Shown here piece after piece: positions 1 through 64,000 of a stretch of 64,000 nucleotides of DNA (the first letter of the stretch is position 1; every line of letters starts with the position of its first letter). The notes under the pieces are model-generated. The model made no database searches, had not been told where the DNA came from, and saw only the letters and a program-made list of their open reading frames with translations. The translations under genes were made by a program, and so were the position numbers. Source of the DNA: Apostichopus japonicus (taxonomy: Eukaryota > Echinodermata > Holothuroidea > Aspidochirotida > Stichopodidae); contig NC_092571.1 in NCBI RefSeq assembly GCF_037975245.1, positions 20,236,917 to 20,300,916 on the forward strand, written 5' to 3'.

Positions 1-878
1 TGTAGCATACTTGATTAAGAAACTAAGGTAACCGTCTATTTTGTCGTGCTCGGATTTACCATTAGGTCAGATGGACCCGGGCCCATGGCCCAGACCTACG
101 AAAAATTCAGAAGGCTACACAAAAGCATTACCGATGTTGCATCTTGAAATTTGAGAGTTCAAAAACTTATGTCCCCTGGAAAAAAAGTACACCAGGGCCT
201 ACAAATCTCAGAGTCTGTTGATCAGTGCACTGGGCCTTTGGCGTGGGTTCCAGCGGCCCACCTACGGTCATGCACTTGATGGGAATCGAGACTCATGGAA
301 ACCCCTGTGGAAAACCCATACACTTTGGTGAACTATTCAGGAAAGAGATTAAAAATGGCGCACAACTGTACCGGATTTTACATAACATATTATACACAGA
401 CTGGATATTAAAGACATTAATAAGTAAACATTTTGCGCAATTTATCAAAGATTTTAGACGTCGCAGCGTCAATATTCTTAATGAATGCAAGGGTTAAGAA
501 GAGTACCTCTTAGAAATAAAAGGACTTGTATAATCAGTCATATTGCGAAATAGAATTAATAACGGACGCTGCAGGGACTTTCCCTCGCACACATTTTATC
601 ACAGACAATCTAATGGTTCGCTGAACCGCTATTTATGGCACTGCAGCCCGTGTTTGATCTCCTGGCAGATATAAATAGATCATTCTGACAGGGTTTCATG
701 TCTGTTATATTAAATCGTTCTATCGTGTTTTTTCCCGGAATTAATTCTGAATCAACATATGTAAGTATATATAAGTGTATATGCTCGAAATTTTGTCCAC
801 GTTTTACGTATACCAGTCCATTGAATGATATCAGCGAACAATCACCATGTATAACACTAGACAAAACAGGATCTTAAT

Positions 879-880
<2 letters not shown>
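1..880. other. No gene recognised (left edge)
   Basis: Only short open frames without recognisable domains are present. The first 300 bases are locally GC-rich and could be an old repeat, but no terminal repeats or coding signal were found. Confidence 0.5.

Positions 881-955
<75 letters not shown>
881..955. repeat. (AT)n microsatellite
   Basis: About 75 bases of nearly pure AT dinucleotide repeat. It directly abuts the tail of the tRNA-derived SINE on its right, so it may have grown from that element's 3' tail. Confidence 0.95.
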
Positions 956-959
<4 letters not shown>

Positions 960-961
<2 letters not shown>

Positions 962-1091
962 TATAAATGAAAACCGCAATGAGTTGGAAAATCAAGAACA
1001 GTGAAAAAACTTCCAGCCTCCACCGGGATTCGAACCCGGGCCTTCCGCTCTGTACGAGGACACCCTAACCACTAGGCTATGGACACTGATT
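960..1091 (-). mobile_element. tRNA-derived SINE with AT-rich tail
   Basis: The minus strand has a good RNA polymerase III A box (TAGCCTAGTGG, near 1070-1080) and a perfect B box (GGTTCGAATCC, near 1029-1039), spaced as in a tRNA, inside a tRNA-like block at about 1017-1087. The anticodon arm does not pair well. A body of about 50 bases follows and runs into the AT microsatellite, as expected for a SINE 3' tail. A diverged copy lies at 22733-22850. This is better read as a SINE than as a functional tRNA gene. Confidence 0.75.
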
Positions 1092-2083
1092 GTATGTCCA
1101 GAGGTTCGAAACCGGTAAGGAAGATCGTAATTCCACTGTAGGCGTTTGTCACCTGTATCGAACAATACTAGTTCTGTTTTTGGTGACATATTTTGCCTTA
1201 CTCTAGAGATCAAACATGATGCTAACCAACTCGAAATCATTTGTGACTCCCAAAGCCGGATCTCGAAAGAGATACCCTGAACAGAACAGAAAGCAAAAAC
1301 ATGTTCGAGAAAGATGAATAAAGAAGTTGACATATTTGCTTCGCGTGACTATAGCGGTTGATAACTCAGGAAAGTTATTTTCCGAAACATTATACACTTT
1401 TCAAAATACATATAACAGTTTGATTGCATGAACTCTGTTTTATTTTTGAATCAAGTGAATATACTAATCTACAAATTATTTTCAACGTTTGAGGTAAAAA
1501 CAAAAAGGACACAATAGGAAGTCTATTTGCAAGGAACAACATTTAGAGGAATTGCTTGCTTTAATGACCTTTCTTTTTTCTTCTATCAAGAGATTAGGCT
1601 AATGAACAAATTATTTTCAGCTGTCGCGGCAAGAAGAAAGACTGTAAAAATATATGTTTGTAAGAAAGAATATTTCCTTGAAAACAATATGAATTGCTTG
1701 CTTCGTTTTATTTTATTTTATATTTGTATCAAATAACTAAGCTTAGTTACAAATTATTTTTAATTTTTGCGGCAAGGACGGAGATCGTATAGAAACTCTT
1801 TGTAAGGAATAATAATTAATTAAAACAAAGAGATAAATTATTGCTTCCATTCTGTTTTTCATTTTTTTGAAAATTAAAACAAAGAAACAACTTAGGAAAC
1901 TTCAACATTCTTTCTGCAGTCTGTCGCAACAGACTTATCTTCAAGCATCATCTTAGATACATATATTGTAGACCATTAAACAATACTGCTGTCAGTGCAG
2001 CCTGTATTTCTATAACACTTTCAATATTTTGAGAAATGACCCTTTTAAGCAGCTGAGGTTGGTGAATGAAAAGTGACTTAAAC
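1092..2083. other. AT-rich intergenic DNA, no gene seen
   Basis: Several short frames exist but none shows a conserved domain or coherent splice structure. Confidence 0.5.
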
Positions 2084-2756
2084 GATATACTCTCTCACAT
2101 ACATCGGCCTATACACTAACCTTGACCGACTATGTCAATGTTACTATAGCACCTGGAAGACGTCACATGACCCATCATGGATAGTTACGTATTCTTACTG
2201 TGGAGTGAGAGTTCCAGGTCATTTTTAACTTCGATGATTACACAGACCCATTCGATATACTGTAACATGCATCGACCTATACACTAAACTTGACCGACTA
2301 TGTCAATGTTACTATATCACATGGAAGACGTCACATGACCCATCATGGATAGTTACGTATTCTTACTGTGGAGTGAGAGTTCCAGGTCATTTTTAACTTC
2401 GATGATAACACAGACCCATACGATATACTGTAACATACATCGGCCTATACACTAACCTTGACCGACTATGTCAATGTTACTATATCACATGGAAGACGTC
2501 ACATGACCAATCATGGATAGTTACGTATTCTTACTGTGGAGTGAGAGTTCCAGGTCATTTTTAACTTCGATGATTGTACAGACCCATACGATATACTGTA
2601 ACATACATCGGCCTATACACTAACCTTGACCGACTATGTCAATGTTACTATATCACATGGAAGACGTCACATGACCCATCATGGATAGTTACGTATTCTT
2701 ACTGTGGAGTGAGAGTTCCAGGTCATTTTTAACTTCGATGATAACACAGACCCATT
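2084..2756. repeat. 168-bp tandem repeat, four copies
   Basis: Four head-to-tail copies begin at about 2084, 2253, 2421 and 2589, giving a period of 168-169. They differ at only a few bases, so the array is young or homogenised. Each unit contains the words CCTTGACCGACTATG and GACGTCACATGACC. No unit has a long open frame. Confidence 0.95.
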
Positions 2757-3522
2757 CGATCATTTCCTCAGATGTAACACAAAACGCGATAGGAAAACAA
2801 GACTTTTTAGGCCTCAAATGACATGTTTACAATGCTAGGAATCACCCTTCAATCGTCTGAGGTTCATTAATAAAAGTGGCTGGTTTACTCAGTCTAACAC
2901 ACAGACTAGATATGATTTTCATGGCCTCAAAAAAACATGTTTTGAAAATGCCTTACAAATTTGTCAAAGACAGATGGTGTTGATTGTTACCCAAGAGTGC
3001 AAATATTGTTTATATGAAATTGAAAGAACATGTTTTGGTTAAGTTATTAGAATATGTTAATCGTTTAAACATTCAATTTAGGCCTGCAATGAGGAGCCGA
3101 CGTCATCAAGAATTTAGTCTTAAAGGAGCATCTCAGAAAATATATCATATTTTAGAGGTGAATTTGAAAAGTTTGCCTAAAGTAATCCTTTAAGCTTTAT
3201 TTAATTTAAGGTAACTCGATAAGCCAGAGCTTCTTGTTTCCAAGCTTTCATTTACAAAGCCAAATCCACACATTTAGATTAGAATAATAAAAAAAAAGCA
3301 GCAGTTGCAAATAACACAGGCAGATAATCTTAGAAGAAAACTGGAAACAGATAAAGAGCGGATGACAAATATTTATACTGAACATTTTTTTTGGGGGGGG
3401 GGGGGGCAAAAACCAACTTGAGGAAGAAAGATTTCATCATTTCAATTTATCTCAAATATTAATTATAGGTTTGAAAGTGAGTTATTGTTTTGTATGACCT
3501 CTTATGTGCTTGTTATTCCTCA
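2757..3522. other. No gene seen; contains a 14-base G run
   Basis: AT-rich sequence with a poly-G tract at about 3393-3406. The region lies just downstream of the DED/DD/SH3/SH2 gene and could contain part of its 3' flank. Confidence 0.4.
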
Positions 3523-3528
3523 TTTATT
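3523..3528 (-). promoter_or_regulatory. Candidate polyadenylation signal of the adaptor gene
   Basis: The minus strand reads AATAAA about 25 bases past the stop codon of the DED/DD/SH3/SH2 gene. This would give a very short 3' UTR, so a more distal signal is possible. Confidence 0.4.
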
Positions 3529-3552
3529 CTATTACGATTCATTAATTTGTCG

Positions 3553-6500
3553 CTAGTATTGTTTGCTCAAGGGTACCGTCAAATATATACTGTCTCTTAT
3601 TGAGAACCGTTTGTAGTAGGCGATCATTTCCGTTATGGATTTGAATTTCTTGTCCAAAATTTTGTAACCGAAGTTAGTTGTCTTGATTAAAAACTTGTTG
3701 ATATCGTCTGCAGTTTTCACATTCAGGACAAGATCATTAGTCTGTGAAAGAAACAAATCCATATATTAAAAAATCGTGAACTTTTTAGAAATAATTATAG
3801 GTAAAAAATATAGTACAGAAAATGAAAATATATTATAAATTCCGTAATTCAAAAGTTAAATGATCAAATTAATATTTATATTTCATATCGCAAAAGCAAT
3901 ACGTAGGATGTTTTCTTTTTTAGCTTCTAATAAGCTGAACAAATTAAAAACAAAATCTAGCTGTTTTAAGACTTCTTTAGGTATTTTACCCTACCTTGCT
4001 TGCTTCCCTGATCAGATAAGTCCCTGATGGACATCGTCGAAGAAACTTCTCTGCCTGCTGAGGCAGTACCTTCGAGTGAAACCATTCTCTCTCAAAGAGG
4101 ATAGATTCTTTCCCCAAAAGACGACTGCAATTTGACGGTAGGACTAAGCCGATAACACCATCCTTATTTCTCCCCCTGTAAAGTGCTTTTGAGTTCTCAA
4201 ACCTCTCTTCAATCACATCTAGATGCTCGCTTCGTCGATATGTCAAAAAGTTTTCCTCACCACGACTGGCATCGGTTAAAGTTTCCACAACAAAGAGGAA
4301 ACGGTATTGTTTCTCAGCTGCATCTTCCTCCCGAACACAGTAATTTGGGATCCAACCCTGTTGGTTCATCACCTCCCCGTAATACCATCCGATCCGTCCC
4401 CGATCCTGTATCAGTATTTTCTCACCTTTCTTGATGCTCAGCTGATCTGGAGTGTGCTTGATGTATGTCTTAACAACTATCGATTGAAATGTTTCAAATT
4501 CCGGCGTTTGCTTTTCTGATAAAAAAAAACAGAAGGAAGGAAATATTAAATCAGGAATAAATGGAATTCCATATTAGAAAGTTATCTGTTAAAATGTGAA
4601 AGAAACTATAACCAGCCCAACCAGTAGTGTGGAGAGCTATTTCGGGCACAGGGACAATTAGTCCACCGGCCCATTATTTGAATTTCATTTCTACTTAAGC
4701 ATACTAATTTATTCTTTATTCTATATTTTCTCCATCCCCCTAATCGATCCGGTTACGGGGCATTCCCCCCCACTTCCCCCCACACACACAAACATCCCTG
4801 AACAGCTCTCTGCAAGCCTGAGCCCAACCATGGTTGCCACTCGTAATCTCTGCCAAACATTGAAAACAAGTATTTACCGCCACTGCTGTCGCCCTCCGTT
4901 ACATCCATTGGTATCCCCTCCAGGAATCCCCAAACGTCGGGACCATAGTTGAAATCTTTGAGTAATGACGTCAGCTTAGAGACAGTTGCAAGATGACCCA
5001 ACCTTTGCTTCCATTTGTGGAGCATGTTCGATGCCTGCTTGTGCTCACAGTCCGACTGTCGTTGAAATTTTTCAATTTCTTTGGCTGTAAATTTAAGCAC
5101 TTCTCTACCAAACGCCTTGAAACTTTTGTCGATGCAGAGAGAAAGCACTCTCAGATCGTCATCTGTCACTATCCTGTCAGAATTGTCTTCCGTAACTGCT
5201 GCTGTGTGGAAAAATCCAAAATCAGGAAGGTGCATTACAAAATATGATTCCTGATCCTTGTATAATTTCTCTCCCTCGTCATCTTTATCCTCCACATTCA
5301 TCGTCATCGTCATCGTCATCGTCATCGCCACATTCATCGTCATCGTCGTCCTCACACACACACACATCGTCTACTTCATTGTTATCGTCATGTTCATGGT
5401 CATACCCATCGTCACCGTCATGCCTATCTTTATCGTGATGGTCATCACCATCACCATCACCATCACCGTCACCATCACCATCGCCATCGCCATCATTATA
5501 CAATATTTTCAGTAAAAGACTATTACAAGCATCAAATAAAAGTAGATAATGTTTTTTCATACCAAGGTACCACATTTAAACTCGACTTCATCGTCCGGGC
5601 CAAGGGGTAGGAGCCGGGGGCACGTGCCCCCGCCTCCACACTTTTTTTCCCAAAATGGCATATATGCCTTACTGGCAAATAAAAGGTGCCCCTTTGGGAT
5701 GAGGAATTGTCTTTGGGATATCTTAAGCCTTTGCTAATTTTTAATATTTTATTTTAATTATTTACGTGCACCATAATAGTATTATGAGCATACTAACACA
5801 TCATATATACTTAAGTAATATGGCCGGTGTGTATCGGTTTATAGCATAACGAGTAATGGTTGTGGAATGAGAAAGTGCCCCTCTGATGGTGTGCCCCCCC
5901 CCCCCACTTTTTGGAAGCTTCCTACCCCCCTGGTCCGGACGTTAACATTATTTTTTGTTTTATCTGGCTTTATGTTTGATCTCTTTTGCGGCAAAGTAAC
6001 TCAAGTTGCTCTAAATGGGGTTTTATGGAAACGTTTGCCAGTACGTTCTCCTTCCATTCTCCCCCCCCCCCCCCACCCCGATTATCAAGAAAGTTTACTT
6101 ACGCTCCATCTTCAAGTACCTCTCTTCGTCTTCATCAGTAGAAAAGATCGACTCCTTGTATGCATTGACAACATCGGAAGCTTCCTGAAGCTTTTCCACT
6201 TCCAGAGCTTTCAACAAATCATTTACGTCTAGTTCTGAAATGACATCGATGGACTCCAACAAATCTATAAATGACGTAGCTGTAGTTATCTTGGCTCTAG
6301 TGTCAAAGTTGATTGCCCCGAAATATAAGCATAGATTCTGACACTCTTCAACGGAAAGCTTTTTGGCGAGAAGTTTCTTCATCATGAGGTATTGTCCAGT
6401 GAATACATTGTCCAACTTCATCCCCGCTGGGGTTGATGGGCTCATTTCCTCGTAGCTCTCTGTAAGTTCAAAATAAGAATCTTTGTTCTGAAAGTAAAGC

Positions 6501-7510
6501 CAAATGGGGCGTCGAGATCGAAGTTGAGTCATTTTGGGGTAATTATATCACCAGGTCCCTTTTTGAGTTCTTCATATCTTTTAAGTTCATTATGAAGATG
6601 TTAAACACACTACAGGCATATTTTTCTGGCCCCTTATTGACTCCAGGCCCTGTGGTTGTCAGGCGCGTAGCGAGGAATTTACCAAGGGAGGGGCAAAACT
6701 GTTGACAAACTATCAGAGTCGTAGATACGGCATTGCAAACTATCTAAGCGCAACGATATCATAAAAACATACAAAAAAAAATATGCTCAAGGGGGTGGGG
6801 GCTGCCCACTTCGCCCAACCACCCCCCCCCCTTGGCTACGCGCCTGGTGGCTGTATCTCCCTGAGCCCCTTGCCACTTACGCCAAGCTTAACAAATATGA
6901 TTATTTAACGCCATGTTAGAGCAACAACTTCTTTGACGTAAGCAGATTGGGTGTTTAAATTTATACCCGAAACTTTGTCCTCTGTTTTCAATAATCAATA
7001 GATGAGACTATAGTGTGATATTTCTACTGAAACTCTATATAATTTTGAATTACATTTTTCTCCAATTTTATACATTATGAACATACAAAAACAAAATAAT
7101 GCAGAAAACTATTATACATTACCACTGAAGGAACGATTTTTAGCTGGTGCTACAACTACAAGTTTTGGGTGTTTCAGAAAACCGGATGAAGTAGGAATTT
7201 TTGGTTCCGTTAAGCTCCGTTCGGTTAGTCTTGGTGCAGGCCGTCTGGTCATAGAATTTAAGTTCGCATAGGTATTTGGCTCCGACTCTAGTTCAAGAGA
7301 TCTCAGTATATTGTCTTTCTGCTTGATTACCCAATCGTAACTAAATTTTACCTGATCAATTTTTTCCTTTAACTCTTCTGCATCTAATGTAAGACGGTTG
7401 ATCTCGTCCTCATTTTGTCCTTGCGCAACTCTAAGGCATCGCAGATCTGGTAAGGGTGCGTTAGCGAAGTTATTTCTCCACTCTGATTGGAATTTCTCCT
7501 TAAGACCCAT
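3553..7510 (-). CDS. Predicted DED-DD-SH3-SH3-SH2 adaptor protein
   Basis: Five exons join in phase with GT-AG borders: 7510-7123, 6459-6103, 5201-4878, 4515-3995 and 3741-3553, encoding 592 residues. Residues 33-72 look coiled-coil, followed by Y81-A-N-L, a Grb2-type YxN site. Residues about 147-232 match a death effector domain (helix words LSVEECQNLC, FIDLLESIDVISE). Residues about 262-345 match a death domain (SFKAFGREV, MLHKWKQRLGHLATV). SH3 domains lie at about 366-418 (DQLSIKKGEKI, GWYYGEV, GWIPNYCV) and 427-490 (ALYRGRNKDG, LPSN). The SH2 domain spans about 501-592 with WFH, GTYLIREAS (R526 = phosphotyrosine-binding Arg) and a last-exon C-terminal half. The usual His of strand D appears to be Lys. 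The ATG has A at -3 and G at +4. An adaptor linking phosphotyrosine signals to death-fold assemblies is inferred; there is no catalytic domain. A further 5' exon cannot be excluded. Confidence 0.85.
5285..5490. repeat. CATCGT/CATCAC-type microsatellite in intron 2
   Basis: Imperfect trinucleotide and hexanucleotide repeat (CATCGT, CATCAC, with a short CA run) within the second intron of the adaptor gene, just upstream of the death-domain exon. It makes artefactual Asp/His- or Ser-rich open frames on both strands that are not genes. Confidence 0.9.
5601..5932. mobile_element. Non-autonomous hAT-like element (332 bp)
   Basis: Termini are CAAGGGGTAGGAG and TCCTACCCCCCTG, flanked by GTCCGGGC at 5593-5600 and GTCCGGAC at 5933-5940, an 8-bp target-site duplication with one mismatch. 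Subterminal runs of G and C are present. It sits in intron 2 of the DED/DD/SH3/SH2 gene and carries no transposase. Confidence 0.8.
6660..6846. mobile_element. Short hAT-like MITE (187 bp)
   Basis: Terminal inverted repeats CAGGCGCGTAGC and GCTACGCGCCTG. Flanks GTGGTTGT (6652-6659) and GTGGCTGT (6847-6854) form an 8-bp duplication with one mismatch. It lies in intron 1 of the adaptor gene and has no coding capacity. Confidence 0.8.
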
Positions 7511-8656
7511 CGTTCTGGTTATTACCGAATCTGAACATTAGTTAAACTTGTTACCTTCAATCTGTCTTTCTTGCAACTCAAATAGCTTCAACTGGATGGG
7601 TTACAAGTTACATTAAATAGAGCAAATTTAATGTAAAAAGAAAGACTAACAAAAAAAAAAACCCCATCTGATGCAAGAAATAATTTTAACAGCTCGGGCT
7701 AGGCTATACTCCACGTGTAAGTATCGGGATGCTAATGAATGATCGCTTGTCAATAAAAGTGTGGTCTCTATAAATCGGTGAGAGGGTTGTGTTTGAGCAA
7801 AGTAATTTGCGATTCTGTTACTTCATGGCATGTAGGTAGGTACAAAAGACCAAAAGTCACTTCCTTATAACACACACTGGCACATAAGAAAGACCAACCC
7901 ATAGCGAAGAATGATTCATTTGATAACAATACGGGTATTATTTGATTAACAATACGACGGAGATTAAAGTCCAAAGTTCACACCAATTAAGCACTTCTAT
8001 ATACACATGATTAATTCACAAAAATATAATAAACAATCGATCAACAAGCAATGGGTTGTTTTGAGGGGTAATCCCATTTTGAGAAGACTCAAATGACATA
8101 GCAACTAAAAGAAGAATGGTCATGGGAGATCCCAACCGTTGATTTCTGCTTCACCGTTCCCTCAATCAAAATCAAGGATCTCCTCTTCTGGTGCATGGTC
8201 ACAAATACCCTCTCCAAATTTGAGTTACTCTAGACGTCTTTTATTGTTATGACTGCGAGAAAGCCTCGGTTCTGAGAGTGGAACTGAGGGTGGGGGAGGG
8301 GTGTGAGGTGAGGGGCTAGCTAAAGTGCTTGTGCGTCAAATCCCGTCAGCTGAGAACAGCCGTCACCGGGTGGACTATTATGGGATAGCTCATCTCATGG
8401 TAGGAATTTCAGCCCGCCCCCCCCCCCCCATTTTTTAAAGGTTCCTAATTCTGTTTTTCTTTTAGGTGCGTCCTATTGGATGAATTAAGAATAACGTTCC
8501 TTGTTTCTATTGTTTTATCTTTGCTTTTGATCCCATTTTGATTCCTAATCTACGACCAAATCCTGAAGGAGCTGTGCATAGTACAGCTCGAACAGGTTTC
8601 CCTTCCTTATATAATTGCTTCACTGTGCTGTTTGCCACTTAGACTATAGTCCTTAT
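7511..8656. other. Upstream region of the adaptor gene, no further exon recognised
   Basis: AT-rich DNA upstream (minus-strand sense) of the first coding exon. A possible acceptor (GTTCAG near 7529-7535) precedes the ATG, so a non-coding first exon may lie here. No clear promoter element was identified. Confidence 0.4.
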
Positions 8657-9031
8657 CAGTGGCGGAGCTTGGGGTATTTGTCAAGGGGGGCGAGAATGGT
8701 CTGTAGGGGCGCTTTCGACACTAGGCTAAGCGGAGCGCCACCACAGGTTGGCGCGGAGCGTACAGAAATTTTTTGAGTAAAGATACTTCCTAGATCGCCG
8801 GAAATGACCCTTTCCTGGCCTTGCTAATTTGCAGATAAACGAAGAATAAATAGGTGTCATCGCCCACAAAATGTGACAAATGTCAATAGGTAGATGAGAG
8901 CGCAATAAAAAGTAATAATCGCGAATAAGTAAAAAGTGGTAAAAAGCTGAAAAGGGCGCCAGCAGTCCATTTGAGTCCGTCAGGGGGGGGGGGGGCATCC
9001 GCCCCCTGACTGTATGGACGCTCCGCCACTG
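8657..9031. mobile_element. Non-autonomous hAT-like element (375 bp)
   Basis: Terminal inverted repeats CAGTGGCGGAGC and GCTCCGCCACTG, flanked by GTCCTTAT (8649-8656) and GTCCGTAT (9032-9039), an 8-bp duplication with one mismatch. At about 8735-8815 it carries, on the minus strand, the 100-bp GCGCC/TGGCGC hairpin module shared with other elements in this window. Confidence 0.85.
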
Positions 9032-9899
9032 GTCCGTATTAGATCTAGTGATGAGATTAGTCCATCGTGAATAACCACCTAATGTAATGTTACGATATAC
9101 TGACATGAACTCTCTTAAGGTTTGTTTCTTTTTTTTTATTTTAAAATTTCTTATAAAATTAATATGTTGTTTTCATATCGCATTTTGACATTTTTGAAAT
9201 TATTTTCCGAGAACAAATTGACGCATTATTACAATACCTCGGATTGGAGATGTTAATTTCTCTGTTTGGGGGTAGGGAGGGGTGGAGATTAGTCACCGAA
9301 GATAAGAGCCAGTGGCGGAGAAACAGGGGGGTTGGGGGGTTTTAACCCCCCACTTTTTGAAGAGGGGGGGTTGGCCCACACAATCACCCCCCCCCCTAGT
9401 TTTTGCCAGTAATGTTTTGTTATAGCCTATGTTATGTGCTCCAAATGGCATAATAAATCAAATTATTAAATTTGAAATTGTTAAAGTCATTTCAACCTTT
9501 TACCTGGTAGGCTACATCAACAATTAACGACCGAAAACCGAGTTAGAATTGACCCACACATTATTTCTAGCCCCTTTCCCCCACCTTGCGCATTGGAACT
9601 TGTAGCTCATAGCGCTAACTTCACCCCACAACAGACATACACAAAATAACGTTTTGTTGCTGTTGAATAGCTTTGGAACTGTATACACTTGCCAACTTCA
9701 ACGAGGTGAAGGAAGGAAAAGAAAAAGAAGAAAGAGAAGAAAGAGAAAAGGAGAAAAGGATGGAGTAGAAAATACGGCAAGAAAACGGGAAGAGAAAGAG
9801 GAACAGTGACAAATTATTCGAATTTGTAAAGCAAACAGCAGATATCACATCATATCAGTGAGCATGAAAATGGCGTTCCACGATAAACAGCCTCCAAAC

Positions 9900-10462
9900 C
9901 ATGGGCGCAGATCCTGGTGAGGACAGCGGGACGCGTCCCCACCAACTTTTTCAGTAGTGGGGACATGATATACCGTGTCCCCACCAATTTGTCTTGACCA
10001 ATAGCTGCATTTCAAGTTCCCCTGTAATGAACTTTGGCGCAGTTTGATCCAGCATTGTGCAAATGACATGCAGCAGTTCTCATTTTATTGTATTTTACTT
10101 TATCCACAGTTTTTAAATATAGGAAAGATATCGCATTTGCGGCAGTCTATATTTGTTTTCTGGGAGAGGACCCCAGACCCATCGTATATACAAAAGTCTA
10201 CTTGGATTATTTGTCCCCTGATTTTCTTTCTGCAGACGCCCATGTATTTCTCCAAACTAAATTTATAAGCCATGAGATCTAAAACTTAAGGAGGTTTAGG
10301 AGCATCATTAGGTCTGGGAAGTGTTATTTCCGGCGATCTGGGAGGTATATTTGCCCAAAAAAATCGTACACTACGCGCGAACTCATGGTCGCGCTCCGCT
10401 TAGATAGCGTCATAGAACAGACACGCGTCCCCACCATTATCCAAGACTAATCTGCGCCCATG
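9900..10462. mobile_element. Nested hAT-like element (563 bp)
   Basis: Ends CATGGGCGCAGAT and ATCTGCGCCCATG are perfect inverted repeats of 13 bases. Flanks CTCCAAAC (9892-9899) and CTCAAAAC (10463-10470) form an 8-bp duplication with one mismatch. It is inserted within the 9310-11267 element, so it is the younger of the two. Confidence 0.8.
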
Positions 10463-11180
10463 CTCAAAACTGTCGATGTGTGTAGTGTTCGGTTTCGGAA
10501 ATATCTGGTATATTTTTATTTCCTTCAACGAAATTTTTTAGTAGCCGTCTGAATTTTCGAAAATTCCCTAACCAACATTCTTCATCATACTCGTGCAATT
10601 TTGACCCGTCTGTTAGGGTTTGAAGGAGGTTTTTCTATATCGGTTGTCCATAGATGATATTTTGTGCAACATTATGGGTATGTTTTGAAGTGAATTTATT
10701 CACGAGAATTGTGAATTTTCAAATTCTGAACAGTGGGGCTAACGGATATTGTGGGCCGCGATGAAGAATCACCTACAACAGCAATGATCCACAGGATATG
10801 TGATGAAGTTGAACATGATGTGTGACTGGTGACAATCTTCAAAAAGGTTATAGATGAGAAAAAAAGTATTTGGAAAAAACTTGGTTCTCAGGCAAAAGTG
10901 TACATATGGTTGGTCAGTTTCAAGCCCGAGAAGTGCCATTTCCGGTGATCTGGGGGTACCAAAACCAGAAATTTGCTTGTACCCTGCGCGCCAACCAATG
11001 GTGGCGCTCCGCTTAGATAGTAATACGCGCCCCCCGGGTTAGAAAATCCTGCATGCGCCCCTGGTTAAATGCAGCTTTTTAAGGCCTGGGCAGTGCCATT
11101 TACTGCAATCTGGGAGGCAATATTTGCCCAAAAATTCTTGTGCACTTCGCGCCAACTTATGGTGGCGCTCCACTTAGATA
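10303..11180 (+). repeat. Three copies of a ~100-bp hairpin module
   Basis: Copies at about 10310-10405, 10925-11020 and 11090-11180 share the words GTGCCATTT, GATCTGGGAGG or similar, CGCGCCAAC and TGGCGCTCCGCTTAGATAG. GCGCCA and TGGCGC can pair as a short hairpin. Further copies lie at about 8735-8815 (minus strand) and 49845-49935, in other transposons. Confidence 0.8.
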
Positions 11181-11492
11181 GTGAGCCAGCAGTTATGACT
11201 TTTTATTTCATCAATGGCCTGCAACCCCCCCCCCCCCCCCACTTCTGACAAGAAATCTCCGCCACTGATAAGAGCCCGGGTACGAAAACCAAAGGACTTA
11301 ACGGATCCAAATTTGGAGAAACAAATTAGGCAACATGTCAGGTTGAAAGTAGTGGGCAATACCGTAGAAGAGTAACAGACACGGTACTAGCAATTACACA
11401 CAAGGCTCGATGTAGTCCAGTCCCTTTTCAGCCTGTGCTTACTGGACTCTGATGTCACCAGTCCAGCCACAATGTGTCTAGAATCCCTAGTG

Positions 11493-12012
11493 CAGGGGTT
11501 CGCTAACTGGGGTGCATGGATCCCCAGGGGGTGCGTGAGTCCATCCCAGGGGGTTCGCGAGACGTTTCTGAAAGTCAAAACTATAGTACTTTTTGTTGAA
11601 CTAAAATCTGATATATCATATAATTTAGTAATGTACAAAAGTCGTACCTATCGACACTCTTTTCGCGTTCCATACGCATATGTTGCCATAGTAGTACCGT
11701 ACCGTGCATGTGATAAATAACAATTCTATGAAACAGACACAGGCCACTTGACTTTGGTGAAGTTAGTGTACGCATGACAGTACATTGTGAAGATAAAGAG
11801 CTGATCTGATCTTGAAGTTTCTAAATAAATGTTTGTTCATCTCTTGTTTGTTTTTTTATTACAATATTACACTATGGACTTGATCTTTTACGAAGCACTG
11901 TTATGCGTATTATGGTATAATTATGACTTAGATCGTGTCTCGAAAAGTTTGTGGACAACTCTGACATCCACAGGGGGTTCGTGGGGGGGGGGATAAAGTT
12001 AGGGAAACCGTG
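11493..12012. mobile_element. Non-autonomous hAT-like element (520 bp)
   Basis: Ends CAGGGGTTCGCTAAC and GTTAGGGAAACCGTG are imperfect inverted repeats, flanked by a perfect 8-bp duplication CCCTAGTG (11485-11492 and 12013-12020). The interior is AT-rich and non-coding. Confidence 0.85.
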
Positions 12013-12251
12013 CCCTAGTGCCTTGATTGACTTTCTACCTAGTCGTGTCAAGCTCAGTATAGTTCAGTCAACACAATCTAGCCTCAAGAGATCCATACCA
12101 TGGACTGCAAAGGGTCCAACTTTCAAATAAACAGGGCCGACCCTTCATACTCGGTCCATATTGAACACGATTGCAAGCAACTCTAGCTGACACGACTTCT
12201 TGATATATAGTTTAAAAAAAATGAAAAAAGAAAGGCTAGGTATTCATAGTA

Positions 12252-12257
12252 TTTATT
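12252..12257 (-). promoter_or_regulatory. Candidate distal polyadenylation signal for XRN1
   Basis: AATAAA on the minus strand followed by a T-rich stretch. If used, it would give XRN1 a 3' UTR of about 2.2 kb. A nearer AATAAA lies at 14310-14315. Confidence 0.3.
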
Positions 12258-14428
12258 GCATGAAAAGTTTAAAATATGGACATTTTACATAATAGATACA
12301 TTATGAAAACTATTAAAACATAAAAAGGAAATATTTCTTACAATTTATGGATCATCAAATTACAAGGCGATTGTATCACAAAAAAAAAACACAAAAAAAA
12401 ATCAAGAAAAAGAGGGAAAAGAAATCTGAATGAATTTAGGTAGTTATAATATAAGTGAATTGGTATAATAAAATCAGTAAAATGTCTTACTAAATTTGGA
12501 CCACCATACAGAAACGAAATATTAATCACATAACTCATTTTGAAAATAATGTCATGTGACAACACCACAATGTTTGGGTACTATATATTTCTACATGAGA
12601 ATGTAAACATTTTCAAGAAACCAAAAAGTTGGAAGAGATAGATTTTTGGACAGGTGAAATTTCATATTTTGCATTCTTCTTGTTTTTACTACAGAGGAAA
12701 AGGAAAACTATTTGAAGAATTTTTATGTGGTGAGAAGGGTGAGATGTTCGTGGAGCGGTATTGGGAATGGAATTAGGCAGAACGATGTTAAGTACACATA
12801 GTGGGTGGTGGTACCAAACAGTACTGCTGACATTTCATTGGACTACATACAGGGTAACATAAGTAATACCCTTTCCCTCTCTCTCTCTCTGCCACTACAA
12901 CTTCCATCCCGACTTTCTCCTCTTCTACCCCCTAGTGTATTCCAGTTGAAAGTAAATACAGGTGAAAAGATGATAGTAAGGAGAAGGGAGGGAGGGGGCA
13001 GGGGGGTGAAGACAAAGGCCAATATCCAAATTACTTACACTTTGTTTGCTATGTCTTAAGGGGATCCTTTAGTATTTAAAAAGTTAAAGCAGATGACCAA
13101 AAAATTGACTGGAAAAATGGAGGAGAATATTGAGGGATTAATAATTAGCAATTTATGGATTTGGTTCTTAAAATGCATTAATAATCAAGAATTCTGTTTC
13201 TTCACTTCATAGACAACATTGACATGAAGTCTAAATCTTGTGAAAACTGGAGGGAGAACAAAATTTAAAACCAGCGACCCCACCTTGAGTGATATATGAG
13301 TGATATAGTTTACACCAAATACAGTTTGAAACTTAATGTGAGATAGAGATGTCGAATAAAAGAGAAAGCTATTAAAAGATTGCTGATAAAATTATTCTCA
13401 TTTACGGCAAAAATTGCCAAGAAACACTTTTTTAAATGCTGAATATCCTAAACCATTTCTTCACATGGAAACCAAAAAAAAAAGGCAGAATTATTTGACA
13501 GACATTAAAAGTTAACGTTAAACCAAAAGAGGTTGATAAAATAGAAAGGAAAAAACAGAAGAAAAAAGAAAGAATAAGCTCTTTAGAAACAGGATGCATG
13601 GGATCTGCAGATTTTGATCAAACTTTTTGACCTCTTTTCGTTCTGTCAATTTCTTGGCCTTGCCAATCGAGGTGGTATTTATGAACACACATACATATAT
13701 ATGAGAACCCAAACAAACCCGGATAGTGGAGAAACAACTGGAGCAACAAAACTGATGAAGGGAAAGTGCAAAGTTAGGACGCTCTATCAAATGTGCCATT
13801 GAGCTTAAATAGATCAGTGGTAGGTTGTAATGCCCTATACATTATTTACAGTGACAGAATTTGGACAGAGTGGGCCCCTTCCTCATGCCCCCCCTGCTCA
13901 ACCTAGAGCCCCCCTGACCCCTCCACCCACAGCCTCCCTCCTCTCCCTTTGCCTGGATATAAACATATCAAAAACTATCACACAGGAACTATTCATATGA
14001 AAAATTACTATCTTCATGTCCTTAATATAACACAGCATTGATATCTCCTATTCTAACCATTTCTGAAATTGAAACTTCTCAGAAGTTTGTAAAATTGGAT
14101 AAAAATTGATAGAAACAGAATTTAAAATAAAATATAAAAAAAAATGAGAAGAAGCCCCTTGAAACATACCAGTCTGCACTCGCTTAACAAAAGTGAATAT
14201 TTTTATCCTAAATATTAAAAAAAATAAAAAATATTTTTCTTTGGTTTATACTCCAGCACCCCTTAGCTATAACCATAAAAAGAAAAAAAAAATCTTTGGG
14301 GTAAACGAATTTATTTTCTGATAGTTTACCACTTAGAACTTGTTCCGGTCAGATGCACATACTAAAGCAGATCTAAAAATTGAAAGGAAGAGCGAACTAA
14401 GAGTATAGAAAGATATTTATCCCTCACT
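12258..14428 (-). other. Probable XRN1 3' UTR or 3' flank, no gene seen
   Basis: AT-rich sequence directly downstream of the XRN1 stop codon with several poly-A/poly-T runs and a TC-repeat near 12875-12890. No coding exons were recognised. The extent of the 3' UTR cannot be fixed from sequence alone. Confidence 0.4.
14310..14315 (-). promoter_or_regulatory. Candidate proximal polyadenylation signal for XRN1
   Basis: AATAAA on the minus strand about 115 bases past the XRN1 stop codon. Confidence 0.35.
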
Positions 14429-17400
14429 CTAATCCCCCCCAAAATTGATGGCCAATTTGGCACCACCACCTTTAGCCCCTTGCCTTCTCCCTCGTGTCCT
14501 CGGACCACCAGCTTTGGGCGCCGGGGACATATCTTCTGTTATAGGCTCTGCCCTTGCAGGCACTGACTGGTGTGCCACTGGTGGCTGTGGTCTGGGTGTA
14601 ATCGGCATATGGTCCGCTGTTGGCTGATGTACGGGTCCAGCAGGTGAACGTTCCAACAATGTCTGAGGGCCCTCGGGTCCGGTTAGTGTATATCCCGACA
14701 TTGTCGGGACCCTCTGTGGTGTCTGATCCAAGAATGGCAGAGGTTCGGTTTGTGAATAGTCCTTCATTGGTACTCGTTCCTGATGGTCCGGTCCACCTTG
14801 GACCAGAGGTTGACCGAGTCGAACAGAGTCAAGAATGTCATCGGGGTTTGGTGTCTTCTGAGGTGTCAACTTCTTAGTTACCTGAAGCCAATTCAAGATT
14901 GTAAGATGATTGATTGATAAGGAGAGAAATACAGCAGATATTTTTGAATATAACTGAGAGGCCCAGGAGGAGCAAGCCATGACTCACCAGACCCCTCCCC
15001 CACCCCTCAGAATCGATGGTTGAAATGAATGAAAGCTAGCTATGGGCTTGATATTTAAAGGTCATCATTTTCCATCACTTAAGTCTGTAAGATGTAGATG
15101 ATATTCCAACATCTGGAAAACAATTTGTGACCCACCAAAAAATTACTTTGGCCCACTCTTGGGTCACACCCCATAGTTTGCGAACCATTGGTCTACAATA
15201 ATGCCACACATCCTGCAATGCAATTACATGTAATCTAAGCCATGATCCACATCTCTTGTATTCTCAAAGAAGAGGTCAATTGATTTCGTCCCTCTCTATA
15301 GGTACTATAAAAGAAGATCAAAGATGACTTCAAAGTGCCTCATACACACCTGCAACGGTACGAACTGAGCAGAGCTCTTCTGGGATTGACTGGCGTCTTG
15401 GGCCTCAGCGAAGGAACGCTGAAAAACAAACAGCAAAGGAATAGAGAAGAGTCTATTTTAGTTGAGGATCAAAGGATCAAAGGATCAAGACTGATGGTTG
15501 GACATCGGATGCTGAGGGGGACTCGCAGAATCACCACACCGGGACTCCACGGGCCAATCATTTCTGCTTGCAATATCGCACAATAGACATTGTTTGTTTG
15601 TAGAGATTATCTCTATCATTTGACATTCATTCAGCCTTGCTACATGGGATCCTGCAGCTGCTGCAGCTTGTCTTTGAGACAGTGCCAAGATGACTCAATG
15701 CTTAAGGATCCAATCAACCTTCTGTATTCTGATTTGTCTGGAAAATAGTTATAAAATACTTTTAAACTTTCTTTGTGCTATCTTTTTTTGTATATATAAT
15801 CATTCAGCGTTCCAATGAACCAATGGATGTGGTAGTCTGCAATCACCCACCATAAGAGACCAGTTAAAACAGACTCACCATAACCATCGTAAGAGACCGT
15901 AAAACAGACTCACCATAACTTGAAGGGCTTTAAAGGCAGCCAACTCCAGAGCATTCCTTCTTCCTGTGCAAGGCTCACCACTGATAATTTGACCAGTTGG
16001 TAGATAGATGACCACAAAGTACTGACCCTATGGGCAAATTGATTAAAAAAATTGTCACCGTGACCATTAGACACTCATGTTCATGTAATGAAGGGAGACA
16101 GGAGAGTCAACTCTGTAGCCCACCCTGCCTCTCATCCACCGAGGAGAAAAGTCTCTCTTGTGGAACTACACATTTGTCTGAAGAAAGTCATGAATATACA
16201 TTTATTTCTTAAGTTAGAGGTTATCACATTACTTGTATGAAATGTATAATTACTTAGGATGTTTGAAGCCCTTGCTGTCACAGAGTGTTCTTAATTTATT
16301 CAGCATTGTGTTCAGTTACTATCCTGTGGGTCATTTTTCATTCAGTTAATACAATATTTTTGATATATACTGTACTTTCACATCATGCTTCAAAGCACTT
16401 GCACTGACAGTATGAGCAGTACGAATCTCTTGTGTTGCTATCGAACAAAGGTAAGGAACTGTTCATACTGTCAGTACGAGTGCTTTGAAGCATAATATGA
16501 GGGGACAGTATATAGTGGTATTAGCATTAGAATCAGATAAAGGTTAGGAACAGTTCATACAGTCAGTACGAGTGCTTTCAAGCTTGTTTCAGGGGACAGT
16601 ATAGAGTGGTATTAGCATTAGAAACATATAAAGATAAGGAACTGTTCATACTGTCAGTACATATGCTTTGAAGCATGATATGAGGGGACAGTATAGAGTG
16701 GTATTAGCATTAGAATCAGATAAAGGTAAGGAACTGTTCGTACTGTCAGTCGGAATGCTTTGAAGCATGATATGAGGGGACAGTATACAGTGGTATTAGC
16801 ATGAGAATCTGATAAAGGTAAGGAACTGTTCATACTGTCAGTGCGAGTGCTTTGAAGCTTGTTTCAGGGGACAGTATAGAGTGGTATTAGCACTGCAAAC
16901 TTGTCATGGAGCTGACTGCATTTTTCTACAGGTTTCATAACTAGGCGTCACATGACTATAATACATATTACACTTGAATTAAGACTGACCATAATATCTG
17001 TGTCAATGTATTCGTAATTGGGATGTCTTAAGCCTCGAGTCTCGCAGAATGCTCTCAGTTTATTCAGCATGGTGTCCTGTTGCTGTCCTGGTGCGGCATG
17101 AACACCACCTCCGCCTCCTCCACCGGCTGAACCGCCTACAGATGGCATACTAGAACTGGAAGAGACAATACTTCATCATTAATACACATTCTGAATTTCT
17201 TTCATAATGGCGTTAATGCCGCTGAAAAATCGTCATGGAAACTGACTTCAATATGAACTGTCAAGCATGAGGATTTAAAGCCCCCCCCCCCTCCCCATTA
17301 TTCATTCCACTATAAACATAAACATCAAACCAATCCCCAGAACTCAAAAATCATTTTTGGTACTATTGTGTTGTAAATTAGCACACAATCATGATGATGT

Positions 17401-20400
17401 ACTTTTCCCCATAAAATTTGGCCCATTCGAAAACTTCAAACCATACCAAATATAAATAATGATTATTGTTTCGGTTGAGATGGAAATATGTGGTCAATCA
17501 ATCTTTTCCTCTCGACAAAGAAACAATTACAAGGGATAGGGGGGGAGCTTTAAAACTTCTTCGAAAAGACAGATCAACATATCCCTGAAAAATCATCTTC
17601 ATCTTTTCCCTACAAAATTAAAGGAAAAGGAAATTTTAGGAGATGATCGTGTTTACACTTTGAATGCCATGTTTTAGTCACTATAAAAGGTGTCACTTTA
17701 TACACACTAGGTATGAAGTTAATCAATGCTTCACTCAGGGGTTGTCATGTTAACAAGGAAACCTTTGGGCTTTATAAAACAAGGTTCTTGTACTTACTAA
17801 GGTGAAACCACCACCTGTGTATGAATATAAACTGTTTACTTGTGTTTTCTCCCTTCATCTTAATCATTATATATATATATATACTGTTTTTCTTAAATAT
17901 ATATGTATGTTTATGTTATTAATATGTATGTATAAATACACACACAAGGTATCGATTAATGTGCTTTGCATTTCCTCAAATATTCACAGACTCACCTGTC
18001 ACTGACGGGAGGGAAGCCCGGTTGTCCAGGAGGTGACCGCTGCCTCTCTGGAGATTGGATTGGGTTAGGAGACAGAGGGTTTGAAAAGGACTGCTGCCCT
18101 GATGGCTGGGATAGCTGATGACCGATGGGTGGCGGGTACCTTGACGTACCAGGAATGACCATGGTGGAATTTGGCGTCCCATGCAGAGGTCCCAGAGGTT
18201 GGTTTACATTTGGCCCTGCACGTTGCATCATGTTTGGCACTGAACCACCGGCAGCAGGGTGAGAAATGTTTGACGTGTGTACCATTGGTTTCCCGGGAGG
18301 AGCACCATGCATTAATGGTGGATTCCTAGGTGGCTCGGGCAGGCCATGTTGCTGTGGCATGTTATGGAATGTTTGCCCTTGCTGTTTGATTACATTTGGC
18401 ACTGCGTTTGGGCCCATCTGCCCATGCCCATGGAATTGCTGATACTGCGGGGCATTGGGAACCATGGGCCTCTGAGGCATGAAACCGCCATGGCTACCCA
18501 CAGGTGGTACAAATCCCATCCCCGGTACAACCATTCCTCGCATACGCTGATTACCTGGCATCATTCCAAAGGGCAGATGAGGGTATTGTTTAGGTGGGGT
18601 GTTAAAACCAGTCGGTGGAAATCTGGGCTGCTGATTGAGTGCTTGCTGCTGCTGTTGCAGTTGCTGCTGCTGTTGCAGTTGCTGCTGCAGTTGCTGCTGC
18701 TGTTGCAGCTGCTGTTGATGTTGCTGTTGCTGCTGGGGTACTGGCTGAAAGGCACTTTTCTCTGGCATGTTAGTGGATGGCCTTGAAACAGGCAAACCTG
18801 GGGAAACTTGCTGCTGATGATGTGGTGGCATTGGTCCTGGAAACTTGTTGAGAGATTGCTGTCCTATTTGAGAGAGTCCCAACGATTTATCTGGTGAAAG
18901 TAGTGGCTTACCGATGGCGCCAGCAAACAGGTTTTGCTGAGCACCGGATGGAAAGAGAAGGTTTGTGTTAGTTGGCGGTGCAGCTTTCACACGTAGATAC
19001 TCCAAGGGTGAAAAACCAGGAGGATGATTCTGTTCTGGAACTTTCCCCTTTGGTGATCCAGCAGCTAGAAAGAGAACACAAGGCCAAATGGTTCAGCGAT
19101 TCCTTGCCACAGTTTGTATAAGGACATTTAATAGTAACACAACAGGACTTGACAAGTGTTAACAATGGGCACCTTCATTGTTTCTAACAGTACCACAGAT
19201 ATGACTTGGGGTTCCTAATGCATGTCATCTATCCTGCTACAGATCTCCAAAGATTTCAAAAAGTGCTCTAACATATCTCAATCTATGTGCTAGTTGAAAT
19301 CTCGTCTACAATGATTACAAGAAGAATCGCAGGTTATAAGTCATGTACATTCCATATCCTAGACTTGGATACAATCTTACTGACGATCAAAGCTTAAAAC
19401 TCAGTTTGGTGTACATAACTGAAAATACCTTAAAGAAGCTAACTGCTCGGTTGACGACCAGATGTGTGTAAAGTTGCCAAACAAACGGTGGGTAACATTT
19501 TGTTGCTAAAATGTGCTAGTTATGAGTGGTAAATACCATATGCTAGTTTTAATATATCGCACTTTCAATTATTAGGAATGTTCAGGTACTTTGCCCAGAA
19601 GTGTCCATCAGATTTTCCTCAAAGGAATTCTCAGTGACTGCAGCTTGTCAAGTATTGCAGACCAAGAAAGGACGACTATGAAGCGCCCTCTCTTGATTTA
19701 GGGCATTGCTGGAGATCCCCACAACTGACTTCGAGTGATCCTCAAGGATCTTGCACTAACGTACACTGAACTATCAAGTACAAAGTTCACCATACGATGA
19801 CTATGACAGCGCCCTCTGTTGATTTAGGGCATGGCTGGAAATCCCTATAACTGACTTTGTGTGATCCTCAAGGATCTTGCACTAACGTACACTGAACTAT
19901 CAAGTAAAAAGTTCACCTAAGCTTTCCTTTGCAGTCATCGGGTGAACAAAGTATTCAGAATCTGACAAGTTGACCGTAAATGGACTTTGAATGTGAAGAC
20001 CAAGGAGAACTACATACCAAGTATTAAAAGTTTGACCAAGCTGAAGTTTCTATCATATACTATGTTTAAACTTTTTGGCCTTTAATCTCTGTTGACCTTT
20101 GACCTCCACATGAAACAATAGAGTCCTTGGACTCATCAAGGTCTGTCTACATGCAAAACCTGAAGTTAACAGAAAAGCAGTAAGGTCTTGATTTGATGCC
20201 ACGAGGAGAAGTATTACCATAACAATGAGAAAGGTTCAACACCACATTCTACTACACATCTGAGGTCATGCTTTTAACTTGTAATTTTGGATGTCATTAT
20301 TCTAATTATTTGCTCATCTTCTCCTCAGACACTTAAAAATAACAATAATAATAATATCAAATATTTAAATACCGAGCAGTTCCTGGAAGGACATCCACTT

Positions 20401-23400
20401 GACTTGTGAACCTATCTCTGACGACGGTCCAGTCCTTGTCGTTGGTTCTGCCGGCTCCACTCCGGGGGAGCTCCCTCCAGTAATGTGGCTCAGATTCAAC
20501 AGCTGGCAAAGTTTCTCTTTAGTTTCAATCTATCACAAAAATACAAAGGGAAGAAGAAAAAGAAAAAAAATATTAAGAGATCTCTCCATTTTAATTTGAA
20601 GCAATTCATCCATCTTGCTGATGAGTGAATTATTCAATAAATATAACCTTCCTCTCCACCAGTTTTATTTGGATGCATCAATTTTAACTTGTGCATTAAA
20701 TATGTTTGTATGTGTTAATTTTCACCTTTGCGTTATATATGTTTGTATGTGATAATTATCACCTTTGCATTATATATGTTTGTAAGTGTTAATTTACACT
20801 GTTGCATTATGTTTGTATGTGGTAGTTTTCTACTTTGCATTGTATATGTTTGTATGTGGAAATTTTCGCCTTTGCAGTATATGTTTGTTTGTGTTAATTT
20901 TCACCTTTGCATTATATATGTTTGTATGTAGTAATTTTCACCTTTGCATTATATATGTTTGTATGTGGTAATTTTCGCCTTTGCATTGTATATGTTTGTA
21001 TGTGGTAATTTTCGCCTTTGCATTATATGTTTGTTTGTGTTAATTTTCACCTTTGCATTATATATGTTTGTATGTAGTAATTTTCACCTTTGCATTATAT
21101 ATGTTTGTATGTGGTAATTTTCGCCTTTGCATTGTATATGTTTGTATGTGGTAATTTTCGCCTTTGCATTATATGTTTGTTTGTGTTAATTTTCACCTTT
21201 GCATTATATATGTTTGTATGTGGTAATTTTCACCTTTGCATATGTATTAGGCGTCATTCTCTCCTTCTCCATCTCCTCCACTCTTTTCCTCTCTTCATCT
21301 TCTGTGTCCTCGCCCTGCACAAAGTCCGATTCTTCGTCCCAGATCTCGTCGGGGCTCATCGGATCACTAGATTCTGTGTTTTCCCGTCTGGAGGTCGCTG
21401 TACTTCTGCCTTTGGTCACGGTGGGGTGATTACTGGCAGTCGGTACCATATCCTCGGGATGGTCTTGACGGACCCTGCCCTCCTCTAGCTGGTACGCGGC
21501 TGTGCTGGCAGTGGGTGGTGGATTCAGCCCACCACTCGTCCCGTCTCCAACTTTCAACTTCTCCCACAGTTCGCTGAGTTTATCTTTGGAGCTGTTATCT
21601 CGCACCCCCCGCTCAGTGCCACCACCGTTCTTGTGAACGGGGCTCGGTACTGCCGGAGGAGAGTCCGATTGCTCTGGACTGGTCCCCACCGCCTCGGACG
21701 AATTGCTGCTCTCATCGCTGGGCCCATATGAACTTGTGGTCAGGTTGCTGTCACGCTTGACCAGTCTCTCTCTCTTCCTGAGGACTTTCTTCCCACTTGC
21801 TTCATCTTTCCGTGAGAGGATCGTGTACTTAGGGGGTCCGGATTTGACCTCCTCTTGCGTCAGTTGGCTCTGAGGCTTGGTCTGAGGTCCGCTGGGCTTT
21901 AATATTGATGCGAAAGATGGAGGGGTAGCTATATTCTGGGTTTCTTCAGCTTGTTTGTTCTATGGAAATTGAAATTAGAGCTTCAAACAAACTGAACAGG
22001 GATTGATAGCTATCAATTAATTCCACCAAAATACTAATATTTAACGTCCCATCTCTTTTACTTTTAATTTCTTGATTTTATACACTCCATTAATGAAGCG
22101 GTTTTATACACTTCATTAATGAAGTGGAGAATCTTTTCCAATCGCCAATACATCCAAGTGACCTTTGACCTACCATTTTGCAATACTCTGTTTAAGCTGA
22201 TTGTGCCACCACTTCATTCATTCTAAATCATTTCACCAAAAATGAGATATAAAACCACAAGTGTTTTAAACATGTATGTTTCAATATCCAGACTTTCTGT
22301 GTGAAAAGTAGACACAAAACATGAGAAACTTACCCTGGAGGATGGAGCTGAGGATTTCTTCCTGGCACCTGTCCGATTGGCTGTGTCTGACGGGGGTTCC
22401 CCACCCTCCTTTTTGGAAACACCTAGTTTGTTTATTTTATTGGCGTACCACTGCTGTTCTTGTGTATGAGGCGCAGTCGATGTTGGATTGAAGAAACGGA
22501 TTTCGTTCTGTTGAGGTTTCACCACCGCTAACGGTTTCTCACTTTTAGCTCCTCTCCTCGAGCCGTACGAAATGTTCATCAGGGCCGAAGCTGACATCCT
22601 GTAACCACGGTGATTGCTGCAACGAAGCTTCAGACCGCCCACAAACTCCTCATCGAAAATGACCTCGTAAATCGAATCCAAAATGGTGGCACCTGTTGCC
22701 GGGGAAAAGTAACAGCACTATAATGTTGCATGGCAATGAGTTGGACAAACCTTAAACAGCCTCCACGGGAATTGAAACCTGGACCTCCCACTTTATAAGC
22801 AGATGCTCCTTCCTATTTGGTAACGGACGCTGGACGAATGTCTTATAATTTCAAGCCAATCAAATTATGTCATACAATTTCACTGTCAGCCTTGCCAAAT
22901 ATCAAAAACAATACTGGTCTCCCTTTGTAACTTATTGGCCAGATTCTAGAGCACATGAGAAGGCCAAATTGCAGCATGCAAGCAAATTTTCCACAACCAC
23001 CTGTGAGAAGGTTTTCTCCTGCTAATGTGACCTGTGGAATCTTACCCTATATCAAGGGAAGACATGAAATGTGTATTGTCTGAGAACTTTTACTTATGTT
23101 GCTCCTACCTGTGAAATGATATTTCAACTTAACAGATTAGCTACTTGTACCACTTTCTAAGGCTTTTTATTAGAATACACCACTCGATTGAGAGCGTGAG
23201 ATTGGGGACAGATTTCTTTTTTGAAATAAAATCATTTTGTCCAGAGAGTAGGTACAATGCGGTGTGTGGATTGTGTACAATATTTCACTACAACCCTACA
23301 GATCAAATTTCATGCCCACATCAGGTCTAGGTGATCACATCTGACCTAAAGTCATGCATGGGGCAAAAGAGCTTTTGCTGCTGCCCCTTCTCTGTGGAAC

Positions 23401-26400
23401 AGCCTTCCAGAACATGTAAAACACAGTCCATCTCTTGCTTCTTTTAAACGGTCTCTCAAGACTCATCTGATGAAAACTGTTTAATTAATTGTTCACTGTT
23501 GCCCATTTTTGCTTGCATTTTTGTCTTTGTACTATTTTTACTGTTTTTTGTTTAGCTGTCGCACTGTTTGCGTCACTGCGCCATGAGCGTCTCTTTTTGA
23601 CGGATACCAGCGCATTATAAATGTCCATTATTATTATTATTTTTCGTCTCTTAAAGATGGAGCTCTGAAGAGAAACTACAAAACAGAAAATAATAGATGC
23701 AATTGAAATTGAACAACTATTGGCAAGTGGATGAGTTGGACAGCAATGAGCAGGGGATAGCTAGAGGCAGTCACAAATACCTTCCTGCCTCAACCAGGAT
23801 ATATATGCAGCAAAATGGCATTTATATTTTAAATAACTTTACTAGCATACCTTGGCCAAGAACACACAAATGTGGCTATCAATATAGACAAAGTACAAAG
23901 ACAAATTTTATATACAGACAAAATATAGAGATAGAGCCCAAACAGGAAGATATTGGAGGAAAAAGGGTTTGACTTTCGTATGCTTACCATCCTGAATGCC
24001 GACGACCACTCCTTTGTGTCCGAGAGGAACGGAATACCCATCCCTGACGTTGATGACCCGGTCATACAGTTGGTAGGTAGCTTGGGGGTCCGGTATTAGG
24101 TTCCCTTGAAATTCAAAGGGCTGCATGACAAAGAGAGGAGATTAAGTATCTTAATATCTTAATAAACCAGGTGATCAATTTCTTTGCATTTTTGGGGGGG
24201 AAGTCTCTCTTCACAAAAATCTCTGACATATATTTCATTTCATTTCATTTCATTTCATTTCATATTAAAAGCCAAAGATGATGGTTTGGGTCTGTGTTCC
24301 ATGGAAATTAAATATCAAGTTTGACGAGCAATCGTCTTACCCTGTGTAGTAAGTGAGGACGGACCATAAGCTTAACTTTCTTTGGTTTCTCACATGAGGC
24401 CTGTGGAAGAAGGAGAAAAAAAGAGGAAGTGATCATAAAATATGTATTATTTATGCGGTTCCAAAGTGGAACCACTTCATACATGCTAGAGACAAGAAGA
24501 GGATTAAGAGTTTCCTAACATATTGCGCAAATATATTTTGCTTAGACTGATATTCTTGTAAGTAAGGTTAATGTTGCAGCCTGAAATGATTTTGTTAGAT
24601 TTGCCAAATATATGCTTGCCTGCAAAGATCATCCTCTACATTGTAAACTGACAATTGCAATTGAAGAAATCCTCAACTCACTTCAAGTTTTAGAATCACA
24701 CATTTTTGAAATGCCTTCATTTACAGAGCTGCACTTTTTACCCAAACTGGAGTTTTAGAACCCTTGTTATAATCATCTGAAGTATTTTAATATTCAATAT
24801 TGATATCTTAAGTATACTTTAACATTTTCAAATTTGACCTTTAACTAATCACTATAATTATGTTTCCTTTATGTAGTTCTTATCCTATTTATAAATTTAT
24901 ATTTATACTGGAATAAATAAAATTTATTATTATTATTAAAAATAGAGATAAATGATTAAATTCACTGAATTGGCAGTCTTGGTTTTTGAACAATATTTTG
25001 AGATGTTAGATTTCAGTGGGTTTGTGTCAAGTTTATCATTCTGATTAGCTCTTAATGTGTGTGTGGATTTCTAGTTAAACTACTGAAGTGACTATTGCCA
25101 AAGCACAGAATACAGTTGTTTAAGAATTCCTTTGTTTATAGAGCTGCAATTTTTATTCAATCAAAAAAAAACTTAGATGAATTGATATAGTTTTTACATA
25201 TTTTGAATAGTTTTTATATAGTTTTTGTATATTTTCAATGAACTAACATTTGGAATATATTGCTTTAATATTGTATTTTATTATTCCTTGTGATAAATAT
25301 TTACCCATACAAGCCAAAAAAAACTATAAATTTCTGTTACCTTGGCAACCTCTTCTTCAATCAGTTTGATGATTGGTTCATCTAAAGCCAACTGACCAAT
25401 CTTGGCCTTAGCAACCTTGGTACATTCCAGTTCTGCCAGCCATTCCTTCACCTCCTTCAGACGAGTGCTGGAGGATCCAAAGACATCAGTTTCATAGAAT
25501 ACGTCGGATTGAGATCTGGTCCCTGATAGCATGTCAAAGATCTCGGGAAAGCTGAGAAGATCAGAAAACAAACGAAGAGGGCATCGTGAATTCTTCGCTA
25601 CATATTCTCTTGAGCACAGGTCATGCACAGGTAATGTAACAGTTTGCACACAATGTTTCATGCATACCCAGGTGCATTAATGTGTTAGAAATCGAGTGTC
25701 TTGTGCTATACATCGGGTATCTCCTTATTAAAGACCATAGGCTTGATCACCCCTTCTGGCACACCGCAAATTTCGAAATGAACAACTACAAGTTTATTGG
25801 GGAGCTGTTGAGTTAGTTACTTACTAACACTAATGGATAGTACACTGTATATATACTGGGGATTAAAATACCTCACCACATATTCCCATAGAACAACTAG
25901 CAGAATTCTTGGAGTACTGTTGAGGTAGCTACCTAGTAACTGTACTGGATAGTGTACAACAGTATCACCCTACCTCACTATATATTCCCATGAAACAACT
26001 AGCAGTAGTTTGGGATACTGTTGAGGTAGTTACCTAGTAACGGTACTGGATAGTGTACAACAGTATTACCCTACCGCACTATATATTCCTGTAGAACAGC
26101 TAGCAGTAGTTTGGGATACTGTTGAGGTAGTTAACTAGTAACGGTACTGGATAGTGTACAACAGTTATAAGCCCTACCTCACTATATATTCCCATAGAAC
26201 AACTAGCAGTAGTTTGGGATACTGTTGAGGTAGTTAACTAGTAATGGTACTGGATAGTGTACAACAGTTATAAGCCCTACCTCACTATATATTCCCATAG
26301 AACAACTAGCAGTAGTTTGGAATACTGTTGAGGTAGTTACTTAGTAACAGTACTGGATAGTGTACAAGAGTATTACCCTACCTCACTATATATTCCCATA

Positions 26401-29400
26401 GAACAACTAGCAGTAGTTTGGGATACTGTTGAGGTAGTTAACTAGTAACGGTACTGGATAGTGTACAACAGTTATAAGCCCTACCTCACTATATATTCCC
26501 ATAGAACAACTAGCAGTAGTTTGGGATACTGTTGAGGTAGTTAACTAGTAATGGTACTGGATAGTGTACAACAGTTATAAGCCCTACCTCACTATATATT
26601 CCCATAGAACAACTAGCAGTAGTTTGGAATACTGTTGAGGTAGTTACTTAGTAACAGTACTGGATAGTGTACAAGAGTATTACCCTACCTCACTATATAT
26701 TCCCATAGAACAACTAGCAGTAGTTTGGGATACTGTTGAGGTAGTTAACTAGTAACGGTACTGGATAGTGTACAACAGTTATAAGCCCTACCTCACTATA
26801 TATTCCCATAGAACAACTAGCAGTAGTTTGGGATACTGTTGAGGTAGTTAACTAGTAATGGTACTGGATAGTGTACAACAGTTATAAGCCCTACCTCACT
26901 ATATATTCCCATAGAACAACTAGCAGTAGTTTGGAATACTGTTGAGGTAGTTACTTAGTAACAGTACTGGATAGTGTACAAGAGTATTACCCTACCTCAC
27001 TATATATTCCCATAGAACAACTAGCAGTAGTTTGGGACACCATTGAGATGGTTACCTAGCAAGGGTACTGGATAGTGTACAACAGTATTACCCTACCTCA
27101 CTACATATTCCCCTAGAACAACTAGCAGTAGTTTGGGATACTGTTGAGGTAGTTAACTAGTAACTGTACTGGATAGTGTACAACAGTATTACCCTACCTC
27201 ACTATATCTTCCCATAGGGTAAGGAGCAGTAGTTTGGGATACTCTTGAGGTAGTTACCTAGTAATGGTACTGGATAGTGTACAACAGTATTACCCTACCT
27301 CACTATATAATCCCGTAAGACATCTAGTAATTTCTTGGAATACTGCCACTGTGCCCCATCTTCCCTCTTCTTAGTATAGCCTGGTACTTCTTCTCCAGCT
27401 TTGTTGAATTTGAGATTCAAACCAATGTTGATTCTGCTGCCACTCTTGGCATCCAAGTCAACTCCAGTACTGAAAAAAAGAAAAAAACAGCAATGCTAAT
27501 AATAATAATTGCAATATTATTTGTGAACAACAAACAAAAATTGAAGTATTTATAATGATTCAATGCTTACACTAATACTGAACACACACATGAGTATAAC
27601 TCAGATTGAATAAACCATCAATGAGTTGCTGATTTGCTAACATATTGTGTTTGTTTGATGAACTTATACAACAAAACTGAGTGTACTAAAACACAATGGG
27701 TGTAATCGAAATACAACAATGGATGTAACTGAGACACACCATGGGTGTAACTTAGAAACACAATCGGTGTATGGCAAACACACAATCGGTGTAACTGAAA
27801 CACACAATGGGTGTATTGCAAACACTGCTGCATATCCATTACTTCCAAAGAGCAAATCTAAAGGCAAACCAAGTTCATGGAATCAACAAGAGGTTTAATT
27901 TTTTAGTTTTTTTATCGTCACAAGTACCTTGGAGGAGGGCCTTTGGAAATGAAGATTGTTCCTGTGATTCTTGACACAATGTGAGGTGAAACGGACAGTT
28001 GTTTAGCCAGGACGTATGCCGGGAAATACTGCATCTGGAATTTCTGGAACGAAAATAAAACATGATTAGCAGCTTCAATCGAATGAAGCAGACCAAACAG
28101 CAATGCCATCCAGTGAAAGGGCTTTATAGGTGGTTCACATCTTGTGTTACCCCAGCATTCCACGGGGAGACTCTACCTTCATTTATCCCACCCACAGAGT
28201 TCTAAAGAGCCTCCCTTTCAGTGATGCAAAACTGTGGCACCGCAGAGCTCTACAAGGAGACTCTATGTCAGCGATAGCCCAGTGCTTTAAAGGGGAGTTC
28301 ATCTGTTATCCCACCAACATAGTTCTAAAGAGCCTCACTTTCAAAGATGCAACAGAGCTCCCAAAGGGCCTCATATAAAACTGTGGCACCACAGAGCTCC
28401 ACAAGGAGATTCTATGTCAGTGATACCCCAGTGCTTTCAAGGGGAGTTCATCTGTTATCCCACCAACATAGTTCTAAAGAGCCTCACTTTCAAAGATGCA
28501 ACAGAGCTCCCAAAGGGCCTCATATAAAACTGTGGCACCACAGAGCTCCACAAGGAGATTCTATGTCAGTGATACCCCAGTGCTTTAAAGGGGAGTTCAT
28601 CTGTTATCCCACCAACATAGTTCTAAAGAGCCTCACTTTCAAAGATGCAACAGAGCTCCCAAAGGGCCTCATATAAAACTGTGGCACCACAGAGCTCCAC
28701 AAGGAGATTCTATGTCAGTGATACCCCAGTGCTTTAAAGGGGAGTTCATCTGTTATCCCACCAACATAGTTCTAAAGAGCCTCACTTTCAAAGATGCAAC
28801 AGAGCTCCCAAAGGCCTCATATAAACCTGTGGCACCACAGAGCTCCACAAGGAGACTCTATGTCAGTGATACCCCAGTGCTTTAAAGGGGTGTTCACCAG
28901 TCATGCCAACCCAACAGAGCTTAAAAGAAGCTAGCCTTCTATGCTATATCAGAGCTGGTATAGAGACATACATTCAGCAACACCATAGAGGTCTACAAGG
29001 GTGTCTCATCTTTTGTGATATAAAAAAGCTCACATAGAGACAAATTTGAGTGATATCACAAACTTTGAGATGTTGCTAATCTTCAACGATACCACAAGGC
29101 ATTGGTAGGGGTTGACCTTCAGCGATGCTAAGGAGCATCATATGGGCTCACCCATATATGATTCCAAGGAGCATCACATGGGCACACCCTTCTGTGATGT
29201 CAAAGAGCTACACAGAGGCTAACCTTCTGTGATATCACAAAGCTCTCAAAGAGAAACTCTTTAGCGATGCAATACTGGATAAACTATTCTCTGGCGATAC
29301 CAGATACTTGACAAGGACATGTACAAAGTGATCAAAGACAACCGATAATTTTACCTGTTCTTTCCTCATGATGTGATGGAAGTCAGGTTCCGAGGGGACG

Positions 29401-32400
29401 ATGAACTGCACCGTTACTTTATCTTCTTTGGTCTCCACGACCTGTCAGAACAGAGGAAAAGAAAATAGTTGGAATAGTGAAAGGAAGGACAAGATACCAG
29501 CAATCAGAAAAACAGGGGGATTTCTTGGAGGGTACATAAGGCCTTATATAACCTAACAACAAACAAGGCCCCCAAACAGAATGTGTACATTTGTTGATTG
29601 CAGGAAAGGGGGGAAGGGAATATTATTTAGACGCAGACCCCCTCCTCCCCATACCCATCATCCTCCTCATTCAGACAATAATCCCACCCTGATATGTTCT
29701 ACTCAGGAAACATTCACAAAACAATCCTTTTTATTCTTTGATTACAAGTAATTACCTTTCCTAAGGCACCATAGTTAGGACTTCCCAACATGAAACATTC
29801 TGAATGTTTTGGAAAAACCTCCGACAAAGTCTTGAACTGTTTAAATGACTCATCGTGTACGGCAATGTCCTTAACTGTCATCTGGTAGGCAAATATCTGT
29901 GGTGTTGGAGCCCATTGCTTCTCCAGGCTGATGACACCTCCATTACCACAGATGTACCTGACAAGATGCAAAGAAGTTACTTATCGTACAGTAAGATAAT
30001 GATTACCAGCATTTATATCAAAGACGTAACTGGAATGCGGAAAAGGAAACTGTATATATTATGGAGTCAATTGATGAAAAGAGTACCACAGATAAACCTA
30101 ACACAAAGACAGGAAAAGTAACTTAAATATCATTTGATATGAACTTATGCTGTACCAACTACCACAGATATACCTAACACAAAGACAGGAAAAGTAAACT
30201 AAATATCATGTACCCACTACCACAGATATACCTAACACAAAGATAGGAAAAGTAACTTAAATATCATGTATCAACTACCACAGATATACCTAACACAAAG
30301 ATAGGAAAAGTAACTTAAATATCATTTGATATGAACTTATGCTGTACCCACTACCACAGATATACCTAAAACAAAGACAGGAAAAGTAAATTAAATATCA
30401 TGTACCCACTACCACAGATATACCTAACACAAAGAAAGGAAAAGTAACTTAAATATCATGTACCAATTACCACAGATATACCTAACACAAAGATAGGAAA
30501 AGTAACTTAAATATCATTTGATATGAACTTATGCTGTACCCACTACCACAGATATACCTCACACAAAGACGGGAAAAGTAAATTAAATATCAAGTACCCA
30601 CTACCACAGATATACCTAACACAAAGAAAGGAAAAGTAACTTAAATATCATGTACCAACTACCAAAGATATACCTAACACAAAGAAAGGAAAAGTAACTT
30701 AAATATCATTTGATATGAACTTATGCTGTACCCACTACCACAGATATACCTCACACAAATATAGGAGAAGTAACTTAAATATCATTTGACATGAACTTAT
30801 GCTGTACCAACTACCACAGATATACCTAACACAAAGAAAGGAAAAGTAACTTAAATATCATTTGATATGAACTTATGCTGTACCCACTACCACAGATTTA
30901 CCTCACACAAATATAGGAAAAGTAACTTAAATATCATTTGATATGAACTTATGCTGTACCCACTACCACAGACATACCTAACACAAAGAAGTAACAAATG
31001 TTAATATGGCATATAGGTGATGCCGACTGCATTACTACAGATATGCCAAAAAAAAAGAATATAAATGTTAAATACAGCATATTAGCTTATACTACCAAAG
31101 ATATAAAAAGAAACAAAAATATGAATATGGCAAAAAATGATTCACAATGCCACATTAACACACAAATACTTAACACAATAGGCAAGAAAATTGACAAACC
31201 ACGGATATCAATTATGTTTAGCTGAGAGAATAGCCAACTCAGAAACCCACAGTAAAAACATGAACATATCTCTTACAAAAAAACAATTCTCAACATATAC
31301 ATAGATACTAGACAGGGATGCCAGCAGGATTGGCCCATAGGACCTGAAAGTTGTGGGGACTTGGATGTCCCAAAGATTTTTCTAAGCTAATGTTGGGACT
31401 TTTATGAAAAATCCACAGAAAAAATTGTGGTATAGGCTCCAATTTGTGACGTGTATATCGTGTAGGGCGGAAACCAAAATTTCAAAATCGGGGAAAAGCT
31501 GGAATTCCGGCTATTGCTGGAATTCTGGCATACCTGACTGGAAGATAAAATGTCATACAGCTTAGAACTTACTTTCGTCCAAGCAGAGGACAGGCATAGA
31601 CCAAGACTTTGGTTGGACCAATCAAGACACCTTTCCTCTTGTGGTAGCTGTGAGGATAAAGAAAATTATCAAGTAACTACCAAAATACATCCAAGAAACT
31701 GCTATTTACCCTAAAGTGGCAAAGTATTTCTCCAAGCTAGAATGGAATTTTAGAGAAAAATTACTAGCTTACAACAAGACTCACTAGTGAACTCGAGCAT
31801 CGCCAAGGGACGAAATAACTGGGTTCGCATAGCAATTTGCTACCCAAGAATTACCAGTTGCTAATCAATATTACTTTTGATTAGCAAAAGATTCAGTACC
31901 TGCTAATGCTAATTGCTATTTCCAAGAATTGTCGAGCAATTATTGCTAATCAATTCTCTTAAACTATTTCGTCCCTTGATCGCACTTATGACATTAACCA
32001 CATCATGATAAAACTTGATGGCATCTTTGATCACAAAAGAGAAGTTTATACCGAGCATCTGAACCCTTCCACCCTTAGACTCTAGCACACTACTATATCT
32101 TTCTGGCCTTTTGAAGTAATATAAAATTAAGAACCCACTGTTCTTCATCTTCCCTTCTGATCACCATTATCAGAAACTTACTGAGATTCGATAACTGAGA
32201 CCTCGCCGTCGTAGAACCTCTCAACGTCCTTCTTGGTCAGATCTGTGCATTTGACCGAGAGTTTCTCTGTCATGTTCCTCTGGTTTGCACCTGCGGATTC
32301 CACCAGTTCAAACCGCTTCTTGCAGTCAGAGACGGCCATCACTCTGACTTCCTTCAGGTGCGGCCATTCTGCGTAGATGATCTTTCCCAGCAACTGGGTG

Positions 32401-35400
32401 TAGATCTCTTCCGCATGCTGGAGAAAGTGAAGGAGGCCAAAATAATAAAAAAATTGACAATTTGACAGACTTAGAAAGACGACCAAATTAAAAAAAATTG
32501 TGTTTGCAAACTGCTTATCCACTAAAGAGCCTGTGTAAGAGACAGCGGAACATGTTTCGATGATGAAAAGATGAGTGAATCTGAAAGCTAATTCAAATGA
32601 ATTTTGAGTCTTTACGGTCACTGCAAGGTAACTGTACATTACCTATTAAAGGTAACTTATTCATTAAAGGTAATTTCAGTCTTATTGGGTCATAGGTTAA
32701 TAGCATGGTTTCATACACCTGACAACATTCTGAAATTAGTAGAATGTCAAGGTAACTTCAGTCTTATTGGGTCATAGCTTAGTAGCATGGTTTCATACAC
32801 CTGACAGCATTCTGAAATTAGTTGAATGTCAAGAAGCACTCATCCTCTGGGTAAAGATGACCGCCCGAAGGAGACGGTCCCAGAATGAAACCACTGATTG
32901 ACCTTCACATCAAGATTTCAACTGGTAGCAACGTCCTCTTTGACACAGAGGGTCAATAACTCCGCAATCTAGACATGGATAGGGTCTCATATAAGCTACT
33001 GTAAGGCTTCCTGATCCTTGGGTCTCTAAACTAAACTTTGCAGCAATGTGATTGCTATTGGTATCAATTTAACACACGGAACAAACTTACATTACACCGT
33101 TCTATTTGAAATATTTAGCAAATTTTATGATGGTCAGCTACTCTGTAACGGAAAATACCTCATTTGAACGACAGAAAGTCTCACTTCCGACTTTTGTTTC
33201 ATTTGCCTTTTTTTAAGAAAATGACTGGTTTTAAGAAGATAACTAAGGAATTAACAGAGCAGCTGGGGCACCAAAAAAACAAGAATTCTCACAAATCAGA
33301 CCCCATAAACTGTTGGCATGCTAACATGAAATACTTCTGTGCGCCAGGATAACACTCACTGTCAGCCATTGTTTCAATGGTCTGTGAAACCACTTTCCAT
33401 CATTTTGCAGGACAAGAGACTACTAGCTACTACAAATATTTATGACATTCAGTTTCTTATAATAATAATAACAGAAAGACTCATTGTTCAGACCTTAACG
33501 TTGGTGGTATCGATAACTTTCAAGATGGTATTCTCTCCTCGGCTGTTCTGCTGAAATACTTTGACATCGTCTTTCTTGAGTTCGGACTGAAGGAAAGAAG
33601 ACGGATTTCTTGCAGTTTAAACCAAAATGGCGTTCGTAATATATACGATTGCTAGACATTTCACTGGAATAAGATGTCAACGCTCATCATATGCCAGAGA
33701 GAGTACTGTTAACACGAGATAACATATCAAATCTCGGTCTAATCTATAGGCAGTCTGTTAAAAATAATGAAACTTAACATTGCAAAAATCTCCATCCTAT
33801 CGCCATGGTAACCAGCTTTGAGAATTTGACGATTAGGGGGTGACAGCAGTGTTTAAACGAATTGTGTTGAAAAACTACCACAATCTAGTGCCAAGTAAAT
33901 TCCTTTTTTGTTTTTTTCAATCACCAAAGATTTTTACTTTTTTTGCTTAACAACTATTATGATGATCAAAAATTTTGTCTTCAAAGAAAGTACCAAAACA
34001 AACTGCTGAATTTACAGATAGACAACTAAAGTACCTAAATTTTTCTTCTTTCAAAGCATTCCCAGATAGATCAATAAGAAAAAACTCCGGACAGATCTTT
34101 CCCACATGATGATCACCTTCCCATTAAAACATTCTGATTGCACAGTTATGTCAAGGCTAGACAATACCTTGATGCGTCATTCTGTTGTTCTGCTATGTGC
34201 TACAAGAGTTTTCAAGAAAACAAGCACCTGATAATTTCAGAAATATGAAACAAATCAGCTACTACTCTGTCAAAGATTAACCCCACCAATTCTTTATTCT
34301 GATGGAGGGGGAGGATGGGGGGGTGGATATTGGAAGGTTTAGCAGTGGGTTGTCGTCTGGAAGTCGTCGTACACATTTTTAGGGTGAATTTTCAACTGAA
34401 AGTGTAGTGATCATATCATACCTCAAACTTAAGGTGATGCAGGGTCGGGAATCCCGGGTAGTAGACACCGAGCTTCACCCCCTGACAAAGGCCCTTTCTG
34501 ATCTTCTCTTTCGGTAACCAGAAGAAATTCAGAGGTATCTTCTGACATCTAGAAGAAACGAGAAAACAAGAGCCCAATGGGCACTCCATAATATCTATGC
34601 CCATATGTAACAGCTATCAACCAATAACTGTATTCCAAATTTGGCAACAATCCGACTTAAGGCTGCAGAGTTATTGCGACGTTTGACCCCATAACCTCAT
34701 TCAAATTCAGCAAGGAACCAATCATTTTCAGAGTTGTTTCTTTGAGGGTTTGATTGGCCCAAGGTACTAACTAGCAGACTTGTGGTGAGTCTGTTCCTGT
34801 ACTTGTATTGTAACATAGTTATCGGTACTCATACTTATAGTCATACTCAGAGCATTTTCAATAGTAGTATAGTAACCAATGCAAAAAGTACATAACCATA
34901 CTCATGCTTCAGCATTGTACTTATGTTTAGAGCATTGTACTCACACTGGTACTCATACCAAGGAAGTTCTATCTGTACTTGTACTCATACTCAGGGCATT
35001 TTCAATAGTAGTATAGGAGCCAATGCAACAAGTACATACTGATAATCAAGCTTTGTACTCATGTTTAAGGCATTGTACTCACACTGGTACTCATACCAAG
35101 GAAATTCTACCTGTATGCATTCTCATACTTATGGCATTTTCAATTGTGGTATAGAAACCAATGCAAAAAGTACTTAAGTGGTACTCATGCTTTTAGCATT
35201 GTACTCATGTTTAAAGCATTGTACTCACACTGGTACTCATACCCAGGAAATTCCACCTGTACTCATACTCCTGCTGTTGTACTGCTACCGTAAGTCTGCT
35301 TACTGATAATCGGTCATGCCAAAAGTTTTGCTTGGAACCAAACATTTAACAAACACAAAGCTCAAAGCTTATCAGTAGCCATTTCATGTGTGTCCTTACA

Positions 35401-38400
35401 CAAGTTTGCTTGCCACTAAAATTGAAATAAATTTTGACAAAAGGTGAAGAGCACTCACTTGGCGTGACAGTTTGGAATGTCCGGAAAGTGACCTGGCAGA
35501 GAGGAAGGGAATACAAATTGCAGATCGGCTTGGTAACTGAAGAGAAGATGCTCGCTGTGAGTATTTCTAGCAATCTCTGACTCCTTGAGGTACCGGTCTT
35601 GCTCAGCCATGGCAGTCAGCAAACGTTTCTGCGTAAGAAAAACAGAGAAATGCTCGACATATTAATGTCAACTATTAAAGTGAGGAAAACAAATGAAATG
35701 ATCACACATACTGGTGCCAACCTCAAACATGTCGGTATTAAAATCTATTACCCATCAACTGAGCCTTTCCAATGAAAAAGAAAAATGTTTCAGTAAACTT
35801 TTTATCTTTTTTTATCGATTTTATGCTATATTTTACTGGACTGGTAGGCCTAAGATATTGACATGACACAGCTGGTGCCTGTGTCTACGAAACTTTCCTA
35901 GGGTATGTTAGAAAATTGCCTTTGATTCTTTGAGGGAAAAAACAGGGTACCCCACAGGGACACAAAGGAGACAAGGGCAACCCTCAAGAAAGTCGAAAGC
36001 AAGCACAGAAATGACAACAAATATGGAAATATTCATGATACTGTTCTTACAATGTATGTGTAGGTCTTGACTACCTCTCATGTAGGCGTCTAATAACTTT
36101 ACTGTGACAGCGATATCGCTAGCGTTTAAATCCATGACTCCTGGTTTAGTTTTACTATGAAGTTCATATTATAGAATGTCTGTTATATAACGCACACGGG
36201 ATGCACTGGTTGCTTTAGCTTTATAGTAACTCTGTTCAAAACAGTTTAACTATTACCTTCAACACCTCTTATATTATGAAATGTCTGTTACATAAGGCAC
36301 ACAGTAAGCATTGGTTAGCTTTAACTTTACAGAAATAATCTGTTCAAATCAGTTTTATTATTACCTCGTCTATGAATGGTATCTTCACAACGGCTTCCCA
36401 AGATTGTTGTTTGCCGTTTAGGTCTTCCTCAAACTCTGCTGGGTAGTAGTCAATAATAGGAGAATTGGAATTAACCATCAGACCCTGGTGAAATATGGAA
36501 AGATAGGGAAAGATTGACTTTTGGAGGGCCCAATGAGAGTTTAGTTGACAGAACAAAACCAATTCATTCTTCCTGTACCCAACCATATCCCATATCTCAT
36601 GCACATATCCCATACCCGGTACACATATCCCACACACATATCCCACACACATATCCCATACCCCATATTCGATACACATATCTCACACACATATCCCATA
36701 CACAATATCCAATACACATATCCCATACACATTATTCAATACACATATCCCATACACATTATCCCATACGCATATCCCACACACATTATCCCATACACAT
36801 AGCCCATACACATAGCCCATACACTAATTATCAGTGGCATTCTGTTAGCATCAAAACTGCCATAAAATTGACTGCACATATTACAAACACCACCACTACA
36901 CCTGGCATATATACCTGGTAGGCTTCAGGGAGCAAATTGACACATATTACAAATACCACCACCACCACACCTGGCACACGCACCTGGCACACGCACCTTG
37001 CATACACACCTGGCACACACACCTGATATACATACCTGGTAGGCTTCAGGGAGAAAATCTTTACTTGCAGCAGGAAGAACGGCCAGCAGCTGCTGGAAGG
37101 GAAGGAACGGTTTGCTCATGTCGTACTCCAACTTCATGTTACTGAACCCAGTGATGTCCGAGACGTAGGGCGCATAGTGGAACGGATAGTACCTGGTCAA
37201 TGAAGAGAGGTATTGGTTAAAAACAGATAGAGTAGATAAAGGAGTCCATTTATCAGCAGAGAGGTGGGAATGATAGTCAAATAGTGCACAGGGACTTACG
37301 CAGAATATGACGGAAGGACAATTTTGGCAATTTATTTTGCAAAATACAGAGGGCATCCCTTCCTGCCCTAGACAAATGTTATTTTAATTAAACAGTAATA
37401 AAGACATTAACACAGAGCCTTATCAAGTTTGTTAGCCCACTGAGGGTCAAACTACTGTCCTCCTTCTTTCGAGCTTCTTTAGATAGAGAAGCTCCAAGAA
37501 CTCACCAGCTCCAGGACTGGACACCATCATAGTAATAGTGTAAGATCCACTGTATGGCCCTCACATATTCTAGCGCTAGCACCTTGACTTCCTCACTGAA
37601 AAATAATAGCACATAAATGCTGTTAATATACATTCATGCATATTCATTAATTCATGCATATTCATAATCATGAATATTCATGATCATGCAATATACTCAT
37701 GATTCATTCAATGCTTTTTATATACATTCCTGCATATTCATTCATCATGCATATTCATTCATCATGCATATTCATAAATCATGCATTTTCATAAAATCAT
37801 AAATATTCATCAATCATAAATATTCATATTCATACATACATCACAAATAATGGACTGTGAGGGGTGAAAGATGAAGTATATTAATATCTAGTTCATTTGC
37901 ATCTGCCTGGCAAGCAGATATCTCTATTCATGGATATATTCGTTGCCAGTTGTGAACTAATTCTCATTGGTCTGGATAGTATTGCACAAGGTGGTATCAG
38001 GTGATATGCTTGCAAGACATCAGCATTCTACACTGAGGACGTAAACATACTTCATTTCTACTCACTCAGAAACAATATCCTTCTCCAGTTTATCTCTGTA
38101 GTATTGCCTCTTTTTCATCTTCAATTCCAGAGCAGATGTGTCACAATCTTCATCACTAGCATCTGAAATAAGACAACAATCATGTGTTTCCTTCTAAAAT
38201 ACTCTTTTTTCTTCTCTCCCAAAATTTGATGTATGTTTCATTAACTGTCAATTTACACTGAATTTAAGTCCAAAATGACCAAAGACCAAAAAGGAAATCT
38301 TATGAAGAAATATTATCTTCCCTTTGTTGATAAATTGTACTTTAAGTACTTAAGTACAAAAACTAAAGACCTATTCAGCTCAGTTGTCATGGTTATAACA

Positions 38401-41400
38401 CATGATTAACACTGAATAACACATTAACTGCCAAATAAAATTTCACTTTAACAGAAATTAAATACTTCTTCCCGATATGGCAAGCTATCTGAAGGTTTTT
38501 CTGAAGGTTTTTTTCACCAAATGGATGCACAAAAGTTTTTGTTAAATGTTTGAAATGTGAACTTTGGTGACAAAGGGGGGACGGGGAGGGGAAGCAGGTA
38601 TTGATAGTTTTTAAAGCAAATTTAGAACGACAATTGGATCCAATTTCACAACTTATAGATAGCAAGGTACATTGTTTTTGGGCCGGTAATATTGAATGAA
38701 ATGTTTTCTTACCTGAGAAGTCCATGATTTGGAGGCCGCTGTTCTTAAGCTCCTCAGCCAACGAATCTACAGATTCGTTGTCATCTTCCAAGTCTTCACT
38801 GAGAGGGTTTGACTCGTACTTAATCGCATGCTGTAATATCATGTTCTGTTCCGCCAACTTTAAACGATACCAAGAAAAATAAACAGGCTATTGTTGTTAT
38901 CATCCAGATCATCTTCCTGCTTGCATTATCTTCTTACATTTTACTTCTGTTCTCACCTATTTCCCCCCCCCACCATTTTCAGCCTCCCATCCACCCCTGC
39001 CTGCAACTACCCCTCCACCCCAACTACAAACTCCCCTCCACCCCACCTGTCATCTACAACCCCCACCCCCACCTACAACCTCCCCCACCTATAACCTCCC
39101 TCCACCCCCACATACAACCTCTCCTCCACCCAACCCCTCATCTACATCCTAACCTCCATCCCACCCCTCATCTACAACCTAACCTCCACCCCAATCTACA
39201 ACCTCTACTCCACCCAACCCCACATCTACAATCTCCCCTCCACTCCCACCTACAACATAACCTCCATCCCACCTCTCATCTCCAACCTCAACTCCATCCC
39301 CCACACCCATCTACAACCTCCCCACCCCTGACACATTCAGATTACCTTCTTTCTCATCTCCTTTTCTTCCATCTTCTTTTGAACTCTCTGGCTCTTCCAA
39401 GCTTCCTTTGATTTCTTGGAGGTGAGATAGTCAAACTCCTCCATGGTCTGTTTGAAAGCATCTTCATCATGCTATAAGGAAAAAAATGGTTTGAAAATAA
39501 ATTACAACGGAAAAGAAAACAGTAAAGTGAAGCAGTAGGGTCCCAACCTTCTTGAAACTGTTACTTCCCCCTGGCCCATAACCCTCTCCCCCCCCCACCA
39601 TGTCTTATCATTTTGTGTTCACTGTTAATCAGAATGTGGGAAGGATACTCAATGATAGCTGAGGCTAATCCAAGTCCTAATCCAAGTCCATTATATTAGA
39701 GTCTTGACTGTTTATTCACGAGTAAATATCTCCAAATTTATTCCATTACTAACAACTACGTAACCATCCAGGCTCTCCAATAGTTATTTCTCTATCTGAA
39801 GCGGTGCATTTACTCCCCCCCCCCCCAACCCCCACCTCCCAAACCTTTCACAACACCTCAGTACCTTACTAGGGTGCAATAATAAATATTTCCAATAGTT
39901 TATTTATAGCAATTCTCACCTTGGAGAGAGCTTTCAGGAATGTTTCAAACCTCCTCAGGTGGAGCTTACCGTTGTTGTTAATGTATCCTAGGATAGAAAA
40001 AAGAAAAGCCAAGTATGGGAGTCAATATTTACAGAATGAAGCCATCTAGATCCGTGATGACTCATCTACCATATCAAGTGACTAAAGCAACCCCTCAGGG
40101 TAAACACAAGCTTTCCTGGAATGAATATAATGTAACATCATGGTGCCAGTGTCAAGGTCAAGTACACATTTACTTACTGGGTCTCCTATTACATTTGACA
40201 GGAAGTTCAATGGGGTAAGGCTAAACAGATTGCATCCTTCCTCTTAGAAGGGCTTCATCGGTTTTTTGAAATAGATCAATTCCATGAGATGAATACATTT
40301 AATACCATAATCCTGATATTGATAGATTGGATGCAGGTAAGAGAAGAATGAGGTCAATAGACAGTGGCGGCGCCAGGAATTTTTAGTTGGGGAGGCTAAG
40401 GGGGGCTGAGCCATTTTTTTTGGTGGCTTACAAGATTGAGTGATTGCCGTCCTGGGGGAGGGGTATAAGGGGAGGGGGTGCCCCCCTCCCCTTTTGAAAT
40501 TTTTCACAATCCTGGAAAGGCCTACATGCAAAATGGTGGTAATTTAGCGAGGCTTTTGTCACCTGAAAATTTCTCCAAAAATATGCATTTTTTTGTGAGT
40601 AACTTTAGTCAAATTAGAATGGAAGATACCAATTCACAGTTTTCGTATCACTAAAATATTACCTGCTGTGAAAGATCCAATTCCTTTGCTCAATTATTAT
40701 ATCGCGCTCTCTGACACAACTCCTGTTTTAGTCTGTATACACGCTGTTTGTGAAACGCACACGACATTGCCGTATGAGAACACCTGTGGGTGAATTGTTT
40801 TTATCAGTCACCAAAACAATGCTTCCTGCACCACAACTGAGTCAGTGACTATTATCATGTGAAAAATTCATCAAAATTTCCATTGACCATTGTAGCACTG
40901 CGTTATGGCTGACAAAACTTTGGGTAGGCTATATTGTTTCAATGAGGTTTTTTTGGGGGGCCTATTTCAGTTGGGAGGGCTAATGGGGGGGCTGACTACT
41001 TCAGTTGGGGGGCTAAAGCCCCCCCAAGTCCCCCCTTGGCGCTGCCACTGTCAATAGATATCTCTGCTCTCTACCAGCAAAACGAAAGATATACCCCCAC
41101 CCCTCACCCCCTACTCCTTGTCCATTGCTTGCTAAAAGCCTTGCATATTTACTGCAATATGAGAGGTGTTAATAGAGACTCACCGTTGAGGCTTGGGAGT
41201 AGTTTGATGTACATCTGGTAGAGATCTGGTAGGGCACCATGGTTGATATGCATGTTGGGAAGGTTCGGAATGAAGTCATTTCCTACGAGGAACCCCATCA
41301 TGACCCAATCGTCGATGATGCATTCAATGTCAAACCAAGGTAAACTCTGAATGGGGAGAGGTGAAGGATGGTACAATATGTGTGTCAGATACCCTGAGCA

Positions 41401-44400
41401 TCACCATGGTGATGTGTAGGGGTGCCATCACCATGGTGATGTGTCTGGGTACCATCACCATGGTGATGTGTCGGGGTACCATCACCATGGGATGTGTAGA
41501 TACCATCACCATGGTGATGTGTCGGGGTACCATCACCATGGTGATGTGTCGGGGTACCATCACTTAGGATCCATGAAACAATATGCAATCTCTACAAGTG
41601 AATGCTGACTTATCGTTTACATTATACTGTAAGATTTCAATGTTAAGTTTTAAATTTGTTAACGGGGTCGGTTATGTATACTGTAGCTGCAGAAGACAAT
41701 TCCGAGCCAAAAATGGGCAACAAGAGTTTGCTGAGGGTCTTTGTCAATCTTTGGGAAGTGAAATCATAAAATGAGTGTAAACAGAATGTGTTACAATGGA
41801 GTGCTCAGTCCAAATTTACCAGTCGAGTAGCAAAATCTATACGATTGATTTTTATTTGAGAATTGCAAAGTGAGCCCAGATGTTTATAATTTTCTTGTTG
41901 GAAAATGAGTACCATTCTTACGGTGACCTGAGGAACAACTAGTTTATTTATGGTGAACACTCAGCCATGGCTTTTCACAGGCTATAAGTCATATTGTGGT
42001 TGAACAAACCTACGAGGAAAGTCTAGCGCCACCAAAGGACCAACTGTCAATTGATGAATACTGAAAGGACAGAAAGCAACTTTTGACATAGTTTACGATA
42101 CTTGTCGAGACCAACAATCCTAAAACGGATTCCTGCAGACTGGTCAGACTGGTTTACTGGGGAGCGCAAACTGAAACACCGTCATCTGTTCATGGCTGGT
42201 GCTTGTTAAAATCATGGGCAAAAATATTTTCCCTTGATTGGTTATATTTGATGAGAAAACGGGGAATTGTAGTCTTCAGTTTTGTAGACAAGGTTTCATT
42301 CATGATGACGTGATGTGTCGTATTGGCTCAACTAAAGCCTACATGACCGAGACTGGTTAAATCTGGATGAGTTGTAATCATAGACATGTGCACACTACTC
42401 ATAGAACCCTTAAAATTCAGACTGCTGTCACAGAAATCATTTTCACACTTTCCATGATTGCGCTTTGGTTAAAAGTCGTTCTTAGCAGCTCGCCATTTAT
42501 TCTTTACTTCTTGTGAACTGAAAGGTAGTCATGTGTCACACTCTACCATCAGAGCCGGTTAGTGTGTTTTATGTCAATTTTAGCAAGATAGATCTCTTAA
42601 AGCTATACATATCAGTTCGACCAAATGGGCTTAGTTCTAAACCTGTCACATATGTGTACAACTCTGCTCTTTTGTGGTGTCCTGTTGTCCTCCAACTAGT
42701 AATAAACTTTGGTGGCAGCAGTGGGATTCGACCATCAAACATGGAAGATGACCTACCCTAAGTTCGGTGAACTCTTCTGCGAGGTATTCCCTGAGTAACG
42801 ACAAATGCAGCAGATGGAATGTAGTCTCCTCAGGAGTGGTAGGTCGTTGAGACTGAGCCTGTCTACCGAATCTAACCTCCTCTCTCAGCAGCGAGAAATG
42901 AGGTTCGTGGGAAACCAATCCTAGCATGAGCTGGAAAACAAAACAAGATGAGAGACACCCATTGTGATCAGTGACGATATAAGCCATTCCATGATTTAAA
43001 CTGCTCATGAATAGGTCAAACATCCAGTAATCACAAAGCTCCTGTTAAAAGTTTAAAGAGTTACTTGAGACATGGCAGAGTGCTATAGTTGTGGTGAGAC
43101 ATGTAAGTGAGGATTCTGAGGATGCTTAATTAATCAATCGATACTAGTACAACCACATATGACATGTGTACATAAATGTACATTCTCATGTATATACAAA
43201 GACTTAAGATGCAATGCTATCATCATTCTTCAAGGATACCAGTGATTTATTTCATATTATTAACGCTCATGTATATTCAATGATTTGAGATGAAGACAGT
43301 CAGTCTAAGTAGTTGTAACTGAAGGTATAGGTAACGTTGTCAAAGCAGATAAACTTAATGAGTCCACAATGGACATGTACAGATGGAACGGTTCAAGGCA
43401 AACTTAGTTAATACTAATGTTCTGGAAGATGGCACTTGCTAGAAAATAACGCCCCCCTCCCCTTCCATTCTCAGCATTCACAGTGACTTTGGAGCAATGC
43501 ACAGGCATATTTTGTCAACCTTATTTAGCTCGATGGTTCAGGAGACACTGCAGCATCAGCAAAGTCAGTGCGGGTGGTGGGACATTCTCTGAAAGATTTC
43601 ACATATTGTTACATCATACTCACAAGGTCAGCATCCAGTCCATGAAGACAGTAAGGGGGGGGGGGGGAGGTGGGACATTCTCTGAAAGATTTGACATATG
43701 GTTACATAATACTCACAAGTTCAGCATCCAGTCCATGAAGATAGTGGGAGGGGGTAGGTGGGGGGAGGTGGGACATTCTCTGAAAGATTTGACATAATGT
43801 TACATCATACTCACAAGGTCAGCATCCAGTCCGTAAAGACAATGTCTTGTGTTTGGATCGTAATCCTTTGCACACTTCTCGGATCGAATGAAGTCCATTA
43901 TCTTGTGCTCGCCCTCTCCTGGGGTCTAAAATTAACAAAACAATTAATATTCATGAAATGGCATTAACTATGCACAACATAAAATAAGGTAAAACTTAGT
44001 TATCACAGTTTGGCATTTAAATTAACAGTATTTGTCTGATAGAAAATGCATTTTCATGAACAAAAGCATGCGTTTACCTTGCATAATATATATTTCTTAG
44101 AATATTTTTGATCAAAGTATGGACAAAGTGGATAAAAGGTATTAAACGAGAGAATGTTCGATTTCATTGGAATGGCAGATTTCAGCCTTGAACGATACAA
44201 ACTTTGTTGTCTAAGTTGTGCAGCACATATTTCAACCACACTTATTGTGTTTATCAAACTACGAAGAAAAAAAAGGAGCCAAGGTCAGAGACAATTTACA
44301 AATGTCTGGAAAACAGAAAAAATGACATTTGAACTAGAAATGCCATTTTTCCTCCCATTCCCCACCCCCCCAAACCCTTTAATTTTTGGCTTTTGGTAAG

Positions 44401-47400
44401 GCAAGAGTGATTCTTTCTAAAGCACAAGCCACTCAATCATATATAAGAAATATACCATTCAAGCCTTCATATAGAAACAAAGAATGTGGTTTGATGGAAG
44501 TTTGTATCCAGAAATCTCTGGACAACTTGAGTATTGTTTGATTGACCTCTCCACCTAGCCCTCACGAAGAGGCAGACCGGACTAACCTCGTGTCCTGAGA
44601 GGTACACTCGCACTCCTTGCCAGAGACGGTCGTTTGTCACCTTCTGGTTGACGAAGTACACGAGCTGTTTCTGCAGTCGTACCATGAACTCTGTGCCGGG
44701 GGTGATACAGTTGGAATCGAATCTTTTCTCCGTCGGTAAAACCTCTCCCTTAGAGATGGCTTCCTTTTCTTTGCAGATGGCTTCCTTGGCTGATCTGTGA
44801 CGTTTAGAGAATCAGGTTAGTGGAACGTTAAAGCTTAGCGCCGAACGCAGAAAAAAAAACAATTGCCAGACATTTATTTGAACATTTCCATGGCACCTTA
44901 ACGTTTTCTATGCTAATGCAGCTTCACTGAGTTTTCAGGCTTTTCGGTCCTTAACGAATTCAGTGACGCAACTTATGGAAGGGTGCTACGGTATTTCCAC
45001 ACGATTCATATGGTATGTGAACAGCTGGCTAGCGAAAGAGGGAGTACATCTTCTATTAATGAACGTGTAAGTATTGCATCCTCAGGAAAGTTAACTCTGG
45101 AAAGTTGTGACATCACATGTTGTGTTCAAGTGTTTTTTCCATGGCATGAGACATTATGATTCATGCTTTGTTTTGTGAAATATTTATAACAGCAATATTT
45201 TATCATAACCTAGTACTTTTTTGTTGCAGTAATATAACACTATCTCTCTCTTAGACACCACTTTGCCTTAAGTGCCAATTTTTTTTCAAACAGATCAACT
45301 AATTACCGATCATACACAACACCATTACAAACTATGAATTTAACTGAGTTATCCTTGACTAATATCATTCAATTGTTTAACAATTGGTTCAACTTATTTC
45401 TGTAGTAAGTACTGTACCAAAAAATATATCTCTCTGTCTCGCAAGGAAAAGACTTCCTCTGGGCTTACCGAAATCTTCGTCCACGTTGCTGGTTCATCTT
45501 AGCTCTTGGTGCTACTCCATCCACTGCCATATAGAACACCTTGCGTGGTCTTATAATGCGAAACAGCACCTACGAAAAATGGGCAGACAATTGTCGTGTT
45601 TCGTTCTTAGGAGCAAAAACCTGTTTTTGAAATGACAGTTTGTTTACTTAAAATTCTCTGATGATGTAACATTTACATCATGCAGTCAAGGTGGTAAAAG
45701 TGTTAAAATTAAACTCTAACAGCAATGTAGAATAGAATTCCTACCTCTATTCACATCACACAGCAACAACCACCATTCTTCTCTCCTAAAAGTCAGTCTG
45801 TTTAATAATGCTCAAGGTATATTTGTAGCATGCCAGTATATTACTCTACTCTTGCACCTAGTACTTCCAGCATTTATAAACAGATACATTTAGGGCCTAC
45901 TGTATCTGTCTGTAGCTAACAGTAACTGCTACAGATCCTTTCCAACATCCTAAAAGTTGTTTGCTTCCATTTTTGAAGAACCCTGACAATTTAAAATACT
46001 GTGACATGTGGTTACAATAATATTTGCGTTTTCCTACCCAATGCAGTTCATTCATAGAAGCGGATCTATGATAAGATACCTAGCGAATATTTATTATTAA
46101 CAAACATATAAGAATCAATTTATAATTCCTTACTCAATACTCTTTAGATTCATAACCTACATAATGAACAATAAACTGCTCATACGCTATCTTTTCACTT
46201 ATAATTTATGTAGCAAGATATGCAAACCCCATTAACCAAGACAGATCAAACTTGAGAGAGAGTAGGCAAACTTAATTCCAAGGGTCGTAAATGCTTGCTT
46301 CGCAAACATTCTCAGCAACTCAAAGTGATGCGGTTTCTGAGTGAAACGTTATTGCAGTATCATTAAGCAAACAACACACGATCTTTAAATAGGCAAACCA
46401 ACTCAGCAGAGGAGCAGTCTGCAAAACTTTTAGGCCAACGAACCTGGATCTTCAATTAGGACTGAGCTATGACCCACAACTGTACAGAATTGGTACTCAT
46501 TGCTCAGAATTCTTTGAAAGCTACAGTAGCTTGGACTATGCACTTCATGTTTAAAACCTTAAAACTAAAAAAGATCTCCATACTCCATCTGCAAGGGCTG
46601 GAAAACTGGAGAAAACTTTCCAATGTCTTGAAAATTCCCGCAACCCACCAATTTTTTTTTTTCGTCTTAGAAGACTGTATTATTGTGGAATGTGAGATAC
46701 CAGATCATTTAGTTATTCCTTCTTGCAGACTCATCAATAACCAAACCATTTTCAAAAGGACAAAGAACAATGTGTGGATTAACCTTACTGGACAATATAC
46801 ACAAAGAATTTATGTCTAACCTCAATATAGTGAAATATATCCTTGAACATCTTCTCCTCGGGCATTCTGAAGTGAACATCGTCATCATTAGGATGTGAGC
46901 AATTATGGATGATACCATTCATGTCTAGGTACAAATTATCAAATTCTGGAATCTGAAAGTAAAGGTGAGGTGAGTGATAAAGATACCATGATCTACAGGC
47001 ATATGTATTAGAAACATTTCTTCAGAAAGAAATTTGCAAACCATACTTAAAGAATTTTCAACTCAAATGCTCATCAAAGTTAAAGAACGATGTGGTGACG
47101 CAGAAAGTCCACGATTAAGAAAGAGTATAATAAAGGTTTCTTGAAAGTAGTTTTCTCTTTACTTTACATATCATTCGATTGCTCTACCCTTTACAAATGG
47201 TTTTATAACTTGAAATTTAAACATGAACATGCCCATTTAAAAAAGTAGAAGGGAGGCTCAATCAAACTGAACAGGTTTTTCAAAAAGATTTTATTCGAAA
47301 AGACTGGCAGAGAGCAATTGGAATATCATACTAGTTACCATTAAGATTGGCTGGAAAACTTTTCAGGATTTTTTTTTATTATCAGAGCAAAATAAAATGC

Positions 47401-48047
47401 ATACATGTGTCAAATTTCTTTTCTGTGGTCACTGTAGGTTAGTGTGTTGCCACAGAGAGAATATGGAACAAAGCAAGTGCAATTTCATCGCTTTCGAAGG
47501 TGTGCCAACGTAGGGATACAGGCTACAAGAGACATACGGTACCAGATTGGAAGTATTTACAGTGCAAAGATCTACCTCTAGGTTAAATCGTCCATAATAA
47601 TAGGTCTACTATAGAAAAATAATATACCTTGATAATTCTGTATGTAGTTTGACAAATTTCCTAACAATAGTAATCTGCAATTGACATTATTCTGCAATAA
47701 GCTAGGCTACAGACCCTTCTGGAAACAGGCACATCCAACGTATGCCACATGATATAGGCTAGAAAAGGCAATAAGCTCCTAGTGTAACTGAAATTCATAG
47801 TACATATTTGGTAAACATATTTAGCTAGGTATTGACAAATGTTGTCAAGTTCGAATATGCTGCCAGCTATTGATAAATATAGTGCTTAGGCTTAACAATT
47901 TGTATGATAGCCTACACTTTGCAAGGTTATCTTTACACAGTGTCAACAGTCAAGTTTCCCATAACAACTCACCTGATTTTCTTTCACAACTTCACTCAGG
48001 CAAGGATATCGTTCGCTTATCCAGCGGTAAAATTTTGGTACTCCCAT
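14429..48047 (-). CDS. XRN1: 5'-3' exoribonuclease 1 (complete, 34 exons)
   Basis: Degrades decapped 5'-monophosphate mRNA in the cytoplasm. Exons: 48047-47973, 46952-46821, 45569-45469, 44794-44587, 43925-43815, 42930-42757, 41346-41184, 39987-39920, 39471-39346, 38857-38713, 38162-38066, 37595-37506, 37192-37036, 36484-36365, 35628-35459, 34548-34422, 33586-33494, 32417-32182, 31647-31573, 29957-29756, 29441-29355, 28043-27928, 27469-27299, 25551-25341, 24400-24341, 24120-23988, 22692-22334, 21959-21234, 20529-20373, 19064-17996, 17155-16990, 16027-15914, 15418-15350, 14881-14429. All phases agree, giving 6561 nt and about 2186 residues versus about 1700 in human. The start [20 protein letters not shown] is diagnostic. 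Catalytic acids D35, D86, E176, E178, D206 and D208 are present, as is H41. The extra length is C-terminal low-complexity sequence. Small uncertainties remain at the exon 23 and 32 donors, chosen by phase, conservation and splice-site strength. Confidence 0.97.
15860..15920. repeat. Tandem duplication of the exon 32 splice donor
   Basis: The minus-strand word TTATGGTGAGTCTGTTTTA occurs twice, about 39 bases apart. One copy is the real exon 32 donor; the other is in intron 32. Confidence 0.85.
16250..16330 (-). pseudogene. Decayed copy of XRN1 exon 31 inside intron 31
   Basis: Minus strand reads ATGCTGAATAAATTAAGAAC..., aligning base by base with exon 31 (ATGCTGAATAAACTGAGAGC...) from the QQQDT codons through HPN. 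The copy has an in-frame TAA shortly after the HP codons and substitutions throughout. An upstream CCCACAG could act as an acceptor. Confidence 0.85.
16386..16905. repeat. ~91-bp tandem repeat in XRN1 intron 31
   Basis: About five units with starts near 16454, 16546, 16637, 16730 and 16821. Shared words include GAACTGTTCATACTGTCAGT and GGGGACAGTATAGAGTGG. No exon sequence is evident in the unit. Confidence 0.9.
19674..19919. repeat. ~125-bp tandem duplication in XRN1 intron 29
   Basis: Two copies of a block containing GCGCCCTCT, TGATTTAGGGCAT and GATCCTCAAGGATCTTGCAC, at about 19674-19795 and 19799-19919. Confidence 0.9.
20690..21243. repeat. ~37-bp minisatellite containing the exon 28 splice donor
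   Basis: About 15 units of 34-37 bases in intron 28. On the minus strand each reads TGCAAAG followed by GTGAAAATTA or GCGAAAATTA. The last unit supplies the real end of exon 28 (ATGCAAAG) and its GTGAAAA donor, so the array runs through the exon-intron border. Copies with GC instead of GT alternate with intact ones. Confidence 0.93.
22733..22850 (-). mobile_element. Diverged copy of the tRNA-derived SINE
   Basis: Matches the SINE at 960-1091 in the same orientation (CAATGAGTTGGA, CAGCCTCCAC, GGAATTGAAACCTGG) but the B box is mutated. It lies in XRN1 intron 26. Confidence 0.65.
23340..23645 (+). mobile_element. 3' end of a non-LTR retrotransposon
   Basis: The frame at about 23362-23484 reads [18 protein letters not shown] followed by [11 protein letters not shown] and a stop, the typical C-terminus of CR1/L2-like reverse transcriptase proteins. 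A 3' UTR ends in a short (ATT)n tail near 23625-23643. It is 5'-truncated, inserted in intron 26 of XRN1, antisense to the gene. Confidence 0.8.
24233..24263. repeat. (CATTT)n microsatellite
   Basis: About six copies of a pentanucleotide in XRN1 intron 25. Confidence 0.9.
25815..27298. repeat. 101-103-bp satellite derived from the end of XRN1 exon 23, with higher-order structure
   Basis: About 14 units in intron 23, next to exon 23. Each unit has, on the minus strand, 44 bases that align without gaps to the last 44 bases of exon 23, then a GTAGGG donor. Translated in the exon frame, the copies give [14 protein letters not shown] against the real [14 protein letters not shown]. From about 26123 the units recur as a three-unit block (103+103+101 = 307 bases), repeated three times. 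Confidence 0.93.
28130..28910. repeat. ~149-bp tandem repeat in XRN1 intron 21
   Basis: Five copies start near 28231, 28380, 28530, 28679 and 28827 with words such as CTGTGGCACCACAGAGCTCC and CTTTAAAGGGGAGTTCATC. More diverged related sequence continues to about 29300. Open frames in it repeat with the unit and are not genes. Confidence 0.92.
30084..30990. repeat. Minisatellite containing the exon 20 splice acceptor
   Basis: About 14 units of roughly 58-80 bases in intron 19. On the minus strand each contains TTTGTGTTAG followed by GTATATCTGTGGTAGTGG, matching the real acceptor and first codons of exon 20 (CTTGTCAG, GTACATCTGTGGTAATGG). The copies keep the YICG codons. Confidence 0.92.
31313..31536. 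mobile_element. Probable hAT-like MITE (224 bp)
   Basis: Ends CAGGGATGCCAG and CTGGCATACCTG are imperfect inverted repeats. The flanks do not form a clear 8-bp duplication, so this call is weaker than the others. It sits in intron 19, just next to exon 19. Confidence 0.55.
32669..32835. repeat. ~83-bp tandem duplication in XRN1 intron 17
   Basis: Two copies containing TCAGTCTTATTGGGTCATAG and CATGGTTTCATACACCTGAC. Confidence 0.9.
34840..35280. repeat. ~140-bp degenerate tandem repeat in XRN1 intron 15
   Basis: Three copies of a block with GCATTTTCAAT near 34852, 34996 and 35133, made of shorter GTACTCATAC-like words. Confidence 0.85.
36580..36835. repeat. CATATCCCATACA minisatellite in XRN1 intron 13
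   Basis: Short-period array of CATATCCCA and TACACAT words that creates His/Tyr/Pro-rich artefactual frames. Confidence 0.9.
36880..37036. repeat. Duplicated exon 13 end plus donor
   Basis: Minus-strand CTCCCTGAAGCCTACCAG followed by GTATATATG at about 36908-36938 repeats the real exon 13 end and donor (GTATGTATA) about 110 bases away. The intervening sequence is a short array of ACCTGGCACAC words that also match the intron start. Confidence 0.9.
37620..37835. repeat. ATTCATGCAT-type minisatellite in XRN1 intron 11
   Basis: Irregular repetition of TCATGCATATTCAT and related words. Confidence 0.85.
38960..39330. repeat. C/A-rich minisatellite in XRN1 intron 9
   Basis: Irregular array of CCTCCACCCC and ATCTACAACC words; the minus strand is G/T-rich with many GG runs. 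Confidence 0.9.
40362..41050. mobile_element. Non-autonomous hAT-like element (689 bp)
   Basis: Inverted repeats CAGTGGCGGCGCCAGG and CTTGGCGCTGCCACTG with a perfect 8-bp duplication TCAATAGA at 40354-40361 and 41051-41058. Subterminal G and C runs are present. It lies in XRN1 intron 7. Confidence 0.9.
41395..41565. repeat. Palindromic ~26-bp repeat in XRN1 intron 6
   Basis: Seven units, most containing the perfect palindrome CATCACCATGGTGATG separated by TGTCGGGGTAC or variants. The array starts about 50 bases from exon 7. Confidence 0.92.
43560..43830. repeat. ~100-bp repeat carrying the end of XRN1 exon 5 and its donor
   Basis: Two intronic copies (exon-like parts near 43618-43642 and 43720-43745) plus the real junction at 43815. 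On the minus strand the copies read GGACTGGATGCTGACCTT or GGACTGGATGCTGAACTT, then GTGAGTAT. In frame this is the LDADL block with catalytic residues D206 and D208. Poly-G and CTTTCAG words are also in the unit. Confidence 0.93.
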
Positions 48048-48965
48048 CTTGATTTACAGTGGCCAGTGGAGTTGTAAGAAATGCATAGGCCACACTTCGA
48101 TTTGGTGGTACTGCTAGTCCTACCCTAGGCTATTCCACACTGTAGCCTTGTATTGTTGTAATGTAAGTTGTACTGTCACTTGTCAAGTGTTACTTGTTAG
48201 TAGGCCTAGTAGTAGACTAGGCAAGTAGGGGTACCTAGTACTGCGGCCTAGCCTAGAGACCCAACGTTAACCCAATATTTGAAGGGTTCGGTATTGTTAG
48301 TGTAACACTTGACACGTCTTGCAGTTGCAAAAACACAATGGTCTAACCTCTGTCGAGCCTATGATAAGTATTGCTATTAGGGAAACGGTTAGGCTTCACT
48401 CTAATCCTAAATCTGGTTAGGCTACAATAACGTTACGCTATGGCAAGTGTCAGTTTTAGCAACACTAGTATTAGTACAACCTCGGAGACAGCGACAGGTG
48501 ATGTTATTATTGTATAATAAATGTTCAATATGCTTAATAGAGCTACTATTAATACGTAAACGTTACACCCTCGCGCTATATTTTTTCGTGCACAAGAAAA
48601 TGTCGCTGTAGGTTATCGCACAACAAGGCAAGCTGCAAATTAGATTGTTATCGCGTGTGGTCCCTTACATAATACTGTACAAGAGCTAGTATAGCGAAGA
48701 AAGTTGGCCTAGGGCCTAGCTATATATAGCTATTTGGGCTAATTCCCGTGCTATTTTCAACTGATGTGGTTTTTCCCATGTATGGAACGCGTATGATGCA
48801 ATAAAGGTCAATAATGCCTTATTGTCACACCTTCAAAATTGTCAAGAGTCAACATTTGGTTGTTAGAAGATTGAACAGTTTCACACGAGTGAATAAATCA
48901 GAATTTCTTATGAGTAATTTAGCCTAATGAAAACTCTCTTTCTCAAACAAGTAAATTTAGTAAAC
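48048..48965. other. 5' flank of XRN1; no other gene seen
   Basis: Contains the XRN1 5' UTR and presumably its promoter. Sequence is rich in CCTAG and TAGGCCTAG words. No clear TATA or initiator element could be assigned, and no divergent gene was recognised. Confidence 0.4.
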
Positions 48966-50343
48966 CAAGGGCGGCGGAACCGGGGGGGGGGGCACAGGGG
49001 GCACGTGCCCCCACTTTTCCTCAGGTTAAAAAGGTGCCCTTTTTCTACATAAAACTTGTACTCTTGATCACCATATTAGGTCAGCGATATTTCAGTAAGA
49101 GATCTAATCCTAATTTAGAACTATCAGGGGCGTAGCCAGTATGTAGCACTGTGGGCCCGGGCCTACACTTTTTTGGCCAAGTTATCTTTTTTATTAAAAC
49201 AACCATAATTCAAATCCATAAGCTTGCTGGATAAGTTTAAGAGTCGAGACAGGAAAAAATATTGAAATGAACGTAGCAAGAATATGGCTAAATTAGGTGA
49301 CCTATTCTTCTGTCATCTAGGCTGTCATTCATATCGCGTGCCGTTTCATTCAACACTCTACCCGACGAAAAAGACTAGGATACGATCTTGTGAGTTTTTT
49401 AACATCTAGTTAAGAACCCGTTTACGCAGATAAAATTTCAGTTGAGAAACATTCCACAGTCAAATAAGTCTATCGTTGATTAACAGACTTTATATCTGTA
49501 TAGAGCTGCAGCACTTTGTTGCCTGTTGTTGTCACGATCGGCGTTCCAAGTTCCAAAACAGCCTTTTCGATAAACATTTACGAGCTACTGTACAGTTGTA
49601 CCAAAGACAATAACTGGCTATAGTTGTATCAAAGATATTTCTGGCCTATCTTTGTATCTACAAGTAACAGAAGTTGAAAAGTAAGACTATACTCTGTACA
49701 TGTACCTTGCTCATTTTAAATACATTATGTAGTATTAAAGTACGTACTATTTTAACTCGTTTGTTTTTTGGGGTTTAAAAGGGATATTGAATGAGGTGTC
49801 TCAAGTGAGCAAGAGGCAATGGAACCAAAATGAACCATCGTGAAGGGCCGTTTCCGGCCATCTGGGGGTATGTAAAACTAAAAAATTTCTTGTACGCTCC
49901 GCGCCAACTGATGGTGGCGCTCCGCTCAGATAGTCGCGCCTACAACTTTGCAAATCCTGGCTACGCCCCTGACTTTTAATGAATTTCTGTGGGTCAAACT
50001 CAAAGCTATTTCGAATGGAAAAAATTGTTAAGCTTTTAACAAGAAATAAACTCTCATTCGGCAGATTCCTACTTTAGCAATTAGCATGATTTCACCTCAT
50101 TTTGTCTCGAATGAAAACTTGTTTCTCAATTTGCACATTGCAGTACTAGTATGCATTTCTTCCTTGAGGGGGGGGGGGGGGGGCGTTGATGGGGTGATGT
50201 GTATACGCTAATAAGATAATACAATAAGAGTTATAAAGGGTATACTAATATCAGGCTGCATCAGTCCAATCGAATTTCTGCAAAGTGCCCTTTGACGTCG
50301 GTGCCCCCCCCCCCCCAGATTAAAAGTGCTTCCGCCGCCCTTG
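48966..50343. mobile_element. Non-autonomous hAT-like element (1378 bp)
   Basis: Inverted repeats CAAGGGCGGCGGAA and TTCCGCCGCCCTTG with a perfect 8-bp duplication TAGTAAAC (48958-48965 and 50344-50351). Long G and C runs lie inside the ends. It carries a nested element at 49125-49971. Confidence 0.9.
49125..49971. mobile_element. Nested transposon with CAGGGGCGTAGCCAG ends
   Basis: Ends CAGGGGCGTAGCCAG and CTGGCTACGCCCCTG are perfect 15-base inverted repeats, typical of hAT. No clear target-site duplication was found. It includes one copy of the hairpin module at about 49845-49935. Confidence 0.75.
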
Positions 50344-53300
50344 TAGTAAACCCATTTGATAAGAATGACTTCATTCACGTATGAATAGAATGATCATCCT
50401 GGGCGATCTCAAAGAGTGACTCTTCACTCTCAATTAAGTGTTTTGGTATATACAATCAAGCAAAGTACTTCTTGTTTTAAATTAGAAATTTTACGAAGTG
50501 AGTTATATATCATTGCTCATGCCTTCCGAATGTGTGTACAAAGAATATTGAAGGTATTTCAAAAGGTTACCAGACACTTTATCAATATATTGTTTGTTGA
50601 CATTTTTGTCTTGAATTAGTGGAGAAAAAGATAATATAAAGTGATCTTTTATCGACAGGGGAGGAATGAAGGCCTAGTATGTTCCAGTTAAGAATTTAAT
50701 TACTATTTCTTTGTCTATGACATATCAAGACCATACATTCTGCCTATTGTCATCCCGTTCTAGATTTCATAAATAAAGTGACAGGCTATTATGGTAGAGA
50801 AATTGGTCATAGGACTTACGATGTCATTATTAATGGTAGATACGTAACTGGTTAGGTAGTCAACGTGGAACAGCGGTCGTGTGGGCTATGTAGTTGATTG
50901 TCTCCGCAGTATATGTACGGCCTACCACCTTTAAGATTATTCACCTAGCATGTAACACGTAACACTTTCTGTCTAGTAGAGCCTCATTCAAGGTGTATAT
51001 ATGAATATTCATATATTTGCAGATATGAGTCTGTGACGTCATTTTGGACTTGCTTAAAGTATATGACATATACATCTTAAAGGCATTTTCATCTTGTAAA
51101 TTATGCGCAAGGACACTTTTAATATCTTTCAAACTTTTGCTTATGTTGCAAGCAAGGTGTTTTTTTTATTTTTTATGAAAAACTGGTATAAATGTAAAAA
51201 AAGAATGAAAAAGAATTAAACTATGTAGTCATATTTGTACAATATTAACATATAGAGATATCAAGCATTCCACAAGGAACTAATACATTAGAGTGAATTA
51301 ACTAACGGACTACAGACTAACTGTAGATGGTGGCTACAACATACGTTATATCTCGTGTGTTTTGGTTTTCACGGTGCCCAAGCTAAGACTTGGGTGACTT
51401 TTTTTTTTGTTGTCAAAGTGTGTTTCTTTCGACTTCGCGCCATACAAGCGCTTGAAACTAATCGGGTGCTACCAATAATTATTCAAGACAGAAATGAGTA
51501 ACCATAGGGCTGGAAAGCATGGTATGTAGGTACAGTTTCTTGTTATTCTGAGATAGGCTAACTGGTTGTAAGATACCTTTCAATTCTACTTCTAGTTCCT
51601 TTGGGGGGTGTATAAGTTTCCTCTCAAATATTTCTTCATTTTCTACTCAATTCCTACGTATTTTTTTCCATTTATTATTACCTGTATCCATGGCAATGCT
51701 ATTGTTATAACGTATCGTTCCGTAAAATAAAAAGACTAGTCGTGAAATAACCCAAACTAGGTTGATTTATATAACTTTGTTTTCCTTCTTGGAAATCGGT
51801 GATTAGGCGAATTTTAAAAAGTCAAAGCTTAAAACAGAATGCTTAGAATGCAAAAGCCCCTAAAGAATGCATGTCGGTTTGTGTTTAAGTCATTTTAAAA
51901 TTTCATACCTAGTTATAAGTTATGTAGATCTAAAGTCCTCGCTTTTGATCTTCTACCGTATACTGCAGTTGAAAGGTATTGTTTTGCAATCATTTTAAAG
52001 TTAAAAGAAAATAAAAAAAAAACTCGTATTAAAGGTCAGATACTTTATCAAGATAATCTTTTCCAACTTTTGTCCGCCTTTGTTTTCAAAGAACAGTTTG
52101 ACGTATGATAGATACTTGGCTCTCTGCCAGAGATATGAATAATAGAGAATTAATTTCAATTTTAATATTTTTGTATTATTTTCCTGTAAGATTTTCATTA
52201 ATCCTGTCCATGTTTTAAATATTGCTGTAAGCATGCTTATATCACAAACCGTTTGAAAACCTTAATAACCAAGGTTTGTCTGTTTAATTTTGTTGCTGCT
52301 ATTATTATTTAGCTTGCCTTGACCATATAAAGTTCATGTCAATTTTTAACATATATTTAAAGAAAAAACTTATTAGGCCTCATTGAGGTAGCGACTTCAA
52401 ATACAAAATACCATACCCATTTACAAGAAGTTATAGTAGGCCTAACTTGTTTGAAGCCAGTCAGGTTGGAAAACCGTGTGGTGATGTCCAGTGGATACCG
52501 TCGGGACCCCAGGACGCCCAGATCCCCTACATGGGAGTTGACTTCAACGGCCCGGGGCAACAACCCCCTCGACCCATTTATAAAATTCCAGAATCCGCCC
52601 CTGATACATTGCATGAGGTTTCCATTGAAACATTTGAGAAAGACTTGTGATGTTAGATTTTGTAGTTTAACTGATTGTTTACACTGAAGTATAGGTTGCT
52701 ATCCTGCGTGTATATGAAACTTGTGTTTGATAATTGACAACCATATCAGAGGGATTATATATGGTATTTGCACCGGGAAAATACGGTAACCAGCTATAAC
52801 AACAACAATAACAGAAACATGAAAACCGGAAGCAGAAATGAAATATGTAATGTTATTTTCTTCGATATTCTTCCTTCTTTAAATATCATACTTCTCGAAC
52901 TTGAACTAAGGATTTTGATCTTGAGTAGTTTCCTTAAAGGTATACCTATAGAATTGACAGAAGACAGAGGCAATGGAGGTGGAAAAAGCGAGATAGAGAG
53001 AGAGAACAAGCTAAAGCAGTTTAAGTTTTAAGTGGAATACCACGAAACGAAATTTACGAAACTCGAATCGAGTTAAGTATTGTTGCACGCCACAATGACT
53101 ACTGTATAGCGTTAACTATATACTAGTATAAAGGTGATTAAGTTTCATTAGAAATGCGACAGAGGCTCCATTAAGATGTTAAAATGTAATATTCTCACAG
53201 GTACCAACTTCTTTTCAAAGGAAAATCAACCAAATTAAATAGCAATTATTGAAGGGAAAACAAATTTAAGGCGAATAAGCAATCACCTATAAGCATCATC

Positions 53301-53361
53301 AATTTAATGATTAGATTTTAATGGAGTTAGGCGTATATTGTAATGAAGATAGCCGCGTTTA
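50344..53361. other. Intergenic DNA, no gene seen
   Basis: AT-rich. Short frames have no recognisable domains. A word CCAGAATCCGCCCCTG near 52588-52603 looks like one terminus of another hAT element, but no partner end was found. Confidence 0.45.
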
Positions 53362-53820
53362 TGGCAAGCCATGTGGGACAAACACTGCATAATATATCCG
53401 CGTATTAATTGGAATTTATACGCGTATTAATTGGAATATATACGCGTATATATTATTAGCCAATCATATGACTTAAAAATGTCCGCGTATTAATTCGAAT
53501 ATATACACGTATTAATTCGAATATATACACGTATTAATTCGAATATATACACGTATTATTTCGAATATATACACGTATTAAATAAAATACATATGGGGAT
53601 TAAATCCAATATATGCACGGATTAATTAGAATATACACATTTCCGCTCTTGCTGTGTACATATACCAACGATAAATGTTTTGGCGGGATCGAGAGATCGC
53701 TTCAGAAAGCGAAACTTTACACATGTAGGCTACAACACATGTATATTCGAATTAATACGCGTATATATTCGAATTAATACGCGGATATATTATGCAGTGT
53801 TTGTCCCACATGGCTTGCCA
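53362..53820. mobile_element. MITE with long terminal inverted repeats and TA target site
   Basis: Starts TGGCAAGCCATGTGGGACAA and ends with its exact reverse complement, both next to TA. Inverted repeats extend about 50 bases or more. The interior has several 21-base units of TATTAATTCGAATATATACACG type, which are themselves near-palindromic. A related end lies at 61247-61290. The TA flank suggests a Tc1/mariner-like parent. Confidence 0.85.
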
Positions 53821-53822
53821 TA

Positions 53823-56039
53823 CGCGTTTGTAAGGTACTATTTGACAATCATAGTGCAGTATACCTTTAAATGGAGATTAAGGAAATGGTAAAACGATTG
53901 TAACCGATCCAGGGGTTTCTGATTCGACACCAATCAAATTCAGGAGTTGTTTTTGTCATATTATGCCACTTCTTACATCACGTGCAAAGTCAACAGTATA
54001 TTATGAAAGGCATCGAGCGTCATGTCGGGCTTGTGAGAAAGCAACCCCTTCCCTCTCACTCATTTTTTTTCTTGGGGGGTACTCTTCATTTATCTTAAGA
54101 TTATTTTGAAATGAGAATACACTCTTCTTTATCTCATATTTTCGCGGTGCACTCTATATGTTTCCATAATCCCGGGCTGTACTCCCATGCCCCCCCCCCC
54201 ACCACCCCTCTGGTCAGATCTGCATTAACCGTGACGTCCCGGAAACTGAGGGAAAGTAAATCCACTCTCAGTACTCCCCGTCAACCAAAATCACAAGGGA
54301 AGGAAAACAGACTTTTATCGCCGTAAATAACATGATCACAATTAATGCCTTATAAAATTTGTCATGGCTAAATGCTCTGTTGAATGTTCCTGATCCGTGC
54401 ATGTTGTGTGTAACTGTTTCCATGGTGATAACAGAATATTTCATTTTTATTTTCGCCAAGAACAATGGATTGACAAATTTATTTACCACTTGACTATCTG
54501 TGCAAACTTAGATATATTTTGGAGGTACACGTAATATTATAGTCAGCAAAATTCAAAGAGTTGTGTAATGCCTGATTATTTTATTCGTCTTTCTTGACTT
54601 GACAAATTTCATTCGTGGGGTGGGTTGGGGGTTATATAGCACAAATTTTACCTTGGCGAAATACTTGAATATATAATATATCTAACATGGAGTGTAAGCG
54701 GTAATATGGTTGGTTCTGTTATTTCAATCTTAAACTTGTAGGCTTTGTTTTCATCCAAAACTAACTTAAAAGACGGATTGACATATTGAAAGCACAACAA
54801 ATGAATCTCATGTCGCTATTTCGCATTTCCAAGAGCGCTCTATCAAGTAACATATTTGATTTGGAAGGACCAGTACTTCTCACCGATTGCAAAACAAAGC
54901 CATCAGCAACCTAAGAAGGAGAGGTGGTCCACACCCACCCACCCCTCCAAGCCCCCCACCCCAAATAGTGTACACAACAATTTACATATTTTTATTCCAG
55001 GCAAAACTAGAGCTTACCCCATGTCCCGCCCTTCGGTGCCAGCTACGTTCCTAATCTATTGCCTCTTATTACATCATTCGGTTGCATTGCTAAAATACAC
55101 TGAACCTTCCGACAGAACATTTATGAGAACCACATTAGTTCAGTTAATATATAATAATATACATAAGCGTAATCATGTACTTTCAAAAAATATCACTATC
55201 ATCTAATAAGATATGTGAATGCAGGGAGGGAGGTTGGGGGGGGGGGTCGGTGGGGGAGGGGAGTCACTAAGTTTTTGAAAGGTATATTTTCACCTGTTTT
55301 GCTCAGTCGGTGTATATCAATCCGAAAGCACAATTCACTGGCTTGTGAATATATATATGCTGTTGTATGTTTGTCTGGAAGGTCAGACGTCAGTTGGAGG
55401 CGAGCTTCGTTGTGAGATGAAGACGTTACCTACCTCCGCATCACCCTAACCTCACCTCCCCCCCCCCCCAGCTACCCTACAGCGAACCTCTCCCCCGTGA
55501 GTACACCACTATAACAAACGGGAAATGAAGAATCTGTTTGAGTTTGCGAGTTGCTATTCCAGCTCGAAAATGCGGGACCTTTTCAATATTCCTTGCAAAC
55601 ATCACATGACCACTGTTACCCGCTCTTTTACTTACTGTTCTCACTTTTGTAAAGATTGCCCTCTATTTTATTTGACACGCCTCACGCCTCACGCAGTTCC
55701 TGACCGTAGAATGTGTACGATAAGTCCGTAATAATACACAATAATACGTATGATGAGCACTGCTGTCAGTGAAACGCTGATTAACTATATGCGCGGGCTG
55801 TCTTATGCGCGGGCTGTCTTCTTTCAAACAGACAATACGACGAATATGACATAATTTTAATCATATACTTTGGAATTTGAGTAACTATTTCTAATAGACA
55901 AATTAAAGGCATTGTTTGTTGTTACCGTCGTTACTATTGTTGTTATTATTATTATTGTTGTTGTTGCTATGGGGAAATCGTAACTATTGACCGTAATGTT
56001 TGCTTATCAGGAGAAGGAAAAAATTCACGTTCCTGTAGT
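53823..56039. other. Intergenic DNA, no gene seen
   Basis: Contains G-rich (55226-55262) and C-rich (54190-54202, 55459-55469) tracts and a small direct repeat TATGCGCGGGCTGTCTT at about 55788-55820. No coding exons recognised. Confidence 0.45.
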
Positions 56040-56766
<727 letters not shown>

Positions 56767-58060
56767 TTGACTGCACGGCGTACATGTACGGTGTTTCTAA
56801 CAACAACATGTGATTCTATACATGAGACAATTGTGAATACAAGTCCCAAAATTTATGTAGGTCTACGTGAAGTTTAGAGAATTGTGAACCGCAACGTAAT
56901 TGTACTAATATCAGTCAATCGAACTTGGAATGGAGAACAAAGGGGTCATGTAACAGACGATTTTATCCAGGTGCTGCACCCCTCACTACCCCTCCTCATA
57001 CCCGTCTTCAGTCTACTAAATTTGAAGTCACACTTTCAGGCTTTCCGCCATAAAAATAAGGAATAAACTCTATTAAAGAAAGTCAATACTCCCAGTATTC
57101 TGTAACTAAGTATTTGTGTATTAATATATATATAATACAGTAACCAAGGTTATTATACTTTTTTCCTGAATCTTAAGTTGTTGTCACGCACACCACTCAG
57201 CCAGCATATCAGCGGCGTACCCTCTTTTTCTGAGAAAACTAATCCAATCAAATTTTATGATAGTAAACCCTAAGCCATGTCCTAAGCTATACCCATGTAG
57301 CGCCGCTCTGAGACGACGACTCGGAGAGTTCACAACAGGGGCAGTGGGGAGCGAGGGTAGTATGTGATTACCGCCGTAAAAACTAGGAGGGAAAAAATGT
57401 CTTGGGTGAACTCGAGCAAGGTTCGTGAAAAGTTCATACTTCCAAATGTAATAACAAAAACATGCATGTATATATCGATAAAGAACTGTCTCTGGAAGTC
57501 ATTAAATATTAGACATCAGGAATACAAGACATAGGCCTATTTGATGAAATGTATATATACATCAGCATCCGTGATCGAGGAGTTAGAAAAGCTTTGTAAT
57601 GGAGATAACAACGCCGCAGCCATGGGTACGGACGGCTAGTAGTTGGCGGTATACAAGACTGCTCTCGCGGCAGTTTCAGAGACTATCCCTGCTCGGTTGA
57701 AGTAGAGGGCAAAGGAGATATATGACATGAAAAAGTTAGACATTCGGGAGAGAAAAGAAAGATGTAATTAATCTGCACTGTTATATTTATAATAAGAGGA
57801 AGCATTGGTTATTTTGATAAGAGTGCAAGAGGTAAACCTCTCAAACACAGATAAGGAGAAGAACGCGAGAGGAAAGTATAAACATTAAGTTCAACATAGG
57901 GTTATTTATTCCAACGGATATACAAGTATTGCAAACGAAAATAGAATCATGAAAAACGATTATTTATTTCCGATAAGCAAAAGCAAAGCGGAATTAAAGG
58001 GGTTGAATGCCACAATTTTCCGATAAAAAATTCAACAACAACAAAAACAGTTCTGCGTGG
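56767..58060. other. Intergenic DNA, no gene seen
   Basis: No conserved coding pattern, RNA gene or transposon end recognised. Confidence 0.45.
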
Positions 58061-58531
58061 GTATGTATGTATGTATGTATGTATGTATGTATGTATGTAT
58101 GTATGTATGTATGTATGTATGTATGTATGTATGTATGTATGTATGTATGTATGTATGTATGTATGTATGTATGTATGTATGTATGTATGTATGTATGTAT
58201 GTATGTATGTATGTATGTATGTATGTATGTATGTATGTATGTATGTATGTATGTATGTATGTATGTATGTATGTATGTATGTATGTATGTATGTATGTAT
58301 GTATGTATGTATGTATGTATGTATGTATGTATGTATGTATGTATGTATGTATGTATGTATGTATGTATGTATGTATGTATGTATGTATGTATGTATGTAT
58401 GTATGTATGTATGTATGTATGTATGTATGTATGTATGTATGTATGTATGTATGTATGTATGTATGTATGTATGTATGTATGTATGTATGTATGTATGTAT
58501 GTATGTATGTATGTATGTATGTATGTATGTT
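58061..58531. repeat. Perfect (GTAT)n tetranucleotide array, ~117 copies
   Basis: About 470 uninterrupted bases. Because the period is 4, each strand is open in several frames (MYVC and IHTY repeats), which are artefacts. Confidence 0.98.
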
Positions 58532-59336
58532 TGCAGTTACATACATGGGTAATAAATCCCGATTTTTATTTTAAAATTAAGAAAATTCAAGCAAATACCC
58601 TTGAGGTTTTCATCTCGTTTATATATTTCTCTAACAAATTCTGCATTGACAGGTTTTGTCTTATTAGGTCCTATTGTACTAAAACCAGGTCGTATTGTTA
58701 CTTATAGTTGAAGAACATATAGCCTATACCGTTATTACTACAAACGGTTCAACTTTGCTATCATTCTGAAAACCATAATCTCCTTAAATTCCTCAATGAT
58801 ATCACCGTCCTATCTCTTGGAAATCGCATGCACGTAATGAGTGCGTTGCTTATAATAATTCAGTATTATGCCTGCCATACATATATATGTCTACATGTGT
58901 TGTGACTCAGGGAAAGTAACGCTGTGTATAATTATGCTAAAATTACTCGTTGCGATCCGTAGTATATAATTGTCTTCCCGCCTTTCACGGAAATCGTCTG
59001 CGGCACTTACGTATACTTCTTACACATGACAAATTGTCTAGTCGTCCGATCGATTTACCAAATGAGTTCTACGTGACCAGAATTGAGTGGATCGATATTC
59101 CTGTAAAGTTTAATTTCCCTCGGAGATATTAAAGCGTTAAACAAAGCGATGCAGTGTTGATATCATTTTTTTTTGTGCATTTTTAAAGCAGCTTTTTTTG
59201 CATTATAACTGGTTGCCAACTTCCACCGATGAGACCAAAGTCAGATAGCAATCCCACGCAAAACGAGAATGCAGTTGATCAATGGGCGTTGTCAGAAATT
59301 TGGAAGTGGATGGGGACAGCAACATATTGGCGGTGG
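58532..59336. other. Intergenic DNA, no gene seen
   Basis: AT-rich sequence without recognised features. Confidence 0.45.
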
Positions 59337-59518
59337 GGGCGTACAGAGGGATGGTAATCAAAGCTAGCGAATTGAACAGCATAAATTTGGAGGTTTATAC
59401 GCGTAATTTATATAAAGTCAGGGGCGGGGGGGGGGGCACAGAGGGATGGTAATGCAAGCTAGCGAATTTACAGCAGAATTTTGGAGGTTTATACGCGTAA
59501 TTTATATAAAGTGAGTAA
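59337..59518. repeat. ~98-bp tandem duplication
   Basis: Two copies of a block with GGGGGCGTACAGAGGGATGG or similar, GCTAGCGAATT and GGAGGTTTATACGCGTAATT, the second preceded by a poly-G run. Confidence 0.88.
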
Positions 59519-61246
59519 AAGTCAAAGTTTTGATATATAAACCTATAGGTTAAAAATGGTGGTGTGGCTGGGAGCTGTCACTTTGTAAATCTACGATTAT
59601 GTGCTATACTATAGGATCTGAAATGCTTTTACTATCTCTGAGTTTTTCTTTTCATATTTTCATATTTATAAAACTGAAATCAATACCCATGCATCTATTT
59701 TTAGCATTGAGCATTTTGCAAACTCATGAATATTCATCACAGACAATAAGTTTTGAATTTAAATGAAGAAATCCTATACAAAAACATAGTAATAGATTGA
59801 AGCTCAAAGTGTGGCTCGATGATGTCATATTTAGACTTGATCAAGTCTTCAGCCTTGTGTACGAAGAAACATTAAATATGTGATATATCCGAAATGGAAT
59901 AAAAACAATTGTAGTAGCTGTTTGTGGAAGTTGTTGATGACAGTTATCTCTATCACACATAGATTAATAATGATATTAGGGTTTGTGTATGAATTTAAGT
60001 TCTAATTATATATTATTATCATATTTACGAAATATATGTAGGTTTTATATTCCTTTCTGCACTGAGGTGACTAGAAAGAGTCTAAATATGACATCACAGC
60101 GTCACTATAGTACTTGGTTAAACGTGAATGTGTGTGTATGTGCGTGTGTGTTTGTGTTCGTTATTCTTTCCTTTAAGTTATTTCACAGACGTGGGTTTTG
60201 TAAATATTGCAACGTTCGTTACCTTTGTCATTATTGTGAAGTGTTAAAAACAAGAGTGAAATGAAAGCACAAAGGTTTCTCCTGAATTTGGCACTGTGAC
60301 GCCAAACGTTACCCCCCCCCCCACCACCACCCCAACATGTGTTTCATTAAATATAAATTGAATATGTACCTTCTTTAAGAGACAGGGAATGGAAGGGCAG
60401 TAGACGAAGGGGAGATTTTTATCACAGAATTTGTGTCAAACATAAGATAAACAAAATAATAATAATAGTGATGTATAACGCGCGCATATCCACCCGGAAG
60501 GTTGCTCAAGGCGCGGCGGATTGTGTCATTCAATTTGAATCAGAAGAAGATTAGGGGTGGGCGTTGTTTCTTCTATGTTGGTAGTGGCTTACAGCATGCC
60601 TGACAACACGGGCGAGGTCAGGGGACGACAGCCCTGATACCCGGGGTCAATTAGGGGTTCGGAAAATATTGAGAGGCCGCTGAAATATGGGGAAATAATG
60701 GTGTATTCTCATGTTCATATACTATACCTAAAGATAAATGAAGAGTGTCAAAAAGGGGAACCGCTGGCATTTTTGTACCCTGGTGCCCGATCCGGCTCTC
60801 TGTGGGTTTTTTGCTCGTATTAGGAAACATGGTGAAGCCATGAAGCTGTGCCTCATCATTGGAGCTTCCTGGTAGAATTAACATACACCAGTACAAAATA
60901 TAGAGCCTTATACTTATAGTCTCAAGTAAGCACATAAATGATTTATCAAGTAACGATGTAATGAAGAAAAGGAAAATTAGTAAGAAAAAGGGTGGCAACT
61001 TGACATTCTCACATACCAAAATAATACACTTCGTAATTGTTTTTAACCTTGGTACGCTTAAACTTTAAAATATCGTGAATTGTCCTGAAAATAAATTCTG
61101 CTAGTTTTAGCTATAAATGAGCTAAATTGGGCACGCGCAATTTCCTCTCATGTAAGGTCTAGGTCACCTTCAGGATGCGATTACGCTAAATTCAACCAGA
61201 AAAACGCTTACATTCATGTGGTTTGTTACATAGAGGATGTGACATA
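59519..61246. other. Intergenic DNA; possible LINE/SINE tail at 60455-60535
   Basis: No gene seen. At 60455-60535 the minus strand reads GCGCCTTGAGCAACC ... GCGCGCGTTATACATCACTA then an ATT repeat, a pattern resembling a non-LTR or SINE 3' tail. This is a weak call without a coding part. Confidence 0.35.
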
Positions 61247-61290
61247 TATGGCAAGCCATATGGGACAAATACCGCATAATACATCCTACA
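61247..61290. mobile_element. Single end of the 53.4-kb MITE family
   Basis: TATGGCAAGCCATATGGGAC and the following 20 bases match the left end of the 53362-53820 element with a few changes. No partner right end was found within the next kilobase. Confidence 0.7.
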
Positions 61291-61299
61291 CGGGAAAAA

Positions 61300-62280
61300 G
61301 ACACGCATTTAAGTTATCGTAAGCACAGTCCTTGGATGTTTACGTCTTGCTTACGGTCACCTTAAACATCGGAAACCCGTACATTTTGGAACAACGCGTT
61401 TACGATGTGTTTACGCATCCGTAAACATTGTAAACACGGAACAACAGATTTCCGTTACGTTTATGACAACTTACATATCGGAAGTTAATAATTACTTTCG
61501 TATTTATTAAAACTTATTTCTTCTACACGTTTACGTTGACCTTAATCTCGCCACGAAGAAATTTACGACAGGATTACGATTATCTTACACATCGGAAACT
61601 CGGAGCATAGATTCAACGCGTTTACAACAAACTTACGCCAAACTTAAGCATGACGTTAACGTTGATTGTTCCATGAAATAAAACACTGGACACAATTCTC
61701 ATGTCAATCTTTCCGATAATGATATTACCCTGTGACTGCATCTCATGAACAAAATTTCAACATTTACGTTGGCTGAAACGAGTGCAGTTAAAAATTTACT
61801 GTATATTTACAATTAACTTACAAATACCCAAATACGTTCATTTCAGCGTTTACGTATTGATTACGAAATCCTTAAACGTCAAGTTTAAGTTATTTTCGTT
61901 CACCTGAAACAGGCACAGTACGGCATGTTTAGGATATACACGTCGGAAATTTCGAAGCATGCACACCACGGGATTACAGCATGATTACACCAACTTACGC
62001 ATTGCGTTTACGTTGAATGTAATCTCCACTGAATTCGGAATTTACGGGAAGATTAAGATTCACGTATGCGTCGGAAATTCCAGAGCATACACATACCACG
62101 AGTGTCAGTACAGCATGATTACATCAACATCGCTTACGTTGACTCAATAAAGATTCGGAATTTAAGAGATGATTAATATTAACTTAAGCGTCGGAAATTT
62201 CAAAAAATACACAGAACGTGATTACGGTATGGTTACAACGCCCATATACGTCACATTTAATTTATACCGACGGGTAATTT
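61300..62280. repeat. Highly degenerate tandem repeat rich in TTACG and CGGAAA
   Basis: Recurring words TCGGAAATT, GTTTACG, CTTACG, GATTACA-like strings and CACGG. Towards the right, units of very roughly 130 bases can be recognised. Begins just inside the single MITE end at 61247, so it may be the interior of a larger element. Confidence 0.65.
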
Positions 62281-62626
62281 TTACCGAGACAATCATCTGC
62301 CTATTCGGTTCATTATATGTTCGTCTGTAATTATAGCATGCTAAAGTACTTGCTAGAAGTTTTCAAAAAGGGAAGTTTTTAACTCTTCCAAAGTGTTCTC
62401 TTGAAATTCTAGTAAATGGACATACAAGATGACTGAATGTCCAGTGAGGTAAATTTCCTTCAGGGTGCACGTGGTAATATAAAAAAGTTAAAGGATTTGA
62501 CCAAAGATGACCATATTTGAATATCTGATATTGTTCTAATACAGAATATATCTTTCAATGTGAATGTGCATGGCTTGCACATACAACCATATGTACCTCA
62601 CAATGTATTTCTCATACTTTGTTCAG

Positions 62627-62857
<231 letters not shown>

Positions 62858-63369
62858 GTGCAGCCGTCGAACCAACAAAACTCCTCAAGCTAATTCTATG
62901 AGAGTGTCAGCAAAGTTCCTCGTGGTTGCTCATTTTGGTAAGTTACGTAATTCACGTTGCGGGTCCTCGATCATAATACCTCAACAAACAGCTCACCATC
63001 AAAAAGAATTAAGTTTGGCGCTATGGCATGGCTGATCGATATTCTTATCCCTACCGCTGGAATCATGAGAAAACAGATGAGAAGACACATACACGGGTCT
63101 CCTCATCTGTCTGTCTAACTTTTTTATGTATAATTATTTATGTGTTAAAGTAAGTTGGCCTGACGTTTCTTATTATTTATTATTATTATTATTTATGTCC
63201 GATTAGTATGGTACGTGTTTGGTTTATCTGCTTCTTGATGCATATGCAGATACAACAATGAAAATACACGATACGGCCTGCCTTATACTGTATCAAACAG
63301 AACAGTGCATGCAATTGGTTTGTTGTAGAGAATTTGTGAAACCGCAATGAACAACCCTCATCTGTTGAT
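62858..63369. other. Intergenic DNA, no gene seen
   Basis: Contains a short (ATT)n near 63170-63195. No other feature recognised. Confidence 0.45.
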
Positions 63370-63839
63370 CAGGGAGGTGATATTTTGGACCTCCCTGAAC
63401 AGTCGCTGTTCATCCTCCAATCAAACGACAGCAAAACTAGCATGAAAAAACGCGCTTGTTTTCAAACGCGGTCAAAGCTGCTTACATGACAACAGGAGGG
63501 TTAATAATGTGACCGCGAATAGCATACGAAATGTATGGCTGACTAATACCAGGGAGTTGCATAACAACTCCCTGCTGATACTATTTACGTTTGAAAGTAA
63601 TAGTATACTCTTACTGAATTAACGTCTGCTTTCTTATTGTTCTTTGTTTTCTTTTCACACGGGGAGGTTGTTTTCTCCTTTGATAATTTTCGCACACGTA
63701 TCAGCGTTTACTATACATTCTCTTACACCCCATTAAGGAAGTATATGAACTGGAAAATTTCCAAAAGGATGGCGATCCTCCTGCGTTAATGTGCTTCCTA
63801 GCCAATTACTAGTTAAATCAGGGAGTTGTAACTCACCTG
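63370..63839. repeat. Three related CAGGGAG palindromes
   Basis: Hairpins at 63370-63397 (CAGGGAGGT ... ACCTCCCTG), 63550-63574 (CAGGGAGTTG, 5-base loop, CAACTCCCTG) and a weaker one at 63819-63839. They may be termini or subterminal repeats of a DNA element, but no target-site duplication was found. Confidence 0.6.
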
Positions 63840-64000
63840 TTAAACAATCTGGCTATAGGTCGGGTCGTGAGCATGAAATGATGGGTTAATGCCTAGAAAG
63901 CCACAGTTTTAGGGTAACATTAACAGCTCATATATATAACACTGCTACCATTATGTGCACATGTATATAACACACTTATCTTATAGTCTGCATATGCCAC

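Follow-up and report, generated by a model that had tools for sequence, protein, structure and literature searches.

A predicted sea cucumber gene joins a death-effector domain and a death domain to a Nck-like SH3-SH3-SH2 part

Introduction

FADD consists of a death-effector domain (DED) followed by a death domain (DD). It terminates after the DD and has no catalytic domain.

Several systems that combine death-related domains with other signalling domains have been described. Engineered DED-SH2 and DED-PTB adaptors reroute tyrosine-kinase signals to apoptosis (Howard et al. 2003, as cited in the extracts of PMC2575513). According to the same extracts, amphioxus has death-fold hybrids of the DED-NACHT, death-caspase, and TNFR-caspase types. 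The available portion of PMC8195603 describes TRADD-N (NCOA6 clade) proteins with an SH3 or SH2 domain downstream. No natural DED/DD-SH2 adaptor of such a kind was found among the literature matches listed, which agrees with the statement of an earlier sequence-only reading of this DNA that no described protein is known to join DED-DD to SH3-SH3-SH2. Herein, we analyse a predicted gene in a stretch of 64,000 nucleotides (the window) from contig NC_092571.1 of Apostichopus japonicus.

Results

The gene model was rebuilt from the DNA. It gave a predicted chain of 592 amino acids, from ATG to TAG, encoded by five exons on the minus strand (7510-3553), which is the same chain that the sequence-only reading had assembled from five phase-matched exons. 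Exon 1 (7510-7123) contains the start codon, a coiled-coil-like stretch (approximately aa 5-75, by eye), and a linker. Exon 2 (6459-6103) and exon 3 (5201-4878), both symmetric with phase 1-1, encode the DED and the DD, respectively. Exon 4 (4515-3995) carries the first SH3, the second SH3, and the first part of the SH2, and exon 5 (3741-3553) carries the remaining SH2 and the stop codon. All four introns are GT-AG, with phases 1, 1, 1, and 0; the splice sites were first chosen by eye from open frames, and a script was used to check them. A start of exon 3 shifted by +3 or +6 bases yields 591 or 590 amino acids. An in-frame stop is located at 7538, 5' of the ATG, and a candidate poly-A signal, AATAAA (3523..3528, minus strand), directly follows the stop codon.

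All five domain identities proposed by eye found support, by two different routes. The Pfam curated cut-off was reached by three of them, namely the SH2, the first SH3, and the Death domain. The DED and the second SH3 had no Pfam match and were recovered with profiles made from the genome itself and compared with shuffled sequences. The Pfam search found no catalytic domain in the 592-aa protein.

The DED lies at 6155..6400 on the minus strand (P0001 residues 20-101). Exon 2 scored 56.8 bits against a profile of nine other DED exons of the same genome, built without exon 2, and the best of 4000 shuffles reached 13.7 bits; two of the profile members, L020 and L024, were first found through their likeness to the 592-aa protein, so this profile is not fully independent. 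By BLAST, the DED was 34% identical to L020 (3.4e-9) and 32% identical to L030 (1.2e-8). An RxDL motif is typical of vertebrate DEDs, and none was seen in the DED of exon 2. The death domain (approximately aa 256-339; 4930..5181, minus strand) matched Pfam Death at 2.1e-7 and scored 56.2 bits against a profile of four other DDs, compared with 10.6 bits for the best of 2000 shuffles; here too, L021, L024, and L025 had first been found via the 592-aa protein, and the profile is not fully independent. In the tree, the DD grouped with L024 and four other DDs, with long branches and weak support. The comparison of one versus two captures of the DD gave an AU p of 0.166.

The DED-DD core had been called FADD-like. 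The domain order bears this out, but the best match of the DED was the C1 exon L020 (14.95 Mb), and not the FADD-like locus L024 (C1:19.956 Mb), which scored 3.8e-4; comparison of the DED and DD with L024 revealed no special closeness. Candidate DED-DD-caspase genes on C16 begin with this same domain order. The C16 DED-DD pairs had been considered as FADD-like genes, but caspase matches downstream turn two of them into DED-DD-caspase candidates. In addition, a caspase match accompanied by two DED matches was found on C17 (33.75-33.76 Mb) and again on C23 (17.47-17.49 Mb). These are candidate tandem-DED caspases, each with one DED under the Pfam cut-off and a DED-caspase spacing of about 7-15 kb, and they are possible partners of the 592-aa protein.

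The first SH3 (aa 369-419; 4328..4480, minus strand) matched Pfam SH3_2 at 1.2e-10 and aligned as the counterpart of the SH3-2 of Nck. The second SH3 (4115..4309, minus strand) is diverged; it aligned with the SH3-3 of Nck and scored 32.2 bits against a profile of four Nck-group third SH3 domains, the best of 5000 shuffles being 7.3 bits. In the alignment, it has neither the W-W pair nor the final Tyr of L018. The first part of the SH2 (3995..4084, minus strand; Pfam SH2 1.1e-12) includes the FLVR-type arginine R526 (codon 4009-4007), invariant in four of four aligned rows.

L018 (C10:17.02 Mb) is the genome's own Nck, with three SH3s and an SH2 by Pfam. Its best solved-structure match was NCK2, and NCK1/NCK2 chains matched each of its three SH3s. 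The SH3-SH3-SH2 part of the 592-aa protein aligned end-to-end with the SH3-2, SH3-3, and SH2 of L018 (26% over 202 columns, E 2.7e-19, BLAST), confirming the Nck-type character suggested earlier. In L018, the SH3-2, the SH3-3, and the first part of the SH2 lie in one open frame, as in exon 4. A phase-0 intron within the SH2, after the FLVR strand, occupies matching positions, to within one codon, in the 592-aa gene, L018, and three related loci; other SH2 genes may have this intron as well, so it is not exclusive to Nck. Judged by alignment, the SH3-SH3-SH2 part is homologous to the SH3-2, SH3-3, and SH2 of Nck. Only two SH3 domains were found in the 592-aa protein, compared with the three SH3s followed by an SH2 in Nck. 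Among the best 60 of 227 solved-structure matches of exons 4-5, RASA1, SHP2, and Grb2 were on top and no Nck chain was present. With the 592-aa protein as the query, the best other loci in the genome were C10:14.97 Mb (2.4e-13) and the Nck-like gene L015 (3.3e-12); a DD-SH3-SH2 locus (5.9e-10) and Nck itself (L018, 1.9e-7) ranked lower.

Three related loci were found on C10. The locus at 0.40 Mb has a weakly DED-like-SH3-SH2 arrangement, that at 14.99 Mb is DD-SH3-SH2, and that at 14.97 Mb is SH3-SH3-SH2, with no DED or DD detected in the gene or its upstream stretch. The two death-fold-bearing loci thus have one such domain apiece. All three show a phase-1 join in front of the SH3-SH2 part; their DED and DD exons are 1-1 and the SH3-SH2 exon is 1-0, as in the 592-aa gene. 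In genome searches, the best non-self match was the 592-aa gene for the SH3-SH2 parts of both C10:14.99 Mb (2.1e-11) and C10:0.40 Mb (1.0e-4). This kinship was not reciprocal, since the 592-aa protein's own best loci were C10:14.97 Mb and L015, not the DD-SH3-SH2 locus. The DED-like exon at C10:0.40 Mb scored 16.2 bits against the DED profile, and neither it nor the SH3-SH2 exon of this locus had a Pfam DED, SH3, or SH2 match. At C10:14.99 Mb, the first part of the SH2 scored 19.6 bits, slightly below the cut-off of 21. Over the SH3-SH2 part, the related loci are 33-35% identical to the 592-aa gene, and the tree separated them from the Nck group with weak support (63/82). These loci, whose own exon joins are predicted, support the fusion of death folds with SH3-SH2.

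Exon 1 looks coiled-coil-like when read by eye. It resembled exon 1 of a related gene (L043) with a phmmer E of 0.00095, the best of 2000 shuffles being 0.017. A third coiled-coil-like exon, L042, lies ahead of the C10:14.97 Mb gene, and its likeness to exon 1 was not above that of shuffles. A Bcr-type oligomerisation domain (Bcr-Abl_Oligo, PF09036) was considered for exon 1 and rejected: exon 1 scored 14.6 bits (E 0.034) and the related exon 13.2 bits against a cut-off of 23.1, a genome search for the domain gave nothing over the cut-off, and a two-sequence exon 1 profile found no Bcr chain among solved structures. Exon 1 had no Pfam SH3 match. Exons 1-3 gave nothing significant by phmmer against solved structures (best E 0.082). 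Both the coiled-coil-like exon and the related loci had been overlooked in the sequence-only reading.

Discussion

We consider it rather probable that the locus is one gene for a Nck-derived adaptor that links phosphotyrosine docking to the recruitment of DED/DD partners. The SH2, with its phosphate-binding arginine retained, would tether the protein to a receptor or scaffold that bears a phosphotyrosine site. A proline-rich partner may be brought in by the first SH3, and the coiled-coil-like start may favour self-association. The DED and DD could then recruit tandem-DED caspases, FADD-like proteins, or DD receptors, and this recruitment would trigger the assembly of a caspase or NF-kB-type complex controlled by a tyrosine kinase. 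Such a protein would be a bridge between tyrosine-kinase signals and cell-death or immune complexes. The DED and DD exons have phase-1 borders, which suggests exon shuffling as the origin of the fusion.

The same domains could serve as a brake. c-FLIP binds death-fold partners without activating them, and the 592-aa protein might act as a similar decoy, with tyrosine phosphorylation setting the location of the brake. The lack of a catalytic domain by Pfam, the diverged second SH3, and the single death-fold domain in each of two related loci are all consistent with this role. However, the present evidence fits activation and inhibition alike, and FADD itself has no catalytic domain; we regard a decoy as unlikely. 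A shuffled gene that is decaying or unexpressed, and hence without function, is quite improbable. The typical residues lost from the second SH3 and the identity of the related loci, only 33-35% in the SH3-SH2 part, point in that direction, but the five exons are open, the splice sites are intact, the SH2 arginine is retained, and the DD and DED scores are far above those of shuffles.

It is highly improbable that two adjoining genes, coiled coil-DED-DD (exons 1-3) and SH3-SH3-SH2 (exons 4-5), were wrongly joined. AATAAA/ATTAAA hexamers do occur within introns 2 and 3, although they are common in AT-rich DNA. Exons 3 and 4, however, are separated by a GT-AG intron of 362 bases with a matching phase of 1. 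The first Met of exon 4 is aa 406, inside the first SH3, and since none precedes that SH3, exon 4 can hardly begin a separate gene. Furthermore, two related loci have a same-phase death-fold exon upstream of an SH3-SH2 exon, by predicted joins. A single gene comprising exons 1-5 is therefore favoured.

More tentatively, the Nck-derived adaptor could belong to a sea cucumber family of death adaptors, in which swappable phase 1-1 DED and DD exons were inserted after a coiled-coil start and before an SH3-SH2 end. If so, its members would connect different phosphotyrosine signals straight to DED or DD assemblies, as a natural counterpart of the engineered DED-SH2 death switch. To our knowledge, separate adaptors usually connect tyrosine signalling of the growth-factor type with death-fold signalling. 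A single natural phosphotyrosine reader with a DED and a DD would wire both pathways directly, as the hand-built versions did. The related genes would let the role of each module be compared inside one animal, and the locus would provide a clear case for exon shuffling through symmetric phase-1 exons.

The predicted protein shares with FADD the order of DED then DD and the lack of a detected catalytic domain, but it continues into SH3-SH3-SH2. With Nck (L018), it shares the order of SH3-2, SH3-3, and SH2, their single open frame, and the phase-0 SH2 intron; it differs in lacking the first SH3 of Nck, in having a coiled-coil-like exon, a DED, and a DD in front, and in its diverged second SH3. 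The amphioxus hybrids likewise come from a marine deuterostome and are novel joins of death folds to signalling domains of other kinds, whereas the extracts of PMC2575513 report no natural join to SH2 or SH3 among them. The TRADD-N proteins, as presented in the available portion of PMC8195603, also join a death-related adaptor domain to SH3 or SH2, but they are based on TRADD-N and the 592-aa protein on a DED-DD plus a Nck core. The engineered DED-SH2/DED-PTB adaptors, as outlined in the extracts of PMC2575513, join a DED to a phosphotyrosine-binding domain, as the 592-aa protein does; they are man-made, whereas the predicted sea cucumber protein is natural and adds a DD, SH3 domains, and a coiled-coil-like start.

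Gene model and domain content

We rebuilt the gene from the DNA as five minus-strand exons (7510-7123, 6459-6103, 5201-4878, 4515-3995 and 3741-3553) with a predicted product of 592 aa. All four introns (663, 901, 362 and 253 bases) are GT-AG, in phases 1, 1, 1 and 0. Upstream of the ATG there is an in-frame stop at 7538, and downstream of the stop codon an AATAAA. When the assembly (671,581,487 bases in 35 contigs, with the window at C11:20236917-20300916) was searched with the protein, its own exons were matched at 91-98% identity, and no other match exceeded 37%. The exon 1/2 junction (6459-6440) encodes E-S-Y-E-E-M, a YxxM motif of the kind that serves as a PI3K SH2 site.

The sequence-only reading had assigned a DED, a DD, two SH3 domains and an SH2 to this chain by eye. 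Pfam recovered three of them over its cut-offs: the DD (Death, 2.1e-7), the first SH3 (SH3_2, 1.2e-10) and the SH2 (1.1e-12). Since the Pfam scan returned no DED match in exon 2 and no match for the second SH3, these two of the five domains were put to another test, in which both scored far above shuffles. Exon 2 scored 56.8 bits (E 3.9e-16) against a profile of nine DED exons of the same genome, compared with 13.7 for the best of 4000 shuffles. The second SH3 scored 32.2 bits against a profile of four third SH3 sequences of the Nck group (7.3 for the best of 5000 shuffles). In pairwise BLAST, exon 2 was 34% identical to L020, a DED exon on contig C1 (3.4e-9), and 32% identical to locus L030 (1.2e-8). 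The DD reached 56.2 bits by a DD profile, whereas none of 2000 shuffles exceeded 10.6. The DED profile comprised seven of the 12 fetched DED loci plus L020 and L024, a FADD-like locus; L034, L036, L037, L039 and L040, close copies of the seven, were omitted. Because L020, L021, L024 and L025 had themselves been picked out by similarity to the window protein, both profiles, DED and DD, depend on it in part.

Elsewhere in the window (GC 38.7%), exons of XRN1, a 5'-3' exoribonuclease, lie on the minus strand at 25284-37383, where XRN_M (in two frames), XRN1_D1 and XRN1_D2_D3 exceed the Pfam cut-offs. At 42649-43044, a further frame matches XRN_N weakly, under the cut-off, and the glutamine- and proline-rich frames at 14.4-19.1 kb may be the 3' part of this gene. 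At 2097-2760, a 168-base unit is repeated 4.0 times in tandem (96% matches). ARAGORN predicted a tRNA-Cys (anticodon aca) at 1014-1087 on the minus strand, which may be a tRNA-derived repeat.

Related loci on contig C10

Three loci on C10 provide the main evidence for the fusion. The first (0.40 Mb, minus strand) has an exon resembling window exon 1 (E 0.00095; 2000 shuffles gave 0.017 at best), one that is weakly DED-like (16.2 bits by the DED profile, the best shuffle reaching 13.7) and an SH3-SH2 exon whose SH3 scored 23.1 bits by profile. Pfam gave no DED, SH3 or SH2 match in its DED-like and SH3-SH2 exons, and the stretch examined did not reveal a second SH2 exon. The second (14.99 Mb, plus strand) carries a DD (Pfam 8.7e-10), an SH3 (18.0 bits by profile) and an SH2 split over two exons, the first part scoring 19.6 bits, under the Pfam cut-off of 21; the 6 kb upstream yielded no DED. 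The third (14.97 Mb, minus strand) has SH3-SH3-SH2, with SH3_2 and SH2 exceeding the Pfam cut-offs, and a candidate coiled-coil-like first exon 8 kb upstream; DED or DD was not detected in it or in the upstream stretch.

With splice sites chosen by eye, the phases agree with those of the window gene: 1-0 for the SH3-SH2 exon in all three loci, and 1-1 for both the DED-like exon of the first and the DD exon of the second. For the first two loci, the top non-self SH3-SH2 match genome-wide is the window gene. This kinship is not reciprocal: the window protein as query meets the third locus and L015, an Nck-like gene, first. An eight-row tree separates the window gene and the three loci from the Nck group, though weakly (63/82). 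Taken together, the exons, phases, matches and tree are the chief argument for a genuine fusion and for its membership of a small gene family. Between the window gene and the second locus, the DDs share only 27% identity, and a DD tree favoured neither one nor two captures (AU p 0.166).

Origin of the SH3-SH3-SH2 part

Pfam assigns three SH3 domains and the beginning of an SH2 to L018 (C10:17.02 Mb). Its top solved-structure match is NCK2 (8e-24), and each of its SH3s is matched by NCK1/NCK2 chains, which identifies it by sequence as the Nck of this genome. Window exon 4 aligns with its SH3-2, SH3-3 and SH2 start (26%, E 2.7e-19). In both genes a single open frame covers SH3-SH3-SH2-start, and the phase 0 intron within the SH2 agrees in place to one codon. 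Against a Nck origin, RASA1, SHP2 and Grb2 come first when exons 4-5 are compared with solved structures, no Nck chain is among the best 60 of the 227 matches, and Nck itself (1.9e-7) was placed under several Nck-like loci in the genome search with the window protein. Judging from the alignment with L018 and the shared intron, we regard the SH3-SH3-SH2 part as Nck-derived. Nck and Nck-like genes (L018, L022, L017 and L015) are clustered at C10:17.02-17.08 Mb, and this cluster may be its source.

The window SH2 retains the FLVR-type Arg. Of the SH3 residues that matter for binding proline-rich ligands, the Trp and the P-N-Y end are retained in the first SH3, as its alignment with L018 shows. 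In the second, the W-W pair and terminal Tyr of L018 are missing, so that it may no longer bind such ligands.

Possible function and candidate partners

We propose that the SH2 would dock onto a phosphotyrosine site, that the coiled-coil-like stretch encoded by exon 1 would aid clustering, and that the DED and DD would seed a caspase or NF-kB-type assembly. The main rival is that the protein would act as a decoy. Engineered DED adaptors with an SH2 or PTB turned kinase signals toward apoptosis, according to PMC2575513.

As possible partners, domain matches point to two candidate tandem-DED caspases, both on the minus strand. On C17 a caspase match at 33.753 Mb accompanies DEDs at 33.762 and 33.761 Mb, and on C23 one at 17.472 Mb accompanies DEDs at 17.487 and 17.484 Mb. 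One DED of each pair is under the Pfam cut-off, and at each site the DED and caspase exons may form one gene. There is also a FADD-like DED-DD pair at C1:19.956-19.958 Mb, whose domains score slightly under the cut-offs in an exon-by-exon Pfam scan (DED 35.7 of 35.9 bits, DD 22.2 of 22.6 bits).

Other death-fold and SH2 loci were observed outside the window. At C16:1.870-1.895 Mb (partly covered by L050), on the minus strand, two sets of matches in the order DED, DD, caspase are candidate DED-DD-caspase genes, the second with a stop within its DED. DED exons are strongly expanded on C16, which holds at least 25 of at least 32 matches over the Pfam cut-off. C14 and C4 have many SH2 matches with near-equal scores in open frames of ~133 aa, possibly a recent family expansion.

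Comparison with known systems

The sequence-only reading knew of no described protein of this kind, and no natural DED/DD-SH2 adaptor was among the papers listed by our literature searches. Such a protein may exist as an unremarked database entry, because general protein sequence databases and most subscription papers lay outside the search. Other death-fold hybrids are described in PMC2575513, and hybrids with an SH3 or SH2 behind TRADD-N in PMC8195603. The window protein is homologous to Nck, but Nck has three SH3 domains, and it shares the DED-DD order of FADD, in which nothing follows the DD. It is thus a member of neither Nck nor FADD.
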